From: Winogradskyella endarachnes | GTDB lineage: Bacteria; Bacteroidota; Bacteroidia; Flavobacteriales; Flavobacteriaceae | Assembly (NCBI RefSeq): GCF_009741275.1 | Contig: NZ_WOWS01000001.1 | Span: 372,001 to 436,000, forward strand | Length of the DNA stretch: 64,000 nt | Direction: 5' to 3' | In this document: one piece after another, positions 1 to 64,000 of the stretch | Position numbering within the stretch: the stretch's first letter is position 1 | Layout of the letters: every line of letters starts with the position of its first letter | The notes under the pieces: model-generated | Seen by the model: the letters and a program-made list of their open reading frames with translations, nothing else | Databases searched by the model: none | What the model was told of the DNA's origin: nothing | Position numbers and translations under genes: made by a program

Positions 1-299
1 TTTGGCACTGCAATAGACACTTTACATTTAGAAAAACCTAAACGCTCTACTATAGTTAAATCCTTACCTTTTTCTATTAAAACATTTTCTCCAATAATAG
101 CTGCATCTACCACGCCGTCTCTTAAATATTGAGGAATATCGCCATTTCTTAAGTAAAACACTTCTAACGGAAAATTACGTGCCGACGCTTTAAGTTGGTC
201 TTTACCGTTGTCTACAGAAATTCCGATTTCTTTTAAAATTCTCATGGAGTCTTCATTAAGACGTCCTGATTTTTGAACTGCAATTTTTAGTTTATTCAT
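1..299 (-). CDS. hisG: ATP phosphoribosyltransferase, N-terminal part (runs off left edge)
   Basis: ATP phosphoribosyltransferase joins ATP to PRPP, the committed first step of histidine synthesis in the cytosol. Reading the minus strand from the ATG at 299 gives 99 residues beginning MNKLKIAVQKSGRL and continuing through LRNGDIPQYLRDGVVDAAIIG-like text (NGDIPQYLRDG visible), which is the typical HisG N-terminal domain. The gene is cut by the window edge, so I cannot tell whether the long form with a C-terminal regulatory domain is present. The histidine attenuator just upstream independently supports the call. Confidence 0.93.
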   Translation of the reverse strand, partial: MNKLKIAVQKSGRLNEDSMRILKEIGISVDNGKDQLKASARNFPLEVFYLRNGDIPQYLRDGVVDAAIIGENVLIEKGKDLTIVERLGFSKCKVSIAVP

Positions 300-362
300 A
301 ATATTTCCTGAGAAAGCAGGAATCTTTTGTTTTATGTCTAAGAATTTCTGAGTTTAATAAAT

Positions 363-414
363 AAAAAACCCGCTTGAAATTCTCAAACGGGTTTTTAAAA
401 TATATCTTGAAATT
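363..414 (-). terminator. Histidine attenuator: terminator hairpin plus alternative pairing partner
   Basis: On the minus strand, between the leader peptide and hisG, a 14-bp stem (positions 396-383 pairing with 379-366, one G-U pair, loop GAAT) is followed by a run of T, which is an intrinsic terminator. The 9-mer cttgaaatt (plus sense) occurs twice, at 373-381 inside the 3' arm and again at 406-414 upstream of the stem. The 5' arm can therefore pair with either copy, which is the terminator/antiterminator choice expected of an attenuator. The pairing was done by eye. Confidence 0.85.
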
Positions 415-427
415 ATTCAATACAAAT

Positions 428-481
428 TCACCTCGCTTGACTGCCAGTATGAAAATGATGATGTAATTGAATAAATGTCAT
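428..481 (-). CDS. His operon leader peptide (17 aa)
   Basis: The minus-strand ORF ATG(481)-TGA(428) reads MTFIQLHHHFHTGSQAR. Four of five consecutive residues are histidine (HHHFH). It lies directly upstream of a terminator hairpin and then hisG. This is the layout of transcription attenuation: ribosomes stall on His codons when charged tRNA-His is scarce and let the antiterminator form. The peptide itself is presumably not functional. It is too short for ordinary gene callers. Confidence 0.9.
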   Translation of the reverse strand: MTFIQLHHHFHTGSQAR

Positions 482-586
482 GTTTCTGTTTCTTAATACA
501 AAGATTGTGAAATAATATTTTGAAATCCTAATTAATAAATAAAAAATTTACATTTTTAAGAAATAATTAATATTTCAACTTATTCT

Positions 587-1399
587 TTATTGATTTCCTA
601 AAATAATTGGCATTCCACTTTCTCCAGAGCCAATAATTATAGTTTTACTATTTGGAGATTCTGATAATTTAACCGTAGCTTCAATACCTTTATCTTGAAG
701 AATTTTATCTGTAAGCGACGCACTTAATATTTTATTAGCATCTGCTTTTCCTTGCGCTTCAATGATTACTTTTTCTGCCTCTTTCTTTGCCGTGACTAGC
801 CTAAACTCATACTCTAAAGACTCTTGCTCTTGCTTTAGTTTTCGCTCAATCGCATCTTTTATTGTTGTAGGTAACTTTACATTTTCTACTAAAACACGTT
901 TAACGTTTACAAATTGTCCATCGAGTTCATTTCTAACTTCTTCTAAGATTTCTAGCTCAATAATATCTCTTTTACTAGAATATAATTGCTCTGGTGTGTA
1001 ACGACCAACCACACTTTTGGCAGCTGCATTAATGGCAGGATTTAGTAATTCTTCTATATAATCTTCACCTTTAGTTTGAATTAACTTTCCCAGGTTCTTA
1101 TATTCGGGCTCAAACCAAATAGTCCCACTTACGGTAATATCTAATCCGTTTACAGATAGTACATTCATGTTTTCAGAAATAGACTGCTGTCTTACTTTTT
1201 TAACAATCATATCATTCCAAGGTGCTACAATATGAAAGCCCTCTCCATAAGTTCTTTCTGTATTTATACCATCTCCTAAAGGCTCAAATAAAACACCACC
1301 TTCTCCAGGTCCAATAGTTACTGCTGATTTTGCCACTAAAATGACGAGAATTATAATTCCGATTAAAATCGGCAATCCAACTTTAGGTAATTTTTCCAT
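587..1399 (-). CDS. Prohibitin-family SPFH/Band 7 membrane protein
   Basis: 270-residue SPFH (stomatin/prohibitin/HflC) protein. A single hydrophobic anchor lies at about residues 6-24, followed by the Band 7 domain (roughly 25-200) and a charged helical stretch rich in E, K and A (about 190-240) typical of the oligomerising coiled coil. Family members form large ring assemblies at the inner membrane and often modulate membrane proteases, but no protease gene lies nearby. It is 17 bp downstream of the VWA-protein gene and probably co-transcribed with it. Specific role unknown. Confidence 0.85.
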   Translation of the reverse strand: MEKLPKVGLPILIGIIILVILVAKSAVTIGPGEGGVLFEPLGDGINTERTYGEGFHIVAPWNDMIVKKVRQQSISENMNVLSVNGLDITVSGTIWFEPEYKNLGKLIQTKGEDYIEELLNPAINAAAKSVVGRYTPEQLYSSKRDIIELEILEEVRNELDGQFVNVKRVLVENVKLPTTIKDAIERKLKQEQESLEYEFRLVTAKKEAEKVIIEAQGKADANKILSASLTDKILQDKGIEATVKLSESPNSKTIIIGSGESGMPIILGNQ

Positions 1400-1416
1400 G
1401 TTTATTATATATTAGC

Positions 1417-3450
1417 TTAAATTAGTCCGTTGTATTTTCTAATAAACCACTCCGCAAAAAGGCTTAAAACGATAATGCCAAGTAGATATTTCCAATCTAT
1501 CAAAGGTACGATATTTTTAGTGCTTTTTTGTATAGTTGCATAGCGTTTATCTTTGAGAAGATGTTCTATTAATAATTGCGATTGATTTGTAAAGTACGCC
1601 TCTCCATCACTATTATAAGCCAAAGCTTTTAACTTTGTAATGTCTGCGTTTAAAAACTGCTGCTCCACATTATATTCTAAAATTTGAAAACTTCCAGATG
1701 TTGCTACAGATTCTGAATTATGTTTTATCGTAAAATCATACAAACCAGAATTAATACCACTTAAATCTACGGTGTAATTACCATTATTAAGTAATAGAGG
1801 CACCTCTCTTATACTCTCGTCATTTTTATTTTTTAAAATGATGCTAAGCGAAGCGGAATTATCAAACTCAAAATTCTTATTAAAATATTGCGCTGAAATT
1901 ATGACGTCATCAATGCCATTATAAAACGATTTGTAATCAATATTGATACGTTTTCTTTTTTTATTAGAGCTTAAATATTGAACAAGTTTATTAATGAATT
2001 CATCAAAATTATTAAAGCTATTGGTGTTTAAAAATGATTGTGCTCGCCATTTCCAAATATCTTCTCCATTTAGAATGGCATGTTTTGTTCCGTCGGCTTC
2101 AAATGTGGCAAGCAATGCATCTTCAGTAGTAATTCCGTTTACTGATTTGTATAATAAGGTTTCAAATGGTACTGAGATTTGAAGTGTTCCAAACTCAGAT
2201 TTTAAAGGTGGAAAACTATTAAAATCTAGATTTTCTACAATAAAAGTTCCGTAATTTCTATTTAAACTTGGTTGGTAATTTTCGGTTTGATTTGTTATTT
2301 TTTGTTTGAAATAATCTTGACTTTCATTTAAGATATTCCAATTAGTCGTTTCGCCAGAAATTATAAACGTATTGATTTTCTGAGTTTGAATTTCTTTTAA
2401 AACTAAATTAAATGTATTGTTTGGTTGATACAATATAGCTAATTGAAAATCATTAACTTGCGTTAAATAATCTTTTGGCTTAATTAATTCTACACTTCGT
2501 TGTTCATTACTTTCAATAGCTTTCTTAAGTGCACCTAAATCTGGATGCATTCTATCATAAACCAAGGCAATATTAGTTTTTTGGTCTATAACCTCAACTC
2601 CAAAATTCTTAGAATTATTAATTTTATTTTTTTCACTTTCTAAAGGCACCAATTCAACTCGATACGTTTTTACACCAACACTATTTGCCAATAAGGCTGT
2701 AGATATAATTTCGGAAGTTTTTGATGCATTTAACTGCAGTTGTTTTCTATATACAACAGAATTCCCGGACCAAATTTTCAGTTCTGTTGTTATGCTTTCG
2801 GTACCACTATAATTAGCGATAACCTCTACAGGAAATTTATTTTTTAAGTACACATAGCGATTAACGTTTAGCTGCTTTATACTTAAATCTGAATACACCG
2901 TAGAATCACCCAAAATTACAGGGTAAACAGGTTGTTTAATACTTTTAGACACATAACTGTAATCTGAACCGTAGGTTTGATTTCCGTCGCTCACTACTAC
3001 AATTGGTGCTATTTGGTTAGCATATACTTCACCAAATTGCTTTAGAGCCAATGCTAAATTAGACTGACGTTCATTAAAATTTAAACTATCTAAAGACGAT
3101 AAGGATTTGCCAAAACTGTAAGTTTCAATATTAAAACGGTCGTTTAAATCTGAATTATCTAATAATGCATTTACCATTTGCTTTGCATTATCAGCTTGTT
3201 TTAAATAAGAAACTGATTCTGAATTATCAACTGCAAGCACTAATGTTGGCTTTTCGTCAAAGTAAATATAGGATTCAAACTTTGGGTTAATGATTAATAA
3301 TAAAATCCCAAATATTGAAATTACTCGTAATGCTGTGAGTAGGTATTTTAAATTCGACTTTAATTTCGATTTATACAAATACTGAAACAGCGCTAATAAT
3401 AGCGCTGTAAATGCAGCAATTGTTATATATACTATTGTGATATTTTGCAT
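1417..3450 (-). CDS. VWA-domain membrane protein
   Basis: 677 residues. Two N-terminal membrane segments (about 5-24 and 38-57) are followed by a von Willebrand A-like domain with an intact-looking MIDAS motif DNSES near residue 75 and VVVSDGNQT about 80 residues later. A long extracytoplasmic region follows, then a C-terminal membrane segment (about 653-670). The architecture resembles Bacteroidota membrane proteins of the BatA/BatB or glutamine-amidotransferase-like VWA type, without a clear assignment. It lies first in a two-gene unit with the SPFH protein, which suggests a shared envelope function; that is inference. Confidence 0.75.
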   Translation of the reverse strand: MQNITIVYITIAAFTALLLALFQYLYKSKLKSNLKYLLTALRVISIFGILLLIINPKFESYIYFDEKPTLVLAVDNSESVSYLKQADNAKQMVNALLDNSDLNDRFNIETYSFGKSLSSLDSLNFNERQSNLALALKQFGEVYANQIAPIVVVSDGNQTYGSDYSYVSKSIKQPVYPVILGDSTVYSDLSIKQLNVNRYVYLKNKFPVEVIANYSGTESITTELKIWSGNSVVYRKQLQLNASKTSEIISTALLANSVGVKTYRVELVPLESEKNKINNSKNFGVEVIDQKTNIALVYDRMHPDLGALKKAIESNEQRSVELIKPKDYLTQVNDFQLAILYQPNNTFNLVLKEIQTQKINTFIISGETTNWNILNESQDYFKQKITNQTENYQPSLNRNYGTFIVENLDFNSFPPLKSEFGTLQISVPFETLLYKSVNGITTEDALLATFEADGTKHAILNGEDIWKWRAQSFLNTNSFNNFDEFINKLVQYLSSNKKRKRINIDYKSFYNGIDDVIISAQYFNKNFEFDNSASLSIILKNKNDESIREVPLLLNNGNYTVDLSGINSGLYDFTIKHNSESVATSGSFQILEYNVEQQFLNADITKLKALAYNSDGEAYFTNQSQLLIEHLLKDKRYATIQKSTKNIVPLIDWKYLLGIIVLSLFAEWFIRKYNGLI

Positions 3451-3578
3451 TAAATTAATTGTGTATACAATAATTATTCAGTTGACTTTTGCATTATCCT
3501 TATTCTATCGCATAAGTTTCAAAATTACGAATAATTAAAAGAATTAATTATAATGGTATTATAAATTCTTTCTAAATC

Positions 3579-3614
3579 AAAAAGGAGAATAATTATAAAA
3601 ACTACCCTCCTTTT
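3579..3614 (-). terminator. Probable intrinsic terminator after the DUF6515-like gene
   Basis: On the minus strand AAAAGGAG pairs with CTCCTTTT across a 19-nt loop and is followed by T residues. It sits about 40 bp past the stop of the gene ending at 3652. The loop is long, so confidence is moderate. Confidence 0.45.
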
Positions 3615-3651
3615 CTATCAATCAACCAATCAATCTAATCAAATAATGTGT

Positions 3652-4251
3652 CTATTCCATGTCTATAATACCAACAACTTCGTAGGCTCTGGTGCCATCT
3701 ACTTGTATTTTTTCGTATAAAATGTTTCCGTATTCATAATAAGTTAGGTTATCTATAGTAACTTTTTCATAATCATCTGGTAATTCATACACAATTGTAC
3801 CGATTTCTGGTTCTACCACTTCATATTCATCACCAACTTCAATAAAAAATGTACCATCCACATTAAAATATATGTGAGAATTAAATCTAACTCTTCTGTA
3901 ATGTTCTGGGAGTACATTAATTCTAAATCCTACTTTTGGAGCAATAACGATAAAACGTCCTCTTGAATGCGAATAAAACTTATTATTTGCATAATAATAG
4001 GTTTGCCCTTTGTGTTTTACTGTCTTTCTGTTTGGGATAGACCTTACAGAAACAACCTTTCTTGTAGGTTTTTTATAAGTAACTCTTGCACTTGGTATTC
4101 TTTTATTAGACAAAGTTGTTGTTTTTTTAGTAGCAACTGTTTTTTCTGTTTTCTTTGTCGCTGAACTTCTTTTATTTTGAGCTGTAATTTCTGTTGAAAC
4201 CGCCATAAATAGTATAGCTGGTAAAACAAATATTTTAATTAAGGTTTTCAT
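3652..4251 (-). CDS. Secreted DUF6515-like protein
   Basis: 199 residues with a signal peptide (about 1-24, cleavage near TAQ). A basic Lys/Thr/Ser-rich stretch (about 25-75) is followed by short Tyr/Phe-rich repeats of the form xxYYxxxxFY...IAP..G..I..LP..Y..V. This repeat is seen in Bacteroidota proteins annotated DUF6515, and I assign it by pattern only. It is probably periplasmic or surface-associated. Monocistronic by its spacing. Confidence 0.6.
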   Translation of the reverse strand: MKTLIKIFVLPAILFMAVSTEITAQNKRSSATKKTEKTVATKKTTTLSNKRIPSARVTYKKPTRKVVSVRSIPNRKTVKHKGQTYYYANNKFYSHSRGRFIVIAPKVGFRINVLPEHYRRVRFNSHIYFNVDGTFFIEVGDEYEVVEPEIGTIVYELPDDYEKVTIDNLTYYEYGNILYEKIQVDGTRAYEVVGIIDME

Positions 4252-4427
4252 AATGCTTATATTATTAATTACACTTTACTTACTGTTATTTAAGACTTCT
4301 ATTAACAATTATAGTTTAAAGATATGGGCATTATTTTTTGAAAAAAAGGCAAATAGATGTTCTATTAAATTTCATCTACGAAATAGAAATATTTATAGAT
4401 ATAATAATTTCATATTAAGATATAAAC

Positions 4428-4460
4428 AAAAAAGCACACCGTTTTTAGTATGCTTTTTTT
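4428..4460 (-). terminator. Intrinsic terminator after the EF-hand lipoprotein gene
   Basis: Stem AAAAAAGCACAC with GTATGCTTTTTT (one C-A mismatch) around an 8-nt loop, with long A and T runs on both sides. It lies 20 bp downstream of the minus-strand gene ending at 4480. It could also act on plus-strand transcripts. Confidence 0.65.
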
Positions 4461-4479
4461 AAGATTTAAACAATGAATT

Positions 4480-4779
4480 TTATTTTAATAAACCTAACAG
4501 CCCAGTTAACTCAGTTAGATTTAAGCTAGAACTATTATCAGTATCTAACACATTAAAATTTTCTGAAACAGAGCCTATAGCCTCTGATGTACTAATAGCT
4601 TCATCGTTATTAGCGTCTAACAAACCAAATAATGTAGTAATCTGTTGAACTGTTGAATTAGAACTTAAAGAACTTAACAACGTTGCAGCATCAGATAAAT
4701 TTGATGTGTTTACATTTTTTACACTATCACAACTAGAAACACTTATTATGATGGCTAAAGAAAGTACAATTTTTCTCAT
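4480..4779 (-). CDS. Small lipoprotein with an EF-hand pair
   Basis: 99 residues. The signal peptide ends in a lipobox-like VSSC at Cys17. Two EF-hand-type loops follow: DANNDEAISTSE (about 54-65) and DTDNSSSLNLTE (about 79-90), both with acidic ligands at positions 1, 3, 5 and 12. It is therefore probably a calcium-binding envelope lipoprotein. No partner is evident from the flanking genes. Function unknown. Confidence 0.75.
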   Translation of the reverse strand: MRKIVLSLAIIISVSSCDSVKNVNTSNLSDAATLLSSLSSNSTVQQITTLFGLLDANNDEAISTSEAIGSVSENFNVLDTDNSSSLNLTELTGLLGLLK

Positions 4780-4899
4780 AATATTTTCATTTTAGAAATT
4801 AAAAAAGTAAAAATAGCTTTGTATAACCGTTATAAGAAAGACAATATACTAACACAGAAAATCTATCTTTTAATACAATAAAACTATAGACGAAATATT

Positions 4900-5628
4900 T
4901 TAAAGAGAATTACTATTTATAAACTCTAGAAATTTTGACTTGTATTGCTCAGATACAGTAATGCGTTGGTCATTAATTATAATTTGACTACGCTCAATAA
5001 CATCAATATTATTTAGAGATATAATAAAAGAACGGTGCACTCGCATAAACTGCGTATTTGGTAGTTCTTGTTCTAAAGATTTTAAACTCATAAGGGTTAA
5101 AATAGGTTTAGGATTATCTTTTAACCAAATTTTGATATAATCTTTTAAGCCTTCAAAATATAAGACATCAGCAAGTTTAATACGAAGTTGTTTATATTCG
5201 GATTTTACAAAAAGAAATTCTTTTTCTTCAGAGAGTAAACTTTCTCGTTTTCCTTTTACCAACTCAAACCAAGTATTAGCTTTATTCGCTGCGGCTAAAA
5301 ACTCTGCATAATCAAAGGGCTTTAATAAATAATCTATGGCATCTACTTTAAAGCCCTCTAAAGCATAATGGTCAAATGCTGTTGTAAAAATAACGCGCGA
5401 ATCTTTGGGTAACATTTTAGAAAACTCTATTCCTGTTAAATCAGGCATTTGTATGTCTAAAAAAAGTAAGTCTACAGGATGTTCTTTAATAAATTGCATT
5501 GCTTCAATAGCACTACTACATTTAGCTTTGAGTTCTAAAAACGGTGTTTTTTCAATATAACTTTCTACCAAATTTAAAGCCATAGGCTCATCATCTACAG
5601 CGATACAAGATATTTTTAAGCTACTCAT
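4900..5628 (-). CDS. LytTR-family response regulator
   Basis: 242 residues. The receiver domain (about 6-120) has the acidic pair DD at 12-13, phospho-acceptor Asp58 (LFLDIQMPDLTG) and the conserved Lys in LLKPFDY. A LytTR DNA-binding domain (about 145-240) contains FMRVHRSFIISLNNI. It is encoded 3 bp after its kinase gene and is the last gene of the nine-gene efflux operon. It most likely binds direct-repeat sites and may control this operon; the target is not visible from sequence. Confidence 0.93.
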   Translation of the reverse strand: MSSLKISCIAVDDEPMALNLVESYIEKTPFLELKAKCSSAIEAMQFIKEHPVDLLFLDIQMPDLTGIEFSKMLPKDSRVIFTTAFDHYALEGFKVDAIDYLLKPFDYAEFLAAANKANTWFELVKGKRESLLSEEKEFLFVKSEYKQLRIKLADVLYFEGLKDYIKIWLKDNPKPILTLMSLKSLEQELPNTQFMRVHRSFIISLNNIDVIERSQIIINDQRITVSEQYKSKFLEFINSNSL

Positions 5629-5631
5629 AAT

Positions 5632-6657
5632 TTATATGATTTCTAATTCTAAATTTACAATAAAAAGGTTGTTTTCTACCTTAGTATTAAATTTATATTT
5701 ATCTGTATATAGCAGATTTAAACGTTTTTCTAAATTTTTTAATCCTATGCCAGAACCACTTTTATCTTCAGTGTTTTTAGGAAAGTTATTGTTTATTGTT
5801 TTAAAGACTACCTTATCATCTGCAAGAGTCATTGTAATATCTATTGTACTATCTTGACTTGCTGATACACCATGCTTAAAAGCATTTTCTATTAATGAAA
5901 TAAACAATAAAGGTGCTATTTTAATTTGATTGCTGTCTTTTGGAAAACTGTAATTCACCACAGTTTTATCAGTAACTCGTAGTTTCATTAACTCAATGTA
6001 TTTAGACATAAATTCTATTTCTTTACTTAATGAAATTTCTTCGGTATTGGTTTCATAAAGCATATATCTCATTAATTTACTCAGGCTGTGGATAGATGTT
6101 TTGGCTCTTTCTGGCGAAATATCTACCAACGCATAGATGTTGTTTAATGAATTAAAAAAGAAATGTGGCTGTAACTGATAATGTAAATGTTGTAGCTCTG
6201 ATTGTAACTTAAAGTTGGCAGCTTCCTTTCGCTCTGCTTCGGTTTTAACCCATCGCTTTGTTGTTTTTACTGCTATTGAAAATAATAATGGTGCCAAATA
6301 AGAAAACATTTGTACGTAAATCATCATTTTTAAAGGTGGCGCATTACCATCTTTATTTCTAAGAATATCTGAAAAAACAGTACTTTCAATTTGTTCTTTT
6401 AAAGTGATACAAATGGCTATAATTAAGACATTGATAAGTATATATAAAACGGTTTCCTTTTTGAATAAATATTTATCAATTAAAACAAAATAATTGGTAT
6501 AAAAAATAATAGCATAGAATAGAATAGGAATCCAAAAATGCGCAATTATTCTATTGATATTTTGCTCTTGTCCATACGATAAAATATACGGAATACTAAA
6601 CAGAACTAACCATACTAGTATATGAGAAAATAGCGTTATTTTTTTGTTTTTATCCAT
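5632..6657 (-). CDS. LytS-type sensor histidine kinase
   Basis: 341 residues with four hydrophobic segments in the first 130 residues and almost no periplasmic sensor domain. Then comes the His_kinase module with phospho-acceptor His165 in QPHFFFNSLNN and a HATPase domain with N-box (ENAFKHG) and G-box (GSGIGLKNLEKRL). It should phosphorylate the LytTR regulator encoded immediately downstream. The small extracytoplasmic surface suggests it senses a membrane-borne or partner-protein signal, possibly from the DoxX or DUF1566 proteins of the same operon (inference). Confidence 0.93.
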   Translation of the reverse strand: MDKNKKITLFSHILVWLVLFSIPYILSYGQEQNINRIIAHFWIPILFYAIIFYTNYFVLIDKYLFKKETVLYILINVLIIAICITLKEQIESTVFSDILRNKDGNAPPLKMMIYVQMFSYLAPLLFSIAVKTTKRWVKTEAERKEAANFKLQSELQHLHYQLQPHFFFNSLNNIYALVDISPERAKTSIHSLSKLMRYMLYETNTEEISLSKEIEFMSKYIELMKLRVTDKTVVNYSFPKDSNQIKIAPLLFISLIENAFKHGVSASQDSTIDITMTLADDKVVFKTINNNFPKNTEDKSGSGIGLKNLEKRLNLLYTDKYKFNTKVENNLFIVNLELEII

Positions 6658-6672
6658 AAATAAAAATGAGTT

Positions 6673-7071
6673 TTAATCCCAAATATTTTTCGAAGATATG
6701 GCATATTTTCCAGCTCCTGTAAAAAACAATGCTACAGAACCAAATGTATAGAAATAAATTAATTCGTTTTGAAATGCTCCTTTATCTGAAATTGCAAAAA
6801 TATCATTGGCATGTGCAAGAAATATAATAAAAAGCATGCCTAGAAAAAATACTAAAGACGCCAGTCTTGTTCTATAGCCAACTATTATAATTAATGGCGC
6901 AACTATCTCTGTAATATAAGCACCATAAGCCATAAACTCAGGCAAACCATTGGCACTTAACATTCCTTTTATACCATCTAAATGGCCTAATTTTGCAATA
7001 CCGTGAAATAGCATTAAACCTGCTACTGTTATTCTAAGGATTAGTAATCCTAAATCTGTGTTTTTTTTCAT
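6673..7071 (-). CDS. DoxX-family membrane protein
   Basis: 132 residues with four predicted membrane helices and the DoxX signatures LRITVAGLMLFHGIAKL near the N-terminus and ITEIVAPLIIIVGYRTR in the middle. DoxX proteins are inner-membrane proteins often linked with redox or membrane stress. It is in the middle of the efflux/two-component operon (gaps of 15 and 23 bp). Biochemical role unknown. Confidence 0.88.
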   Translation of the reverse strand: MKKNTDLGLLILRITVAGLMLFHGIAKLGHLDGIKGMLSANGLPEFMAYGAYITEIVAPLIIIVGYRTRLASLVFFLGMLFIIFLAHANDIFAISDKGAFQNELIYFYTFGSVALFFTGAGKYAISSKNIWD

Positions 7072-7094
7072 TTTTAAATTATTAAGAGGTTGAT

Positions 7095-8387
7095 TTAATC
7101 TACATTTCTAACTAAACGTACATAATTGTAGTAACGTTCTCCGCCTTCACCTGCTGGTCCGTTTTCGTGTTTTGTGTCAAATCTTACAGCTCCTGCACCA
7201 TGAGAATCTAACCCGTTTTGACTAACAGCTCTACCAAATGCTACATACCAAGCATAGTAATAAGGTTTTCCTTTCTGAAATCTGGCGGAAGTACTTGTCC
7301 AAAAATATGGATAATCTTTATCGCCATTTTCATTAGTGATATCAGAAATATTGAATAACGGATGTATTGCAGCTCTATCTTTAGAAGCATCTTTGGCTTC
7401 GGGTGCAAAATTATAATCTACGATACCTTGTAATTCCTTTACATTTGGTAAACGCCAATCGGAATAGCCAGCTAGTTCTGAATTTTCGGCATAATAAAGC
7501 GCATTTTTCCAATCTAAACCTTGTTCACTATCATTCTTAGCCCACATCAATCCTGTTGCATTATCAGTAATAGTGCCATTTCCATTGTCTTTAAAATCAT
7601 TTTCACCATAGGTATTTCCTCTAACCGCTCTAACATGTTTTAACATTGGGTTACCCATTGGTCTTTCGCCATTGCCAGGTGGTGGCGGTCTATTCTCATT
7701 TCTATTCTCACCTTCTTGTCCGCGTGGTTGTTGGTTATTTGGCGGTGGGCCTTTTCTATCTTTCCTATCTTTAGGTGCTTCTCCAGGATATGCTTTTATA
7801 TGTCCTGTGGCGTGATTAACACCAAAAACAGCAGTGTATTGTCCTTCTTCTGTGTGGCCAAGGTACTTATTGGCTGTCCAATATTGTTCACTTTTATCTA
7901 CATGCTCATTATTAACTAATGAAAAATAAGTAGTATCTAAATAGGGCCAACCTTCACTAAAATCGCTTATAGAAAATAATTCTTTAGCCGTTGGTAGTCT
8001 CCAATCATCATAACCACCCAATTCTAAATTTTCTACATAATCCTTGGCGCCTTGCCAATCGAAACCCTCAGTGGTTGGAATTTCTTCCCACATTAATCCT
8101 GTGTTGTTATCGGTTATTGTGCCATCATTATTTTTTTTGAAGCTCATTTTTTTACCTTTTAAATAATGAGCATCCTGACCGTAAAGCGAATCACCAGGTT
8201 TTAACTCTGAAACTACATTGCCATTTTCGTCATAAACATGAATTTGTCCTGTTGCTACTTGGGTATAGTTTGCTTTAGTATTTGTAACACTTGTTTGAGT
8301 GTTTTTTTCTTTACAAGACTGTGCAAATATTAGCGCAATTACCATGAAAGTACTACCTAATATTCTGTTGTGTTTTATTGTTTTCAT
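7095..8387 (-). CDS. DUF1566 (Lcl-type) lipoprotein, two domains
   Basis: 430 residues with a lipoprotein signal ending in AQSC (Cys25). There are two DUF1566/Lcl C-terminal domains (about 75-200 and 260-428), each beginning DGTITDNxTGLMW and carrying GGYDDWRLPTAKEL or GYSDWRLPNVKEL. Between them lies a Pro/Gly/Asn/Arg-rich linker (about 205-250). Lcl-type domains are thought to bind ligands such as glycans on the cell surface. It is a paralogue of the gene just upstream, 10 bp away, and is in the same operon as the efflux genes. Confidence 0.88.
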   Translation of the reverse strand: MKTIKHNRILGSTFMVIALIFAQSCKEKNTQTSVTNTKANYTQVATGQIHVYDENGNVVSELKPGDSLYGQDAHYLKGKKMSFKKNNDGTITDNNTGLMWEEIPTTEGFDWQGAKDYVENLELGGYDDWRLPTAKELFSISDFSEGWPYLDTTYFSLVNNEHVDKSEQYWTANKYLGHTEEGQYTAVFGVNHATGHIKAYPGEAPKDRKDRKGPPPNNQQPRGQEGENRNENRPPPPGNGERPMGNPMLKHVRAVRGNTYGENDFKDNGNGTITDNATGLMWAKNDSEQGLDWKNALYYAENSELAGYSDWRLPNVKELQGIVDYNFAPEAKDASKDRAAIHPLFNISDITNENGDKDYPYFWTSTSARFQKGKPYYYAWYVAFGRAVSQNGLDSHGAGAVRFDTKHENGPAGEGGERYYNYVRLVRNVD

Positions 8388-8397
8388 GAGAAACTAT

Positions 8398-9594
8398 TTA
8401 TAAATTTCTTACTAAACGAACATAATTTTTTATCCTAATTGAATCTGCTGCATTTACAGATTCCATTAAATAATCTTCAATTTTACCTGCTTTAGGGTCT
8501 GAGCGTTGCGCACCAGCACCATGCCAGTCGAAATAATCTTTTACTTTACTATTATCTTTACTGTAAGCCTTACCAAAAGCTATGTAGCAAGCGGTGTATT
8601 TAAAATCGCCTTGTGTGGTACTTGTCCAGAACCAACTATCTGGGTTTGTACATTTAAAATAATTTTCATCAATTGCAGGAAATGTTTTCTTATTGTAATC
8701 TACAATACTTTGTAGTTCTTTAGTATTTGGTAATCGCCAATCGTTATAATTACCAAGCGAACTATTTTTAGCGTATTTAAGCGCATCTACCCAATTGTAT
8801 GCATTGCCATCGTCAATTTTTTGCCACATTAATCCTGTAGCCTTATCGGTAATTGTACCATCGTTATTATCTACAAAATCATTAACTCCGTAAACATTTT
8901 CTTTACCACGAACGGCTCTTACATAATTACCTGGATTTCTTACACCACTTTCTCCGTTATAATACAAACCTGTTTCGTAAGCTTTTATGTGTCCGTCGGC
9001 AAAATTAAACCCAAAAGCACCTTCAATTTTTATATTTTGAATTGGGCCTTTTACATATTTGGTACTCGACCAATATTGACCGGCATAAGGCATTCTTTTA
9101 TCATATTCAAAATCGAAATAATCGGTGTCTAAATATGGTTTCGACTTACTTAAATCTTCAGGAAATAGCTCGCCATTAGAATTTAATAATGAATACAGTT
9201 CTTTAATAGTTGGCAATCTCCAATCTGTATAACCTCCAATTTCAAGCTCATCTACATAATCAAAAGCATCATAAAAGTTATGTTTTTTATAATCTGGTGT
9301 TTTTTGCCACATTAAACCGGTATTTAAGTCGGTTATTGTACCATCGCCATTATCTTTATATGATGAAACTATTCCTTTAAATTGCGCATCTTGACCGTAG
9401 TAATCATCATCAAAGTTAGGTGTCTCAATTTGGTTACCATCGTTGTCATAAAATTTATCTTGGCCTGTATCTGATAGTACAAACTGAATATTAGCATTTG
9501 GTTTAGTGTCTTTTTCTGTGTTCGTTGTGTTTTTACAGTTTGCAAACAGAAGTAGAACACTTAATCCTCCTATTTTTAATAAATTATACTTCAT
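8398..9594 (-). CDS. DUF1566 (Lcl-type) lipoprotein, two domains
   Basis: 398 residues with a lipoprotein signal ending FANC (Cys20). Two DUF1566 domains (about 75-225 and 240-396) are marked by DGTITDLNTGLMW and DGTITDKATGLMW and by two DWRLPxxKEL motifs. It shares architecture with the downstream neighbour but lacks its proline-rich linker, so the pair looks like an old tandem duplication. Probably displayed in the outer membrane or periplasm. It follows the ABC permease gene by 25 bp. Confidence 0.88.
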   Translation of the reverse strand: MKYNLLKIGGLSVLLLFANCKNTTNTEKDTKPNANIQFVLSDTGQDKFYDNDGNQIETPNFDDDYYGQDAQFKGIVSSYKDNGDGTITDLNTGLMWQKTPDYKKHNFYDAFDYVDELEIGGYTDWRLPTIKELYSLLNSNGELFPEDLSKSKPYLDTDYFDFEYDKRMPYAGQYWSSTKYVKGPIQNIKIEGAFGFNFADGHIKAYETGLYYNGESGVRNPGNYVRAVRGKENVYGVNDFVDNNDGTITDKATGLMWQKIDDGNAYNWVDALKYAKNSSLGNYNDWRLPNTKELQSIVDYNKKTFPAIDENYFKCTNPDSWFWTSTTQGDFKYTACYIAFGKAYSKDNSKVKDYFDWHGAGAQRSDPKAGKIEDYLMESVNAADSIRIKNYVRLVRNL

Positions 9595-9619
9595 TTTTAT
9601 ATTTTTTAGTAATTAGTAT

Positions 9620-10840
9620 TTACTCGTAGCGTAATGCTGTTATTGGGTCTAAAGCCGCAGCTTTTCTTGCCGGATACCACCCAAAGAAGATACCAGTTAT
9701 TGCGCAAACTGCAAAGGAAATTATTATTGAATATAGCGCAACACTTGTTGGCCAGTTTAGGAAATTCTCAATAAACACTGTAGCACCTAAACCTAAAGCT
9801 ACGCCTAAAACACCACCTGTAATACTTATTAAAATGGCTTCTATTAAAAACTGCATTAAAATATCTGAGCCTTTTCCGCCAACAGCCATACGCAAACCAA
9901 TCTCTTTGGTACGTTCTTTTACAGACACGTACATTATATTCATAATACCAATACCACCAATTAATAGTGAAATTCCGGCAACAGCAACTAACAAAATGGT
10001 TAGCATTTCACTGGTAGAACTAAAGGTTGAAATTAATTCTTCCATAGAACGTACAGTAAAGTCATCATCTTCAAAATCTTGTAATTTGTGCTGTTCTCTT
10101 AATATTTCAGTAATAATTTCTACAGCTTCTGGTGCATCATCTTCACTAACTGCAGATGCCATAATTTGATTTAAATAATCGATAGCCAGAATACGTTTTT
10201 GAACGGTTGTAAATGGTGCTATTACAATATCATCTTGGTCTTGCCCAAAGGTATTTTCTCCTTTTTCTTCTAACACACCAATCACTTTAAATGGAATGTT
10301 GTTAAAACGAATCATTTGTCCAACAGGTTCTTCACCATTAGGAAACACATTATCTACAACCGTTTGCCCAATAAGTGCTACTTTGGATGCTGTTTTTACT
10401 TCAGCATCGGTAAACATACTTCCGCTTTGTAAACCAACCACTTTAATGTCTAAATATTCTGGATATACACCATAAATACTACTCGGCCAGTTGTTAGAAC
10501 CGTTAATTACTTGTCCGCTACTGTTTACAACAGGTGTACTGTTTGATAATAAATCAACCTTTTCGTTAATAACGTTGTAATCCTCTAAAGTAAGGGTTTG
10601 TACATTTCCGCCACTTCCTCTTGCTGGACCTCTATCGTCTGCACCAGGTCTTATGGTAATCATATTAGAACCCATACTAGAAATGGTAGAACGAATGCTC
10701 TCTTTAGAACCTTCTCCAATAGCTAACATAGCAATTACCGAAGCCACACCAATGATAATACCTAGCATGGTAAGCAAGGTTCTCATTTTATTTAGGATAA
10801 TAGCTTTATAGGCTATTTTAAGTAAGTTTAATAGTCTCAT
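9620..10840 (-). CDS. MacB-like ABC transporter permease
   Basis: 406 residues. An N-terminal membrane helix (about 20-42, TLLTMLGIIIGVASVIAMLAIG) is followed by a MacB periplasmic core domain (about 45-245) and a FtsX domain with three helices (about 280-400, including GGIGIMNIMYVSVKERTKEIG). With the ATPase 2 bp upstream, the adaptor and TolC it forms a MacAB-TolC-type tripartite exporter. Here permease and ATPase are separate proteins rather than fused as in E. coli MacB. Substrate unknown. Confidence 0.93.
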   Translation of the reverse strand: MRLLNLLKIAYKAIILNKMRTLLTMLGIIIGVASVIAMLAIGEGSKESIRSTISSMGSNMITIRPGADDRGPARGSGGNVQTLTLEDYNVINEKVDLLSNSTPVVNSSGQVINGSNNWPSSIYGVYPEYLDIKVVGLQSGSMFTDAEVKTASKVALIGQTVVDNVFPNGEEPVGQMIRFNNIPFKVIGVLEEKGENTFGQDQDDIVIAPFTTVQKRILAIDYLNQIMASAVSEDDAPEAVEIITEILREQHKLQDFEDDDFTVRSMEELISTFSSTSEMLTILLVAVAGISLLIGGIGIMNIMYVSVKERTKEIGLRMAVGGKGSDILMQFLIEAILISITGGVLGVALGLGATVFIENFLNWPTSVALYSIIISFAVCAITGIFFGWYPARKAAALDPITALRYE

Positions 10841-10842
10841 AA

Positions 10843-11586
10843 TTAATGATTTTCTACAGGTAATTGTGCTAATTGCTCTGCAGCAGATTGTACGTTATGA
10901 TTTTTATAATCTTGCATTATTTCACCATCTTTTAAAACAATGGTTCTGCTACTAAATGTGGCAATATCTGGCTCGTGTGTTACAAAGGTGATGGTAATCC
11001 CTTTTTTGTTTAATTCTTGAAACAAGGTCATTATTTCATACGATGTTCTGGTGTCTAAGTTTCCGGTGGCCTCATCTGCTAAAATCATAACTGGATTGTT
11101 AACCAAAGACCTAGCAATAGCAACACGTTGTTGTTGTCCTCCTGAAAGTTGCGAAGGTGTGTGATACAATCTGTCGCCCAAACCAACCATCTCTAAGGCT
11201 TTAATTGCTCGCTCCCTTCGCTCTTCAGAAGTTACTTTACTGTTATATAATAAGGGTAATTCTACATTTTCAATAGCACTTGTTCGTGCTAGTAAATTAT
11301 AGGACTGAAAAATGAATCCAATCTTTTCGTTTCTAATAGTTGCCAATTCATTTTTAGACAAATTTTTCACCTTTACACCATCAATTTCATAATTACCAGA
11401 AGTAGGTTGGTCTAAACAACCTAGAATATTTAGCATGGTACTTTTACCAGAACCACTAGAACCCATTATGGTTACAAATTCGCCTTCCTCAATGGTAAAT
11501 GAAATGCCTTTTAACGCGTGAACCGTTTCAGAACCCATGGTAAATTGGCGCTTCAAGTTTTCTATTTTAATCGTTTCTTTAGCCAT
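10843..11586 (-). CDS. MacB/LolD-type ABC transporter ATPase
   Basis: 247 residues with the full ABC ATPase motif set: Walker [10 protein letters not shown] (about 42-50), Q-loop, signature [14 protein letters not shown], Walker [14 protein letters not shown] and switch His (FVTHEPD). The LolD/MacB subfamily is indicated by sequence pattern and by the adjacent adaptor and permease genes (gaps of 6 and 2 bp). It powers the tripartite exporter at the inner membrane. Confidence 0.95.
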
Positions 11587-11592
11587 GATGTT

Positions 11593-12831
11593 TTATTTTT
11601 TTGCTCCTGGTGGTTTTGGCATAAACGGACTCTCATTAGAACCTTGAGGTGCTCCTGATGGTGCAGCAGCACTTCCACCTTTTAGGCTATATACTAATTG
11701 TTCGCCTTTAGAAATACCTTCTAAAATTTGTACGTTAACGCCATCGCTTGCGCCTAGTTTTGCAGGTTTTGGTGTTATGGATTTATCATTATTTAATACC
11801 CAAAGCATTGTCATCTCTTCATCTGGTTGTTCATTGTTGTTTTCTGGACCACCATTTTGAGGACGCTCTGGCATTGTGAGGTTATTTTGTTCTATATACT
11901 GTGCCATTATTGCTGGGTCTGGTTTAAAGTTTACCGCTTTAGCTTCAGTAGTCAACACATCTTTCAACTCTAAAGTGTAGATAGAAATGGTTGCTGTTAA
12001 TCCTGGTTTTAGTTTTAAATCTGGATTATGCGCTTTAATTACAACTGTATAAGTGACAACGTTTGATGTTGTTGTTGGATTAAGACGTACTTGCGTTACT
12101 TCACCTTCAAACGTTTGGCCTATATAAGCATCTACGGTAAACGTAACACGCTGCCCTTCTCTAACATTTCCTATATCAGCTTCATCCACATCAGCTTCAA
12201 CCTGCATTTCTTTTAAATCTTGTGCAATAGTGAATAACGTTGGTGTGCTATAACTGGCAGCAACGGTTTGTCCTTCGTCTATATCTCTAGACAACACTAC
12301 ACCATCTATTGGCGAATAGATATTGGCATAACCTAAATTGGTTTTTGCCGTTTGAAGTAAAGAATAACGTTGCGTCACAGTATTTTTAGCAGTTTGATAA
12401 TCATATAGAGCATCATCAAAATCTGCTTTACTTATTACTTGATTATCATAAAGTGTTTTTTGACGATTATAGATTGTTTCAGTATATATTTTTTGACTTA
12501 TTGCACTATCATAATTTGCCTGAGCTTCAACTACTGCTGCTTTAAGATTAGTTTTATCTAGTTCTGCAATAAGTTGCCCTTCTTTAACCTCACTATTATA
12601 GTCCACATATATTTTTTCTACCACACCAGAAACTTGTGTACCAACATCGACTTGTGTAATTGGCTCAATAGTACCAGTTGCAGTAACTAATGTGGTTACA
12701 TCTCCAGTAGTAACAGTGATAGTTTTAGCTTCTACCAAAACTGTTTCGCTTGGTTTAAAAATGTTATAAAGTACCAGTGCAATTATAGCTACTGAGATAC
12801 CTGCTATGAGTATTTTTTTATTTGTTTTCAT
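11593..12831 (-). CDS. MacA-like periplasmic adaptor
   Basis: 412 residues. An N-terminal membrane anchor (about 7-24) is followed by a biotinyl/lipoyl-like half (VDVGTQVSGVVEKIYVDYN), a helical hairpin (about 100-165), the second lipoyl half (ANIYSPIDGVVLSRDIDEGQTV), beta-barrel and membrane-proximal domains. The C-terminal tail is Pro/Gly/Ser-rich. It links the inner-membrane ABC permease to the TolC-type channel encoded 11 bp upstream. Confidence 0.93.
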   Translation of the reverse strand: MKTNKKILIAGISVAIIALVLYNIFKPSETVLVEAKTITVTTGDVTTLVTATGTIEPITQVDVGTQVSGVVEKIYVDYNSEVKEGQLIAELDKTNLKAAVVEAQANYDSAISQKIYTETIYNRQKTLYDNQVISKADFDDALYDYQTAKNTVTQRYSLLQTAKTNLGYANIYSPIDGVVLSRDIDEGQTVAASYSTPTLFTIAQDLKEMQVEADVDEADIGNVREGQRVTFTVDAYIGQTFEGEVTQVRLNPTTTSNVVTYTVVIKAHNPDLKLKPGLTATISIYTLELKDVLTTEAKAVNFKPDPAIMAQYIEQNNLTMPERPQNGGPENNNEQPDEEMTMLWVLNNDKSITPKPAKLGASDGVNVQILEGISKGEQLVYSLKGGSAAAPSGAPQGSNESPFMPKPPGAKK

Positions 12832-12842
12832 TTCTTTTATAA

Positions 12843-14168
12843 TTAAAGTGTGATAGCGTTTCCTTGATAAAATTCTAGTAATTGATGATAAAGTATGTTT
12901 AAATATTTTGCTTGTAAATAGTCTTGTTGCGCACTAGTATAGGTGTTTTGACTAATCACTAAATCAGTTGTGCTTAATCCTCCTAATTCGTATTTTTTTT
13001 GTGCTAACTCGTAAGATTGTTTAGCAGCTTCAACAGAAGATTCTGCAGCTACTAATTGCTCTTGAGCAGATAGTGCATTTTGGTATGCAGTTTCTACTTT
13101 TAGGTAAATTTCTTTTTCCGTTGTTTGCTTGTCTATTTGTGCCTTTTCAATATTTATTTCTGCAGTTTGTACTGCTGCCTTAGTGGCATTTCTATTAAAA
13201 ATTGGAATATTAAGCGATAGCCCAATACGTTGGTTGAAATTAACATCAAACTGGTCTGAAAATGTATTATCAGCAATACTTGTATAACCAGTACCCAAAC
13301 TAGAGGTTAACGATAATGTTGGTAGATAACCACCTTTTGCAATATCTAAGTCTTTTTCACTAGCTTCAATGGCTATATTACTGGCGTTCACCTCAGGTAA
13401 AATACCAAGCGCTTTGTTGTAAATAGCTACTTTGTCTAATAAAATAGCTGCATAATCAGTATCATCATTTAATGGTTCTATTTCAATGTCTTGAGTAGGA
13501 TTTAACTCTAACAATTGCTTCAAAGCTATAATATATTGTTGGTAGGTATTTTTAGCATTTATTAAAGCATATTTATTAGTTGCAGCTTGACTCTGCGCTT
13601 CGGTATAATCACTTAAAGCAATAGTACCAGCATCTAATCTGGCTTTGGCGCGTTGTACTTCTTGCTCTGTAGATTTTAAATTGTTTTCGGCAATAGTGAT
13701 GCCTTCTTTGGCATGTAATACCTGTAGATAGTTTTCTAAAACACTAAGTATGATGTTGTTTTTTGCTTCTTCTTTAAGAAACTGACTTTGATTTACGAGT
13801 AATTCGTTTTGAGCAATTTGATTGTTTATTTGATTCCCTTGAAACAAGGTCACCGAACTATATAATCCAACATTTGTACTATAGATTTGGTCTGTTACAT
13901 AATCACTAGTAATAGGATCAATAGAATTACCATTAGTGAAACTTTGAGAAGCTGAGCCAAAAAGGTTTGGTAATCTTGAAGATTTAGCTTCGAAATAATC
14001 AACATCTGCTTGTGATTTATCTAATGCCGCATCTTTTATGGTGATATTGTTTTCAATTGCATATGTAATACAATCTTGTAAAGACCATACTTCTGCTTTG
14101 GGAGAAACCACTTGCGCAAAAGTAAATTGCGATAGTATTAAACTTGATATAATAAAAAATAGTTTCAT
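12843..14168 (-). CDS. TolC-family outer-membrane efflux channel
   Basis: 441 residues with a signal peptide (about 1-18) and two tandem OEP domains dominated by long helices (LSDYTEAQSQAATNKYALI and its counterpart LSTTDLVISQNTYTSAQQDY), as in TolC. It is the first gene of the nine-gene operon and provides the outer-membrane duct for the MacAB-like pump. The operon promoter must lie in the 127-bp gap upstream, where I saw no convincing -33/-7 pair. Confidence 0.92.
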   Translation of the reverse strand: MKLFFIISSLILSQFTFAQVVSPKAEVWSLQDCITYAIENNITIKDAALDKSQADVDYFEAKSSRLPNLFGSASQSFTNGNSIDPITSDYVTDQIYSTNVGLYSSVTLFQGNQINNQIAQNELLVNQSQFLKEEAKNNIILSVLENYLQVLHAKEGITIAENNLKSTEQEVQRAKARLDAGTIALSDYTEAQSQAATNKYALINAKNTYQQYIIALKQLLELNPTQDIEIEPLNDDTDYAAILLDKVAIYNKALGILPEVNASNIAIEASEKDLDIAKGGYLPTLSLTSSLGTGYTSIADNTFSDQFDVNFNQRIGLSLNIPIFNRNATKAAVQTAEINIEKAQIDKQTTEKEIYLKVETAYQNALSAQEQLVAAESSVEAAKQSYELAQKKYELGGLSTTDLVISQNTYTSAQQDYLQAKYLNILYHQLLEFYQGNAITL

Positions 14169-14295
14169 TTTTTTGTGTATTTCTAATTAACACTTCAAAA
14201 ATGAAACTATATACAATAGTATAAAACCGTAATAGATGTTTGCGGTAATTCTCTAGATGAAATTGGTTGTTTTATCGAAGAGAATTTTACAAATA

Positions 14296-15540
14296 TTAAT
14301 TGTATTTACGCTGCTGAAACCACAAGTCTGATAGTGATATATTTATATTAAGCGTATTAATATTTTCTTGTATAAGAATACTATCTGTAGTTCCTCTATT
14401 ACCGAATGTATATGACACATTTAATAATGATTTTTTACCAATTGGTAAACCTATACCAACTGAAGCAGCATAGGTATCTATTCTTTTATCATCTACCTTA
14501 AGATAGCCAGAATTGTAATTTAAGCCCATTCTAAAATCCACGCGTTTCCAGTATTTATAACTTTTTGGATCTACAGAATAAGATGCTCCAAAACTAAAAA
14601 CATCTTGATTTACGTAGTCTCCAATAGCATCTGACTGGTCGGTTGAAGACCAAAAACTCTTACTATAATCTGCTGTTAACAATAAGGTTTTAATTTTAGT
14701 ACTGTAGCCAAACCCAATATTAAGAGGTATAGAAAAATCATCTATATCTTCATCTTCGGTTTCCTCTAGAACTGAATATGCTGAATTAGAATATTTACCA
14801 ATAACGACATCTTTTGTACCTGTTAATTTAGTAGGAAAATCTACAGTAAATCCAAAATCATGTTTTTCCTTAAACTTATATTGTAATCCTAATCCTAATC
14901 GTCCACCTCTATAAAAATTAACTTCGTTAATATTTAAATAACTAGTACTTGTAATAATAGATTCATCTTCTTCAATTTTTCCAAACAAATAAGCCGCTTT
15001 AAAACCTACATTTAAATTTTTGGTAATAGCTCTTCCATAATCTAGTCGTAGTTCGTTTAAACCACCAGTACCTTCAATATTTGTATAAAATTGTTCTGAA
15101 CTACCTTCAATATTACTTTCAATTCCTGTTAAGGAATAACCAACATCTGTAGATGGTTTTAATGTTAATGCTATACCGTATTTTCCTCCTCCATTAAATC
15201 CAAAAGACATGTTAGAAAAGCTATATGTTGATTTTTGCTCGTTGAGATCGTTACCTGATAAACTCACAAACTCTGCAGTTCCTCCAAAATCTAAGAAAAA
15301 TTCATCTGGTTTCATTGTCGCTAATGAAGCTGGGTTGTATAAATTAAGACCATAAGAAGCATCTAACGAAATCCCTGTTTTACCTAGTCCACTATTTCTA
15401 CCTGTACCAGAGTTACTTTCTACACCTAAGCCAAAAAGCGAATATGGAGAATTGGTTAAATTATTAGATTGAGAATAGCCAAAATATCCTATTACCAATG
15501 TAAAAATAAGTATGTATTTAGATTTATTCATAGATAGCAT
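14296..15540 (-). CDS. Outer-membrane beta-barrel protein, partner of DUF4270
   Basis: 414 residues (405 if the second ATG at 15531 is used; both fit a signal peptide ending GYSQ). The mature part begins NNLTNSPYSLFGLGVESN and has alternating short amphipathic strands with many aromatic ends, typical of the FadL/OmpP1-like barrel proteins of Bacteroidota. Its start overlaps the end of the DUF4270 gene by up to 17 bp, so translation is probably coupled. Substrate unknown. Confidence 0.75.
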   Translation of the reverse strand: MLSMNKSKYILIFTLVIGYFGYSQSNNLTNSPYSLFGLGVESNSGTGRNSGLGKTGISLDASYGLNLYNPASLATMKPDEFFLDFGGTAEFVSLSGNDLNEQKSTYSFSNMSFGFNGGGKYGIALTLKPSTDVGYSLTGIESNIEGSSEQFYTNIEGTGGLNELRLDYGRAITKNLNVGFKAAYLFGKIEEDESIITSTSYLNINEVNFYRGGRLGLGLQYKFKEKHDFGFTVDFPTKLTGTKDVVIGKYSNSAYSVLEETEDEDIDDFSIPLNIGFGYSTKIKTLLLTADYSKSFWSSTDQSDAIGDYVNQDVFSFGASYSVDPKSYKYWKRVDFRMGLNYNSGYLKVDDKRIDTYAASVGIGLPIGKKSLLNVSYTFGNRGTTDSILIQENINTLNINISLSDLWFQQRKYN

Positions 15541-16822
15541 AGGTTATGACTAATCTGGTATTATAATCAGATTTTTCGGCGTCATTAAAAATTATTTTAT
15601 TGATTGTAGAATTATAATCTTCTGGTATTAAAATAAGGGCATCCTCTGTTTCTGGACTTTCACTTAATTTTTGATCTATAAAATCAATTACAGGCACTTC
15701 ATAAGTAATGAGATTAAATTCTGAGTTATCTGTAGACAATGTTCCTGAAACAACATCTACACTATTAGCAACTTGACTAGCTAAATCATTGTTTTGATCT
15801 ATTGTATACAACAATAATGATTCGCTTAATGGTTGAATATCTGAATGAGAAGTGGTATTAGGCTCAATATAAAGCACTGCATCTAAAATGGTTCCTTCTC
15901 TACCTATATCAAAAACTTCTTTAATAGTTGGAAATTCTATTTTAGTCACATATCCTGTACCTGCTTGGTTATAACTAATGCCATTACTATCTGAAGAATC
16001 TAAATTATCTTCTTGATCGGTAAGCACTTCTAAAGGCAAGCCTGTAACATCAGCTTCTGTATGATTGTAATAGCTGTTTATTGAAAAATCATAGGTGTAT
16101 TCTTCAGTTTCTAACTCATCTGGAATAGTGTAATAAAAGCGAATATAAGTATCTGCACTAGAGGGAGAAAAACCCATTATAGCTCCATTATCACTATCGC
16201 CTGGTTTAATTTTTAAACCTTTTAATTGTTGATATAAGGATTCGTCATCTGTTATATTATTGTCTCTAATATCGTTAAACAATTCTTCTCCAAAAGAATA
16301 AGGCAGAGTAACGTATAGCGAATCTCTATTTGGGTTTGGATAATATGATGTGCTCAATATAGGTGTAGATTCTGAAGCTGTTATTGACGTATTATAAAAC
16401 GCATCATCATCACTCTCCATTTTATCAGTTAATTTATAAACCTCTAACGAGGCAACCTGTGTAGTATCATTATAATAATAGGTGTCATAACCTAATACTA
16501 AACCTATACTATCTAAAACAGCATCATTATCTAAATAATAAGAAGATGCGCTTATTTGCATGTATGCTGAAGAACTTACATTACCCATTTCGTCATCTGC
16601 ATACTGACCAATTAATAATCTACTACTAATTGAAGTTGAAATAGAATCGAACTTCATTGTAGAAAACTTAACCGAAAAGGTATCAATTGAAAGGACTCTA
16701 ATATTTGTATTTGTAAAATCTTCACCAGCTAAAGTACTTTCTTCGTCTGAGTCTGTAGAACATGAAATTACAAATATTGCCATGGTAATTGCGGCGAATA
16801 ATTTTAGATAAGATTTAGACAT
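15524..16822 (-). CDS. DUF4270 lipoprotein
   Basis: 432 residues from the ATG at 16822. The reading frame is open to 16849, but only the internal start gives a clean lipoprotein signal (SKSYLKLFAAITMAIFVISC). The body has the DUF4270 pattern: an N-terminal TDSFSVKFSTMKFDSI segment, repeated RLLIGQYAD-like and beta-rich segments, and a C-terminal tail ending TRLVITYAIYE. DUF4270 proteins are surface lipoproteins of unknown function found through the Bacteroidota. It overlaps and probably couples to the barrel gene downstream. Confidence 0.85.
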   Translation of the reverse strand: MSKSYLKLFAAITMAIFVISCSTDSDEESTLAGEDFTNTNIRVLSIDTFSVKFSTMKFDSISTSISSRLLIGQYADDEMGNVSSSAYMQISASSYYLDNDAVLDSIGLVLGYDTYYYNDTTQVASLEVYKLTDKMESDDDAFYNTSITASESTPILSTSYYPNPNRDSLYVTLPYSFGEELFNDIRDNNITDDESLYQQLKGLKIKPGDSDNGAIMGFSPSSADTYIRFYYTIPDELETEEYTYDFSINSYYNHTEADVTGLPLEVLTDQEDNLDSSDSNGISYNQAGTGYVTKIEFPTIKEVFDIGREGTILDAVLYIEPNTTSHSDIQPLSESLLLYTIDQNNDLASQVANSVDVVSGTLSTDNSEFNLITYEVPVIDFIDQKLSESPETEDALILIPEDYNSTINKIIFNDAEKSDYNTRLVITYAIYE

Positions 16823-17103
16823 TTGATTTATTTTATTTGTACAAATCAACTAACCTAACTCTTTAATAAAAAGTATAATATACCTACTCTCGTATTCTAT
16901 CTACTAACAGCACATTTTATACTATAAAATTTCATTAATCATTTTATAGATTAAATACCTGTGTTGGTCTACAAAAAATGAGCCTAGGTCTATTTAATAA
17001 TTAACCTAAAAGTTTCAGGTAGTAAGTTAGCCGTTAAAAGCGATAAATAACTTTTCGCTAAAGCAATCAAAAATTAGTTTAAACAATTAAATAATTAAGT
17101 GAA
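16823..17103. other. Divergent intergenic region between DUF4270 and Kelch genes
   Basis: This 281-bp spacer must hold the promoters of two divergent units. I found no full TTG/TAnnTTTG promoter on either strand. It does contain a perfect 8-1-8 palindrome, ATTTTATA-c-TATAAAAT, at 16914-16930. In AT-rich DNA this is only weakly notable, but its position between divergent genes makes an operator possible. Confidence 0.4.
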
Positions 17104-18111
17104 ATGAAAAGATTTAATAACAAGGCAGCAATTAGGTTACTTTATTTAACTGCTATGCTTACACTGTTTTACAATTGTAATGGTGATGACGACAGCGATG
17201 ACACTGATGGAAACTGGGTAAAAAAATCTACTTTTAACGAAGAAGCAAGAAGCAGTTCTTCTGCCTTTACAATTGATAATATTGGTTATATGGGAACTGG
17301 TTATGATGGTGACGATTACTATAATGATTTTTGGAGCTATAACATGGATACCAATTCTTGGCAGCAGCTAGCAGATTTCCCTGGTATAGAACGTAGCTCG
17401 GCATCATCTTTTGTAATAGGTACTGAAGGTTACATGGGAACTGGCTATAATGGTGATACTAACGAAGAATTATCTGATTATTACAAATACAATACCGCAA
17501 CCAATACTTGGACACAAATTGCAGATTTTGCTGGTTCTGCTAGATACGGAACAGTAGCTTTTGGTTCTGATAGCTATGGCTATGTTGGTACTGGATATGA
17601 CGGAAGTGATAAAAAAGACTTCTGGAAATATGATCCAGTTGCAGATACATGGACTGAAATTTACGGCTTTGGAGGCGATAAAAGAAGAGATGGTGTAACA
17701 TTTACTATTGATAATAATGTGTATTTAGGAACTGGCATTAGTAATGGCGTTTATGAAACAGATTTCTGGGTATTTGATTTAGATACAGAAGAATGGACAC
17801 AGCTTGAAGATATCGATGAAGATGATGACGATTACGTTGAAAGATCTAATGCTGTTGCATTTACAATAGATGGTAAAGGTTATGTAGCCTGTGGAGAGTA
17901 TGGAGGAAGTATTGATACTGTTTATGAATACACACCATCTACTGAATCTTGGGTTGAAAAAACAGAATTTGAATTATATGCAAGACGAGATGCTATTGCA
18001 TTTACTAATGGATCACGTGCTTTTGTAGCCTTGGGAAGAAACGGTACACTATATTTAGATGATAATATGGAGTTTTTTCCAAATGCAGAACAAGACGATG
18101 ACGACAATTAA
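17104..18111 (+). CDS. Kelch-repeat lipoprotein
   Basis: 335 residues. The N-terminal hydrophobic segment ends LFYNC (Cys25, probable lipidation site) and is followed by an acidic Asp-rich spacer. Six Kelch units follow (starting near residues 50, 98, 147, 192, 245 and 296), each with the pattern AFxIxxxGYxGxGxxG...DFWxYxxxxxxWxxL. Six units predict a six-bladed beta-propeller. The C-terminus is EQDDDDN. It is divergent from DUF4270 and upstream of DUF4907 and a two-component pair. Confidence 0.85.
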   Translation: MKRFNNKAAIRLLYLTAMLTLFYNCNGDDDSDDTDGNWVKKSTFNEEARSSSSAFTIDNIGYMGTGYDGDDYYNDFWSYNMDTNSWQQLADFPGIERSSASSFVIGTEGYMGTGYNGDTNEELSDYYKYNTATNTWTQIADFAGSARYGTVAFGSDSYGYVGTGYDGSDKKDFWKYDPVADTWTEIYGFGGDKRRDGVTFTIDNNVYLGTGISNGVYETDFWVFDLDTEEWTQLEDIDEDDDDYVERSNAVAFTIDGKGYVACGEYGGSIDTVYEYTPSTESWVEKTEFELYARRDAIAFTNGSRAFVALGRNGTLYLDDNMEFFPNAEQDDDDN

Positions 18112-18243
18112 GATATAATACATTGTTTAGATTGATTGAAATGGGCTATTAATTTTTTAGACACCTATTAATAGCCTTACCTTAGAGTCAGGATAATGTT
18201 GATTATACTTCATTATTCTGACTTTTATTTTAATAAATATATT

Positions 18244-18594
18244 ATGAAAAAAATATATAGTTACATCGGTGTGTTTATGTTGATTTTAACATTAACTATT
18301 TTCTTTTTATATATTAAAAACACCAATAACAAAAGTAAAGCAACAAACCAATCGTTATACTCACTTAAGGTTATAGAAAATAAAGATTCTTGGATTTACG
18401 AAATTTACAAAAACGATACCATGTTTATAAGACAAGAATATATACCTTCCGCTAAAGGAAAACAGAGTTTCAAAACAAAAGAAGATGCTAAAAAAATAGG
18501 TAACCTCGTTGTGAGTAAACTATCTAAAAATGTTTTTCCAGTAATAAGTAAAAATGACCTAATAAATAATAACATTAATTTTGAAAATAAATAG
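18244..18594 (+). CDS. DUF4907 protein
   Basis: 116 residues from the ATG at 18244. The frame is open from 18196, but only this start places MKKIYSYIGVFMLILTL as an N-terminal signal anchor. The core (IENKDSWIYEIYKND, FIRQEYIPSAKGKQSF, TKEDAKKIGNLVVSKL) matches the short DUF4907 family of Bacteroidota, assigned by recall of the pattern. Function unknown. It lies 20 bp before the kinase gene. Confidence 0.75.
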   Translation: MKKIYSYIGVFMLILTLTIFFLYIKNTNNKSKATNQSLYSLKVIENKDSWIYEIYKNDTMFIRQEYIPSAKGKQSFKTKEDAKKIGNLVVSKLSKNVFPVISKNDLINNNINFENK

Positions 18595-18614
18595 TTTGAA
18601 TTAATCATTAAATT

Positions 18615-19646
18615 TTGGTAAAAAAAATCTCACATAAAGAACTTTTAATACACATTATAGTTTGGCTTTGTATTAGCCTTTTTCCGTTATTAACTGCTTA
18701 TATTGATTTAGGAAAAATTCCATCAAACTTATATTTTAGACAAGCCATTCGCCCAATTCTATTCTATGTAAATTACTCCTTTTTAGTTCCTCATTTTCTT
18801 TTAAAAAGAAGACTTATAGTATATGTTATATTATCTATTGGATTTTTAATACTTTATAATTACCTGAGTGAAGAGTTTATAACAACCACTTTTGCTAATG
18901 AGTTTGTAAACAGACCAAAACCTCCAATTATGCCAAAAGGACCTTTTGGTCTAAAACATGCTATTCCAGTAGTATTTTCATTTACTATATTTCTTTTAGG
19001 TGGTATTTTTAGTTTAGTTGTTGACTTTTACAAAAGAGATCGCGAGACTAAAGCTATAGAAAATGAACAAAAAGAAATTAAACTTCAATTTTTAAGAAAT
19101 CAACTAAACCCACATTTTTTATTCAACTCTCTAAATAGTATTTATTCTTTAGTACAGAGCAAATCCGATGATGCGCCAGAAGCTGTAATTACCTTATCAG
19201 AACTAATGAGGTATATGCTCTACGAAGCTGGTGATGAGCAAGTACCGTTAGAAAAAGAGATAAATTACATACAAAATTATATCGCTCTACAACGATTACG
19301 TTTAAAAAACACCGAAGCTGTTAAACTTAACATAAAAGGTGAGACTAGACACCTTAAAATATATCCTTTGTTATTAATTTCATTTATTGAAAATGCTTTT
19401 AAATACGGAACCGACTATAAAGGTAATACACAAATTGATATTAAAATTGTAGTTGAAAACGATAAATTAATTTTTAATGTAGAAAACATTGTGGGTATAT
19501 ATAAACGTGATGATAAAAATTCTGGTGTAGGCTTAGCAAACATAAAAAACCAACTAAACCATTTGTATAATAATAATCATGAATTAACCATAGAAGATGA
19601 TAAAACACTCTACAAAGTATATTTAACGATAAATCTTAAAAAATAA
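18615..19646 (+). CDS. LytS-type sensor histidine kinase (TTG start)
   Basis: 343 residues. Four hydrophobic segments (about 10-140) are followed by the phospho-acceptor His167 in LNPHFLFNSLNS, N-box ENAFKYG and G-box SGVGLANIKNQL. An in-frame TAA at 18609 lies just upstream and no ATG occurs before the membrane region, so translation probably begins at TTG 18615. Its stop overlaps the start of the regulator gene (TAATG), which implies coupled translation and a dedicated partner. Confidence 0.92.
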   Translation: MVKKISHKELLIHIIVWLCISLFPLLTAYIDLGKIPSNLYFRQAIRPILFYVNYSFLVPHFLLKRRLIVYVILSIGFLILYNYLSEEFITTTFANEFVNRPKPPIMPKGPFGLKHAIPVVFSFTIFLLGGIFSLVVDFYKRDRETKAIENEQKEIKLQFLRNQLNPHFLFNSLNSIYSLVQSKSDDAPEAVITLSELMRYMLYEAGDEQVPLEKEINYIQNYIALQRLRLKNTEAVKLNIKGETRHLKIYPLLLISFIENAFKYGTDYKGNTQIDIKIVVENDKLIFNVENIVGIYKRDDKNSGVGLANIKNQLNHLYNNNHELTIEDDKTLYKVYLTINLKK

Positions 19647-20389
19647 TGAAGTGCATAATTATTGATGATGAGCCCTTAGCTATTAATGTTATTGAATCTT
19701 ATTGTAAAGCATTAAGCGATGTTGAAGTAATCAGTACTTTTACCAACGCTATTGAAGCTTTAGATTTTATTAATAATAATGCCATAGATTTAGTGTTTTC
19801 TGATATTGAAATGCCAAATATTACAGGTATAGAACTTATTAAATCCTTAGAAGGAAAAGTACCTTATTTTATATTTACAACAGCATACCCAGAATACGCC
19901 TTAGAAGGATTTGATTTAAATGCTATAGATTATTTGGTAAAACCTATTCCTTTTCCTCGTTTCTTAAAAGCTGTAAATAGAGTAAAAGAAATGCTTAAAT
20001 TAAGTGAAGTTAATACCTCGTTTAATGTATCTTCAGCGGGTGGAGAACTAACAAAATCTATTACACAACAACATGAAGATGATTTTATTTTTGTAAAATC
20101 TGAATATGAAAATTTAAAAATAGATATTAAATCAATAAAACACATTCAAGGTTTAAAAGATTATTTAAAAATTCATTCTGAAGATTCTAAACCAATACTA
20201 ACATTAATGAGTTTTAAGGAAATACAAGATAAATTACCAGAAAATATATTTATTAGAGTACATCGTTCTTACATTGTCAATGTTAACAAAATTACATCTA
20301 TTCAAAAAAATAGAATTGTTATTAAAGATGAAAGAATTCCGATTGGAGAAAGTTATAAATCTATGGTTTATAGTAGACTGAATATTTAA
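19646..20389 (+). CDS. LytTR-family response regulator
   Basis: 247 residues. The receiver domain has DD at 7-8, phospho-acceptor Asp53 (LVFSDIEMPNITG) and Lys in YLVKPIPF. The linker is slightly longer than in the paralogue at 4900-5628. The LytTR domain contains FIRVHRSYIVNVNKI. It is the last gene of the Kelch-DUF4907-kinase-regulator unit and is followed by a strong terminator. The regulon is not visible here; the divergent DUF4270/barrel genes are candidates (inference). Confidence 0.93.
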   Translation: MKCIIIDDEPLAINVIESYCKALSDVEVISTFTNAIEALDFINNNAIDLVFSDIEMPNITGIELIKSLEGKVPYFIFTTAYPEYALEGFDLNAIDYLVKPIPFPRFLKAVNRVKEMLKLSEVNTSFNVSSAGGELTKSITQQHEDDFIFVKSEYENLKIDIKSIKHIQGLKDYLKIHSEDSKPILTLMSFKEIQDKLPENIFIRVHRSYIVNVNKITSIQKNRIVIKDERIPIGESYKSMVYSRLNI

Positions 20390-20404
20390 AAAATAATAAT
20401 ATAC

Positions 20405-20433
20405 AAAAACAGCGCTAAATTAGCGCTGTTTTT
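20405..20433. terminator. Bidirectional intrinsic terminator
   Basis: Perfect 12-bp stem aaaaacagcgct/agcgctgttttt around loop aaatt. It lies between the convergent LytTR regulator gene and fabG, with A and T tracts that serve both strands. Confidence 0.9.
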
Positions 20434-20460
20434 GTTTTTATATGATTATTTACAATAATA

Positions 20461-21207
20461 CTAAGTTAACATACCTCCATCTACATTTAAGGTTTGTCCT
20501 GTTATATAAGCACTTAAATCACTTGCTAAAAACACACAAGCATTTGCAACATCTTCAGGTGAACCTCCACGTTTAAGAGGGATTCCCGCTCTCCAACCTT
20601 TAACTGTTTCTTCATCTAATTTTGCTGTCATTTCAGTTTCAATAAAACCTGGAGCAATAACGTTACTTCTAATATTACGAGACCCTAACTCTAAAGCTAC
20701 AGATTTAGAAAACCCAATGATTCCGGCTTTTGAAGCAGCATAATTTGTTTGACCAGCATTGCCCTTAACACCAACAACAGAACTCATATTTATTATTGAC
20801 CCCTTACGTTGTTTCAACATGGTACGCTGTACAGCTTTTGTCATGTTAAATACTGATTTTAAATTAACCTCTATTACTTTATCAAAATCAGCTTCTTGCA
20901 TACGCATTAAAAGGTTATCTTTAGTGATACCTGCATTATTAATAAGAATATCAATAGTACCAAATTCTTCTAAAACATCTGCTGCCAATTTTTGAGCATC
21001 TTCAAAATTTGCAGCATTACTCTGGTAACCTTTTGCCTTAATCCCTTTTCCGTTCAATTCTTTTTCTAAAGCATTTGCCGCTTCAACTGAAGAACTATAT
21101 GTAAAAGCCACATTTGCACCATGATCTGCAAATACTTCAGCAATTCCTTTTCCAATGCCTCTACTTGCACCTGTTATAATGGCTGTTTTTCCTTCTAAAA
21201 GTTTCAT
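20461..21207 (-). CDS. fabG: 3-oxoacyl-[acyl-carrier-protein] reductase
   Basis: 248-residue short-chain dehydrogenase that reduces 3-oxoacyl-ACP with NADPH in fatty acid elongation. It has TGASRGIG (about 12-19), NNAG (about 89-92), catalytic Ser in NMSSVVGVKGNAGQTN, YAASK (about 156-160) and a C-terminal ITGQTLNVDGGM, all typical of FabG. It stands alone here, away from other fab genes. A -7-like TATATTTG occurs at 21301-21294 on the minus strand without a clear -33 element. Confidence 0.93.
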   Translation of the reverse strand: MKLLEGKTAIITGASRGIGKGIAEVFADHGANVAFTYSSSVEAANALEKELNGKGIKAKGYQSNAANFEDAQKLAADVLEEFGTIDILINNAGITKDNLLMRMQEADFDKVIEVNLKSVFNMTKAVQRTMLKQRKGSIINMSSVVGVKGNAGQTNYAASKAGIIGFSKSVALELGSRNIRSNVIAPGFIETEMTAKLDEETVKGWRAGIPLKRGGSPEDVANACVFLASDLSAYITGQTLNVDGGMLT

Positions 21208-21326
21208 ATCTATTTATTCAATTAGTTAGTCTTGTCTTTATCAACGACGTTTACAGTAAAATTATTAATTCAATTTTACGCTTCTTTTCAATTCAAATAT
21301 ACTATAAATTAAAAATTTTAAGACAT

Positions 21327-21360
21327 AAAAAAACCTCATATTTATATCAATATGAGGTTT
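21327..21360 (-). terminator. Intrinsic terminator after the M16 peptidase gene
   Basis: On the minus strand AAACCTCATAT pairs with ATATGAGGTTT across an 8-nt loop and is followed by seven T. It lies 24 bp past the peptidase stop. Confidence 0.85.
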
Positions 21361-21384
21361 AGATTAAAACTTAAAAAGTTATTC

Positions 21385-24357
21385 TTATTGCTTTAACTCT
21401 TCAGTTTGGTTATAATTAAAAAGATAATCAATATCTAATTCTTTTATAGTTCCTAATTTACTTAAGGCATCAAAATCCATATCTTTCTTATTTCCAATAA
21501 CCATAACATTATAATTTTCACCTTTAATGTTATTATTAAAGAAGGATTTAAGATCATCCATTGTCATATTCTTTATAGTATTATAGATTTCTTCACGGTT
21601 ATCATTATCAATACCTCGCTTTTTTAAGCCTTCATAAGTCCAGAATATATTAGACTTTGTAATTCGTTTTGCTGCAATTTTCTTTAACGTTGCTTCTTTT
21701 GCTTGGTTAAATTGGTCTTCTGCTTCTGGCATATTTGTCATTAACTCCATCATTGCATTAACAGCTTGTTCTAATTTATTAGCTTGTGTACCTACATATG
21801 CCATGGTATAATCTGGTTTTCCTTGCTCACTTGCCATTCTATAACTAGAAAAAGCAGAATAAGCTAAAGATTTAGATTCTCTAATTTCTTGAAACACAAT
21901 CGACGATAATCCACTACCAAAATAGGTGTTAAACAACTGAGATGCTGCCATTTTCTCTGCACTAAACTCCTCTCCTTTTGCTAATAATAAAATCTCGCTT
22001 TGTACCATGTCATAGTCTACAAAGTACACATTACCTCCTGTTTCTAAATTAGTATATTCTATTTTTTCTGGATAGTCTAATAAAGTTTCTGGTATTTTGT
22101 GATGTTTATTTAAAGCGGCTTTAGCTTCATCTTCTGCATTACCATAGTAAAATATTCTTTGCTTATAGGCACGCATTTCTTTAATCTTATTAACTAATTC
22201 AACAGGACTTATAGCTTTAAGCTCTACTTCTGAATAAATATTTCTTAATCTAGAATTTTCACCATATTGTCCGTAACTCATTAAACCATTCCAAAAAATA
22301 TTTCCTTTTTGAGTTTTACCATCTTCTCTTCCTTTTAAAATACTCTGTACATATTTATCGTAAGATTCTTGGTTGGCTTCAGCGTTATTCCATAAATGTT
22401 CTAAGAGTTCTAAACCGGCATCTAAATTTTCTTTAAGACCAGAAATACCAACATATGTTTTATCACTAGAAGAAAAGACATTGTAACTTACTCCAATTTT
22501 ATAAAACTCTTGTTTTAACTGTTCTGGTGTATATTTTTCAGTTCCTAAATAATCTAAATATCCAGCAGCAAGGGATAACATTTTGTCATTATCTTGTCCC
22601 ATATCAAATATGATATTTAAATCAAAAATATCGTTGTTTGGGTTTTCTATAAAAGATAATTTAAGTCCGTTATCTGTTTTAGACTCTTTAATTGCTGTTT
22701 TGTAATCTATAAATTGAGGCTTTAAATCTGGAGAAACCATTTTGTTAATAGATTTTAAGAAATCAGATTCTTTACCTCTATTTAATTCTATTGGAGTAAT
22801 ACCAGGATTTTCAACTTTTACAATAGATTTATCTTCACCTTTAAGTTTATGTACCTCTACGTAATTATTTCCATAGAAGGTGTTTGCAAAATCCACAACT
22901 TCTTGTTTAGTGATTTTTTTCATTTCATCTAATATCTCTAAACGATTTTTCCAATCTTGCTTACCAATAAATGCATCTAAATAAGCATAAGCTGTAGCAG
23001 AGCCATTTTCGTACTCTCTAATTTGTGATAATCGCATGTCATTAATTACGGCATCTAACAACCAGTCTTCAAACTCGCCTTTTTTAATTTTATCTATTTG
23101 CTGTAACAATAAGTCTTTAACTTCATCTAATGTTTGGTCTGCTTTTGGAGAACCATAAAGTAAATGAAAACCATAATCATTATTAAAATTTGTAAAAGAA
23201 GAAGCACGTTGTACTAACTGTTTTTGATTAAGATTTAAGTCTATTAAACCAGCCTGAGAATTAGCTAACATATAATCTACTAAATTTAAAATAACCTCTT
23301 GATCAGAACCTTTTCCTTTAGACCTAAAAGCAACATAAATAGATTCTGCCGTTGGGCCTAAAACTTCTTTTTTAACAGGAGTTGTAATAGGATCTAACTC
23401 TGGAAAAGTTGGATGCGTAACTTCCTTTTTCTCGTAACTACCAAAAGCTTTGTTAACTTTTTGAATTGTAGAATCAAAATCTAAATCACCTACCATAATT
23501 ACTGCCATGTTATTTGGTACATAATATTTATCGAAATAAGCATTAATAGCTTCCATTGAAGGATTCTTTAAATGCTCTGAAATACCAATTGTAGACTGTG
23601 TACCATATGGATGTGTTGGGTACAACCCTTCTAAAGTTGCAAAGTATTGTTTACGTCCATCACTATCTTGTCCTCTATTAAATTCTTCATATACAGCTTC
23701 TAATTCGGTATGAAATAATCGTAAAACTAGTTTACTAAAACGCTCACTTTCTATCTCTAACCATTTATCTACTTCGTTTGAAGGTATCTTATTTACATAA
23801 ACTGTTTGTTCATTAGACGTAAAAGCATTTGTCCCTTCTGCACCTAATGAATTGGTCATTTTATCATACTCATTAGCAATAGATAACTTAGAAGCTTCTA
23901 ATGAAATCTCATCAATCTTTTTATAAATTTCTTTTTTCTTTTCTGGGTCTTTTTCTGCTTTATGCTTTTCGTACAAATCAGAAATTTGTTTTATCAATTT
24001 AGATTCTTCTTCATAGTTTAGAGTTCCTATTTTATCGGTTCCCTTAAAAACCATGTGTTCTAAATAGTGTGCTAAACCTGTATTATCTGCTGGATCGTAT
24101 GTTGAACCTGCTCTAACTGCAATAAGTGTTTGTATTTTAGGCTCTTCCTCATTTTTACCTAAATAAACTTTAAGCCCGTTATCTAGAGTATAAAGTCTTA
24201 ATCCGGTTGGATCGTTTGTGACGGTTTCATAATTGAATCCATTAGCGTCTTGACTGGTTTCAATAATGTAACCGACCTTTTTAGTTTCGTTTTCGGTTTT
24301 ACACCCAAAACATACTGCAACTAACAAAAGCAGTAATACTGATTTAGTGATTTTCAT
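21385..24357 (-). CDS. M16-family zinc metallopeptidase lipoprotein
   Basis: 990 residues with a lipoprotein signal (lipobox-like CFGC, Cys19). The M16 N-terminal domain carries the inverted zinc motif HYLEH (His97, Glu100, His101) and a downstream acidic ligand region (ELEAVYEEFNRG). A second M16-type half (about 520-980) lacks the zinc motif, as is usual for the inactive half of pitrilysin/insulinase-like enzymes. It probably degrades peptides in the periplasm or at the outer membrane. Monocistronic, flanked by terminators. Confidence 0.92.
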   Translation of the reverse strand: MKITKSVLLLLLVAVCFGCKTENETKKVGYIIETSQDANGFNYETVTNDPTGLRLYTLDNGLKVYLGKNEEEPKIQTLIAVRAGSTYDPADNTGLAHYLEHMVFKGTDKIGTLNYEEESKLIKQISDLYEKHKAEKDPEKKKEIYKKIDEISLEASKLSIANEYDKMTNSLGAEGTNAFTSNEQTVYVNKIPSNEVDKWLEIESERFSKLVLRLFHTELEAVYEEFNRGQDSDGRKQYFATLEGLYPTHPYGTQSTIGISEHLKNPSMEAINAYFDKYYVPNNMAVIMVGDLDFDSTIQKVNKAFGSYEKKEVTHPTFPELDPITTPVKKEVLGPTAESIYVAFRSKGKGSDQEVILNLVDYMLANSQAGLIDLNLNQKQLVQRASSFTNFNNDYGFHLLYGSPKADQTLDEVKDLLLQQIDKIKKGEFEDWLLDAVINDMRLSQIREYENGSATAYAYLDAFIGKQDWKNRLEILDEMKKITKQEVVDFANTFYGNNYVEVHKLKGEDKSIVKVENPGITPIELNRGKESDFLKSINKMVSPDLKPQFIDYKTAIKESKTDNGLKLSFIENPNNDIFDLNIIFDMGQDNDKMLSLAAGYLDYLGTEKYTPEQLKQEFYKIGVSYNVFSSSDKTYVGISGLKENLDAGLELLEHLWNNAEANQESYDKYVQSILKGREDGKTQKGNIFWNGLMSYGQYGENSRLRNIYSEVELKAISPVELVNKIKEMRAYKQRIFYYGNAEDEAKAALNKHHKIPETLLDYPEKIEYTNLETGGNVYFVDYDMVQSEILLLAKGEEFSAEKMAASQLFNTYFGSGLSSIVFQEIRESKSLAYSAFSSYRMASEQGKPDYTMAYVGTQANKLEQAVNAMMELMTNMPEAEDQFNQAKEATLKKIAAKRITKSNIFWTYEGLKKRGIDNDNREEIYNTIKNMTMDDLKSFFNNNIKGENYNVMVIGNKKDMDFDALSKLGTIKELDIDYLFNYNQTEELKQ

Positions 24358-24388
24358 TGTATAGATTTAAATTGATTGAATAACGGAT

Positions 24389-24426
24389 AAAAAAAATCCA
24401 TTAGCTAAAAATATAGCCAATGGATT
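24389..24426 (-). terminator. Intrinsic terminator after sucD
   Basis: A 13-bp stem AATCCATTAGCTA/TAGCCAATGGATT with one mismatch and a 6-nt loop. On the minus strand it is followed by eight T. It closes the lpx-efp-lpxD2-sucD stretch. Confidence 0.85.
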
Positions 24427-24466
24427 AATAACGAGATGTTTTTATATTTATTTTAACAGAAGTTTT

Positions 24467-25339
24467 TTATCCTAAAACTTCAGCTACTTTTTTACCAATT
24501 TCAGCAGGAGAATCAACAACATGGATTCCACAAGCTCTCATAATTTTCTTTTTTGCTTGAGCAGTATCATCACTACCTCCTACAATAGCACCAGCATGTC
24601 CCATTGTACGACCGGCAGGTGCAGTTTCACCAGCAATAAAACCGATAACAGGTTTCTTACTTCCACTTTCTTTGTACCAGTTAGCAGCATCAGCTTCTAA
24701 TTGACCACCAATTTCACCTATCATTACAACAGCTTCAGTATCTGGGTCATTAATTAATAATTCTACGGCTTCTTTAGTAGTGGTTCCAATAATTGGATCC
24801 CCACCAATACCAATTGCAGTAGTGATACCTAAACCTTGCTTTACAACTTGATCAGCAGCTTCATACGTTAACGTACCAGACTTAGAAACAATACCTACAT
24901 TACCAGATTTAAAAACAAAACCAGGCATGATACCTACCTTAGCTTCTCCCGGAGTAATAACACCAGGACAGTTTGGGCCAATTAATCTACATTCTTTATT
25001 TTTTATATAGTCAGCAGCTTTAATCATATCTGCAACAGGAATACCTTCAGTAATTGTAATAATTACTTTGATACCTGCATCTGCAGCTTCCATTATGGCA
25101 TCAGCAGCAAACGCTGGTGGTACAAAAATAATTGTAGTATCTGCACCTACTTTTTCTACAGCTTCAGCAACTGTATTAAAAACTGGCTTGTCTAAATGTG
25201 TTTGTCCTCCTTTACCTGGAGTAACACCTCCTACAACATTTGTTCCATATTCAATCATTTGCCCAGCGTGAAATGTTCCTTCACTTCCTGTAAAACCTTG
25301 AACTATAATATTAGAATTCTTATTAACTAAAACGCTCAT
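24467..25339 (-). CDS. sucD: Succinyl-CoA synthetase alpha subunit
   Basis: 290 residues. CoA-binding domain (about 4-100, [20 protein letters not shown]), GPNCPGV, and the phosphohistidine segment [10 protein letters not shown]. It forms succinyl-CoA/succinate with SucC and nucleotide in the TCA cycle. sucC is not in this window. It follows the second lpxD-like gene by about 110 bp, so it may have its own promoter (CAAAAATA at 25377-25384 is a minus-strand -7 match without a good -33). Confidence 0.95.
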
Positions 25340-25452
25340 TTGATATTGTTGTTTTTAAGTTTTAAAATTTGTTGCACAAAAATAAGAGATTTATTACGCA
25401 AAACCGACCTCTTTTATAATTTTTATTTAAGACTAAAAATCTTTAATTAAAA

Positions 25453-26388
25453 TTATATGTTTTTTAATTTTTGAAGAATCTCTGGAATCATTTTAACGTA
25501 AGCACGCTCCTTAAAAAATGTTCTTGCCTCTATAGCAGGAGAGCCAAAATAAGTTTTACCTTCTTCAGTGGTATGTCCTAAACCAGATTGCGCATATAAA
25601 ACAGTACCCTTTGTTATTGTAATACCACTTTTTACACCAACTTGTCCCCAAATTGTTACGTTATCCTCAACAACTACGCAACCGGCAATACCAGTTTGGG
25701 ATGCTATTAAACATTTTTTACCAATAACAGTGTCGTGACCTATTTGTATTTGATTATCTAATTTAGAGCCTTCTCCAATAGTTGTATCTCCTGTTACACC
25801 TCTATCAATAGTACATAATGCACCTATATCTACATTATCCTTTATAATAACACGACCACCAGATTTTAATTGATCATAACCTTCTGGCCTATTTTTATAA
25901 TAAAATGCACTTGCTCCTAAAATAGTACCAGCATGTATAGTAACGTTATCACCAATAATAGCATCATCGTAAATGCTTACGTTAGAATGTATAATGCAGT
26001 TTTTACCAATAGTAACATTATTACCAATAAAACAATTTGGTTGAATTTGAGTTCCTTCTCCTATTTTAGAATCATTTGCAATTGCATAATTTGATGCTTT
26101 AAAGGGCTTAAAATGTTCTGTAAGCTTATTAAAATCTCTAAAAGGATCATCTGAAATTAAAAGCGCCTTCCCCTCCGGACATTCAACATCTTTATTAATT
26201 AAAACAATGGTAGCTGCAGATTTTAATGCTTTATCATAATATTTTGGATGATCAACAAATACAATATCACCTGGTTCTACCACATGAATTTCGTTAATGC
26301 CCAAAATTTCAAAATCGTCAGCACCTTTGTATTCGCAGTTAATTAATGATGCAATTTGTTTTAAGGAATGTGGCTTTGGAAATTTCAT
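25453..26388 (-). CDS. LpxD-like acyltransferase, second paralogue
   Basis: 311 residues with an LpxD-type N-terminal uridine-binding-like domain (about 1-100) and a left-handed beta-helix of hexapeptide repeats (about 105-265). The His matching the E. coli LpxD catalytic His239 is present ([11 protein letters not shown]). The second conserved His region (VGHLVIG in the neighbouring lpxD, NGHMEI in E. coli) reads VKSGITI here, so this His is lost. LpxD adds the N-linked 3-hydroxyacyl chain in lipid A synthesis. This copy may have altered acyl or sugar specificity. Downstream of efp. Confidence 0.85.
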
Positions 26389-26456
26389 ATCTTAATATTA
26401 AGTTCTCAGTCACAGAAAGGATTCTAACTATTGAGGTTGTGACTGCTTTCTGAAAT

Positions 26457-27023
26457 TTATTCTTTAATACGTTCTTTATATGTGCCTTTTGCAGTTTCTA
26501 CCTTAATTTTATCACCTTCATTAATAAATAGTGGTACATTAACTATTGCTCCAGATTCTACAGTTGCTGGTTTAGTAGCATTTGTAGCTGTATTTCCTTT
26601 AACCCCAGGTTCTGTTGCTGTTATTTCTAAAATAACCGATGCTGGTAATTCTACTGAAAGTGGCATATTATCTTCAGTATTAATCTGAATAGTTACCACT
26701 TCACCTTCCTTCATTAAGTCTGGTCTATCTAATGCAGACTCTAATAATCTAATTTGAGTGTAATCTGCTTCATTCATAAAATGATAAAACTCACCATCAT
26801 TATATAAATATTGAAATTTATGTGTTTCTACACGTATATCGTCTATCTTATGACCTGCTGAAAATGTATTATCTATTACCTTTCCACTTGTAACACTTTT
26901 TAACTTAGTTCTTACAAAAGCAGGACCTTTACCAGGCTTAACATGAAGAAATTCTATTATTTTATAAATGTCATTATTATACTTTATACATAATCCGTTT
27001 CTAATATCTGAAGTACTTGCCAT
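26457..27023 (-). CDS. efp: Elongation factor P
   Basis: 188 residues, the usual length, with three beta-barrel domains. The tip loop VKPGKGPAFVR carries Lys32, the residue modified in many EF-P proteins. EF-P relieves ribosome stalling at proline runs. It is embedded between lpxA and the second lpxD-like gene, an arrangement I recall from other flavobacteria. Confidence 0.95.
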   Translation of the reverse strand: MASTSDIRNGLCIKYNNDIYKIIEFLHVKPGKGPAFVRTKLKSVTSGKVIDNTFSAGHKIDDIRVETHKFQYLYNDGEFYHFMNEADYTQIRLLESALDRPDLMKEGEVVTIQINTEDNMPLSVELPASVILEITATEPGVKGNTATNATKPATVESGAIVNVPLFINEGDKIKVETAKGTYKERIKE

Positions 27024-27085
27024 TATTATTTTTTATTTATTAATATAAGTTTTTAAGCGATTTATTGATTTCAATAAATACTATT

Positions 27086-27871
27086 TTAATTAGATTTAAA
27101 GTAACCTTTCATTATACCACGATGAGAGTTTTTAATGAATTGTAAGATTTCATCGCGCTCTGGAGTGGCTTCCATCTCAGCTTCAATTAAATCTGAAGCC
27201 TGTGTATTATTGTAATTTTTTTGATAAAGCATGCGGTATATATTCTGAATCTCTCTTATTTTCTCCGTTGAATAACCTCTTCGTCTTAAACCAACTGAAT
27301 TAATACCAACATACGATAAAGGCTCTCTAGCTGCCTTTACATAAGGAGGAACATCTTTACGCACCAAGGAACCACCAGTTACAAACGCATGGTTTCCAAT
27401 AGAACAAAATTGATGTACAGCCGTCATACCAGCTAAAATCACATAATCACCTACAGTAATATGACCAGCAAGGGTACTATTATTGGAGAATATGCAGTTA
27501 TTACCGACAATACAGTCGTGTGCAATATGGCAATATGCCATTATTAAACAATTATTACCAACGACTGTTTTCATTCTGTCTGAAGTTCCTCTGTTAATGG
27601 TAACGCATTCTCTAATAGTAACGTTATCACCAATTTCTACAGTGGTTTCTTCGTCGTTATATTTTAAATCTTGAGGTACAGCAGATATTACTGCACCAGG
27701 GAAAATATTACAATTTTTTCCAATACGAGCACCTTCCATAATAGTTACATTACTTCCAATCCAAGTGCCCTCTCCAATTTTCACATTATTGTGTATTGTT
27801 GTAAAAGGCTCTATTACTACATTCTTTGCAATCTTTGCTCCAGGATGTACGTATGCTAGCGGTTGGTTCAT
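27086..27871 (-). CDS. lpxA: UDP-N-acetylglucosamine O-acyltransferase
   Basis: 261 residues of left-handed beta-helix with a C-terminal helical domain. It carries the catalytic His segment MAYCHIAHDC and GMTAVHQFCSIGNHAFVTGGS. LpxA transfers the first 3-hydroxyacyl chain from ACP to UDP-GlcNAc. It lies 70 bp after lpxC-fabZ in the lipid A operon. Confidence 0.95.
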   Translation of the reverse strand: MNQPLAYVHPGAKIAKNVVIEPFTTIHNNVKIGEGTWIGSNVTIMEGARIGKNCNIFPGAVISAVPQDLKYNDEETTVEIGDNVTIRECVTINRGTSDRMKTVVGNNCLIMAYCHIAHDCIVGNNCIFSNNSTLAGHITVGDYVILAGMTAVHQFCSIGNHAFVTGGSLVRKDVPPYVKAAREPLSYVGINSVGLRRRGYSTEKIREIQNIYRMLYQKNYNNTQASDLIEAEMEATPERDEILQFIKNSHRGIMKGYFKSN

Positions 27872-27941
27872 TTCTTATTTTTTAATTATAAACATGTTTG
27901 TACTTTAGTGTAAATGGGCTTTCTTATAAAAGTTTAATATA

Positions 27942-29348
27942 TTATTTAACTTTTGAAATTTGCGCCATTAACTCCGCTTCGGCACATAGTTTGCCGTTAG
28001 CGTATGCATATCCTTGCATATGGCAAATACCTCTTCTTATAGGTGTTATTAAAGAACATTTAAATATTAATGTATCACCAGGTACCACTTTTTGCTTAAA
28101 TTTTACATTATCCATTTTCATAAAGAATGTTAAATAATTTTCAGGGTCTGGTACAGTGCTCAATACTAGTATTCCACCAGTTTGCGCCATAGCTTCTACA
28201 ATTAAAACACCTGGCATTACTGGTGCACCCGGAAAATGACCTTTAAAAAACTCCTCATTCATGGTCACATTTTTCATTCCTATAACATGGTTGTCTGATA
28301 ATTCATAAACTTTGTCTAGCAATAAAAATGGTGGTCTGTGAGGTAACATTTCCATTATCTGGTTAACATCCATTAAAGGAACTGAATTTAAATCTACTTG
28401 CGGAACATTATTTCGTCTCTCGTTCTTTATAAGTTTAGATATTTTTTTTGCAAATTGTGTGTTTACAAAATGTCCCGGTTTATTTGCTATAACTTTACCT
28501 CTAATACGTGTTCCTATTAACGCTAAATCTCCTAAGACATCTAATAATTTGTGACGAGCAGCCTCATTTGGATAGTGCAGTGTCAAGTTATCTAAAATTC
28601 CATTTGGCTTTACAGCAATACTATCTTTATTAAATGCTACTTTTAATTTTTCCATAGTTTTTGGAGACAATTCTTTATCTACATATACTATAGCATTATT
28701 TAAATCACCACCTTTTATAAGACCATTTTCTAGAAGCATTTCAATTTCATGCAAGAAACTAAATGTTCTAGCATCTGAAATTTCAGCTTTAAAATCTGCA
28801 ACATTAGTTAAGGTAGCATTTTGTGTCCCCAGAACCTTTGTACCAAAATCAACCATTGTAGTAATTTGATACGAACTTGAAGGCATTAAAATAATTTCAC
28901 TGCCAGATTCTTCATCTGTGTAAGATACTACTTGTGTTACTTCATAAACTTCTCTATATGCTTCTTGCTCTACAATACCAGCTTCTTCTAAAGCTTCTAC
29001 AAAAAACTTTGAAGAACCATCCATAATAGGAGGTTCTGATGCATCTAATTCTATTATTGCATTATCTATGTCTAAACCAACCAATGCTGCTAAAACATGC
29101 TCGCAAGTTTGTATAGTTACACCATTTCTCTCTAAACAGGTTCCACGTTGTGTACTAGTTACAAAATTGGCATCTGCCTGCAACTTAGGACTTCCTTCTA
29201 AGTCTACGCGTACAAACACAAATCCTGTATTTTCTGCACCAGGTTTAAATATTAATTTTACTTCTGCACCAGTATGAAGTCCTACACCAGATAATCCTAC
29301 TTCCTTTTCAATGGTTTTTTGTTTGATTTCTGTTTTAATTATTGCCAT
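27942..29348 (-). CDS. lpxC-fabZ: Bifunctional LpxC deacetylase / FabZ dehydratase
   Basis: 468 residues fusing two enzymes. Residues about 1-305 are LpxC, the zinc deacetylase committing UDP-3-O-acyl-GlcNAc to lipid [33 protein letters not shown]. Residues about 320-468 are FabZ, the 3-hydroxyacyl-ACP dehydratase: [11 protein letters not shown] and [23 protein letters not shown] with catalytic His and Glu. The fusion is characteristic of Bacteroidota and balances lipid A against fatty acid supply. Its start overlaps lpxD by 14 bp. Confidence 0.96.
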
Positions 29349-30363
29349 CTACTTTTTTTTCTAATTCATTAATAGTTTTTGCAAGTTTCGGTAAGTTTTT
29401 GAAATAAACATAAGATTTATTCCAGTCTGAATAACCAAAAGACGGAGATCCTTGTAAGATTTCGTTATCTTTTACATTTCTTCCAATACCAGATTGTGCT
29501 TGCACTTTAACGTTATTACCAATTACTAAATGTCCAACAATACCAACTTGGCCACCAATGACACATTGTTCTCCAATTTTGGTTGAACCTGCAACACCTG
29601 TTTGTGCAGCTATTACTGTATTTTTTCCAATTTCTACATTATGCGCTATTTGAATTTGATTATCTAGTTTTACACCAGACCTTATAATCGTAGAACCTAT
29701 TGTTGCTCTATCTATGGTAGTTGCTGCACCAATATCTACAAAATCTTCCAATATTACGTTACCTGTTTGTGGTACTTTATTATAACCTCCATCTTTTGTA
29801 GGTGCATAACCAAATCCATCTGCTCCTATTACTGAACCAGAATTTATTACACAATTCTTACCAATGATACAGTCTGAATAAACTTTGGCTCCAGGAAATA
29901 GTATAGTATTATCACCTAAAACTACATTATCACCTACATAAACATTAGGATAAATTTTTACATTATCGCCAAGTTTTACATTGTTTCCAATATAAGCAAA
30001 AGCCCCTATGTATATGTTATCTGGAACGTTAACACTTTCGTGTATAAAACACGGTTGTTCTATTCCTGATTTATTAGTTTTAATTCTATCGTAATATTCT
30101 AACAACTTAGAGAAACCTTCATAAGCATCTTCAACTTTAATGAGAGTTGTAGAAATTGGTTTTTCAGGTTCAAAATTATTATTAACAATAGTAATTGAAG
30201 CCTGGGTTGAATAAATATAAGGTGTATATTTTGCATTAGATAGAAAGGTTAATGAACCTTTAGTTCCTTCTTCTATTTTAGAAAGCTTAGAAACTTCTAT
30301 GTTAGTATCTCCTACAACTGTTCCGTTTAAAATACCTGCAATTTGTTCTGCTGTAAATTTCAA
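29335..30363 (-). CDS. lpxD: UDP-3-O-acylglucosamine N-acyltransferase
   Basis: 342 residues. N-terminal substrate-binding domain (about 1-100), hexapeptide beta-helix (about 110-310), catalytic His in [11 protein letters not shown] and the second conserved His in [11 protein letters not shown], then a C-terminal helix. This is the canonical LpxD of the pair in this window. First gene of the lipid A operon; the next gene overlaps its end. Confidence 0.95.
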
Positions 30364-30395
30364 AAAATAATTTTTAATGTCTTTATTAGTACATG

Positions 30396-30403
30396 CAAAA
30401 ATA
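30396..30403 (-). promoter_or_regulatory. Candidate -7 element of the lipid A operon
   Basis: Plus-strand CAAAAATA is TATTTTTG on the minus strand, matching the Bacteroidota -7 consensus TAnnTTTG, about 33 bp before the lpxD ATG. No good -33 TTG is seen, and such octamers arise by chance in AT-rich DNA. Confidence 0.35.
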
Positions 30404-30414
30404 GAAAAAAAGGA

Positions 30415-31644
30415 TTACATTTTCTTTTTAGGATAGCACATATAATATTTTGTAATCGGTTTACTTAATGCTTTTAAGTTTAATTGGTCTGAAGCTTTAA
30501 CAATATCCTTCACTTTTCCTGTCTTAAATAAAATGTTAATCTTCTGAAATTTATTCTGATAGGCTTGATTAGTTAACTCTCCGTTAAACACAAAGTATTG
30601 TGCTGCATGCTTAGTAATATTATGTTTTTCCATTAAAGCATCTGTATGTGATTTTAAATCTGATGATCTAATCGGTTTATTTTTTAACTTCACTTTCAAT
30701 AAATTTCTATCTAAAATCATCTGACAAAGATTACTTAAAACAAAATCTTCATGCCTTTGCCATTCTTTTAATGCAGCCACAATATCATAATCATCTAACT
30801 GTGAAAAAACCTTCAGTGTATCATTTGTAAAGCTTTCTGCATTTATTTCAGAAAAAAGAAAATAAAATAACGCATTACTACTATTTAACTTCTCACCTTG
30901 CTGCACTAGTTCTTTTGCTCGTCTTAAAACTCCCATTAACAATTGTTCTGCAACAACACCTGTTTTGTGCATATAAACTTGCCAATACATAAACCGTCTG
31001 GCAATTAAAAACTTTTCTACACTTAAAATTCCTTTTTCTTCTACAACTAATTCATCATTTACAACATTTAGCATTGTAATTAAGCGTTCGCTGTTAATAT
31101 TTCCTTCTGCAACTCCTGTATAAAAACTATCTCTTTTTAAGTAATCTGCTCTATCCATATCTAACTGACTAGATATTAGCTGACACATAAAGGGTCTGGG
31201 GTATTCCCCTTTAAAAATTGAAATAGCTAAAGTTAAACTTCCGTTAAACTCTTTATTTAACTCTTCCATAAAACACAGTGAAATTTCTTCGTGAGAAACA
31301 TCATTTACAATACTATGTTCCATAGCATGAGAAAATGGGCCATGACCAATATCATGCAATAAAATAGCAATTAATAAACCTGTTTCTTCTTCTTGAGAAA
31401 TCATAACTCCCTTAAAACGTAGGACATTTATAGCTTTCTGCATTAAATGCATACAACCTAATGCATGGTGAAAACGTGTATGATGTGCACCTGGATAAAC
31501 CAAATAAGATAATCCCATTTGACTAATTCTTCTTAATCGTTGAAAATATTTATGTTGGATAATATCAAAAATTAACGAATTAGGAATGGTAATAAATCCG
31601 TAAATTGGATCGTTAAAGATTTTAAGCTTATTTTTTGTAGGCAA
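30415..31644 (-). CDS. HD-domain phosphohydrolase
   Basis: 409 residues. The HD domain (about 45-190) has HTRFHHALGCMHL, LLHDIGHGPFSHAMEH (metal-binding His-Asp pair) and a later Asp in QLDMDRADYLKRDSFYTG. This set is shared with the dGTPase/SAMHD1-like branch of HD hydrolases. Substrate not known from sequence. It diverges from porX with only 41 bp between the start codons, so their promoters must overlap. Confidence 0.88.
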   Translation of the reverse strand: MPTKNKLKIFNDPIYGFITIPNSLIFDIIQHKYFQRLRRISQMGLSYLVYPGAHHTRFHHALGCMHLMQKAINVLRFKGVMISQEEETGLLIAILLHDIGHGPFSHAMEHSIVNDVSHEEISLCFMEELNKEFNGSLTLAISIFKGEYPRPFMCQLISSQLDMDRADYLKRDSFYTGVAEGNINSERLITMLNVVNDELVVEEKGILSVEKFLIARRFMYWQVYMHKTGVVAEQLLMGVLRRAKELVQQGEKLNSSNALFYFLFSEINAESFTNDTLKVFSQLDDYDIVAALKEWQRHEDFVLSNLCQMILDRNLLKVKLKNKPIRSSDLKSHTDALMEKHNITKHAAQYFVFNGELTNQAYQNKFQKINILFKTGKVKDIVKASDQLNLKALSKPITKYYMCYPKKKM

Positions 31645-31685
31645 AATTTATAGAATTCAAAAATTATTAAACAAATATACATAAC

Positions 31686-33233
31686 ATGATAAATATTCTT
31701 TGGGTAGACGATGAAATAGATTTATTAAAGCCACATATAATATTTTTAGAACAAAAAGGGTACACCGTAACTAAATGTCAAAGTGGTACGGAAGCAATAG
31801 AAATTATTACAGATACTAATTTTGATATTGTTTTCTTAGATGAGAATATGCCTGGACTTACTGGTTTAGAAACCTTAAATGAAATTAAGGAAAAACGAGC
31901 CAACTTACCCGTGGTAATGATTACTAAAAGTGAGGAAGAATACATAATGGAAGAAGCCATTGGTAATAAAATTGCAGATTATTTAATTAAACCTGTAAAT
32001 CCGAATCAGATTTTATTAAGCCTTAAAAAAAACCTAGATCACTCGCGTTTAGTTTCTGAAAAAACAACTTCTAATTATCAGCAAGAGTTTAGAAAAATTG
32101 CTATGGATTTGTCTATGGTTAATTCTTATGAAGAATGGATAGAACTATACCAAAAGCTTATTTATTGGGAGTTACAGCTTGAAGATATTGAAGATGTAGG
32201 AATGTCAGATATTTTAGAATCTCAAAAAACGGAAGCCAATATGCAGTTTGGTAAGTTTATTGAAAAAAATTATGAAGATTGGTTTCAACCTAACACAGAA
32301 GCTCCAGTAATGTCTCATACATTGTTTAAAGACAAAGTTGTACCAGAGTTGAGTGATAAACAACCTACAGTCTTAATAGTTATTGATAATTTACGTTATG
32401 ATCAATGGAAAGCCTTTGAACCTATTGTAAACAACTATTACAAAAAATCATCAGAATTATCATTTTATAGTATTTTACCAACAGCAACGCAATACGCAAG
32501 AAATGCAATTTTCTCTGGATTAATGCCTGCTGATATGGAAAGTTTATTTCCTCAATATTGGAAAAATGATACTGATGAAGGAGGTAAAAACTTGCATGAA
32601 GCTGACTTTTTAAAAGAACAACTTAAGCGTTTAGGCCTAAGACACATAAAACATGAATTTCATAAAATTACAAATTTAAAAGCTGGTAAAAAGTTAGTTG
32701 AAAACTTTAAGGCTTTAAAGGATAATGACCTAAATGTTATTGTATACAACTTTGTTGATATGCTCTCTCACAGTAAAACCGAAATGGAGGTTGTAAAAGA
32801 ACTAGCATCTAACGACAAAGCGTACCGCTCCTTAACTCAAAGTTGGTTTAAAAACTCACCTTTACTTGAAATGATTCAACTATCACAACAACTTGGCTTT
32901 AAATTAATCTTAACTACTGATCATGGAACAATTAATGTAAAAGCACCATCAAAAGTCATTGGAGATAGAGATACGAGTTTAAACTTACGTTATAAAACAG
33001 GAAGAAGTTTAACATATCAAGAAAAAGATGTTTTAGCTGTTAAAAACCCTAAATCTATTCATTTACCATCATTAACCATGAGCAGCTCTTTTATTTTTGC
33101 AAAAGGAGATATGTTCTTAGCCTACCCCAATAACTACAATCATTATGTGAGTTATTATAGAAACACCTATCAACATGGTGGTGTATCGTTAGAAGAAATG
33201 ATTATTCCATTTGTAGTAATGCAACCTAAATAA
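31686..33233 (+). CDS. porX: PorX: T9SS-associated response regulator with PglZ phosphatase domain
   Basis: 515 residues. The receiver domain (about 1-120) has WVDDEIDLL, phospho-acceptor Asp near 54 (IVFLDENMPGLTG) and DYLIKPVNP. A helical linker follows, then a PglZ/alkaline-phosphatase-superfamily domain (about 220-515) with VIDNLRYDQW, the ATQYARNAIFSG nucleophile Thr region, NFVDMLSHS, LTTDHG and a late His (TYQHGG). PorX with the PorY kinase regulates type IX secretion and gliding in Bacteroidota. The T9SS cargo encoded at 39-45 kb fits this. Confidence 0.92.
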   Translation: MINILWVDDEIDLLKPHIIFLEQKGYTVTKCQSGTEAIEIITDTNFDIVFLDENMPGLTGLETLNEIKEKRANLPVVMITKSEEEYIMEEAIGNKIADYLIKPVNPNQILLSLKKNLDHSRLVSEKTTSNYQQEFRKIAMDLSMVNSYEEWIELYQKLIYWELQLEDIEDVGMSDILESQKTEANMQFGKFIEKNYEDWFQPNTEAPVMSHTLFKDKVVPELSDKQPTVLIVIDNLRYDQWKAFEPIVNNYYKKSSELSFYSILPTATQYARNAIFSGLMPADMESLFPQYWKNDTDEGGKNLHEADFLKEQLKRLGLRHIKHEFHKITNLKAGKKLVENFKALKDNDLNVIVYNFVDMLSHSKTEMEVVKELASNDKAYRSLTQSWFKNSPLLEMIQLSQQLGFKLILTTDHGTINVKAPSKVIGDRDTSLNLRYKTGRSLTYQEKDVLAVKNPKSIHLPSLTMSSSFIFAKGDMFLAYPNNYNHYVSYYRNTYQHGGVSLEEMIIPFVVMQPK

Positions 33234-33375
33234 ATTAAAGATAATTAAATTTCTGATTATTAGTTAACTACAGTTTCAAATCCACAAAACGCAAAAAAAA
33301 CCGATGAAATACGTAATTTTCTTGGTTATTTAAAATATTATTCATAACATTGCCGTGTAAACTACAATTTTACTA

Positions 33376-33795
33376 GTGGAAATTAAAGAGTATACATATC
33401 ATTTAAAAGATATAGATTTCATTGCAAATGATGTTTTAAATTATCTTAAAGATAAAATTATACTTTTTAATGGCAGTATGGGAGCTGGAAAAACGACGTT
33501 TATTAATGCATTGTTAAAAGCAATGAAAAGTAATGATATCGCTTCAAGTCCAACTTTTTCTATAGTTAATGAATATAAATTACCTAACGACAAAGTTTAC
33601 CATTTTGATTTTTTCAGAATTGAATCTTTAGATGAAGCCTATAATTTTGGAATAGAAGATTACTTAAACTCAAACAATTGGTTGTTTATGGAATGGTCAG
33701 AGCGCATAGATGAACTCTTACCTAATAAACACCAAACAGTTACAATAACGTACTTTGAAGACAATTTGAGGAATCTTAAATTAACAGTATACTAA
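33376..33795 (+). CDS. tsaE: tRNA threonylcarbamoyladenosine biosynthesis ATPase TsaE (GTG start)
   Basis: 139 residues, normal length. Walker A NGSMGAGKTTFINAL (about 33-47), ASSPTFSIVNEY and the Trp-Glu segment LFMEWSERI are TsaE hallmarks. It supports t6A37 formation on ANN-decoding tRNAs. An in-frame TAA at 33358 leaves GTG 33376 as the only sensible start. Its place after porX is recalled from other flavobacteria. Confidence 0.92.
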   Translation: MEIKEYTYHLKDIDFIANDVLNYLKDKIILFNGSMGAGKTTFINALLKAMKSNDIASSPTFSIVNEYKLPNDKVYHFDFFRIESLDEAYNFGIEDYLNSNNWLFMEWSERIDELLPNKHQTVTITYFEDNLRNLKLTVY

Positions 33796-33869
33796 ACCAT
33801 TTAAAATCAAATAAAAACGGTAAAAACTAAACATTATAAAGAAGAATAATCCTACAAAAATAAGTGTGT

Positions 33870-33888
33870 ATTACGGTTTTACCGTAAT
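33870..33888. repeat. Perfect 8-3-8 inverted repeat, candidate operator
   Basis: attacggt-ttt-accgtaat, with more GC than its surroundings, lies about 40 bp upstream of the -33 element of the promoter at 33928-33958. No T-run follows, so it is not an obvious terminator. It looks like a protein-binding site for a dimeric regulator (inference). Confidence 0.5.
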
Positions 33889-33927
33889 ATAAAGTTGTTC
33901 ATTATAAGGAATTTAACATCTTTAAAG

Positions 33928-33958
33928 TTGTAAGCACTAATCAAAGCTTTTACTTTTG
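33928..33958 (+). promoter_or_regulatory. Bacteroidota-type promoter (TTG-N20-TACTTTTG)
   Basis: TTG at 33928-33930, 20-nt spacing, then TACTTTTG at 33951-33958. This matches the Bacteroidota consensus TTG-N19-21-TAnnTTTG in both parts and in spacing. It lies 29 bp before the ATG of the small secreted peptide gene, giving a short 5' leader. This is the clearest promoter in the window. Confidence 0.75.
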
Positions 33959-33987
33959 AAGTATTAATTAATTAAATCCCTTGAATT

Positions 33988-34134
33988 ATGAAAAACAAAA
34001 GAAACTTAGTTTTGGCAATTGCTATCTTCGGAGGTATGTTATTTACTGTACAAGCTACGAACATTATTGACTTAGATGGACAAACTACAACAAAAATTGA
34101 AAAAAAGAAAAGAAAACTCGTTAAATGGGGATAA
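33988..34134 (+). CDS. Small secreted or membrane peptide, 48 aa
   Basis: Reads MKNKRNLVLAIAIFGGMLFT, then VQATNIIDLDGQTTTKIEKK and KRKLVKWG. The N-terminus is a good signal peptide (basic start, hydrophobic 8-20, cleavage near VQA), leaving a mature peptide of about 25 residues with a very basic end. It sits exactly where a strong promoter predicts and its last 59 nt overlap the next gene in another frame. I do not recognise a family. It is short but well supported by promoter and signal peptide. Confidence 0.65.
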   Translation: MKNKRNLVLAIAIFGGMLFTVQATNIIDLDGQTTTKIEKKKRKLVKWG

Positions 34135-34630
34135 CGGAAAATTAAGTAGAAGTGCTTTTGTTGGGTCAATTGTCGCCACGTTTATAGCCTCTACTCCATT
34201 ATTGTATTTAATACATGAAAGTGTTCCAGATGTAAAAATTTGGGAGACTTTTTTGTTTACATATGAAAGTGGCTTTTGGGAGTCTGCACAATATGCTATG
34301 TGGGTTTATACTGGTAAAATTGTCCCATTAATTTTAGCTGTTATTTGGTTTTTTACCTGCAGGCATTGGTGGTATCACGCGATTTTAGTACCAATAGTTA
34401 TGTATTCTTTTCAAATAATAACTAGCTACAACGCAGAATTACAACATATTGACGAAAACCAAATACTATTTTTATTACCTGTATTAGTGATAGTAGTTCC
34501 TTCTATTTATCTTATAAGAGCCAAAATGTTCAATAAAATAAATAATTCAGATAAAACCCTTGAAGAACTTGAAGAAGAGTTTATGATAAAACCAAGAGGT
34601 TTTTGGGGTAAGGTTAAACGGTATTTTTAA
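34076..34630 (+). CDS. Four-helix membrane protein of unknown function
   Basis: Up to 184 residues: a basic N-terminus, DNGKLSRSAFVGSIVATF, about four membrane helices (27-46, 75-95, 102-122, 130-148) and a conserved-looking C-terminal cytosolic tail (LEELEEEFMIKPRGFWGKVK). The ATG at 34076 lies inside the small peptide gene in a different frame; an internal TTG at 34097 is an alternative start. Translation may be coupled to the peptide gene. No known domain recognised, though I believe similar proteins occur in other flavobacteria. Confidence 0.7.
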   Translation: MDKLQQKLKKRKENSLNGDNGKLSRSAFVGSIVATFIASTPLLYLIHESVPDVKIWETFLFTYESGFWESAQYAMWVYTGKIVPLILAVIWFFTCRHWWYHAILVPIVMYSFQIITSYNAELQHIDENQILFLLPVLVIVVPSIYLIRAKMFNKINNSDKTLEELEEEFMIKPRGFWGKVKRYF

Positions 34631-34720
34631 ACAACCATCGTATTTTTAATTCTCGATTGAAGTTACAATTATATAACGTTATTCATTATATTGCAATGGT
34701 CAACTAAAGTAACAACTTCA

Positions 34721-35920
34721 ATGAGTAAATCTTTATCTCCTTTTACAAAAGCGCAATTACTACCACAAGAAGAAACATTAGAAATTCTAAAACAAAAAGG
34801 AGAGCTTTTTATAGGCATCCCTAAAGAAGCACACTTTCAAGAGAGACGAGTTTGTTTAACACCAGATGCGGTTTCAGCCTTAACGGCAAACGGTCACAGA
34901 GTCTTATTAGAATCTGGTGCAGGTGAAGGAGCTAATTTCAAAGATAAAAACTATAGTGAAGCCGGTGCAGAAGTCACAAAAGACACTGCTAAAGTTTATT
35001 CTTGTCCAATTATACTAAAAGTAGAACCGCCTTCTTTAGATGAGATTAAACTAATTAATCCACAAACGCTCTTAATTTCTGCGCTTCAAATAAAAACTCA
35101 GAATAAAGTATACTTTGAAGCCTTAGCAAAAAAAAGAATTACTGCGTTAGCTTTCGAATACATAAAAGATGATGATGGGCAATATCCCGCAGTGAGTTCC
35201 TTAAGTGAAATCGCAGGTACAGCCTCCATATTAATTGCCTCAGAACTTCTTTCAAACGTCAACGGTGGTAACGGCTTAATGATGGGAAACATTAATGGCG
35301 TACCTCCTACAGAAGTAATGATTTTAGGTGCTGGAACTGTAGGAGAATTTGCTGCACGTTCTGCAATTGGTTTAGGTGCAAACGTAAAAGTGTTTGATAG
35401 CTCTATTACTAGATTACGCCGACTACAAAATAATTTAGGTCGTACAATTTACACATCAACTATGCAACCAAAAAATTTAATCAAAGCATTAAAACGTTGC
35501 GATGTTGCAATTGGAGCGGTAAGAGGTACAAATAGGGCTCCAATTGTAGTTACCGAGAGCATGGTTGACCACATGAAATCGGGTTCAGTAGTCATCGATG
35601 TTAGTATAGATATGGGTGGTTGTTTTGAAACTAGTGAGGTGACCACCCATGATAAGCCTATTTTTAATCACAATGGTGTAATACATTATTGCGTTCCAAA
35701 TATTCCTGCACGTTATTCTAGAACAGCTTCAGTATCAATAAGTAATATTTTCACACCATACCTTTTAGAAATTGGAGAATATGGAGGTATAGAAAATGCC
35801 ATTAGATTTGACCGAGGTTTAAAAAATGGGTTGTATTTTTACCACGGCATTTTAACTAATAAATCCGTTGCAGAATGGTTTGGATTAGATTATAACGATG
35901 CTAATTTATTAATTTTTTAA
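34721..35920 (+). CDS. ald: Alanine dehydrogenase
   Basis: 399 residues from ATG 34721 (a TTG at 34691 would add ten unlikely residues). N-terminal domain with IGIPKEAHFQERRVCLTP, including the substrate-binding Arg and Lys, and a Rossmann domain with GAGTVGEFAARSAIGLGANVKVFD. It interconverts L-alanine and pyruvate with NAD(H) and ammonia. A longer N-terminal extension than Bacillus Ald (about 25 residues before IGIPKE) resembles the Bacteroidota variants. Preceded by the membrane-protein gene. Confidence 0.9.
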   Translation: MSKSLSPFTKAQLLPQEETLEILKQKGELFIGIPKEAHFQERRVCLTPDAVSALTANGHRVLLESGAGEGANFKDKNYSEAGAEVTKDTAKVYSCPIILKVEPPSLDEIKLINPQTLLISALQIKTQNKVYFEALAKKRITALAFEYIKDDDGQYPAVSSLSEIAGTASILIASELLSNVNGGNGLMMGNINGVPPTEVMILGAGTVGEFAARSAIGLGANVKVFDSSITRLRRLQNNLGRTIYTSTMQPKNLIKALKRCDVAIGAVRGTNRAPIVVTESMVDHMKSGSVVIDVSIDMGGCFETSEVTTHDKPIFNHNGVIHYCVPNIPARYSRTASVSISNIFTPYLLEIGEYGGIENAIRFDRGLKNGLYFYHGILTNKSVAEWFGLDYNDANLLIF

Positions 35921-35965
35921 TTATAGTTTTAAACTATATTCTAGCTATTATAAGCATTTTTTTAC

Positions 35966-36343
35966 ATGAAATTTATACATCGTTTAGGTTACTATCTTGG
36001 CGGATTTTCTATTGGGTTAATTTTACTCCTGTTTTTTTTAAATGGGAAGGATGCGTCTTGTGATTATGGACCAAATGCTAGGACCATAAAAAATATAAAT
36101 TCTAAACCAATAAACTTCACAAATAAAGCATCTAAATTTATTAATATTGAGCAAATTGATACTGTTACAGTAAGAAATTTAATAAAATTTGGGAATGTTA
36201 ATTTCTCAAAAAGTAAAACTAAATTAGATTCTTGTAAAGTTTATTTAATTGAAAACACCTATAAAGAACGTGAAATGGAGTTAAAAATGAAAAATTGTGA
36301 TTCAATAGCGACACTCCTCGATATTTATTATACAAACATCTAA
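35966..36343 (+). CDS. DUF4258 protein
   Basis: 125 residues. One N-terminal membrane anchor (about 6-26, LGYYLGGFSIGLILLLFFL), then CDYGPNARTIKNI and a soluble C-terminal domain with two Cys (SCKVYLIEN, MKNCDSIATLL). The pattern matches short DUF4258 proteins that I recall next to ald in flavobacteria. Function unknown. Confidence 0.7.
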   Translation: MKFIHRLGYYLGGFSIGLILLLFFLNGKDASCDYGPNARTIKNINSKPINFTNKASKFINIEQIDTVTVRNLIKFGNVNFSKSKTKLDSCKVYLIENTYKEREMELKMKNCDSIATLLDIYYTNI

Positions 36344-36363
36344 TTTATTGAAATTGATCTCAC

Positions 36364-36393
36364 TATAAATTAGTGTTCTCATTCTAATTTATA
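36364..36393. repeat. 10-bp inverted repeat upstream of the epimerase gene
   Basis: tataaattag and ctaatttata are perfect inverted copies separated by 10 nt, ending 34 bp before the epimerase start. No T-run follows. It may be an operator or the terminator of the DUF4258 gene; the AT content makes chance possible. Confidence 0.35.
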
Positions 36394-36427
36394 ATATTTG
36401 AAAACTATAATTTAAAAATTAATTATA

Positions 36428-37447
36428 ATGAATATATTAGTAACAGGAGCTGCAGGATTTATAGGCTATTTTGTTTCAAAAGTTTTAACCTCTAAAGGTC
36501 ATTCTGTAGTCGGTTTAGATAATATTAATGATTACTATGATGTTAATTTAAAATATTCAAGATTAAAAGAATTAGGAATCGATAAAAGTGAAGCCATTAA
36601 ATTCAACACTTTATGCAAAAGTACTTCCATTAATTTTTCTTTTGTTAGAATGAATTTAGAGGATCGAAACGAACTACCTAAATTATTTGATTCACAAAAA
36701 TTTGATATTGTTTGTAACCTTGCAGCACAAGCAGGAGTAAGATACAGTATCGAGAACCCTGAAACCTATGTAGACTCAAATCTAGTTGGTTTTCTTAATA
36801 TTTTAGAATGTTGTAGAAATTATGATATAAAACACTTAGTCTATGCTAGTAGCTCTAGTGTTTACGGAATGAATAAGAAGATTCCTTTCTCTACAGATGA
36901 TAATGTGGATCACCCAATAAGTTTATATGCTGCAACCAAAAAGAGTAACGAACTTATGGCTCACACATACAGTCATTTATTTAAGTTTCCAACAACAGGT
37001 TTGAGATTCTTCACTGTTTATGGTCCTTGGGGACGACCAGATATGGCCATGTTTTTATTTACCGATGCCATTGTTAATGACCGACCAATTAAAGTATTTA
37101 ATCATGGAAATATGGAGCGGGATTTCACGTATATTGATGACATCGTTGAAGGTGTTGTAAGAATTATTGAAAAATCAGCTCAACCAAGAATTGACACCAA
37201 TAACCTATATAAAGTATATAATATTGGCAATAACAATTCTGTTAAATTATTAGATTTTATAAAGGAAATTGAAATTAATTTAGATAAAGTTGCAATCAAA
37301 AACATGATGGAAATGCAGCCAGGTGATGTAGAAAGAACCTGGGCAGATGTCGATGAACTAATTAAGGATTACGACTATAGACCAAACACTTCAATTAAAC
37401 AAGGTGTAAAATCTTTTATAGATTGGTTTAAAAATTATTACAAATAG
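36428..37447 (+). CDS. UDP-glucuronate 4-epimerase-like NAD-dependent epimerase
   Basis: 339-residue extended SDR. NAD motif TGAAGFIG (about 6-13), YASSSSVYG, catalytic Tyr-Lys in LYAATKKSNE, and TVYGPWGRPDMAMF. The C-terminal GDVERTWADVDEL segment is characteristic of UDP-glucuronate 4-epimerases (UDP-GlcA to UDP-GalA). The next gene makes UDP-GlcA, the expected substrate. First gene of the exopolysaccharide region. Confidence 0.85.
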   Translation: MNILVTGAAGFIGYFVSKVLTSKGHSVVGLDNINDYYDVNLKYSRLKELGIDKSEAIKFNTLCKSTSINFSFVRMNLEDRNELPKLFDSQKFDIVCNLAAQAGVRYSIENPETYVDSNLVGFLNILECCRNYDIKHLVYASSSSVYGMNKKIPFSTDDNVDHPISLYAATKKSNELMAHTYSHLFKFPTTGLRFFTVYGPWGRPDMAMFLFTDAIVNDRPIKVFNHGNMERDFTYIDDIVEGVVRIIEKSAQPRIDTNNLYKVYNIGNNNSVKLLDFIKEIEINLDKVAIKNMMEMQPGDVERTWADVDELIKDYDYRPNTSIKQGVKSFIDWFKNYYK

Positions 37448-37470
37448 TTAATTACTAATACTAATGTTAC

Positions 37471-37478
37471 TATTTTTG
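37471..37478 (+). promoter_or_regulatory. Candidate -7 element before ugd
   Basis: TATTTTTG matches TAnnTTTG about 95 bp before the ugd ATG in the 125-bp gap after the epimerase gene. No -33 TTG at the right distance, so the support is weak. Confidence 0.3.
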
Positions 37479-37572
37479 AAAAATATAATTATCGAAAAAA
37501 AATGTTTTTGAAATAAAAAATTGTCTTTGATTTTTTTATAAATAAAACTCAAATTAAAATAAACTTAAAAGA

Positions 37573-38952
37573 ATGAAAATCACAAAAATCTGTTGTATTG
37601 GTGCTGGATATGTAGGGGGACCTACTATGGCTGTTATTGCTAAGAAAAATCCTGATATAAAAGTAACTATTGTCGACATAAATGAAGATCGAATAGCTGC
37701 TTGGAATGATGAGGATGTTTCAAACTTACCTATATATGAACCCGGTTTAGCAGAAATAGTTGAAGAAACAAGAGGAAAAAACTTATTTTTTTCAACTGAA
37801 ATTGACAAAACCATTCAGGAATCCGAAATGATCTTTATTTCGGTGAATACGCCAACTAAAACTTATGGTAAAGGAAAAGGCATGGCAGCCGATTTAAAAT
37901 ATGTAGAATTATGTGCAAGAAACATTGCAGAAGTTGCTACAACGGATAAGATTGTTGTTGAAAAATCTACATTACCAGTTAGAACAGCACAAGCTATAAA
38001 GAGTATTTTACACAACACAGGTAGTGACGTTAAGTTTAGTATTTTATCAAATCCTGAATTTTTAGCGGAAGGAACGGCAATTCAAGATTTATTAAATCCT
38101 GATCGTGTTTTAATTGGTGGTGAATCTGAAGAGGCTATTGAAAGTTTAGCTAATGTTTATGGTAGTTGGGTACCTCAAGATAGAATATTAAGAACTAATG
38201 TTTGGTCTTCAGAATTATCAAAATTAACAGCAAATGCATTTTTAGCGCAACGAATTTCTTCTATTAATGCAATTTCAGAATTGTGTGAACATACAGAAGC
38301 AAATGTTAATGAAGTGGCAAAAGCTATTGGTATGGACTCTAGAATTGGCCCAAAATTTTTAAATGCTTCTATTGGGTTTGGAGGTTCATGTTTTCAAAAA
38401 GATATTTTAAACCTTGTATACATTGCTAGAAGTTACGGATTAAATGCTGTAGCTGATTATTGGGAACAAGTCATTATTTTAAATGACCACCAAAAAAGAC
38501 GTTTTTCTGACAACTTAATTAGCACGTTATATAACACCGTTTCAGGTAAAAAAATAGCAATGTTAGGTTGGGCTTTTAAAAAAGACACTAACGATACTAG
38601 AGAATCAGCTGCTATTTACGTTGCAGACCATTTACTAAATGAACAAGCAAATATTGCTGTTTATGATCCTAAAGTAAGTAGTAAAAAAGTACAAGCCGAC
38701 CTTAATTATTTAAACACTAGGACTTCTGAAGAAAATAATGAATTAGTCAATACTTATGCAGACCCATATGAGACAACCAAAGATGCTCATGCTGTTGCAA
38801 TAATGACAGAATGGGATGAATTTAAATCTTACGATTGGAAAAAAATATATGACAATATGAAAAAACCAGCATTTATTTTTGATGGAAGAAACATATTAGA
38901 TAAGGAAGAAATGACTAAGATTGGTTTTGAATATTCGTCTATTGGAAAATAA
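37573..38952 (+). CDS. ugd: UDP-glucose 6-dehydrogenase, animal-like type
   Basis: 459 residues. NAD motif [17 protein letters not shown] (about 7-23), catalytic Cys in [10 protein letters not shown], and a C-terminal UDP-binding domain ending in FDGRNILD. It oxidises UDP-glucose to UDP-glucuronate. Wording throughout ([56 protein letters not shown]) follows the animal/plant UGDH class rather than the shorter enterobacterial Ugd. It supplies the upstream epimerase with substrate. Confidence 0.95.
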
Positions 38953-38969
38953 TCTTTAAAATAAATAAT

Positions 38970-39002
38970 AAAAAAGCACTACTTAAAAAGTAGTGCTTTT
39001 TT
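38970..39002. terminator. Bidirectional intrinsic terminator
   Basis: Perfect stem aaaaagcactactt/aagtagtgcttttt with a 3-nt loop and A/T tracts on both sides, between the convergent ugd and lyase genes. Confidence 0.9.
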
Positions 39003-39030
39003 ATTTAAAAGTACATCTTACGATTATTAA

Positions 39031-42000
39031 TTAATTTACAATTAACTTTTTGGTAAAATCTTTTTTACCATTATCAATAAATTTTACAAAGTAAATACCT
39101 GATTGAAAAGATGAAATATCTATAGTCGTTGTTGTAGAAGGGTTTAAATCTTCATTAAAAATTTCTATTTTATTAACAAGCTTTCCTGTTACATCGTAGA
39201 AATAAACATACGAGACTTCATACACACCTGTAAGCTTAACATTTACTTCATTTAATGCAGGATTAGGAAAAACAGTTAAACTCACCGCTTCGGTATTAGA
39301 ATTTGTAGGGTCATCATTTTGTATACTACAGTTTAAATCTACCTCAACCGTTACTGTATCTTCATCAAAATCTAAAGCATTAAAAACAGTAACTGTATAA
39401 TCTGTTGTAACTAATGGTGAAACTTCAATTGTTGCAGTAGTTTCTCCTGTGCTCCACAAATATTCATCACCACCTGTAGCTGTTAACAACACAACATCTT
39501 CTAAACAAATAGAAACATCTTCTCCCGCCTCCGCTTCTACAGGATGATGTACATTAACTGTCACCTGTTTATCATCATAACAATCTCCTATATAACCTCT
39601 AACCTCATATGTTGTCGTTTCGGATGGACTAACAGCTATATTTGGTTGTGTAGCACCATTATTCCATTCATAACTATTAGCACCAGACGCTGATAAGGTT
39701 ATAAAATCACCACTCATAATATCTACACTCTCTCCATTCTCTATCACAACTTGTGGACTAGGGTCAACATACACAGTAACAGAGTCTGAATCTTCTTGAA
39801 TTCCTTGTGTTATTGTAACATGATAGGTAGTAGTAGCCATAGGACTTACAACTATGGATTGTGATGTTTCACCTGTACTCCATAAATAACTATCTCCTTC
39901 ACTCGCTGTTAAAACAACTTCATAATTTAAATTATCGCAAACACGCTCATCTAAGCCTGCAGAAGCAACAAACAAAGGTATAACCGTCACCACTATTTCT
40001 TTCTCATTACTAACGCAAGAATTAGAAATACCATACACTGTGTAAGTAGTAGTTTCTGAAGGACTAACATTTACAGAAGAAGATGTATCACCTGTACTCC
40101 ACACATAAGAAACTGCACCATCAGCCTGCAATATAGTGTTTTCTCCTTCTACAATAGTAATATCATCACTAACATAAATAATTGGAATTGCATTAACATT
40201 TACGATTACATCATCAGAGTCAGAATTACCATATTCATCCATTACTGTAACAGAATAAAGAGTTGTATCATCTGGACTTACAATAATTGATGCTCCTGTT
40301 TCACCTGTACTCCATAAAAAATCAGAACCACCTGAAGCAGATAACGTTATACTTTCACCAATACAAATTGCAACATCTTCTCCTGCATCTGCCACTACTT
40401 CAGGAACGATATTGACTACTATTTCTCGTTCTATACTTTGACAGCCTACATTAGAAATACCAACAACTGTAAAAATTGAAGTCTCCATTGGATTTACGAC
40501 AATTGAACTAGTGGTTTCACCGGTACTCCATAAATACTCATCAGCTCCAGAGACCGATAAAGTTGCGTTCATACCTGCTATTATGTAAACATCATTATTC
40601 ACATTAATCTGAGGTGATTCATTTACAATTACTGTTACTGTATCTGTATCTATATTTCCATAGGCATCAGAAACTGAAACCGAATATGTTGTAGTCTCAC
40701 TTGGCTGAACAATAATAGAATTACCAGTTTCTACAGTACTCCATGAATAATACATTCCTCCACTTGCTGTTAATGTTACACTTTCTCCTTCGCATATAAC
40801 AACATCCTCTCCAGCATAAGCAATAACTTCTGGTATTACTGTTACAACAACACTTATTGTATCTGAACATCCATTCATTGAATACCCTGTAACTGAGTAG
40901 GTTGTGGTTTCTGAAGGCGACACTATTATACTATTGGTGACCTCTCCTGTATTCCATAAATAAGATTCAGCACCATTAATTGAAAGGTTTGCACTTTGTC
41001 CTTCCACTATTAACAAATCTTCAGTAATACTTAAATTAGGATTTTCATTTACCGTAACTGTAACACTATCCGTATCACTGTAACCATAAGCGTCAGTGAC
41101 GGTTACAATATAAGTCGTAGTCTCTGTAGGTGAGTAATTCTGATTAGCACCTGTATCACCTGTATTCCACAAATATGTTTGTCCACCAGATGCGCTTAAA
41201 TTTATATTTTCTCCTATACAAATTTCAACATCTTCTCCGGCATAAGCAACAACTCCAGGAATAACTGTTACAGTAACATCTAAAACACTTTCACAACCAT
41301 GCTCATTATATCCAGTTACAAAATAGGTTGTAGTTTCTTCCGGACTAACTAAAATATTGCTTGTAGTTTCACCTGTATTCCATAAGTAAGAATCACCACC
41401 ATTAACACTAAGCTCTATTGCCTCACCTATTACAATTACCTCATTTTCACTGATAGTTAATTCAGGGGTTTCTAAAGTATATACCGTAACACTATCTGTA
41501 TCAACACAATTATTTAAATGTACGTCTACTGTATAAGTTGTATCTTCTAATGGATTCACTTCTATTGTTTGTGTTGTAGCTCCATTGCTCCACAAATAAG
41601 AATCTCCTCCTGTTGCTGTTAAAGTAACTGTTTCACCTTCACAAATAGTTTGATTTTCTCCTGCATTAGCGGCAGGAATAGGGTTAACTATAACTGTAAC
41701 ATCATCTGTATCAATATTTCCATAAGCATCTCCAACTGTTACTGTATATGTTGTTGTCTCGTTAGGATAAACTTCTAATATAGCACTATTTACACCTGTA
41801 TCCCAAGAATACGTTATTCCTCCTTCTGCAATCAAAGTAACAGCATCACCTAAACAAATAGAAATATCTTCACCTGCATTTGCATTCAACTCCTCTACAA
41901 CAGTTACCAATACATCAACGGTTTGTTCACAACCATTTTCTAAGTTGCCTGTAACTGTATATAGTGTTGTCACATATGGTTGAACAGTAATAGATGATGT

Positions 42001-45000
42001 TGTTTCTCCAGTATTCCATAGATATGTATCACCGCCATTGACATTCAGTGTTGCCGATTGACCTATCATAATGAAAATGTCGTCATCTATAATTAGATTG
42101 GGTGATTCATTAACAAAAACGGTTACAGTGTCAGTATCCATATGTCCATAATCGTCAGTTACCGTGACAGAATAAGTTGTAGTACTATTTGGTGCTACAG
42201 TATGTAGTGAATCTGCACTAATACCTCCACCCCAATCATATAAAACACCTCCAGTAGCAAATAAATCTACTGATTCTCCATTGCATATTGTAACATCTTC
42301 ACCAGCATTTGCGATAACTGGAGGTACTACTGTAACTACAACCTCCGAAGTACTAATACAACCATTATCATTTAATGAAGTAACCTCATATACCGTTGTT
42401 TCTTCAGGACTTACAACAATTGATGGACTGGTATCTGATGTGCTCCACAAATAATTATCACTACCTTCCGCTGTTAATGTTACACTTTCTCCTAAAACAA
42501 TTACAATGTCATTTGATATATTAATATCTAGAACTTCATTCACAAAAACACTAACTGTTCCTACACTAGAACAATTATTGTCGCTAAACACCTCCACAGA
42601 ATATACTGTATCAAATAAAGGATTCACAATTATTGATTCACTAGTTTCTCCCGTGTCCCATAAATATGAGCTACCTCCAGAAACAGTTAATGTAACTGAA
42701 TCTCCCTCACAAATTGTAAGATTCTCTGTTAAAGTAACAATTGGAATATTTATTACAGACACAATAACGCTGTCTGTAGATTCATTTCCATTATCATCAA
42801 AAACTGTTACAGAATATGTAGTTGTTACTTCCGGCGATACACTAATAGTCGGTGTTGTTTCCCCATTGTCCCAAAGAAAATAGGGCCCTCCAGAAGCTGT
42901 CAGTTCAGCAATATCACCTTCGCAAATTACCTGGTCTAATCCGGCATCAGCCACTGGTAATACATTAAAAAAAAACGACAAAGAAAAATTATCTACCGCA
43001 ACAACATCACCTGCTGCTGCATTAAGGCTGTAATATTTAACCGTAAAATTATAAGTACCTTCTTCAACAACATATGGTTCAAAATTTAAATCAACATGTC
43101 CACCTGGTAAACCAGCATATAAAGGGACACTTTCTGTCCATGTTCCACTGGTTGGTCCTGTCCAAGTAACAACAATACTTTCTACAGCAGGATTATCGTC
43201 TCCACCTTGAGGTATACATCTAAAATTAATTTGATTACCTTCATCTGCCAAATTAATAGCCTCATCCCCTTCAATATTCTGAATTATCTCATCTGAAATG
43301 GCATTATATAAAATATAACTTCCATAAAATACATCAACAACATTAATAAAGATACTTTCTGAAAATTGACCATCCTCTGTAACAAATGTAATTTCAGCTT
43401 CACCTTCTGCTAATGCAGTTACCAATCCATTCTCATCAACAGTACAAACATTTTCATTATTACTAATCCAAGTACCATTTGTAAATGTTGCATTGCTTGG
43501 TGTAATTTCTACATTTAACTGTATGGATTCATTAATATCCAGTTGTACAGGATTTGGAGTAATAGTTATTGATTCAATAGGAATTATAATATTAGTTACT
43601 GTAACTATAGATGTATCTGTAAAATTTCCATCTTCTGATACAAATGTAATAGTTGCTTCTCCTTCTGAAATTGAATTTACAATTCCTTCTGCAGTAACAG
43701 TTGCAATGGATTCATTACTAGATGACCATGTTCCATTTAAATTTGAAGCGTCAACAGGGGTAAACTCTGTTGTTAAAGTAATTGTCTCTGGAATATTTAA
43801 TGTAACAGCTTCTGGAGTAATTTCCACATTTTCTAAAGCTATGGTTACAGTTGGCCCATCTACTTGGTTTAAATATTCTTCTAACCATGTATAACCACTT
43901 GGAGCATAGCTATTATGATCTTGCCCATCTGGAACATTATTATTAAACCAAATTTCAGGAATATGAGGATTAGACACATAAAAGTTATCCGGCCGTTCAA
44001 TAGAATTAATTGCAGGAACAACGTATTCAGATTGTGATAATTTATTTGTAAAAATTTCATTATTTACTGCGTTTAACCAATTTGCATCTAAAACATCTGT
44101 ATTATCACTAACAGAACCATTAGCATTTAATCTAGAATTACAACCAACATCACTGGCAGTTTGTATTAATGTTTGATTGCCAGTTAACAAATCAACAGGC
44201 CTACCTAAGATTTCGTGTTGAGTATCTACAAAATAATTACTTGGAAGCTGGTCACCATAATTATAACCTCCGCCATCTAAAAAAAACTTCCAGCTTAATT
44301 TATTATTATTATTCATTTCTGAAACTAAGCTCGTTAGTCCATAATCGCTAGTGTTTGGGGCTACAATTTCATTATTTTCTATAAAGATTTCAGGGATAGT
44401 TCCAAAGAAGAAAACATTAAGACTAGTATCTGAAAGTAATGTTGAACCGTAATTATAATAGTTTCCAATTTGATTTAGTTTAAAACTACCATTTCCTCTG
44501 ATTAGTCGTCCGTCTGCATTCCAAACAATATTATTAAATATATCAATTCTACCATTATCACCAGCTATGTTTGGAAACCTATATCCAGAATTATAAAAAA
44601 GGTTTCCTATGAATGAAATAGTTGGTGCTGCACCAGATGTTCCAGACTGTTTTCCAATAATTGAACCCTTTACATTTTCTGCAAACAAACAATTTTGTAC
44701 AGTTACATCATTTACGTTTTGCCCATCTCCAGTTGCATACCAACTAGCGCACTCATCAACTCCAAAAGCAAAACTACAATGATCAAATATCTGATTAGTA
44801 ATTGAACCAGCTGCTGAGAACGAGTCATTACCTAAATTATCATCATTCCATATATTTGTATCGGCAGAAAGACCACCTTTAAATCGAATATGTCTCACAA
44901 TAACATTATCTACAAAACCAAAATAAACTCTACCTCCATCAATAGTAATTCCCCCTTCTGGAGCTGTTTGGCCCGCAATAGTCAAATTACTATTGGCTGC

Positions 45001-45282
45001 ACCTATTGCGAGTATACTATTTAATTGAATAACTCCACTTACATCAAAAACAATTGTTCTAGGAACGGTCATTGACATCGCCTCTCTTAAACTTCCAGTT
45101 CCGCTGTCATTTAAATTGGTGACGTGCACTACCTCTCCTCCACGACCTCCAGTTGCGTATGCACCTGCTCCATAGGCTGTAGGAAAAGCTAATTGTTGAG
45201 AATAAATATTAGAACTGATAATTATGGCAAAAAAGGAATAAAAAAATTTTAATCTAATATTTGATAGGGGTATAAATTTCAT
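39031..45282 (-). CDS. Giant T9SS-exported pectate-lyase-like protein with Ig-like repeats
   Basis: About 2083 residues from ATG 45282 (frame open to 45357; this start gives the signal peptide ending NIYSQ). Order: signal peptide; right-handed beta-helix of pectate lyase (PL1) type, about 30-480 (YGAGAYATGGRGGEVVHVTNL, TIAGQTAPEGG, VIVRHIRFK); two Big_2-type Ig domains (about 485-650, TITFVSEDG); a linker beta-domain (about 655-790); 17 Ig-like modules of about 71 residues; and a C-terminal T9SS type A sorting domain (VFPNPALNEV, DVTGKLV, GIYFVKF). Presumably exported by T9SS and anchored or released. Transcribed against the exopolysaccharide genes. Confidence 0.88.
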   Translation of the reverse strand: MKFIPLSNIRLKFFYSFFAIIISSNIYSQQLAFPTAYGAGAYATGGRGGEVVHVTNLNDSGTGSLREAMSMTVPRTIVFDVSGVIQLNSILAIGAANSNLTIAGQTAPEGGITIDGGRVYFGFVDNVIVRHIRFKGGLSADTNIWNDDNLGNDSFSAAGSITNQIFDHCSFAFGVDECASWYATGDGQNVNDVTVQNCLFAENVKGSIIGKQSGTSGAAPTISFIGNLFYNSGYRFPNIAGDNGRIDIFNNIVWNADGRLIRGNGSFKLNQIGNYYNYGSTLLSDTSLNVFFFGTIPEIFIENNEIVAPNTSDYGLTSLVSEMNNNNKLSWKFFLDGGGYNYGDQLPSNYFVDTQHEILGRPVDLLTGNQTLIQTASDVGCNSRLNANGSVSDNTDVLDANWLNAVNNEIFTNKLSQSEYVVPAINSIERPDNFYVSNPHIPEIWFNNNVPDGQDHNSYAPSGYTWLEEYLNQVDGPTVTIALENVEITPEAVTLNIPETITLTTEFTPVDASNLNGTWSSSNESIATVTAEGIVNSISEGEATITFVSEDGNFTDTSIVTVTNIIIPIESITITPNPVQLDINESIQLNVEITPSNATFTNGTWISNNENVCTVDENGLVTALAEGEAEITFVTEDGQFSESIFINVVDVFYGSYILYNAISDEIIQNIEGDEAINLADEGNQINFRCIPQGGDDNPAVESIVVTWTGPTSGTWTESVPLYAGLPGGHVDLNFEPYVVEEGTYNFTVKYYSLNAAAGDVVAVDNFSLSFFFNVLPVADAGLDQVICEGDIAELTASGGPYFLWDNGETTPTISVSPEVTTTYSVTVFDDNGNESTDSVIVSVINIPIVTLTENLTICEGDSVTLTVSGGSSYLWDTGETSESIIVNPLFDTVYSVEVFSDNNCSSVGTVSVFVNEVLDINISNDIVIVLGESVTLTAEGSDNYLWSTSDTSPSIVVSPEETTVYEVTSLNDNGCISTSEVVVTVVPPVIANAGEDVTICNGESVDLFATGGVLYDWGGGISADSLHTVAPNSTTTYSVTVTDDYGHMDTDTVTVFVNESPNLIIDDDIFIMIGQSATLNVNGGDTYLWNTGETTSSITVQPYVTTLYTVTGNLENGCEQTVDVLVTVVEELNANAGEDISICLGDAVTLIAEGGITYSWDTGVNSAILEVYPNETTTYTVTVGDAYGNIDTDDVTVIVNPIPAANAGENQTICEGETVTLTATGGDSYLWSNGATTQTIEVNPLEDTTYTVDVHLNNCVDTDSVTVYTLETPELTISENEVIVIGEAIELSVNGGDSYLWNTGETTSNILVSPEETTTYFVTGYNEHGCESVLDVTVTVIPGVVAYAGEDVEICIGENINLSASGGQTYLWNTGDTGANQNYSPTETTTYIVTVTDAYGYSDTDSVTVTVNENPNLSITEDLLIVEGQSANLSINGAESYLWNTGEVTNSIIVSPSETTTYSVTGYSMNGCSDTISVVVTVIPEVIAYAGEDVVICEGESVTLTASGGMYYSWSTVETGNSIIVQPSETTTYSVSVSDAYGNIDTDTVTVIVNESPQINVNNDVYIIAGMNATLSVSGADEYLWSTGETTSSIVVNPMETSIFTVVGISNVGCQSIEREIVVNIVPEVVADAGEDVAICIGESITLSASGGSDFLWSTGETGASIIVSPDDTTLYSVTVMDEYGNSDSDDVIVNVNAIPIIYVSDDITIVEGENTILQADGAVSYVWSTGDTSSSVNVSPSETTTYTVYGISNSCVSNEKEIVVTVIPLFVASAGLDERVCDNLNYEVVLTASEGDSYLWSTGETSQSIVVSPMATTTYHVTITQGIQEDSDSVTVYVDPSPQVVIENGESVDIMSGDFITLSASGANSYEWNNGATQPNIAVSPSETTTYEVRGYIGDCYDDKQVTVNVHHPVEAEAGEDVSICLEDVVLLTATGGDEYLWSTGETTATIEVSPLVTTDYTVTVFNALDFDEDTVTVEVDLNCSIQNDDPTNSNTEAVSLTVFPNPALNEVNVKLTGVYEVSYVYFYDVTGKLVNKIEIFNEDLNPSTTTTIDISSFQSGIYFVKFIDNGKKDFTKKLIVN
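39330..42955 (-). repeat. Tandem array of 17 alternating Ig-like modules (coding)
   Basis: Inside the giant gene, units of about 213 bp repeat 17 times. Two types mostly alternate. Type A begins AxAGEDVxICxGE and ends DAYGNxDTDxVTVxVN. Type B begins xISxDxxIVxGE and ends xNGCxxxxxVVVTVIPEV. Both share a central YLWSTGETTxSIxVSPxETTTYxVT. Units have diverged at the DNA level, so this is an old expansion rather than a recent slippage array. Confidence 0.85.
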
Positions 45283-45787
45283 AAATTCAATCGTATTAGT
45301 CATAAGTAGGGGTCGCAATTTAAAAATATAAAACGCAAATTCTGTTAAAAAACTCAATTAATCGATTAATGTCATTTTTTTGTAATCTTAATCCTATAAT
45401 TTAATTAAAATTGACATTACATCTTAAAATACGATCATTTAACGGTTTTAGATTTCTCTATCTCAATATTTAACAAATCAGTAAATTGTACTACAAAAAT
45501 AATTATTCAAAGCAACTATTAATTTCAACTAATACGATCTTATACAGAGTTATTAACAATATATAATTGAAATATCTGATACATATCGGATTTTTAGTCT
45601 CATCAACTTAAAAAAAACTTAGATATTAATATTTTTAACATATTTGCAAACTCTGGTTATCAAAGTCATTTATTATCTAAACTTATATAATCATAACTTA
45701 TAATTATTTTAAATCATTACTAATAAATGCATAAAAAAACGACCCATATCCTTTCATTTAAATGTTTCATTCCTTATAAAATTTTAA
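45283..45787. other. Intergenic region between lyase and flippase genes
   Basis: About 505 bp, very AT-rich, between divergent genes. On the minus strand TATTTTTG (45501-45494) with TTG (45528-45526) 24 nt upstream is a weak promoter candidate for the lyase gene, with a slightly long spacer. On the plus strand only the imperfect CATATTTG (45639-45646) is seen. I found no convincing small gene, RNA or repeat. Confidence 0.4.
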
Positions 45788-47137
45788 GTGTTTTTAAACT
45801 ATCGTAAAAAAATTTATAACAAGATTAAAACTGCCCATAGCGATACTATTATTAGAAGTATGGTTACTGTGGCCCTTGTTACATTTGTTATTAAAGGCCT
45901 CGCATTTTATAAAGAAACCATTATAGCTGGCTCTTTTGGATTATCAGAAACTTTAGATACCTTTTTGGTAGCAATACTAATACCTACCTTTATACAAAGT
46001 GTATTTTTAAATTCTTTAAAACATTTGTTTATACCAAATTATATATCAGAGCTAAAAAATAATGGTAATAAATCCGGATTTCAAAGTATAGTATTTTTAA
46101 TTACATTCATAGTTTCCAGTCTTTCTATAATATTAGCCTATTTTTTTATAGATTTATTTTTAGAATCTTTATACGCTGGTCATTCTGAACATTATTACCA
46201 TCTTGTAAAAACGCAATTATTTATAATTTTACCATGTTTAATATTATGGGGCTTTTCAACAGTAGTTTCTGGACTTCTAGAGGTTGAAAATCGCTTTCTA
46301 CTTGCTACGATTTACGAACTTTTCCCGTTAATATCAATGTTATTTTTTCTATTTTTTCTTAAAGATTATTTTGGTAACATGGTTTTAGCATATGGCACAT
46401 TAGCCGGAAGTATAGTTGGATTCATATTTCTAATAATATCAGCTATAATTTTCAAAGACATAACGTTAAGTAAACCGGTTTTAAATTCTAATTCTAGAAT
46501 AATGTTAACACAACTACCACCTAAAATCACTTCGAGTTTTCTCTCTAGTATGAACACTTTTATTGATCAATTTTTTGTTGGTCAATTAGTAGTTGGATCA
46601 TTAGCTGCATTAAATTACGGTAACAGAATACCAGCCTTTGGTGTTACAATAGTTATTATGGCCTTAGGAAGTGTACTTTTACCTCATTTTTCTAGGTTAG
46701 CCAATAAGGATTTAACCATGGCCTACAATTATCTTTTTAAAATTCTAAAATTAGTTTTAGTGATAGGTATAATTGCTGTGATATTTGGTATTTTTCTTTC
46801 AGATTACATTGTAGAGTTATGGCTAGAACGTGATGAATTTACCCATGAAGACACCTTAAAAGTATCAAATATTCAGAAAATTCTTCTAATCAACGTGCCA
46901 TTTTATTTATGTACTTTAATTATTGTTAAATTCTTAACAAGTATCAATAAGAATAAATTTATGGCCAAAATTTCATTCGTTAATTTACTTGTAAATATAA
47001 CTTTAAACTTTATTTTAATTAAAAAATATGACGTTTATGGTTTAGCTTTAAGTACTACTTTTGTATTAATTATTAGTAGTTGTTTTTACTTCGGTTACAC
47101 CTATAAACAATTCAAAAAAATAAATTATGAAAATTGA
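45788..47137 (+). CDS. MurJ/MviN-like polysaccharide flippase (GTG start)
   Basis: 449 residues with about 12-14 membrane helices. The N-terminal YKETIIAGSFGLSETLDTFLVAILIPTFIQ and later NTFIDQFFVGQLVVGSLAALNYGNRIP resemble the MurJ/MVF branch of the MOP superfamily more than classic Wzx. It presumably flips the undecaprenyl-linked repeat unit. TAA lies directly before GTG 45788, so that codon is the likely start. It overlaps the next gene by 11 bp. Confidence 0.85.
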   Translation: MFLNYRKKIYNKIKTAHSDTIIRSMVTVALVTFVIKGLAFYKETIIAGSFGLSETLDTFLVAILIPTFIQSVFLNSLKHLFIPNYISELKNNGNKSGFQSIVFLITFIVSSLSIILAYFFIDLFLESLYAGHSEHYYHLVKTQLFIILPCLILWGFSTVVSGLLEVENRFLLATIYELFPLISMLFFLFFLKDYFGNMVLAYGTLAGSIVGFIFLIISAIIFKDITLSKPVLNSNSRIMLTQLPPKITSSFLSSMNTFIDQFFVGQLVVGSLAALNYGNRIPAFGVTIVIMALGSVLLPHFSRLANKDLTMAYNYLFKILKLVLVIGIIAVIFGIFLSDYIVELWLERDEFTHEDTLKVSNIQKILLINVPFYLCTLIIVKFLTSINKNKFMAKISFVNLLVNITLNFILIKKYDVYGLALSTTFVLIISSCFYFGYTYKQFKKINYEN

Positions 47138-48215
47138 TTTTATAATTTCTACTTTAAAAGGAGGAGGCGCTGAGCGTGTATTAGTACTTATGGTTAATAG
47201 TTTAGCCAAAAATCCTAATTATAAAATATCAGTGATTACATTGTTTGAAGGCAAAGACAATTACGCCCTAGACCCATCTATAAAAAAAGTAAAACTCAAA
47301 CAAGTAAAATTACCAAGCCATACTCTAAGAAGTATTACAAATTTAAGTTTACATTATAAAAATAAAGCTAATAGACCAGAAATAATAATATCATTTATTA
47401 CATTAACAAATCTAATTTCGATTATTGTTGCAAAACTTTTTTCAATTAAAATTATTGCCCAGGAACATAACTCACATTTAAGATATATGAAAGGGCGCAA
47501 AAGAATAACCAACTTTACAAAAAAGTACATTTATAAAAAAGCAGATGCCGTTACAGTACTAACTTCTTTTGATATAGATTTTTATAAAAAATATGGTGTT
47601 AATGCGTTAGTATTGCCAAACCCTTGCAGTTTTGAGCCAATAAAAACTAATACTCATAAACGTGAAAATATAATACTCGCGGTAGGGAATTTAAATAGAT
47701 ATCATCATAAAGGATTCGATAATCTATTAGAATTAATAGTGCCTATTTTTAAAAAATTTCCTGATTGGAAATTGAAAATTGCAGGCTCCGGAGATTTAGG
47801 AATGAATCATTTAAAACAATTAGCTGTTCAATATGATATTTTGGATAAAATAATATTTACAGGATTTATAAATAATGTTTCAGAAGTAATGTATAAGTCG
47901 TCAATTTTTATATTACCTTCAAGATTTGAAGGGTTACCAATGGTTTTACTAGAGGCTATGTCTCAAGGCATGGCTTGTATAGCTTATAATTGTAAAACAG
48001 GACCTTCTGATATTATTAACAATAACGTAAATGGTTTTTTAATAGAGGACCAAAATATGTCTAAAATGCAAGATTCTCTCAGTCAACTAATATCTAATAA
48101 AGAGTTAAGAATTAATTTATCTAACGAAGGTATAAAATCTTTAAATAGATTTAAAATTGAAACTATTACTAGTAAGTATGAGAAATTATTTAACGAAATT
48201 ACTAAGACTCAATGA
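47127..48215 (+). CDS. GT4 glycosyltransferase
   Basis: 362-residue GT-B fold enzyme. The N-terminal KGGGAERVLVLMVNSL is the acceptor-side loop, and C-terminal SRFEGLPMVLLEAMSQGMACIAYN has the EX7E motif of retaining GT4 enzymes. It adds one sugar of the repeat unit on the cytosolic face. Donor and linkage cannot be told. Its end overlaps the polymerase gene start (ATGA). Confidence 0.9.
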   Translation: MKIDFIISTLKGGGAERVLVLMVNSLAKNPNYKISVITLFEGKDNYALDPSIKKVKLKQVKLPSHTLRSITNLSLHYKNKANRPEIIISFITLTNLISIIVAKLFSIKIIAQEHNSHLRYMKGRKRITNFTKKYIYKKADAVTVLTSFDIDFYKKYGVNALVLPNPCSFEPIKTNTHKRENIILAVGNLNRYHHKGFDNLLELIVPIFKKFPDWKLKIAGSGDLGMNHLKQLAVQYDILDKIIFTGFINNVSEVMYKSSIFILPSRFEGLPMVLLEAMSQGMACIAYNCKTGPSDIINNNVNGFLIEDQNMSKMQDSLSQLISNKELRINLSNEGIKSLNRFKIETITSKYEKLFNEITKTQ

Positions 48216-49414
48216 ATAAATTAATAGTAACTATTTGCTTCTATTATCCTTTAGTCTGCAGTTGTTTAAATATACAAGCCACAATCGGAAAATTTATTTC
48301 CCCTACCATTGCGCAATTAATGGCTTATTTTAATTTAGTTCTTATTGTATTAGGTATTTTTTTATTTAGAAAAAATTTTAAATCATTATCTAAAATTAAC
48401 AGATTGTGGTTTATTTTCTATCTTTTATATTACAGTTTTGGACTAATGGCAACTGGTGTTACAGGTTTTGAGTCTTCAATAATTGCTACTTTTGTTCCTG
48501 TTATATATTGTATAGGATTTTTCTTTTTACTAAGTAATAGACGGCAATTTCAGATTTTTTTTAAAATAATAACTATCTGTTTTGTTATCTCTGCTTTTCT
48601 CACTATTGTTTTAATTAAATTAAACATTAACGTATATACTGGTTCAGAACATGGTTGGGCTCTTGACCGAGCAGGTGGTATAACAGGAGATGCAAATGCT
48701 GCTGCTCATACAAGTATATTTGCATTTATTTTATTGAATCACTTCTTTCAACCTAAAAAATACATTTTTATAATTTTAAAGGTAGTAATGCTTTTATTAA
48801 TATTTTATAGCTTAGTCTTAACGTTTTCTACTACTGGTTTATTTGTATTTACCATTGTTTTCTTTCTTATAAATTATAAGTTTTTTACAGGGCTAAGACT
48901 CGTTTTAATAGCTGCATTAATACCTCTGCTATATGTAGGCATATTTACTCTAAAATCTCAAATACCACATTTAGGGTTATCTGTTGCTCAAACAGGAAAG
49001 GTAAATAACATAATCAATCTTTTAACTTTAAATTTTGATGAAGTTGATAGTTCTGGTAGAGGAGATTTAGTTACAAAAGCATTTGATTATATTGTTGAAA
49101 ACCCATTTATGGGTAATGGCGTAGATTATGCGGTACATAAACTAGTTCATAATACCTATGTTGGTGTCTGGGTAGACGCAGGTTTATTTACCTTTTTATT
49201 TTTTCTAATAATGTTAGGTACTCTGTTTTTTGGAACATTTTCACTAAAACCTCAACATCGATTTTTTGCAATTTCTATATTATTTGTTCTGTATATATTT
49301 ATGATAAGTTTACAAAGTGTTATAAATCAATCTTATCTTATAGTTTTATTTATATTCGTTGGATATTTAATTCATCATAATAAAGAAAACCCTGAATTAC
49401 CAGATATTATATAA
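48212..49414 (+). CDS. Wzy-like polysaccharide polymerase
   Basis: 400 residues, about ten membrane helices, with a large extracytoplasmic loop (SEHGWALDRAGGITGDANAAAH region at about 145-165 and a second at about 265-310 with DSSGRGDL and VHNTYVGVWVDAG). This is the pattern of the O-antigen ligase/polymerase (Wzy_C) family, which joins repeat units in the periplasm. Identification rests on topology, motif and context. Confidence 0.8.
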   Translation: MNKLIVTICFYYPLVCSCLNIQATIGKFISPTIAQLMAYFNLVLIVLGIFLFRKNFKSLSKINRLWFIFYLLYYSFGLMATGVTGFESSIIATFVPVIYCIGFFFLLSNRRQFQIFFKIITICFVISAFLTIVLIKLNINVYTGSEHGWALDRAGGITGDANAAAHTSIFAFILLNHFFQPKKYIFIILKVVMLLLIFYSLVLTFSTTGLFVFTIVFFLINYKFFTGLRLVLIAALIPLLYVGIFTLKSQIPHLGLSVAQTGKVNNIINLLTLNFDEVDSSGRGDLVTKAFDYIVENPFMGNGVDYAVHKLVHNTYVGVWVDAGLFTFLFFLIMLGTLFFGTFSLKPQHRFFAISILFVLYIFMISLQSVINQSYLIVLFIFVGYLIHHNKENPELPDII

Positions 49415-49468
49415 TACCCAATAGATTGTAAGTCTAATATTCACATTAATTTCATAATTTTTTTTTAA

Positions 49469-50050
49469 ATGATTCAATCCTTTGCCGAGTATAAAAGTTT
49501 TTTAAAGCAAGATAAATTGGCTTGTGGAATAAAACACAACGATATTAGTTCAAAATTAATCTCAATAATCTCACCAAATCCAATATGGAAATTTCAAAAA
49601 ATATTAAGAAAGTTAGAGTTTTATACAAATTGCAAAAATACAGGAATTAATAAAATCTATTGTTATTATCTAAGATACAGGTTCAAAAAAACATCTATAA
49701 AACTAGGATTTTCCATTCCAATAAATGTTTTTGGTCCAGGTCTAGCTATTGTACATTACGGCACAATAGTTATTAATGGAGCTACAAAAATTGGTAGCAA
49801 TTGCAGAATACATGCTTGTGTTAACATCGGTGCATCTGGAGGAGAAAAAGAAGCTCCCGTTTTAGGAGACAATATATATATTGCTCCTGGTGCAAAAATT
49901 TATGGTAATATATCGATAGCCAATAACACTGCCATAGGTGCTAATGCAGTAGTTAATAAGTCTTTTGAAAAAGAAAATACAATGATTGCAGGAGTACCAG
50001 CCAAAGTAATCAGCGAAATAGATATCAAAAAAATCATAAAACATATATAA
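49469..50050 (+). CDS. Serine-acetyltransferase-like hexapeptide acyltransferase
   Basis: 193 residues. A helical N-terminal half (about 1-85) precedes a left-handed beta-helix with VHYGTIVINGATKIGSNCRIHACVNIG and a C-terminal IAGVPAKVI. It is shaped like CysE but stands in a polysaccharide locus, where such enzymes commonly O-acetylate sugars. It lacks the N-terminal Rossmann-like domain of PglD, so it is not an obvious diNAcBac acetyltransferase. Confidence 0.8.
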   Translation: MIQSFAEYKSFLKQDKLACGIKHNDISSKLISIISPNPIWKFQKILRKLEFYTNCKNTGINKIYCYYLRYRFKKTSIKLGFSIPINVFGPGLAIVHYGTIVINGATKIGSNCRIHACVNIGASGGEKEAPVLGDNIYIAPGAKIYGNISIANNTAIGANAVVNKSFEKENTMIAGVPAKVISEIDIKKIIKHI

Positions 50051-50383
50051 CCTCAATCATACATTTATAAATAATTAATAATCAACACTTTATAATCAAA
50101 ATTTAATTCAATAAATTTGGATAATGTTAATTAAAGTCTTTATCATACCTTTTAAAGAATAATTTTGATTTTCTAAATAACTTAGGGGATATTTACAAGG
50201 TAAAAATTATTGCTATTAAACTACAGCTCAAATAAAAAATGTTATTTACTTTTTCAATACTATTAATAGTTTTAAATACTGCTTTATTTTTTAATAACAC
50301 ATCTCGCTCTACATATTTCACAAATAAATATTGCTCATTTATAAATTTCGTTTTTTCAATTAAATGTTTAAATATTTCAAATT
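50051..50383. other. Intergenic gap within the glycosyltransferase region
   Basis: 333 bp. TAATTTTG at 50160-50167 matches the -7 consensus without a matching -33. On the minus strand a frame of about 65 codons is open from near 50395 to TAA at 50193 (FEIFKHLIEKTKFINEQY ... SCSLIAIIFTL) but has no ATG. It may be a gene remnant or chance. Confidence 0.4.
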
Positions 50384-51454
50384 GTGAATAATTTAAAAAA
50401 AATTAAAATCATTTTTTTACTTCCATCATTAGTTCCGGGTGGAGCTGAGCGAGTAATTTCTTTTGTATCACAAAATATTAGTAAGAACAAGTTTGAACCA
50501 ATACTTTTAATTGCTGGTTTTAAAAAAGATAATGCTTATGATGTTAATAACGTTGATGTAATTTACCTAAATAAACCGAGAATTCTTACTGCATTACCTT
50601 TAATCATAAGTACTATTATTAAATTAAAACCTAATATAGTTCTTAGCTCCATTTCTCATGTTAACACTGCCATGTCAATTATTTCTCCTCTTTTTAAAAA
50701 TACTAAGTTTATTGGAAGAGAAGCCACTATTCTAAGTAAACGTAAAAATGAAAAAAAATCTAGAAAATGGTCTCCTGCTCATTTTATAAGTAGTAGTTTT
50801 AAAAACTTAGATATGATTATTTGCCAATCTAGAGACATGGCAATGGATATGCAATTAAATTATGAAGTTCCAGAAAATAAAATTTGTGTAATTAACAACC
50901 CTATATCTAGTTTACCACCTGTAAAAGAAATATCAGATTCTACTAATATTAAAAAATTTATAACTGTTGGCAGATTAACGGAAGTCAAAGGTCATTCTAG
51001 GATTTTAAAAATGTTATCTCAACTAAAATTCCCATTCCACTACACTATTATTGGAGATGGAAATTTAAAAGATGAAATATTAGAAGAAGTTAAAAGTTAT
51101 GGATTACAAGACAAAATAACTCATATTCCTTTTACTAATAACGTTAATGATTTTATATCTAAAAACGATTTATTTTTACAAGGTTCTTATGTAGAAGGAT
51201 TTCCAAATGCCTTACTCGAAAGTTGTGTTATAGGAACACCTGTAATTGCGTTTAACGCTCCTGGTGGCACTAAAGAAATAGTTGAAAACGGTATTAATGG
51301 CTATATAGTAGACAACGAAATGGACTACCTAGAAAAACTTAATGAAAATAAAAAATGGAAACCAGAGGAAGTAAGAGAATCCGTCTATATTAAATTTAAT
51401 AAAGAAACAATAATCAATCAATACGAAAAATTATTTATCCAAATTGCAAACTAA
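50384..51454 (+). CDS. GT4 glycosyltransferase (GTG start)
   Basis: 356 residues. N-terminal PSLVPGGAERVISFV and C-terminal EGFPNALLESCVIGTPVIAFN (EX7E) with GGTKEIVENGINGYIV, the donor-binding region of GT4. Start is GTG at 50384. It is a cytosolic or membrane-associated sugar transferase for the repeat unit. Ten bases separate it from the next glycosyltransferase gene, which is in the same frame. Confidence 0.9.
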   Translation: MNNLKKIKIIFLLPSLVPGGAERVISFVSQNISKNKFEPILLIAGFKKDNAYDVNNVDVIYLNKPRILTALPLIISTIIKLKPNIVLSSISHVNTAMSIISPLFKNTKFIGREATILSKRKNEKKSRKWSPAHFISSSFKNLDMIICQSRDMAMDMQLNYEVPENKICVINNPISSLPPVKEISDSTNIKKFITVGRLTEVKGHSRILKMLSQLKFPFHYTIIGDGNLKDEILEEVKSYGLQDKITHIPFTNNVNDFISKNDLFLQGSYVEGFPNALLESCVIGTPVIAFNAPGGTKEIVENGINGYIVDNEMDYLEKLNENKKWKPEEVRESVYIKFNKETIINQYEKLFIQIAN

Positions 51455-51463
51455 CTTCTTAAA

Positions 51464-52612
51464 GTGAAAAGTTCAAATAAAAATATTAGCATAATAAGTA
51501 TAACTTTAGGTAGTGGTGGCGCAGAAAAAGTAATTAGTCTGTTACTAAAAAGTCTTAGATTAGATTATAATGTTACTTTAGTTTTATTCTATAATAACAT
51601 TCATTTTCAAATACCAGAAAATGTGAATCTAGTAATCCTATCTGATACAAGTCCAGATAGACCATTCTATTTAAAAGCTGTTGATACTCTAAAATTCATT
51701 AGAAAATATTATCAATTTGTAAAAAAAGAAAATATTAGTATTTCAATTTCATTTTTAGCATTTCCGAATTTAATTAACGGCATTATTTCAACATTCAATA
51801 AATCTGTTAAAACCATTATAAGTGAACGTGGTTTTCCTTCAGATAATGTTTCAAGTAAACTATCGCTTTATATATCAAAAGTGTTTTACCCAATATTTTA
51901 CAATAGATGTGATAAGCTTTTTTCAAATTCTGTACATATTAATAAAGATTTAAAAGATAATTTTGGAATTAAAATTCCGATGGAAGTTATCTATAATCCT
52001 ATTGAAATACCTAAAAAAACAATAGATTCAAACGTTTTAAATCAAAATTTTGAAACGCTAAAGGTTATAACTGCTGGAACATTAAACAAAAGAAAAAATC
52101 AAATAATGATTATTCGTGCTCTAAATAAATCAGTATTAAAATACGATTTATCAATTTTAGGAGGTGGCGAATTACAAGATTATTTAAACAGCGAAATAAT
52201 AAATTTCAACTTAGAAGATAGTATATCTTTAAAGGGTAAGGTTAAAAATGTAAATGACTATTTATTAAGTAATCATTGTTTTGTATTATCATCATTTACA
52301 GAAGGCTTTCCTAATGCATTATTAGAAGCTATGGCTATTGGTTTGCCAAGCATTTCAACAAATTGTCTTTCGGGACCATTAGAGTTATTAAATGAAAACG
52401 AAGAAGTTTCAATAAAAACTGGTGAGTTTTATATTGGAAAATATGGGATTTTAGTCAATAACGATGACCATATTGGGTTAAGTAGTGCATTAGATTATTT
52501 TCATAATAACCCTCTAGAAAGGGAGAAATTTAGTAAGCTCAGCTTACAGCGTGCAAAAGAGTATCATTTAGATGCAATATATGCAAAATTCAACAAATTC
52601 ATCCAGAATTAA
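51464..52612 (+). CDS. GT4 glycosyltransferase (GTG start)
   Basis: 382 residues. LGSGGAEKVISLLLKSL at the N-terminus and TEGFPNALLEAMAIGLPSIS with SGPLELL at the C-terminus. The start is GTG 51464; the only in-frame codons between it and the previous gene's stop are CTT, CTT and AAA. Similar in pattern to the preceding gene but well diverged. Donor sugar unknown. Confidence 0.9.
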   Translation: MKSSNKNISIISITLGSGGAEKVISLLLKSLRLDYNVTLVLFYNNIHFQIPENVNLVILSDTSPDRPFYLKAVDTLKFIRKYYQFVKKENISISISFLAFPNLINGIISTFNKSVKTIISERGFPSDNVSSKLSLYISKVFYPIFYNRCDKLFSNSVHINKDLKDNFGIKIPMEVIYNPIEIPKKTIDSNVLNQNFETLKVITAGTLNKRKNQIMIIRALNKSVLKYDLSILGGGELQDYLNSEIINFNLEDSISLKGKVKNVNDYLLSNHCFVLSSFTEGFPNALLEAMAIGLPSISTNCLSGPLELLNENEEVSIKTGEFYIGKYGILVNNDDHIGLSSALDYFHNNPLEREKFSKLSLQRAKEYHLDAIYAKFNKFIQN

Positions 52613-52623
52613 ATCAATATTAA

Positions 52624-54528
52624 ATGTGTGGAATTAACGGTATTATAGTAAAAACCAACAGAAACAAAGAAGATATTTCTGTGGTTCTTAATAATATGAA
52701 TAATCTAATTATTCATAGAGGTCCAGATCAAGATGGTTTATTTGCTGAAGAAAATGAACAATATACTGTTGGTATGGCAATGCGAAGATTATCTATTATA
52801 GATTTATCTTCTGGTAAGCAACCTATATTTTCAGATGATAAACAAATAGTTATTGTTTTTAATGGAGAAATCTATAACTATAAAGTTTTAAAAAACAGAT
52901 TATTAACCGAAGGTGTAACTTTTAACACCTCTAGTGATACTGAAGTTATTCTTAAAGCCTATGAAAAATATGGTGTAGAAGCCTTTAAGTGGCTAGATGG
53001 TATGTACGGTTTTAGCATTTATGATAAAAACATTAATAAACTATTTATTGCTAGAGATTTCTTTGGAGAAAAACCATTGTATTACACAAATACAGATCAA
53101 AAATTTATTTGGGCATCAGAATTAAAATCTATAATTAATACCATTGATTTTACGCCAAACATTTCAAAAAAAGGTTTGAATCTTTATTTTAGATTAACCT
53201 ATATACCTGCACCACACACTATTTATGATAACATTTATAAACTAGAAGCCAATCATTATATAGAATATGATTTAGCCTCTCATAGTACATCAATTCATAA
53301 AATAAATGCTGAGCCAAAACCAATAGAGAGTAACATTTCATTTGAAGATGCTAAAGCAAAAACTAAAGAATTAGTATACAATAGCGTAGATAGTAGATCT
53401 ATTGCAGATGTTGGTTTAGGTACATTTTTATCTGGTGGTGTAGATTCATCTATTATTTCATTGTGCTTAGCCCAATCAACAGATAGAAAAATTGACACCT
53501 TTTCTATTGGTTTTAAAAAAGCATCTTATGATGAGACTGATAAATCTAGAGTTGTAGCAGATATGGTAAATAGTAATCATCATGAATTTATTATTGATGA
53601 AGACGATTTAAAAAATAATATTCATGAAATTCTAGTTAATTTTGATGAACCTTTCTCAGATACAGCTGCCCTCCCAACCCATTTACTTTCAGAAAAAACA
53701 AGAGAACATGTCACAGTTGCTTTAACAGGCGATGGTGGAGATGAAGTTTTTGGTGGATACAACAAATATTACATAGGCAAAATGAACAATAGATATACTA
53801 ATATTGTCCCTAAAGGTCTACATAAAACAATCTCTAAATTAAGCAATAAGTACCTTATTAATAAAGATGATACGCGAGGAAAACGATTCAGAATTAATAA
53901 ATTATTAAATGCTATTGACTATAATGGTGGATTTTATTGGGATATAATTTCATTAGCAAACACAAGTGCTCAGCTAGAAGAATTAATGTCTCCAGATTAT
54001 TTTGATTCAAATATTTTTAAAGAATATAAGGAAATTCTTGGTAAAGAAAAGATTGAAACGTTAACCGATTTTAGGTTAGTTGATAAAATTATGAGTTTAG
54101 AAGGTGGTATGCTTGCAAAAGTAGACCGAACAAGTATGATGACCTCTTTAGAATGTAGAGCACCTTTTCTTAATAAAGATTTGTGGGAATTTGCAAATAC
54201 ATTACCAGAAAATTACTTAATGAAAGGTTGGAATAAAAAACATATACTAAAAGAAGCCTTTAGGTCAGAATTTCCTGATGAATTTTTAGAAAAAAGTAAA
54301 AGTGGGTTTGGATCACCGACTGGAGACTGGTTAAGGCAAAGTCTAAGAAAAGAATTGGAAAGTTATATTGAACCAGAGTTACTAAAATCTCAAGGCATAT
54401 TTAATATAGAATTTATCACTAAATTGGTACAAGATCATTTAGATAGTAAAAAAGATAGTACGTTTAGAGTATGGTCTTATTACTGTTTTCAGAAATGGTA
54501 TAAATTTAATTACCTCAAACAACACTAA
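52624..54528 (+). CDS. asnB: Asparagine synthase-like glutamine amidotransferase
   Basis: 634 residues. Class II glutaminase domain with nucleophile Cys2 (MCGINGI, IIHRGPDQDG) and synthetase domain with the PPi loop FLSGGVDSSI (about 267-276) and LTGDGGDEVFGGY. Housekeeping AsnB makes asparagine, but members in polysaccharide loci can amidate uronic acids. With the uronic-acid genes at 36-39 kb that role is plausible here but not shown. Confidence 0.9.
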   Translation: MCGINGIIVKTNRNKEDISVVLNNMNNLIIHRGPDQDGLFAEENEQYTVGMAMRRLSIIDLSSGKQPIFSDDKQIVIVFNGEIYNYKVLKNRLLTEGVTFNTSSDTEVILKAYEKYGVEAFKWLDGMYGFSIYDKNINKLFIARDFFGEKPLYYTNTDQKFIWASELKSIINTIDFTPNISKKGLNLYFRLTYIPAPHTIYDNIYKLEANHYIEYDLASHSTSIHKINAEPKPIESNISFEDAKAKTKELVYNSVDSRSIADVGLGTFLSGGVDSSIISLCLAQSTDRKIDTFSIGFKKASYDETDKSRVVADMVNSNHHEFIIDEDDLKNNIHEILVNFDEPFSDTAALPTHLLSEKTREHVTVALTGDGGDEVFGGYNKYYIGKMNNRYTNIVPKGLHKTISKLSNKYLINKDDTRGKRFRINKLLNAIDYNGGFYWDIISLANTSAQLEELMSPDYFDSNIFKEYKEILGKEKIETLTDFRLVDKIMSLEGGMLAKVDRTSMMTSLECRAPFLNKDLWEFANTLPENYLMKGWNKKHILKEAFRSEFPDEFLEKSKSGFGSPTGDWLRQSLRKELESYIEPELLKSQGIFNIEFITKLVQDHLDSKKDSTFRVWSYYCFQKWYKFNYLKQH

Positions 54529-54533
54529 CTCAA

Positions 54534-55664
54534 ATGGAGAAAAAAAGAATATTACTTATTGCATCATTTGATGCTTCTCTTATAAGATTTAGAGGTGATT
54601 TTATAAAAAGTTTAGTTGATGACGGATTTGAGGTCTTCGCTGCTGCTCCTGATTTTGCGGATGAATTCAAAGAAAAAATAAAAAATTTAGGAGCAACGCC
54701 TATAGAATTTAATTTACAACGTACAGGTCTTAATCCATTTAAAGATTTTAAATCAATTTTAGAATTAAAATCCATTATAAAAGACAAAAAAATAGACATC
54801 GTATTTCCATATACAGTAAAACCTGTTATATACGGTTCTATGGCTGCAAATATGTGTAAAGTTCCGGTGATTTCTTTAATCACAGGTTTAGGCTACGCTT
54901 TTACTGGTTTATCTACAAAAGCGAAGGTATTACAAAGATTTAATGAAGTTTTATACAAATTATCGATAAGAAAAAACAAAGTTATTGTATTTCAAAATAA
55001 AGACGATTACCAATTGTTTTTAGATAGAAAAGTTATTTCTAAAAAACAAAAAGTAGACTTTGTTAGTGGTTCTGGTGTAAATCTTAATGAGTTTACCTTT
55101 AAAGAAAAAAATGCTACAGATAAAGTGAGTTTTTTATTAGTGGCGAGATTAATTAAAGAAAAAGGGATTGCCCTTTACATGGAAGCTGCTAAAATACTAA
55201 AAGCAAAGTATCCTCAATCAGAGTTTCATTTAATAGGTATGACAGAAACATCGCCTTCAGCCATAGATGAAATAGAAATTAACGATTTACATGATAAAGG
55301 AATACTAATATTTCACGGACCTCAATCTAACATTCCAGAACATCTAAATAACAGAGATATATTTGTACTACCCAGTTATTACAGAGAAGGATTACCAAGA
55401 ACAACATTAGAGGCCTGCGCATGCGGAAACCCAATAATAACAACCGACTCAGTAGGTTGTAGAGAATCTGTAAAAGAAGGTGTAAACGGATTTTTAATTA
55501 AGCCTCAAAGTCTTGAGGCCCTAATAAAGCCAATGGAATATTTTATAACCAATCCAGATAAAATTAAGGAAATGGGTATTAACAGTAGAAAATATGCAGA
55601 AGAGCGCTTTGATGTTAATATTATTAATAGTGATTTAATAAAAATAATTAGAGAACAACTTTAA
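54534..55664 (+). CDS. GT4 glycosyltransferase, PglA/WbpT-like
   Basis: 376 residues. SFDASLIRFRGDFIKSLVDDG at the N-terminus, PVISLITGLGYAF, VSGSGVNLNEF and REGLPRTTLEACACGNPIITTD (EX7E). The pattern fits enzymes that add the second sugar to an undecaprenyl-PP-linked amino sugar, and it lies 11 bp before the initiating transferase gene, as expected for that step. Confidence 0.88.
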   Translation: MEKKRILLIASFDASLIRFRGDFIKSLVDDGFEVFAAAPDFADEFKEKIKNLGATPIEFNLQRTGLNPFKDFKSILELKSIIKDKKIDIVFPYTVKPVIYGSMAANMCKVPVISLITGLGYAFTGLSTKAKVLQRFNEVLYKLSIRKNKVIVFQNKDDYQLFLDRKVISKKQKVDFVSGSGVNLNEFTFKEKNATDKVSFLLVARLIKEKGIALYMEAAKILKAKYPQSEFHLIGMTETSPSAIDEIEINDLHDKGILIFHGPQSNIPEHLNNRDIFVLPSYYREGLPRTTLEACACGNPIITTDSVGCRESVKEGVNGFLIKPQSLEALIKPMEYFITNPDKIKEMGINSRKYAEERFDVNIINSDLIKIIREQL

Positions 55665-55675
55665 AGTAATTTATT

Positions 55676-56296
55676 ATGAAACTATATAGAAATCTCATTA
55701 AGCGCCTTTTTGATTTTTTAGCGGCATTTTTTGGACTAATTTTTATTTCTCCAATATTTATTATCCTCTTAATAATTTTAACTATTTCTAATAATGGAAA
55801 ACCTTTCTTCTACCAAAGAAGAACAGGAAAAAACGGCAAGATATTTACAATCTTAAAGTTAAAAACCATGACAGACAAAACTGATGATAATGGTGTGTTA
55901 TTACCAGCTATGCAACGTATTACAAAAACGGGAAATATTTGTAGAAAATATTCTTTAGATGAAATTCCACAGCTAATAAATATTTTAAAAGGTGATATGA
56001 GTTTAGTAGGTCCTCGCCCATTATTACCTCAATATTTAGAATTTTACAATGAAGAACAAAATAGAAGGCACGAAGTAATACCAGGTATTACAGGTTGGGC
56101 TCAAATTAATGGTAGAAATACAATTTCTTGGGAAGAAAAGTTTAAATATGATGTTTATTACGTAGACAACCAATCTTTTATTTTAGATGTAAAAATCTTA
56201 TGGTTAACTTTTTATAAGGTTATTAAGAAAAGTGATATTAATAGTTCTGAAACAGTAGACATGCCAGCTTTTACTGGTACCAAAAAGGCACAATAA
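55676..56296 (+). CDS. Initiating sugar-phosphate transferase, PglC-like
   Basis: 206 residues, the short monotopic form: one re-entrant hydrophobic segment (about 14-36), RRTGKNGKIFTILKLKTM, the catalytic Asp-Glu in YSLDEIPQLINILKGDMSLVGPRPLLPQY, and GITGWAQINGRN. It transfers a sugar phosphate from UDP-sugar to undecaprenyl phosphate, starting the repeat unit. The neighbouring PglE- and PglF-like genes suggest a di- or trideoxy amino sugar as first residue (inference). Confidence 0.93.
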   Translation: MKLYRNLIKRLFDFLAAFFGLIFISPIFIILLIILTISNNGKPFFYQRRTGKNGKIFTILKLKTMTDKTDDNGVLLPAMQRITKTGNICRKYSLDEIPQLINILKGDMSLVGPRPLLPQYLEFYNEEQNRRHEVIPGITGWAQINGRNTISWEEKFKYDVYYVDNQSFILDVKILWLTFYKVIKKSDINSSETVDMPAFTGTKKAQ

Positions 56297-56606
56297 AACT
56301 TGTTAGTTTTAATCTAATATTTTCAATTTAATCACAACAAAGCACTCCTTGTTTCGTATAACTTATTCAATATATATATCTGCCTTATAAATTATTAAAA
56401 TCTTTCCTTTTTACCTGATTTATATACATTTATAACAAATTAACTTTTTATATATCGTCTAAACCCAACAGTTCGTCGTAAATCATTATTTTTGTTTTTT
56501 GGTTTATATTTTATGGACTTATATTAGCATCATAAACGCTATTGATTATTTGGGTCCCAAACACCATTAAATATAAACTTTAGGTACTATCTTAAAGAAA
56601 AAACCT
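56297..56606. other. Intergenic region before the amino-sugar and export genes
   Basis: 310 bp. It contains a GC-richer patch (accaacag-like acccaacagttcgtcgtaa near 56463-56481) directly followed by TATTTTTG at 56487-56494, a -7 match 112 bp before the aminotransferase start. No -33 TTG. A weak 6-bp hairpin (aaaact/agtttt) follows the sugar transferase stop. Probably a promoter region for the downstream export genes. Confidence 0.4.
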
Positions 56607-57734
56607 ATGAATGAAAAAATTTGGCTTTCGTCACCACATATGAGTGGCAATGAGCAATCTTATGTGCAAGAAGCTTTTGATACTAATTGGGTCGCTCCAT
56701 TAGGACCAAACGTAAATGGTTTTGAAAGTGATTTAGAATCTTACCTTAAAGAAGATACTTATGTCGCTGCATTAGCATCTGGCACTTCTGCCCTACACTT
56801 AAGTCTTATATTGTTAGGTGTGAAACATGGAGACGAAGTTATATGCCAAAGTAAAACTTTTTCAGCCTCTGCAAATCCAATAGTTTATCAAGGTGCAACT
56901 CCCGTTTTTGTTGATAGTGAAAAAGACACATGGAACATGTGCCCAATTCAATTAGAAATTGCAATAAAAGATAGAATAAAGAAAGGAAATAAGCCAAAAG
57001 CGATTATAGCTGTTCATTTATATGGAATGCCTTATAAGGTAGACGAAATAAATAAAATCGCAGAAGAATACAAAATACCTGTGTTAGAAGACAGCGCAGA
57101 ATCATTAGGTAGCCGATATAAAGGAAGAAATTGCGGAACATTTGGCGAATTATCTATTTTATCGTTCAACGGAAACAAAATTATTACAACTTCTGGAGGA
57201 GGAGCTTTGGTTACAAAATCTGCAGAATTAAAGCAAAAGGCTGTATTTTTAGCAACACAAGCTAGAGATAATGCACCACATTATCTGCATTCTCAGATAG
57301 GATACAATTATAGAATGTCTAATATTGTAGCTGGTATTGGTCGAGGGCAAATGACTATTTTAGACAGCCATGTTGCCAATCGTCGTGCTAATTTTGAATT
57401 TTATAAAAATGCTTTTAAGGATATTTCTCAAATCTCATTTTTAATGGAGCCAGAAGGCTATTTTTCTAACAGATGGTTAAGTTGCATCTTATTAGATTCT
57501 AAATCAACCAGAGAAGGTTTAAGATTAGCTTTAGAAAAAGAAAATATAGAATCTAGACCATTGTGGAAACCAATGCACCAACAACCTGTTTTTAAAGATT
57601 CACCAAGTTATCTCAATGGTGTTTCCGATGAGCTATTTGAAAAAGGACTATGTCTTCCAAGTGGTTCTAATTTAACCGAAATAGAACTCAATAGAGTAGT
57701 TTCGGCAATAAACACATATTTTGCAGCATGCTAA
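56607..57734 (+). CDS. DegT/DnrJ/EryC1-family sugar aminotransferase, PglE-like
   Basis: 375 residues. The PLP-binding Lys lies in ILSFNGNKIITTSGGGAL (near 190); LEDSAESLGSRYKG provides the PLP-interacting Asp. The N-terminal LSSPHMSGNEQSYV and DTNWVAPLGPNVNGFE match the PglE group that aminates UDP-4-keto-6-deoxy-GlcNAc. The dehydratase that makes this substrate is encoded next, with a 7-bp overlap. Confidence 0.92.
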   Translation: MNEKIWLSSPHMSGNEQSYVQEAFDTNWVAPLGPNVNGFESDLESYLKEDTYVAALASGTSALHLSLILLGVKHGDEVICQSKTFSASANPIVYQGATPVFVDSEKDTWNMCPIQLEIAIKDRIKKGNKPKAIIAVHLYGMPYKVDEINKIAEEYKIPVLEDSAESLGSRYKGRNCGTFGELSILSFNGNKIITTSGGGALVTKSAELKQKAVFLATQARDNAPHYLHSQIGYNYRMSNIVAGIGRGQMTILDSHVANRRANFEFYKNAFKDISQISFLMEPEGYFSNRWLSCILLDSKSTREGLRLALEKENIESRPLWKPMHQQPVFKDSPSYLNGVSDELFEKGLCLPSGSNLTEIELNRVVSAINTYFAAC

Positions 57735-59623
57735 TAAAGTACTTAAATAAAATATCTAAAAAATATGCCTCAAAATGGTTAGTGCTACTATTTGACATCG
57801 CTATAGTAGTTGCTATGTTTTTTATCGCCCATATTATTAGATATAATTTTACTTTAAAGTTTGATTACCTCAAACTAATAAATCAAATACCTTACGTGGC
57901 ATTAATTGCTGCAATTAGCTTAATAGCTGTAGGTACCTACAAAGGTGTAGTAAGATTTACTGGTTTTAAAGATATTGTTAACATCATTATTGGAGCAAAT
58001 ATTTTAGCAACCATCCTTATTTGTATTACTTTTCTTAGTAGAAAATTTGTTGGTCAAGATAGTGTGTTTAGTATATCTGGTTCTATTGTATATATCCATT
58101 TATTATTAAATATTTTATTCTTAGTTGGCTCTAAACTATTTATTAAATCCATTTATAATTACATCACACAAGATTTTCAATCAGTTTCAAATATTTTAAT
58201 ATTTGGTGCAGGAAACTCTGGCATGTTAACTTATGACGCTATTGTTAATGACACAAAAAATGGCTTAGAAGTTGTAGGTTTTATTGACGACGATGAACAA
58301 AAAATAGGTAAAAAAATAAACTTACTAAAAGTTTATAAAATCGATAGTATTGACGAAAAATTCATAAAGAAACATAATGTAGAAGAAGTTATAATTTCAA
58401 TTCAAAACATTGATCCTACTCGTTTATTACAAATTACCGGCAATCTATTCTCTTTAGGCTTAAAAGTAAAAATAGTTCCTCCAGTTCAAAATTGGATTGA
58501 TGGCGATTTAAGTGTAGGGCAAATAAAAGAAGTTAAAATTGAAGATTTACTTGGTAGAGACCCAATAAACATAAAAAATCCAGACTTAGAAGATCAGTAC
58601 GATAATAAAGTTATACTGATTACTGGTGCGGCGGGATCAATAGGTAGCGAAATTGCAAGAAAAGCTAGTTTATATAACTTTAAAAAATTAATTTTAGTTG
58701 ATAATGCAGAATCTGCACTTTATGATATTCAACAAGAATTTAGACAACAAGGCCTCCAAAATATTGAAGCTATTGTTGCTGATGTAAGAAATAAAACTAG
58801 AATTGATCAAATATTCAATCTGTACAAGCCAAAAATGGTATTCCATGCCGCTGCGTATAAACACGTACCTTTGATGGAGAATAACCCTTTTGAAGCGGTA
58901 AGTGTTAATATTGGTGGTACAAAAAATGTAGCAGATATTGCTGTTAAGCATGGTGTAGATAAGTTTGTATTAATCTCAACAGACAAAGCTGTAAACCCAA
59001 CAAACGTAATGGGTGCAACAAAAAGAATTGCAGAGCTTTATGTTACATGTTTGAAAGGAAAAGGGGAAACAAAATTTATAACAACGAGATTTGGTAATGT
59101 ATTAGGATCTAACGGATCAGTGATACCTTTATTTAAAAAACAAATAGAAAAAGGAGGTCCACTTACAGTTACTCATAAAGAAATCACAAGATATTTTATG
59201 ACAATACCTGAGGCATGTCAACTTGTATTAGAAGCTGCTGCTATGGGTAATGGTGGAGAAATTTTTGTATTTGATATGGGAGAACCAATTAAAATTTTCA
59301 ATTTAGCAACCAATATGATAATTCTTTCTGGTTTACGTTACCCCGAAGATATTGACATAAAAATTACCGGACTTAGACCTGGAGAAAAAATATACGAAGA
59401 ACTTTTAGCAGATGGTGAAAATACTAAGAAAACTTACCACGATAAAATTATGATTGCTAAGTCTAGAAATGTGGATATTGAAAGCGTAGAAAATCAAATA
59501 AACGATTTAACCTCAGTAGGGACTTTAACGCAACCATTAGAAATTGTTGCGTCTATTAAAAAATTAATACCTGAATACGTTTCTAATAATTCTACATACG
59601 AAGTACTAGATTCCAAAAAATAA
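57728..59623 (+). CDS. Membrane-bound UDP-GlcNAc 4,6-dehydratase, PglF/CapD-like
   Basis: 631 residues. Four N-terminal membrane helices (about 15-145), a first Rossmann-like domain (FGAGNSGMLTYDA), then the catalytic SDR domain with ITGAAGSIGSEIA (about 298-310), AAYKHVPLME, and STDKAVNPTNVMGATKR. It makes UDP-4-keto-6-deoxy sugar for the aminotransferase. Length and layout match PglF/WbpM. Confidence 0.93.
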   Translation: MLIKYLNKISKKYASKWLVLLFDIAIVVAMFFIAHIIRYNFTLKFDYLKLINQIPYVALIAAISLIAVGTYKGVVRFTGFKDIVNIIIGANILATILICITFLSRKFVGQDSVFSISGSIVYIHLLLNILFLVGSKLFIKSIYNYITQDFQSVSNILIFGAGNSGMLTYDAIVNDTKNGLEVVGFIDDDEQKIGKKINLLKVYKIDSIDEKFIKKHNVEEVIISIQNIDPTRLLQITGNLFSLGLKVKIVPPVQNWIDGDLSVGQIKEVKIEDLLGRDPINIKNPDLEDQYDNKVILITGAAGSIGSEIARKASLYNFKKLILVDNAESALYDIQQEFRQQGLQNIEAIVADVRNKTRIDQIFNLYKPKMVFHAAAYKHVPLMENNPFEAVSVNIGGTKNVADIAVKHGVDKFVLISTDKAVNPTNVMGATKRIAELYVTCLKGKGETKFITTRFGNVLGSNGSVIPLFKKQIEKGGPLTVTHKEITRYFMTIPEACQLVLEAAAMGNGGEIFVFDMGEPIKIFNLATNMIILSGLRYPEDIDIKITGLRPGEKIYEELLADGENTKKTYHDKIMIAKSRNVDIESVENQINDLTSVGTLTQPLEIVASIKKLIPEYVSNNSTYEVLDSKK

Positions 59624-59637
59624 ATTAAATAAAACTA

Positions 59638-60432
59638 ATGAATAATACAATTTACATGAAATCAAGAATTTTAATTATTTCATTATTAGCCATAATTACC
59701 GCTACATCTTGTGCTACACGTAAAGATTTCATCTACTTTCAAGATGAACCGCTAGAGGAAAGTCAACTTGTATCTGAACCAAGAGAATTAACCTACAAAC
59801 CAGATGATTTATTAATTATTAATGTCTCAGCTTTAGATCCAGACACCGTTAGACCATTTAATTTACCTGTAATATCTAACAACACATCAGACATAGGAAG
59901 TGCTCAAGGAACACTTCAACAACAATCTTATTTAGTAGACTTTGATGGAAATATTGAGTTCCCTGTTTTGGGAACAATAAAGGTAGAAGGCTTAACACGC
60001 ACAGAATTAACAAAAAAGTTGGTCGACAAAATTAAAATTATGGTTAATAATCCAATAGTAAATATAAGACTAGCTAATTTTACAATAACTATCATAGGTG
60101 AAGTTAATAAACCAGGCACTTTCACTTTACAAGACGAAAGAGTGACATTATTAGAAGCGCTCGGTCTTGCAAATGATTTAACCATATATGGAAAACGTAA
60201 AAACGTTAAACTAATTAGAGAAATAGATGGTGTTAAAAAGTTTGCTTATATAGATTTAACCTCAATTAATACAGTAAATTCTCATTTATATTATTTACAA
60301 CAAAATGATGTTATATATGTTGAACCAAATAATGCAAAAGTAAGATCATCTACCTACAATCAAAATAATGGTGTATTAATCTCTGCAATTGGTACCTTAA
60401 CGACTATCTTAGCTGTATTTTTAATAAAATAG
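59638..60432 (+). CDS. wza: Wza-like outer-membrane polysaccharide export lipoprotein
   Basis: 264 residues (258 if ATG 59656 is used, which gives the tidier signal peptide). Lipobox-like TATSC, then the PES domain YKPDDLLIINV...YLVDFDGNIEFPVLGTIKVEGLT and a SLBB domain (ITIIGEVNKPGTFTL). A C-terminal hydrophobic helix ends AVFLIK. It forms the outer-membrane export channel with the Wzc-type protein encoded 17 bp downstream. Confidence 0.93.
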   Translation: MNNTIYMKSRILIISLLAIITATSCATRKDFIYFQDEPLEESQLVSEPRELTYKPDDLLIINVSALDPDTVRPFNLPVISNNTSDIGSAQGTLQQQSYLVDFDGNIEFPVLGTIKVEGLTRTELTKKLVDKIKIMVNNPIVNIRLANFTITIIGEVNKPGTFTLQDERVTLLEALGLANDLTIYGKRKNVKLIREIDGVKKFAYIDLTSINTVNSHLYYLQQNDVIYVEPNNAKVRSSTYNQNNGVLISAIGTLTTILAVFLIK

Positions 60433-60449
60433 TATAATTTTAATATTTT

Positions 60450-62831
60450 ATGGATTCAAAACATACCATAAAGCCAAATGAAATTCGGCAAACTATAGAT
60501 ACTTTTCTATCTCATTGGAAAATAATATTGATGTCAATTTTTATTGCCCTTTTTCTTGGCTATACCTATATCAGATATGCAACTTTTGAATATAAAGCAT
60601 CGGCAACAATTAAGATAAGAGATGAGAAGCAATCAAAAAAACTTCCATCAATCGAAGAAATGACGAGCGAGGGTTTGTTTTCAGATGGAACAAATAAAAT
60701 AAAAGATGAAATTGAAATTATAAAATCGAAAACACTAATATCTAATGTTATAAAAGATTTAAATCTTAATATTAGATGTTTTGAAGAAGGAAGCATTAAG
60801 GAAAGAGAAATCTATCAAAATCCTCCAGTTAAATTAAGTTTTTTCGCAAGTGATTCAGTCATATATAATTTAGACACCACTCTATACATTAAAATTAAAT
60901 CACCTACAGAGTTTTTATCATTCAAAAATGAAGGTAAATCTTTAGTTGCAAGAGATAACAAGGACGGGAAATTACACTCCTTTGGTTCAAGGATTAAAAC
61001 AGGCTTTGGTGACATGGTTTTAACACCAAATAGTGGTAAATACTCTCCTGTGGTAGGAAGTAACTTAAAAATCTCTATATCAAAAGTTAGCGACTTAGTA
61101 GATGCTTATCAAGCAAAAATTAATGTAATCACTGAAACTGGATCTAGTGTAATTAAATTAGACTTAAAAGATACAAATTCGCAAAAAGCAGTTGACATAT
61201 TAAATGAACTTGTAAATGAATATAATAATGATGTTCTATTAGAAAAGGAAGCGGTTGTAAAAGCCACATCCGAATTTATTGACAAACGATTAGCGCAAGT
61301 TTCTGAGGAGTTAAGAAAAGTAGATTACTCTGCCGAAGATATTCAAATAAAACAAGGTTTAACCGCCCTAGATTCTAGAGCAGATTTAAATCTTCAGACA
61401 GGACAACAAATCCAATCACAAATAGCTAATGAATCTAGAAATATTCAATTAATCGACTACCTACAAGAAGAAATCAATAGTACTGATAGAAGTAGCGATA
61501 TGCTACCGGCAGATATAGGAATTGGAGATTCAAATACAGCACAAGTATTAAAAAGCCACAACGAGCTTGTTGCTCAAAGAGATAAATTATTAAAAAACTC
61601 AAGTAATCAAAACCCTGTTGTAATTCAATTAAACAATCAAATTTCTGCACTTAAACTAAATATTCAAAATTCTTTAAAAAATATAAAATCAAGTTCAGAA
61701 TTAACTCTTAGTAGTTTAAACAGAGAAAATTCAAGAATTCAGGGAAGATTATCTTCAAATCCTACCAAACAGAGACAATTTAGAGATATTAAAAGACAAC
61801 AAGATATAAAAGAGTCTTTATATCTTTATTTATTAGAAAAAAGAGAAGAATCCGCTATAAAACTAGGAATGGACTCACCTAGTGCTAAAATAATTGACCG
61901 AGCATCATCTTCTCATAGGCCTGTATCACCTAACAAAGGGATTATCTTTATAGCATCTTTTATATTTGGTATAGGCATCCCTGTAGGACTAATTTACCTT
62001 TCTAATCTAATAAATACTAAATTATACAGAAAGGACGATTTGGTTGAATTATTAGATATTCCGTATTTAGGAGATGTACCGAAGACATCCAAAAAGAATA
62101 AACTCGTTAAAAAGGTGGACTATACTCCAAAAGCAGAAGCTTTTCGTATATTAAAATCTAATATTGATTTTATGTTGGGAGATGTTAAAGGTCGTGCTAA
62201 AAAAATATTTATAACATCAACAGTTCCACAAGAAGGTAAATCTCATACAAGTACTAATTTAGCCTCATCAATTGCATTTTCAGGAAAATCTGTATTATTA
62301 ATTGAAACAGACATTAGGGTTCCAAAAATATTAGAGTATTTAAACATAATTGACCAACCAAACAAGGGATTATCAGATTATATTGCTGACACGGCACTAA
62401 AACCAAAGGATGTTATATTTAAACATAAAGAAATTGAAAATTTAGATATTATTCCTTCTGGAACTATACCACCAAATCCATCTGAGTTACTAATGAGCGA
62501 AAGAATGGACGAGTTATTTAATTATTTTGAAGACAAATATGATTACATAATTGCAGATACTTCTGCTGTGGGTATTGTAAGCGATACGCTATTGATATCA
62601 CATTTAGCCGATATGTTTATCTATGTTGTTAGTGCAGGTAAAATTGATAGCCGCCTATTACAACATGTTGCTAAACCATTATATGCAGAAAAAAGACTAC
62701 CTAAAATGACTATGTTATTAAATGGTGTTCAGCAAGGTAAAAAAGGTTATGGTGGATACGGTTACGGATATGGATACGGCAATAACCCTAACAGAAAGAA
62801 AAAATGGTATGAATTTTATAAAAAAGCATAA
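60450..62831 (+). CDS. wzc: Wzc-like chain-length regulator and BY-type tyrosine autokinase
   Basis: 793 residues. Wzz domain with TM1 (about 28-47) and TM2 (about 500-520), with a long coiled-coil between (about 260-430). The cytosolic kinase has Walker A STVPQEGKSHTST, Walker A' LLIETDIRVPK and Walker B YIIADTSAVG. The C-terminal tail is Tyr-rich: seven Tyr in the last 30 residues (GYGGYGYGYGYG, then WYEFY), the expected autophosphorylation cluster. It controls polymerisation and export with Wza. Confidence 0.93.
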   Translation: MDSKHTIKPNEIRQTIDTFLSHWKIILMSIFIALFLGYTYIRYATFEYKASATIKIRDEKQSKKLPSIEEMTSEGLFSDGTNKIKDEIEIIKSKTLISNVIKDLNLNIRCFEEGSIKEREIYQNPPVKLSFFASDSVIYNLDTTLYIKIKSPTEFLSFKNEGKSLVARDNKDGKLHSFGSRIKTGFGDMVLTPNSGKYSPVVGSNLKISISKVSDLVDAYQAKINVITETGSSVIKLDLKDTNSQKAVDILNELVNEYNNDVLLEKEAVVKATSEFIDKRLAQVSEELRKVDYSAEDIQIKQGLTALDSRADLNLQTGQQIQSQIANESRNIQLIDYLQEEINSTDRSSDMLPADIGIGDSNTAQVLKSHNELVAQRDKLLKNSSNQNPVVIQLNNQISALKLNIQNSLKNIKSSSELTLSSLNRENSRIQGRLSSNPTKQRQFRDIKRQQDIKESLYLYLLEKREESAIKLGMDSPSAKIIDRASSSHRPVSPNKGIIFIASFIFGIGIPVGLIYLSNLINTKLYRKDDLVELLDIPYLGDVPKTSKKNKLVKKVDYTPKAEAFRILKSNIDFMLGDVKGRAKKIFITSTVPQEGKSHTSTNLASSIAFSGKSVLLIETDIRVPKILEYLNIIDQPNKGLSDYIADTALKPKDVIFKHKEIENLDIIPSGTIPPNPSELLMSERMDELFNYFEDKYDYIIADTSAVGIVSDTLLISHLADMFIYVVSAGKIDSRLLQHVAKPLYAEKRLPKMTMLLNGVQQGKKGYGGYGYGYGYGNNPNRKKKWYEFYKKA

Positions 62832-62848
62832 ATTACATATTCGTTAAT

Positions 62849-62884
62849 AAAAAATGCCACTTTTAATTAAAAGTGGCATTTTGC
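62849..62884. terminator. Bidirectional intrinsic terminator
   Basis: Perfect 14-bp stem aaaatgccactttt/aaaagtggcatttt with loop aatt. It ends the exopolysaccharide genes and the convergent proline dehydrogenase gene. Confidence 0.9.
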
Positions 62885-62905
62885 TATTTTTACAAAATTG
62901 AAACA

Positions 62906-64000
62906 CTATAATTTTCGTCTTTTCTTCTCTGTTTTTATTAATGTTAGTTCTCTGCTTGTTTGCCCAGCAACAGAGGTATTCTCCTCTGCTCTTCTTATTA
63001 AATATGGCATAACATCTTTTACTGGACCAAATGGAATATATTTTGCAACATTATAACCCTCTGCAGCCAAGTTAAAGCTTATGTGGTCACTCATACCATA
63101 TAATTGTCCAAACCAAACATTATTATCTTGTTTAGAAATATTATAGGTTTCCATTAATTCCATTGCTAAATAACAACTCAATTCATTATGAGTACCGATA
63201 AAAACTGAAATATCATTTAAATTTCTAACAATATATTCGAGCGTTACATTAAAGTTATCATCCGTAGCTTTTTTGTTTTCACAAATTGGTGAATTGTACC
63301 CTTTTTCATTTGCTCTTTCTCGCTCTTTCTCCATATATGCACCTCGTACAATCTTCATTCCTATTTTAAAACCTTTCTTTTTAGAACGTTCGTGTAAACT
63401 TTTAAGGTAATCAAAGCGGTCCCAACGATATAATTGTAATGTATTATAAACAATAGGCACATCTTTATTATAACGCTCCATCATTTCCTCCACTAAATCA
63501 TCTGCTGCATCTTGCATCCAACTTTCCTCGCCATCTATTAAAACTTCGACATCTTTCTGTTTTGCTAATTTACAAACAGCATCAAAACGATTAACTACCC
63601 TATCCCATTCTGCTTGTTCTTCAACACTAAAAGCTTTACCTTCTGTCTTTTTTTGGTATAAATAAAACCTTCCAAATCCTGTTGGTTTAAATACAACAAT
63701 TGGCATAGCCTCCTTTTCATCACAAAAATTAATGATTTTTAATATTTTATTTAAAGCTTCATCAAATTGTTCTTCTGCAGCCTTACCTTCTACTGAGTAA
63801 TCTAAAACAGAACTAACGCCTTCTGTATATAAACTATCAATTACAGAAAGACAATCGTCTTCATTTACACCTCCACAAAAGTGATCAAAAACAGTAGACC
63901 TTATTAATCCTTCTACTGGTAAATGTGCTTTTAAGGCAAAATTTGTAGCCAGAGTCCCTATACGAACTAAAGGCTCGGAGGAAATCATTTTAAATAAAAA
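62906..64000 (-). CDS. putA: Proline dehydrogenase (5' end beyond right edge)
   Basis: At least 364 residues of the FAD-dependent PRODH barrel that oxidises proline to P5C: VFKPTGFGRFYLYQK, VLIDGEESW, YNTLQLYRWDR, GMKIVRGAYMEKERERA, GTHNELS, QLYGMSD and a C-terminal RRAEENTSVAGQ. An ATG occurs at 63988, but the frame stays open to the edge and reads FLFK before it, and the family's usual N-terminal helix region is missing, so the true start lies outside. The stand-alone form lacks the P5C dehydrogenase domain of long PutA. Confidence 0.93.
   Translation of the reverse strand, partial: FLFKMISSEPLVRIGTLATNFALKAHLPVEGLIRSTVFDHFCGGVNEDDCLSVIDSLYTEGVSSVLDYSVEGKAAEEQFDEALNKILKIINFCDEKEAMPIVVFKPTGFGRFYLYQKKTEGKAFSVEEQAEWDRVVNRFDAVCKLAKQKDVEVLIDGEESWMQDAADDLVEEMMERYNKDVPIVYNTLQLYRWDRFDYLKSLHERSKKKGFKIGMKIVRGAYMEKERERANEKGYNSPICENKKATDDNFNVTLEYIVRNLNDISVFIGTHNELSCYLAMELMETYNISKQDNNVWFGQLYGMSDHISFNLAAEGYNVAKYIPFGPVKDVMPYLIRRAEENTSVAGQTSRELTLIKTEKKRRKL

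Follow-up and report, generated by a model that had tools for sequence, protein, structure and literature searches.

What brings an export pump, two Lcl-domain lipoproteins, a DoxX membrane protein and a kinase-regulator pair together in a single run of genes is the question raised by positions 4900-14168 of the DNA analysed here (the window, a stretch of 64,000 nucleotides from Winogradskyella endarachnes). The original prediction saw in them a nine-gene envelope-response module in which the pump, or what it exports, is tied to the DUF1566 proteins. The main new result of our analysis is a shared triple-repeat operator that lies mostly beyond those positions: judging from the DNA, a single conserved switch in the marine genus Winogradskyella and its relatives appears to serve the pump, the sensor-regulator pair and two small envelope proteins. 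We read the locus, with a probability of roughly 0.7, as a MacAB-type export operon that is autoregulated, has a small regulon of envelope genes and hosts exchangeable accessory genes.

Gene content and conserved core

All nine ORFs are read from the minus strand, in the order TolC, adaptor, ATPase, permease, Lcl2, Lcl1, DoxX, kinase and LytTR (Table 1), and their coordinates bear out the proposed close packing on one strand with gaps of 2-25 bp (11, 6, 2, 25, 10, 23, 15 and 3 bp in transcription order). The names first given to the pump parts, the DUF1566 proteins, DoxX and LytTR hold as well, each being above its Pfam cut-off. The label LytS is looser: the kinase does have a His_kinase domain, but the 5TM-5TMR_LYT sensor domain of classical LytS was not found in it. 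The genes for an EF-hand-like lipoprotein and a DUF6515 protein, outside the interval first described, follow the unit and carry the same operator.

Table 1. Genes and operators of the locus, with window positions and the basis of each assignment.
Feature	Positions	Strand	Basis
TolC-type outer membrane efflux protein	12843..14168	-	OEP, PF02321 6e-60
MacA/HlyD-type periplasmic adaptor	11593..12831	-	HlyD_D23, PF16576 2e-26; TIGR01730 above cut-off
ABC ATPase, separate chain	10843..11586	-	ABC_tran, PF00005 2e-33
MacB-type permease, 4 predicted membrane segments	9620..10840	-	MacB_PCD PF12704 + FtsX PF02687; hydropathy
Lcl2, accessory, probable lipoprotein, two Lcl_C (DUF1566) stretches	8398..9594	-	PF07603 7e-49
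Lcl1, accessory, probable lipoprotein, two Lcl_C stretches, Pro-rich linker	7095..8387	-	PF07603 1e-42
DoxX membrane protein, accessory	6673..7071	-	PF07681 8e-19
LytS-type histidine kinase	5632..6657	-	His_kinase PF06580 3e-24; hydropathy
LytTR response regulator	4900..5628	-	Response_reg PF00072 + LytTR PF04397
EF-hand-like lipoprotein, predicted regulon member	4480..4779	-	EF-hand models below cut-off, best 22.7 of 25 bits
DUF6515 protein, predicted regulon member	3652..4251	-	PF20125 2e-29
Operator 1, before pump operon	14227..14286	-	-7-like CATTTTTG 35 bp after repeat 3 start
Operator 2, before EF-hand-like lipoprotein gene	4839..4898	-	-7-like TATTTTTA at +35
Operator 3, before DUF6515 gene	4348..4407	-	-7-like TATCTTTA at +35

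As in MacAB-TolC, a MacB_PCD plus FtsX permease, an ATPase, a MacA/HlyD adaptor and a TolC-type channel are encoded in one operon, all above Pfam cut-offs, and the four would make up a MacAB-type tripartite exporter. Unlike in MacAB-TolC, the ATPase and permease are separate genes and chains instead of being fused, and the operon has its own kinase, regulator and accessory lipoproteins; the NCBIfam equivalog cut-offs are not reached (150.8 of 342 bits for the MacA model, and 302.6 for the permease and 264.9 for the ATPase of 966 bits for the MacB model). The regulatory pair resembles LytS/LytTR systems such as YpdA/YpdB in its His_kinase-family sensor, its receiver plus LytTR regulator, a direct-repeat operator and few predicted targets; it differs from them in the sensor domain, in having three repeats rather than two, and in its predicted targets, which are a pump operon and envelope proteins. 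No described system with the composition of the nine-gene unit was found in the literature searched, which comprised open-licence PMC papers only.

We compared a genus sample of 68 genomes and a family sample of 397 genomes from 237 genera, with the genome of the window in both. The conserved core consists of six genes (TolC, adaptor, ABC ATPase, MacB-type permease, LytS-type kinase and LytTR regulator), which keep the same order at 49 of 56 regulator loci, a recurrence that makes the arrangement more than chance. Orthologs of the LytTR regulator, with 86-100% identity, occur in 21 of the 68 genus genomes, its own included, and those of the permease in the same 21. The family sample holds the regulator in 36 genomes, the permease in 38 and both in 34, and the two are known from 29 and 31, respectively, of the 237 genera. 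At the cut-offs used, the permease occurs without the regulator in G113, G233, G314 and G465, and the regulator without the permease in G092 and G463; absences in this sample are less sure because at most seven or four first-look candidates were scored per genome. Two loci (L091 and L096) have the regulator with neither an adjacent pump nor an operator.

The triple-repeat operator

The operator spans 60 bp, with three direct repeats at a period of 21 bp, and stands before the pump operon and again before each of the EF-hand-like and DUF6515 genes. A hand-made consensus served to locate its sites initially. Operator 1 has the best profile score in the window (61.6; E 1.1e-10 in its own genome) and Operator 2 scores 54.4 (E 3.9e-6 in its own genome), each with its own site in the training set. 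Operator 3, whose site is in neither profile, scores 13.9 with the pump profile and 18.0 with the EF-hand profile, against null maxima in 2 Mb of 3.0 and 9.2, respectively; profile R1, which includes Operator 3, gives it an E of 2.2e-8. For the pump and EF-hand profiles, a site before TolC had to reach 12 of 15, which set aside L071 and L098, and one before the EF-hand gene had to reach 11, which set aside L048, L066, L069 and L072; a misplaced EF-hand site (L052) was dropped as well.

A Bacteroidota-type -7 element stands at the same 35-bp distance in all three window promoters. Counting ties, +35 is where the best -7 match falls for 44 of 48 pump promoters, 20 of 21 EF-hand promoters and 26 of 27 DUF6515 promoters, homologous promoters being non-independent events in these counts. 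Outside the genus, the genus-trained profile scores above 9 upstream of TolC at 30 of 32 loci, the operator being missing there in L093 and L098, and a whole-genome scan found a strong site, with a best E of 2.4e-6 or lower, in 17 of 17 scanned carriers (35 are known); both tests were made in genera other than those used for training. The same scan gave no site at E <= 0.001 in G210, the only further genome included. Of seven loci whose kinase and regulator do not adjoin the pump, five (L038, L039, L041, L054 and L076) have an operator before the kinase or a DoxX-kinase pair. The genus scan with profile R1 covered 14 of the 21 carriers and 14 of the 47 non-carriers, weak matches being those listed, and among the 14 carriers only G016 and G065 had contributed no sites to R1.

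Known LytTR sites consist of 9-11 nt repeats with 11-13 nt spacers (PMC4847170), and the LytTR domain of CoxC is described as binding three repeats 18-21 bp apart (PMC11347149). By its sequence, the arrangement of three repeats with a 21-bp period at three promoters is of this known repeat/spacer type. The operators described for RcoM and CoxC likewise consist of three direct repeats, spaced by about two turns of the helix, although their repeat sequence is another one and their regulators are CO sensors of other architecture (PMC11347149). We propose that LytTR would bind the three repeats and activate three promoters: that of its own operon and those of the EF-hand-like lipoprotein and DUF6515 genes. 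With the -7 element set at -7, the repeats start near -42, -63 and -84. Activation is the probable outcome, and a triple-repeat LytTR site can also repress, according to the same source (PMC11347149). The window also encodes another LytS/LytTR pair (18615-20389), whose relatives have similar sites and which could act on the same operators.

This gives the pump operon a concrete predicted regulon of three promoters, one operator and one regulator, and the operator profile can be used to find further members and to predict co-regulated envelope genes. We rejected a wider regulon that would include the other Lcl clusters of the same genome (C12, C23), because no operator scoring above 9 occurs in the stretches read (L059, L060) and the best genomic site beyond the three window operators, among the matches listed in the R1 scan, has an E of 0.0039. 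Scans for sigma-70 promoters (53 found, 54.9 expected) and for terminators (6 found, 5.0 expected) showed no excess.

The putative signal

In the autoregulated operon that we favour, the kinase would read a signal in or at the inner membrane and phosphorylate LytTR. That its signal, from outside or from the membrane, does not depend on the pump, which would then be one output among several envelope proteins, has in our estimate slightly less than an even chance. Operators do occur far from the pump, on DUF6515 genes located 14-58 kb from the regulator (G273, G434 in its second copy, G219 and G476) and on a distant EF-hand-like gene in G273. G092, with no permease match at E <= 1e-60, keeps the kinase, the regulator and operators, including those before two thioredoxin-like genes (named by eye). 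Against such independence stands how tightly the regulator and the pump go together: the same 21 genomes of the 68 in the genus sample carry both.

The kinase might instead follow the permease next to it through its working cycle; induction would then scale with pump load. As in Bce-type modules, an ABC exporter with an FtsX-type permease lies beside a kinase that, from hydropathy only, has four predicted membrane segments and no sizeable extracytoplasmic domain, and in 35 of 49 complete-pump loci the kinase gene comes directly 3' of the permease gene. However, the permease and regulator families differ from those of Bce: the BceB permease has 10 segments and the Bce regulator is of the OmpR type, whereas here we find a tripartite pump with an outer membrane channel, a 4-segment permease and a LytTR regulator. 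BceS, which has no dedicated sensing domain, has been proposed to sense BceAB by its work (PMC10314905). Against a similar arrangement here, the kinase does not adjoin the pump in L038, L039, L041 and L054, and sensing cannot require the pump in G092, given the lack of a permease match; we consider this need-based sensing unlikely.

Accessory genes and their slots

Additional genes occupy fixed places within the core. The slot between permease and kinase holds Lcl genes in 11 and DoxX in 8 of the 49 complete-pump loci. Between kinase and regulator there is a further slot, filled in 10 of 55 cases by a YHYH/PBP/338-aa set. Lcl/DUF1566 and DoxX are optional passengers, extra surface-protein genes gained and lost at fixed places. 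At 18 of 21 genus loci, one of the first two genes downstream of LytTR is EF-hand-like. As a nine-gene module, the unit stands in so far as it is one co-directional set, probably a single transcript, behind one operator and with no inner site scoring above 9; its composition, however, is not fixed. DUF1566 and DoxX genes do neighbour this pump in other genomes, as anticipated and not only in this one, but in a minority of loci.

The proposed tie between the pump and the DUF1566 proteins likewise stands in part. Relatives of Lcl1 (E <= 1e-60) occur in 10 of 68 genus and 7 of 397 family-sample genomes, and all of them (10/10 and 7/7) also carry the pump permease; the chance of this pattern is 1.2e-6 and 3.1e-7, respectively, when kinship is left uncorrected. 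In 13 of these carriers, 16 in total with the genome of the window common to both samples, Lcl1 lies 3' of the permease, either adjoining it or separated from it by Lcl2 alone, and the 13 include three (G016, G072 and G090) in which kinase and regulator are on another contig or more than 20 kb away. Most permease loci, nevertheless, are without Lcl, with no such gene behind the permease in 38 of 50.

Lcl and DoxX could also be hitch-hikers on a well-expressed operon, with no functional tie to the pump. Most pump loci lack them, Lcl presence changes at least eight times on the permease tree versus a mean of 11.0 in shuffles (on a quick tree with 13 of 47 inner branches open), and Lcl relatives are also found in pump-free clusters. 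The restriction of close Lcl1 relatives to pump carriers, and their staying by the permease where the kinase lies elsewhere, make this rather doubtful. None of the Lcl clusters elsewhere (L033, L058, L059, L060, L099 and L100) has an operator scoring above 9, so the regulon is not a requirement for Lcl function. Under the autoregulated operon that we favour, Lcl/DUF1566, DoxX and, elsewhere, YHYH/PBP proteins would be exchangeable envelope accessories that inherit their control through the operon slots, and the DUF1566, YHYH and DoxX proteins would be switched on together at a defined place of the operon.

The Lcl proteins, presumably exposed at the surface, share the Lcl_C domain with Legionella Lcl and the Lcl_C/DUF1566 adhesins, here with two stretches per protein. 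They differ from these in being probable lipoproteins, with more acidic than basic residues and no collagen match in the Pfam search. The AlphaFold model of Lcl1, from a 12-row alignment, has a mean pLDDT of 55.6, too poor for a claim on its fold; a PDB structure search with this model gave no match at E <= 0.001, and a sequence search of PDB gave none at E <= 1. A diversity-generating retroelement that would make variable receptors of the Lcl proteins has a negligible probability: DUF1566 is named in papers on these retroelements (PMC4159848, PMC6642488), but we rejected this reading because the genome gave no match to a reverse transcriptase (PF00078, 0 matches; the control was positive in 3 of 14 named genomes). 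DoxX scores 31.3 of 80 bits with the HvfX-type RiPP maturation model NF050144, below its cut-off.

A broader scheme would have Gram-negative need-based transporter sensing assembled from other regulator families, in which the kinase reads the MacB-type pump, and lipoproteins at the surface that bind Ca or glycans (Lcl, YHYH, EF-hand-like, PBP), encoded in the two slots, are its interchangeable outside partners and decide what is exported or guarded against; we regard it as quite improbable. A role in calcium sensing for the EF-hand-like protein was not adopted, since its EF-hand matches are below Pfam cut-offs. A theme of EF-hand with Lcl or YHYH is seen in proteins and clusters elsewhere: L032 has Lcl_C with EF-hand matches, mostly below cut-off, and L059 has YHYH with an EF-hand above cut-off.

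Core gene order and two variable slots

The original prediction of a nine-gene, same-strand unit stands, its genes being co-directional with gaps of 2–25 bp, and all nine protein families were confirmed. The interpretation of these genes as one module holds only in part: the unit is real, but accessory genes were mistaken for core components and the regulon was missed. LytTR orthologs (86–100% identity) were found in 21 of the 68 genus genomes, the window's genome among them, and permease orthologs in the identical set. The family sample covers 397 genomes from 237 genera; 36 of these genomes (29 genera) yielded the regulator and 38 (31 genera) the permease, and comparison of both lists placed the two together in 34 genomes. 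Four genomes contain the permease without the regulator (G113, G233, G314 and G465) and two the regulator without a permease (G092 and G463), where none was detected at E ≤ 1e-60.

Comparison of gene order around all 56 regulator orthologs (21 from the genus and 35 others) revealed the complete order TolC-adaptor-ATPase-permease-(slot 1)-kinase-(slot 2)-regulator in 49 loci. Slot 1 is devoid of genes in 35 of these 49, and contains Lcl genes in 11, DoxX in eight, both together in six, and a YHYH+EF-hand protein in one. Of the 55 loci having both kinase and regulator, 45 have nothing in slot 2; the other ten encode a YHYH protein and a 338-aa protein with no Pfam family, accompanied in eight by a PBP-family protein. 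The window combines Lcl2-Lcl1-DoxX in slot 1 with an empty slot 2. We found no description of this combination, of the slots or of the shared operator in the open-licence PMC literature searched; the individual parts are of known kinds.

A shared triple-repeat operator

Alignment of the sequences upstream of TolC shows three repeats, approximately CATCGATAAAAT, GTATAGnnAAT and CRTCTATT, with a period of 21 bp, and the same layout precedes the EF-hand-like lipoprotein gene, whose middle repeat is degenerate, and the DUF6515 gene. With profiles from the pump and EF-hand sites, the three window sites scored 61.6, 54.4 and 18.0, the last lying outside the training of these profiles; maxima in 2 Mb of simulated sequence were 3.0 (pump) and 9.2 (EF-hand). 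A second, sequence-only profile from 37 genus sites placed exactly these three sites on top of the whole genome (E 1e-10, 2e-8 and 4e-6; fourth-best site, 0.004). Because all three were part of its training, the test outside the genus matters: a strong site appeared in 17 of 17 carriers of the system scanned from other genera, and 30 of 32 other-genus loci scored above 9 before TolC with a genus-trained profile, L093 and L098 being the exceptions. Within the genus, sites at E ≤ 1e-5 occurred in 14/14 carriers and 0/14 non-carriers, whose best site (7e-5) lies within a coding gene. Repeat 3 starts at a distance of 35 from the best match to TAnnTTTG, which we take to be the Bacteroidota −7 element, in 44 of 48 pump, 20 of 21 EF-hand and 26 of 27 DUF6515 promoters, ties counted.

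Judging from sequence, the operator travels with its genes. Of five distant site regions examined outside the genus, four have the site in front of a DUF6515 gene, 14–58 kb from the regulator; G273 has a further site before an EF-hand-like gene adjoining DUF6515, and in G434 the distant site precedes a second copy of DUF6515. The remaining region (G257) has its site inside a DUF4270 gene's divergent promoter. Of the 56 regulator loci, seven have no adjoining pump, and in five of them the operator precedes the kinase (L038, L041, L054 and L076) or DoxX-kinase (L039); none was found in L091, whose genome has the pump 45 kb away, or L096.

Gene content, gene order, operators and their spacing are direct observations from sequence. 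By analogy with published LytTR sites, namely 9–11 nt repeats with 11–13 nt spacers (PMC4847170) and the three repeats, 18–21 bp apart, bound by CoxC (PMC11347149), the LytTR protein would be the natural binder of this operator. The upstream placement of the sites suggests activation, even though CoxC is a repressor. The kinase shows four hydrophobic segments with short loops in hydropathy analysis, a profile with which it should sense within the membrane. It may read the pump, in the way suggested for BceS with BceAB (PMC10314905), or respond to a pump-independent signal; the latter is favoured by G092, which has kinase, regulator and operators and no permease at E ≤ 1e-60.

Association of Lcl1 with the pump

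Lcl1 and Lcl2 have N-termini that resemble, by eye, lipoprotein-type signal peptides, and are probably surface proteins. Lcl1 matches five named records at 74–78% identity (four Winogradskyella and one Aureibaculum). Its relatives at E ≤ 1e-60 occur in 10/68 genus and 7/397 family genomes, 16 in total with the window's genome in both sets, and all 16 contain the pump permease. Lcl1 lies directly after the permease, or after Lcl2, in 13 of them, and otherwise upstream of TolC on the opposite strand (G347), ~16 kb away (G209) or on a separate contig (G476). In G016, G072 and G090, no more than 70 bp separate the permease from Lcl1, with kinase and regulator on another contig or >20 kb off; in G072, the separation may reflect an insertion spanning two contigs. 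A strict rule placing Lcl1 by the pump is weakened by an Allomuricauda bin (L030), where Lcl1 (70% identity) does not adjoin a pump, although the genome does carry the permease (80% identity). Lcl pairs also adjoin diverged LytS/LytTR genes, without a pump, in L033 and L058. Overall, Lcl genes follow the permease in 12 of 50 permease loci, counting the moved pump of G016, and a quick permease tree needs a minimum of 8 changes to account for their presence, four forced by starred branches, versus a mean of 11.0 with shuffled labels.

Related pairs and clusters

A second, paralogous LytS/LytTR pair in the window, sharing 34% and 45% identity with the first, adjoins a kelch protein and a DUF4270 operon. 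In relatives (L157, L160 and L161), divergent triple-repeat-like sites separate DUF4270 from the gene on its other side.

Coordinates of the nine-gene unit and of associated features
Feature	Location	Strand	Observation
Nine-gene unit	window 14168-4900	-	
Terminator-like hairpin	window 4459-4428	-	between EF-hand-like and DUF6515 genes; such matches no commoner than in shuffles
Second LytS/LytTR pair	window 18615-20389	+	
Neighbours of second pair	window 17104-18111; 16849-14296	+; -	
Weak triple-repeat-like site	window 16873-16932		near second pair; score 6.6
Own-genome cluster (L059)	G000:C12:566000-585000		ECF sigma factor, EF-hand proteins, arylsulfotransferase-like protein, two Lcl proteins, Cthe_2159 protein, YHYH+EF-hand fusion, YHYH protein; no operator of the pump system above score 9
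Lcl_C protein	L032:9971-11485	+	Desulfococcaceae; Lcl_C domains, Pro-rich stretch, C-terminal EF-hand region (matches below cut-off)
Operator-like site	L027:18048-18107		weaker (13.8); before RND-type adaptor gene near the system
Operator-like site	L038:2695-2754 (turned orientation)		weaker (10.9); before RND-type adaptor gene near the system
Region between Lcl1 and DoxX	L048:8877-9807		short frame resembling, by eye, an outer membrane efflux protein end, then an operator matching that of L039 exactly; possible remnant of inserted RND pump operon
Locus in genome without permease match (L156)	G092:C67:189000-199000		genome retains kinase, regulator and operators; one operator precedes two genes, thioredoxin-like by eye
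Lcl_C protein with Por_Secre_tail (T9SS sorting) domain	L060:8080-9633	-	followed by relatives of slot-2 YHYH and 338-aa proteins
Lcl cluster (L100)	G209:C1:41000-57000		EF-hand, Lcl1, Lcl2-like, YHYH, own diverged LytS/LytTR; ~16 kb from pump operon
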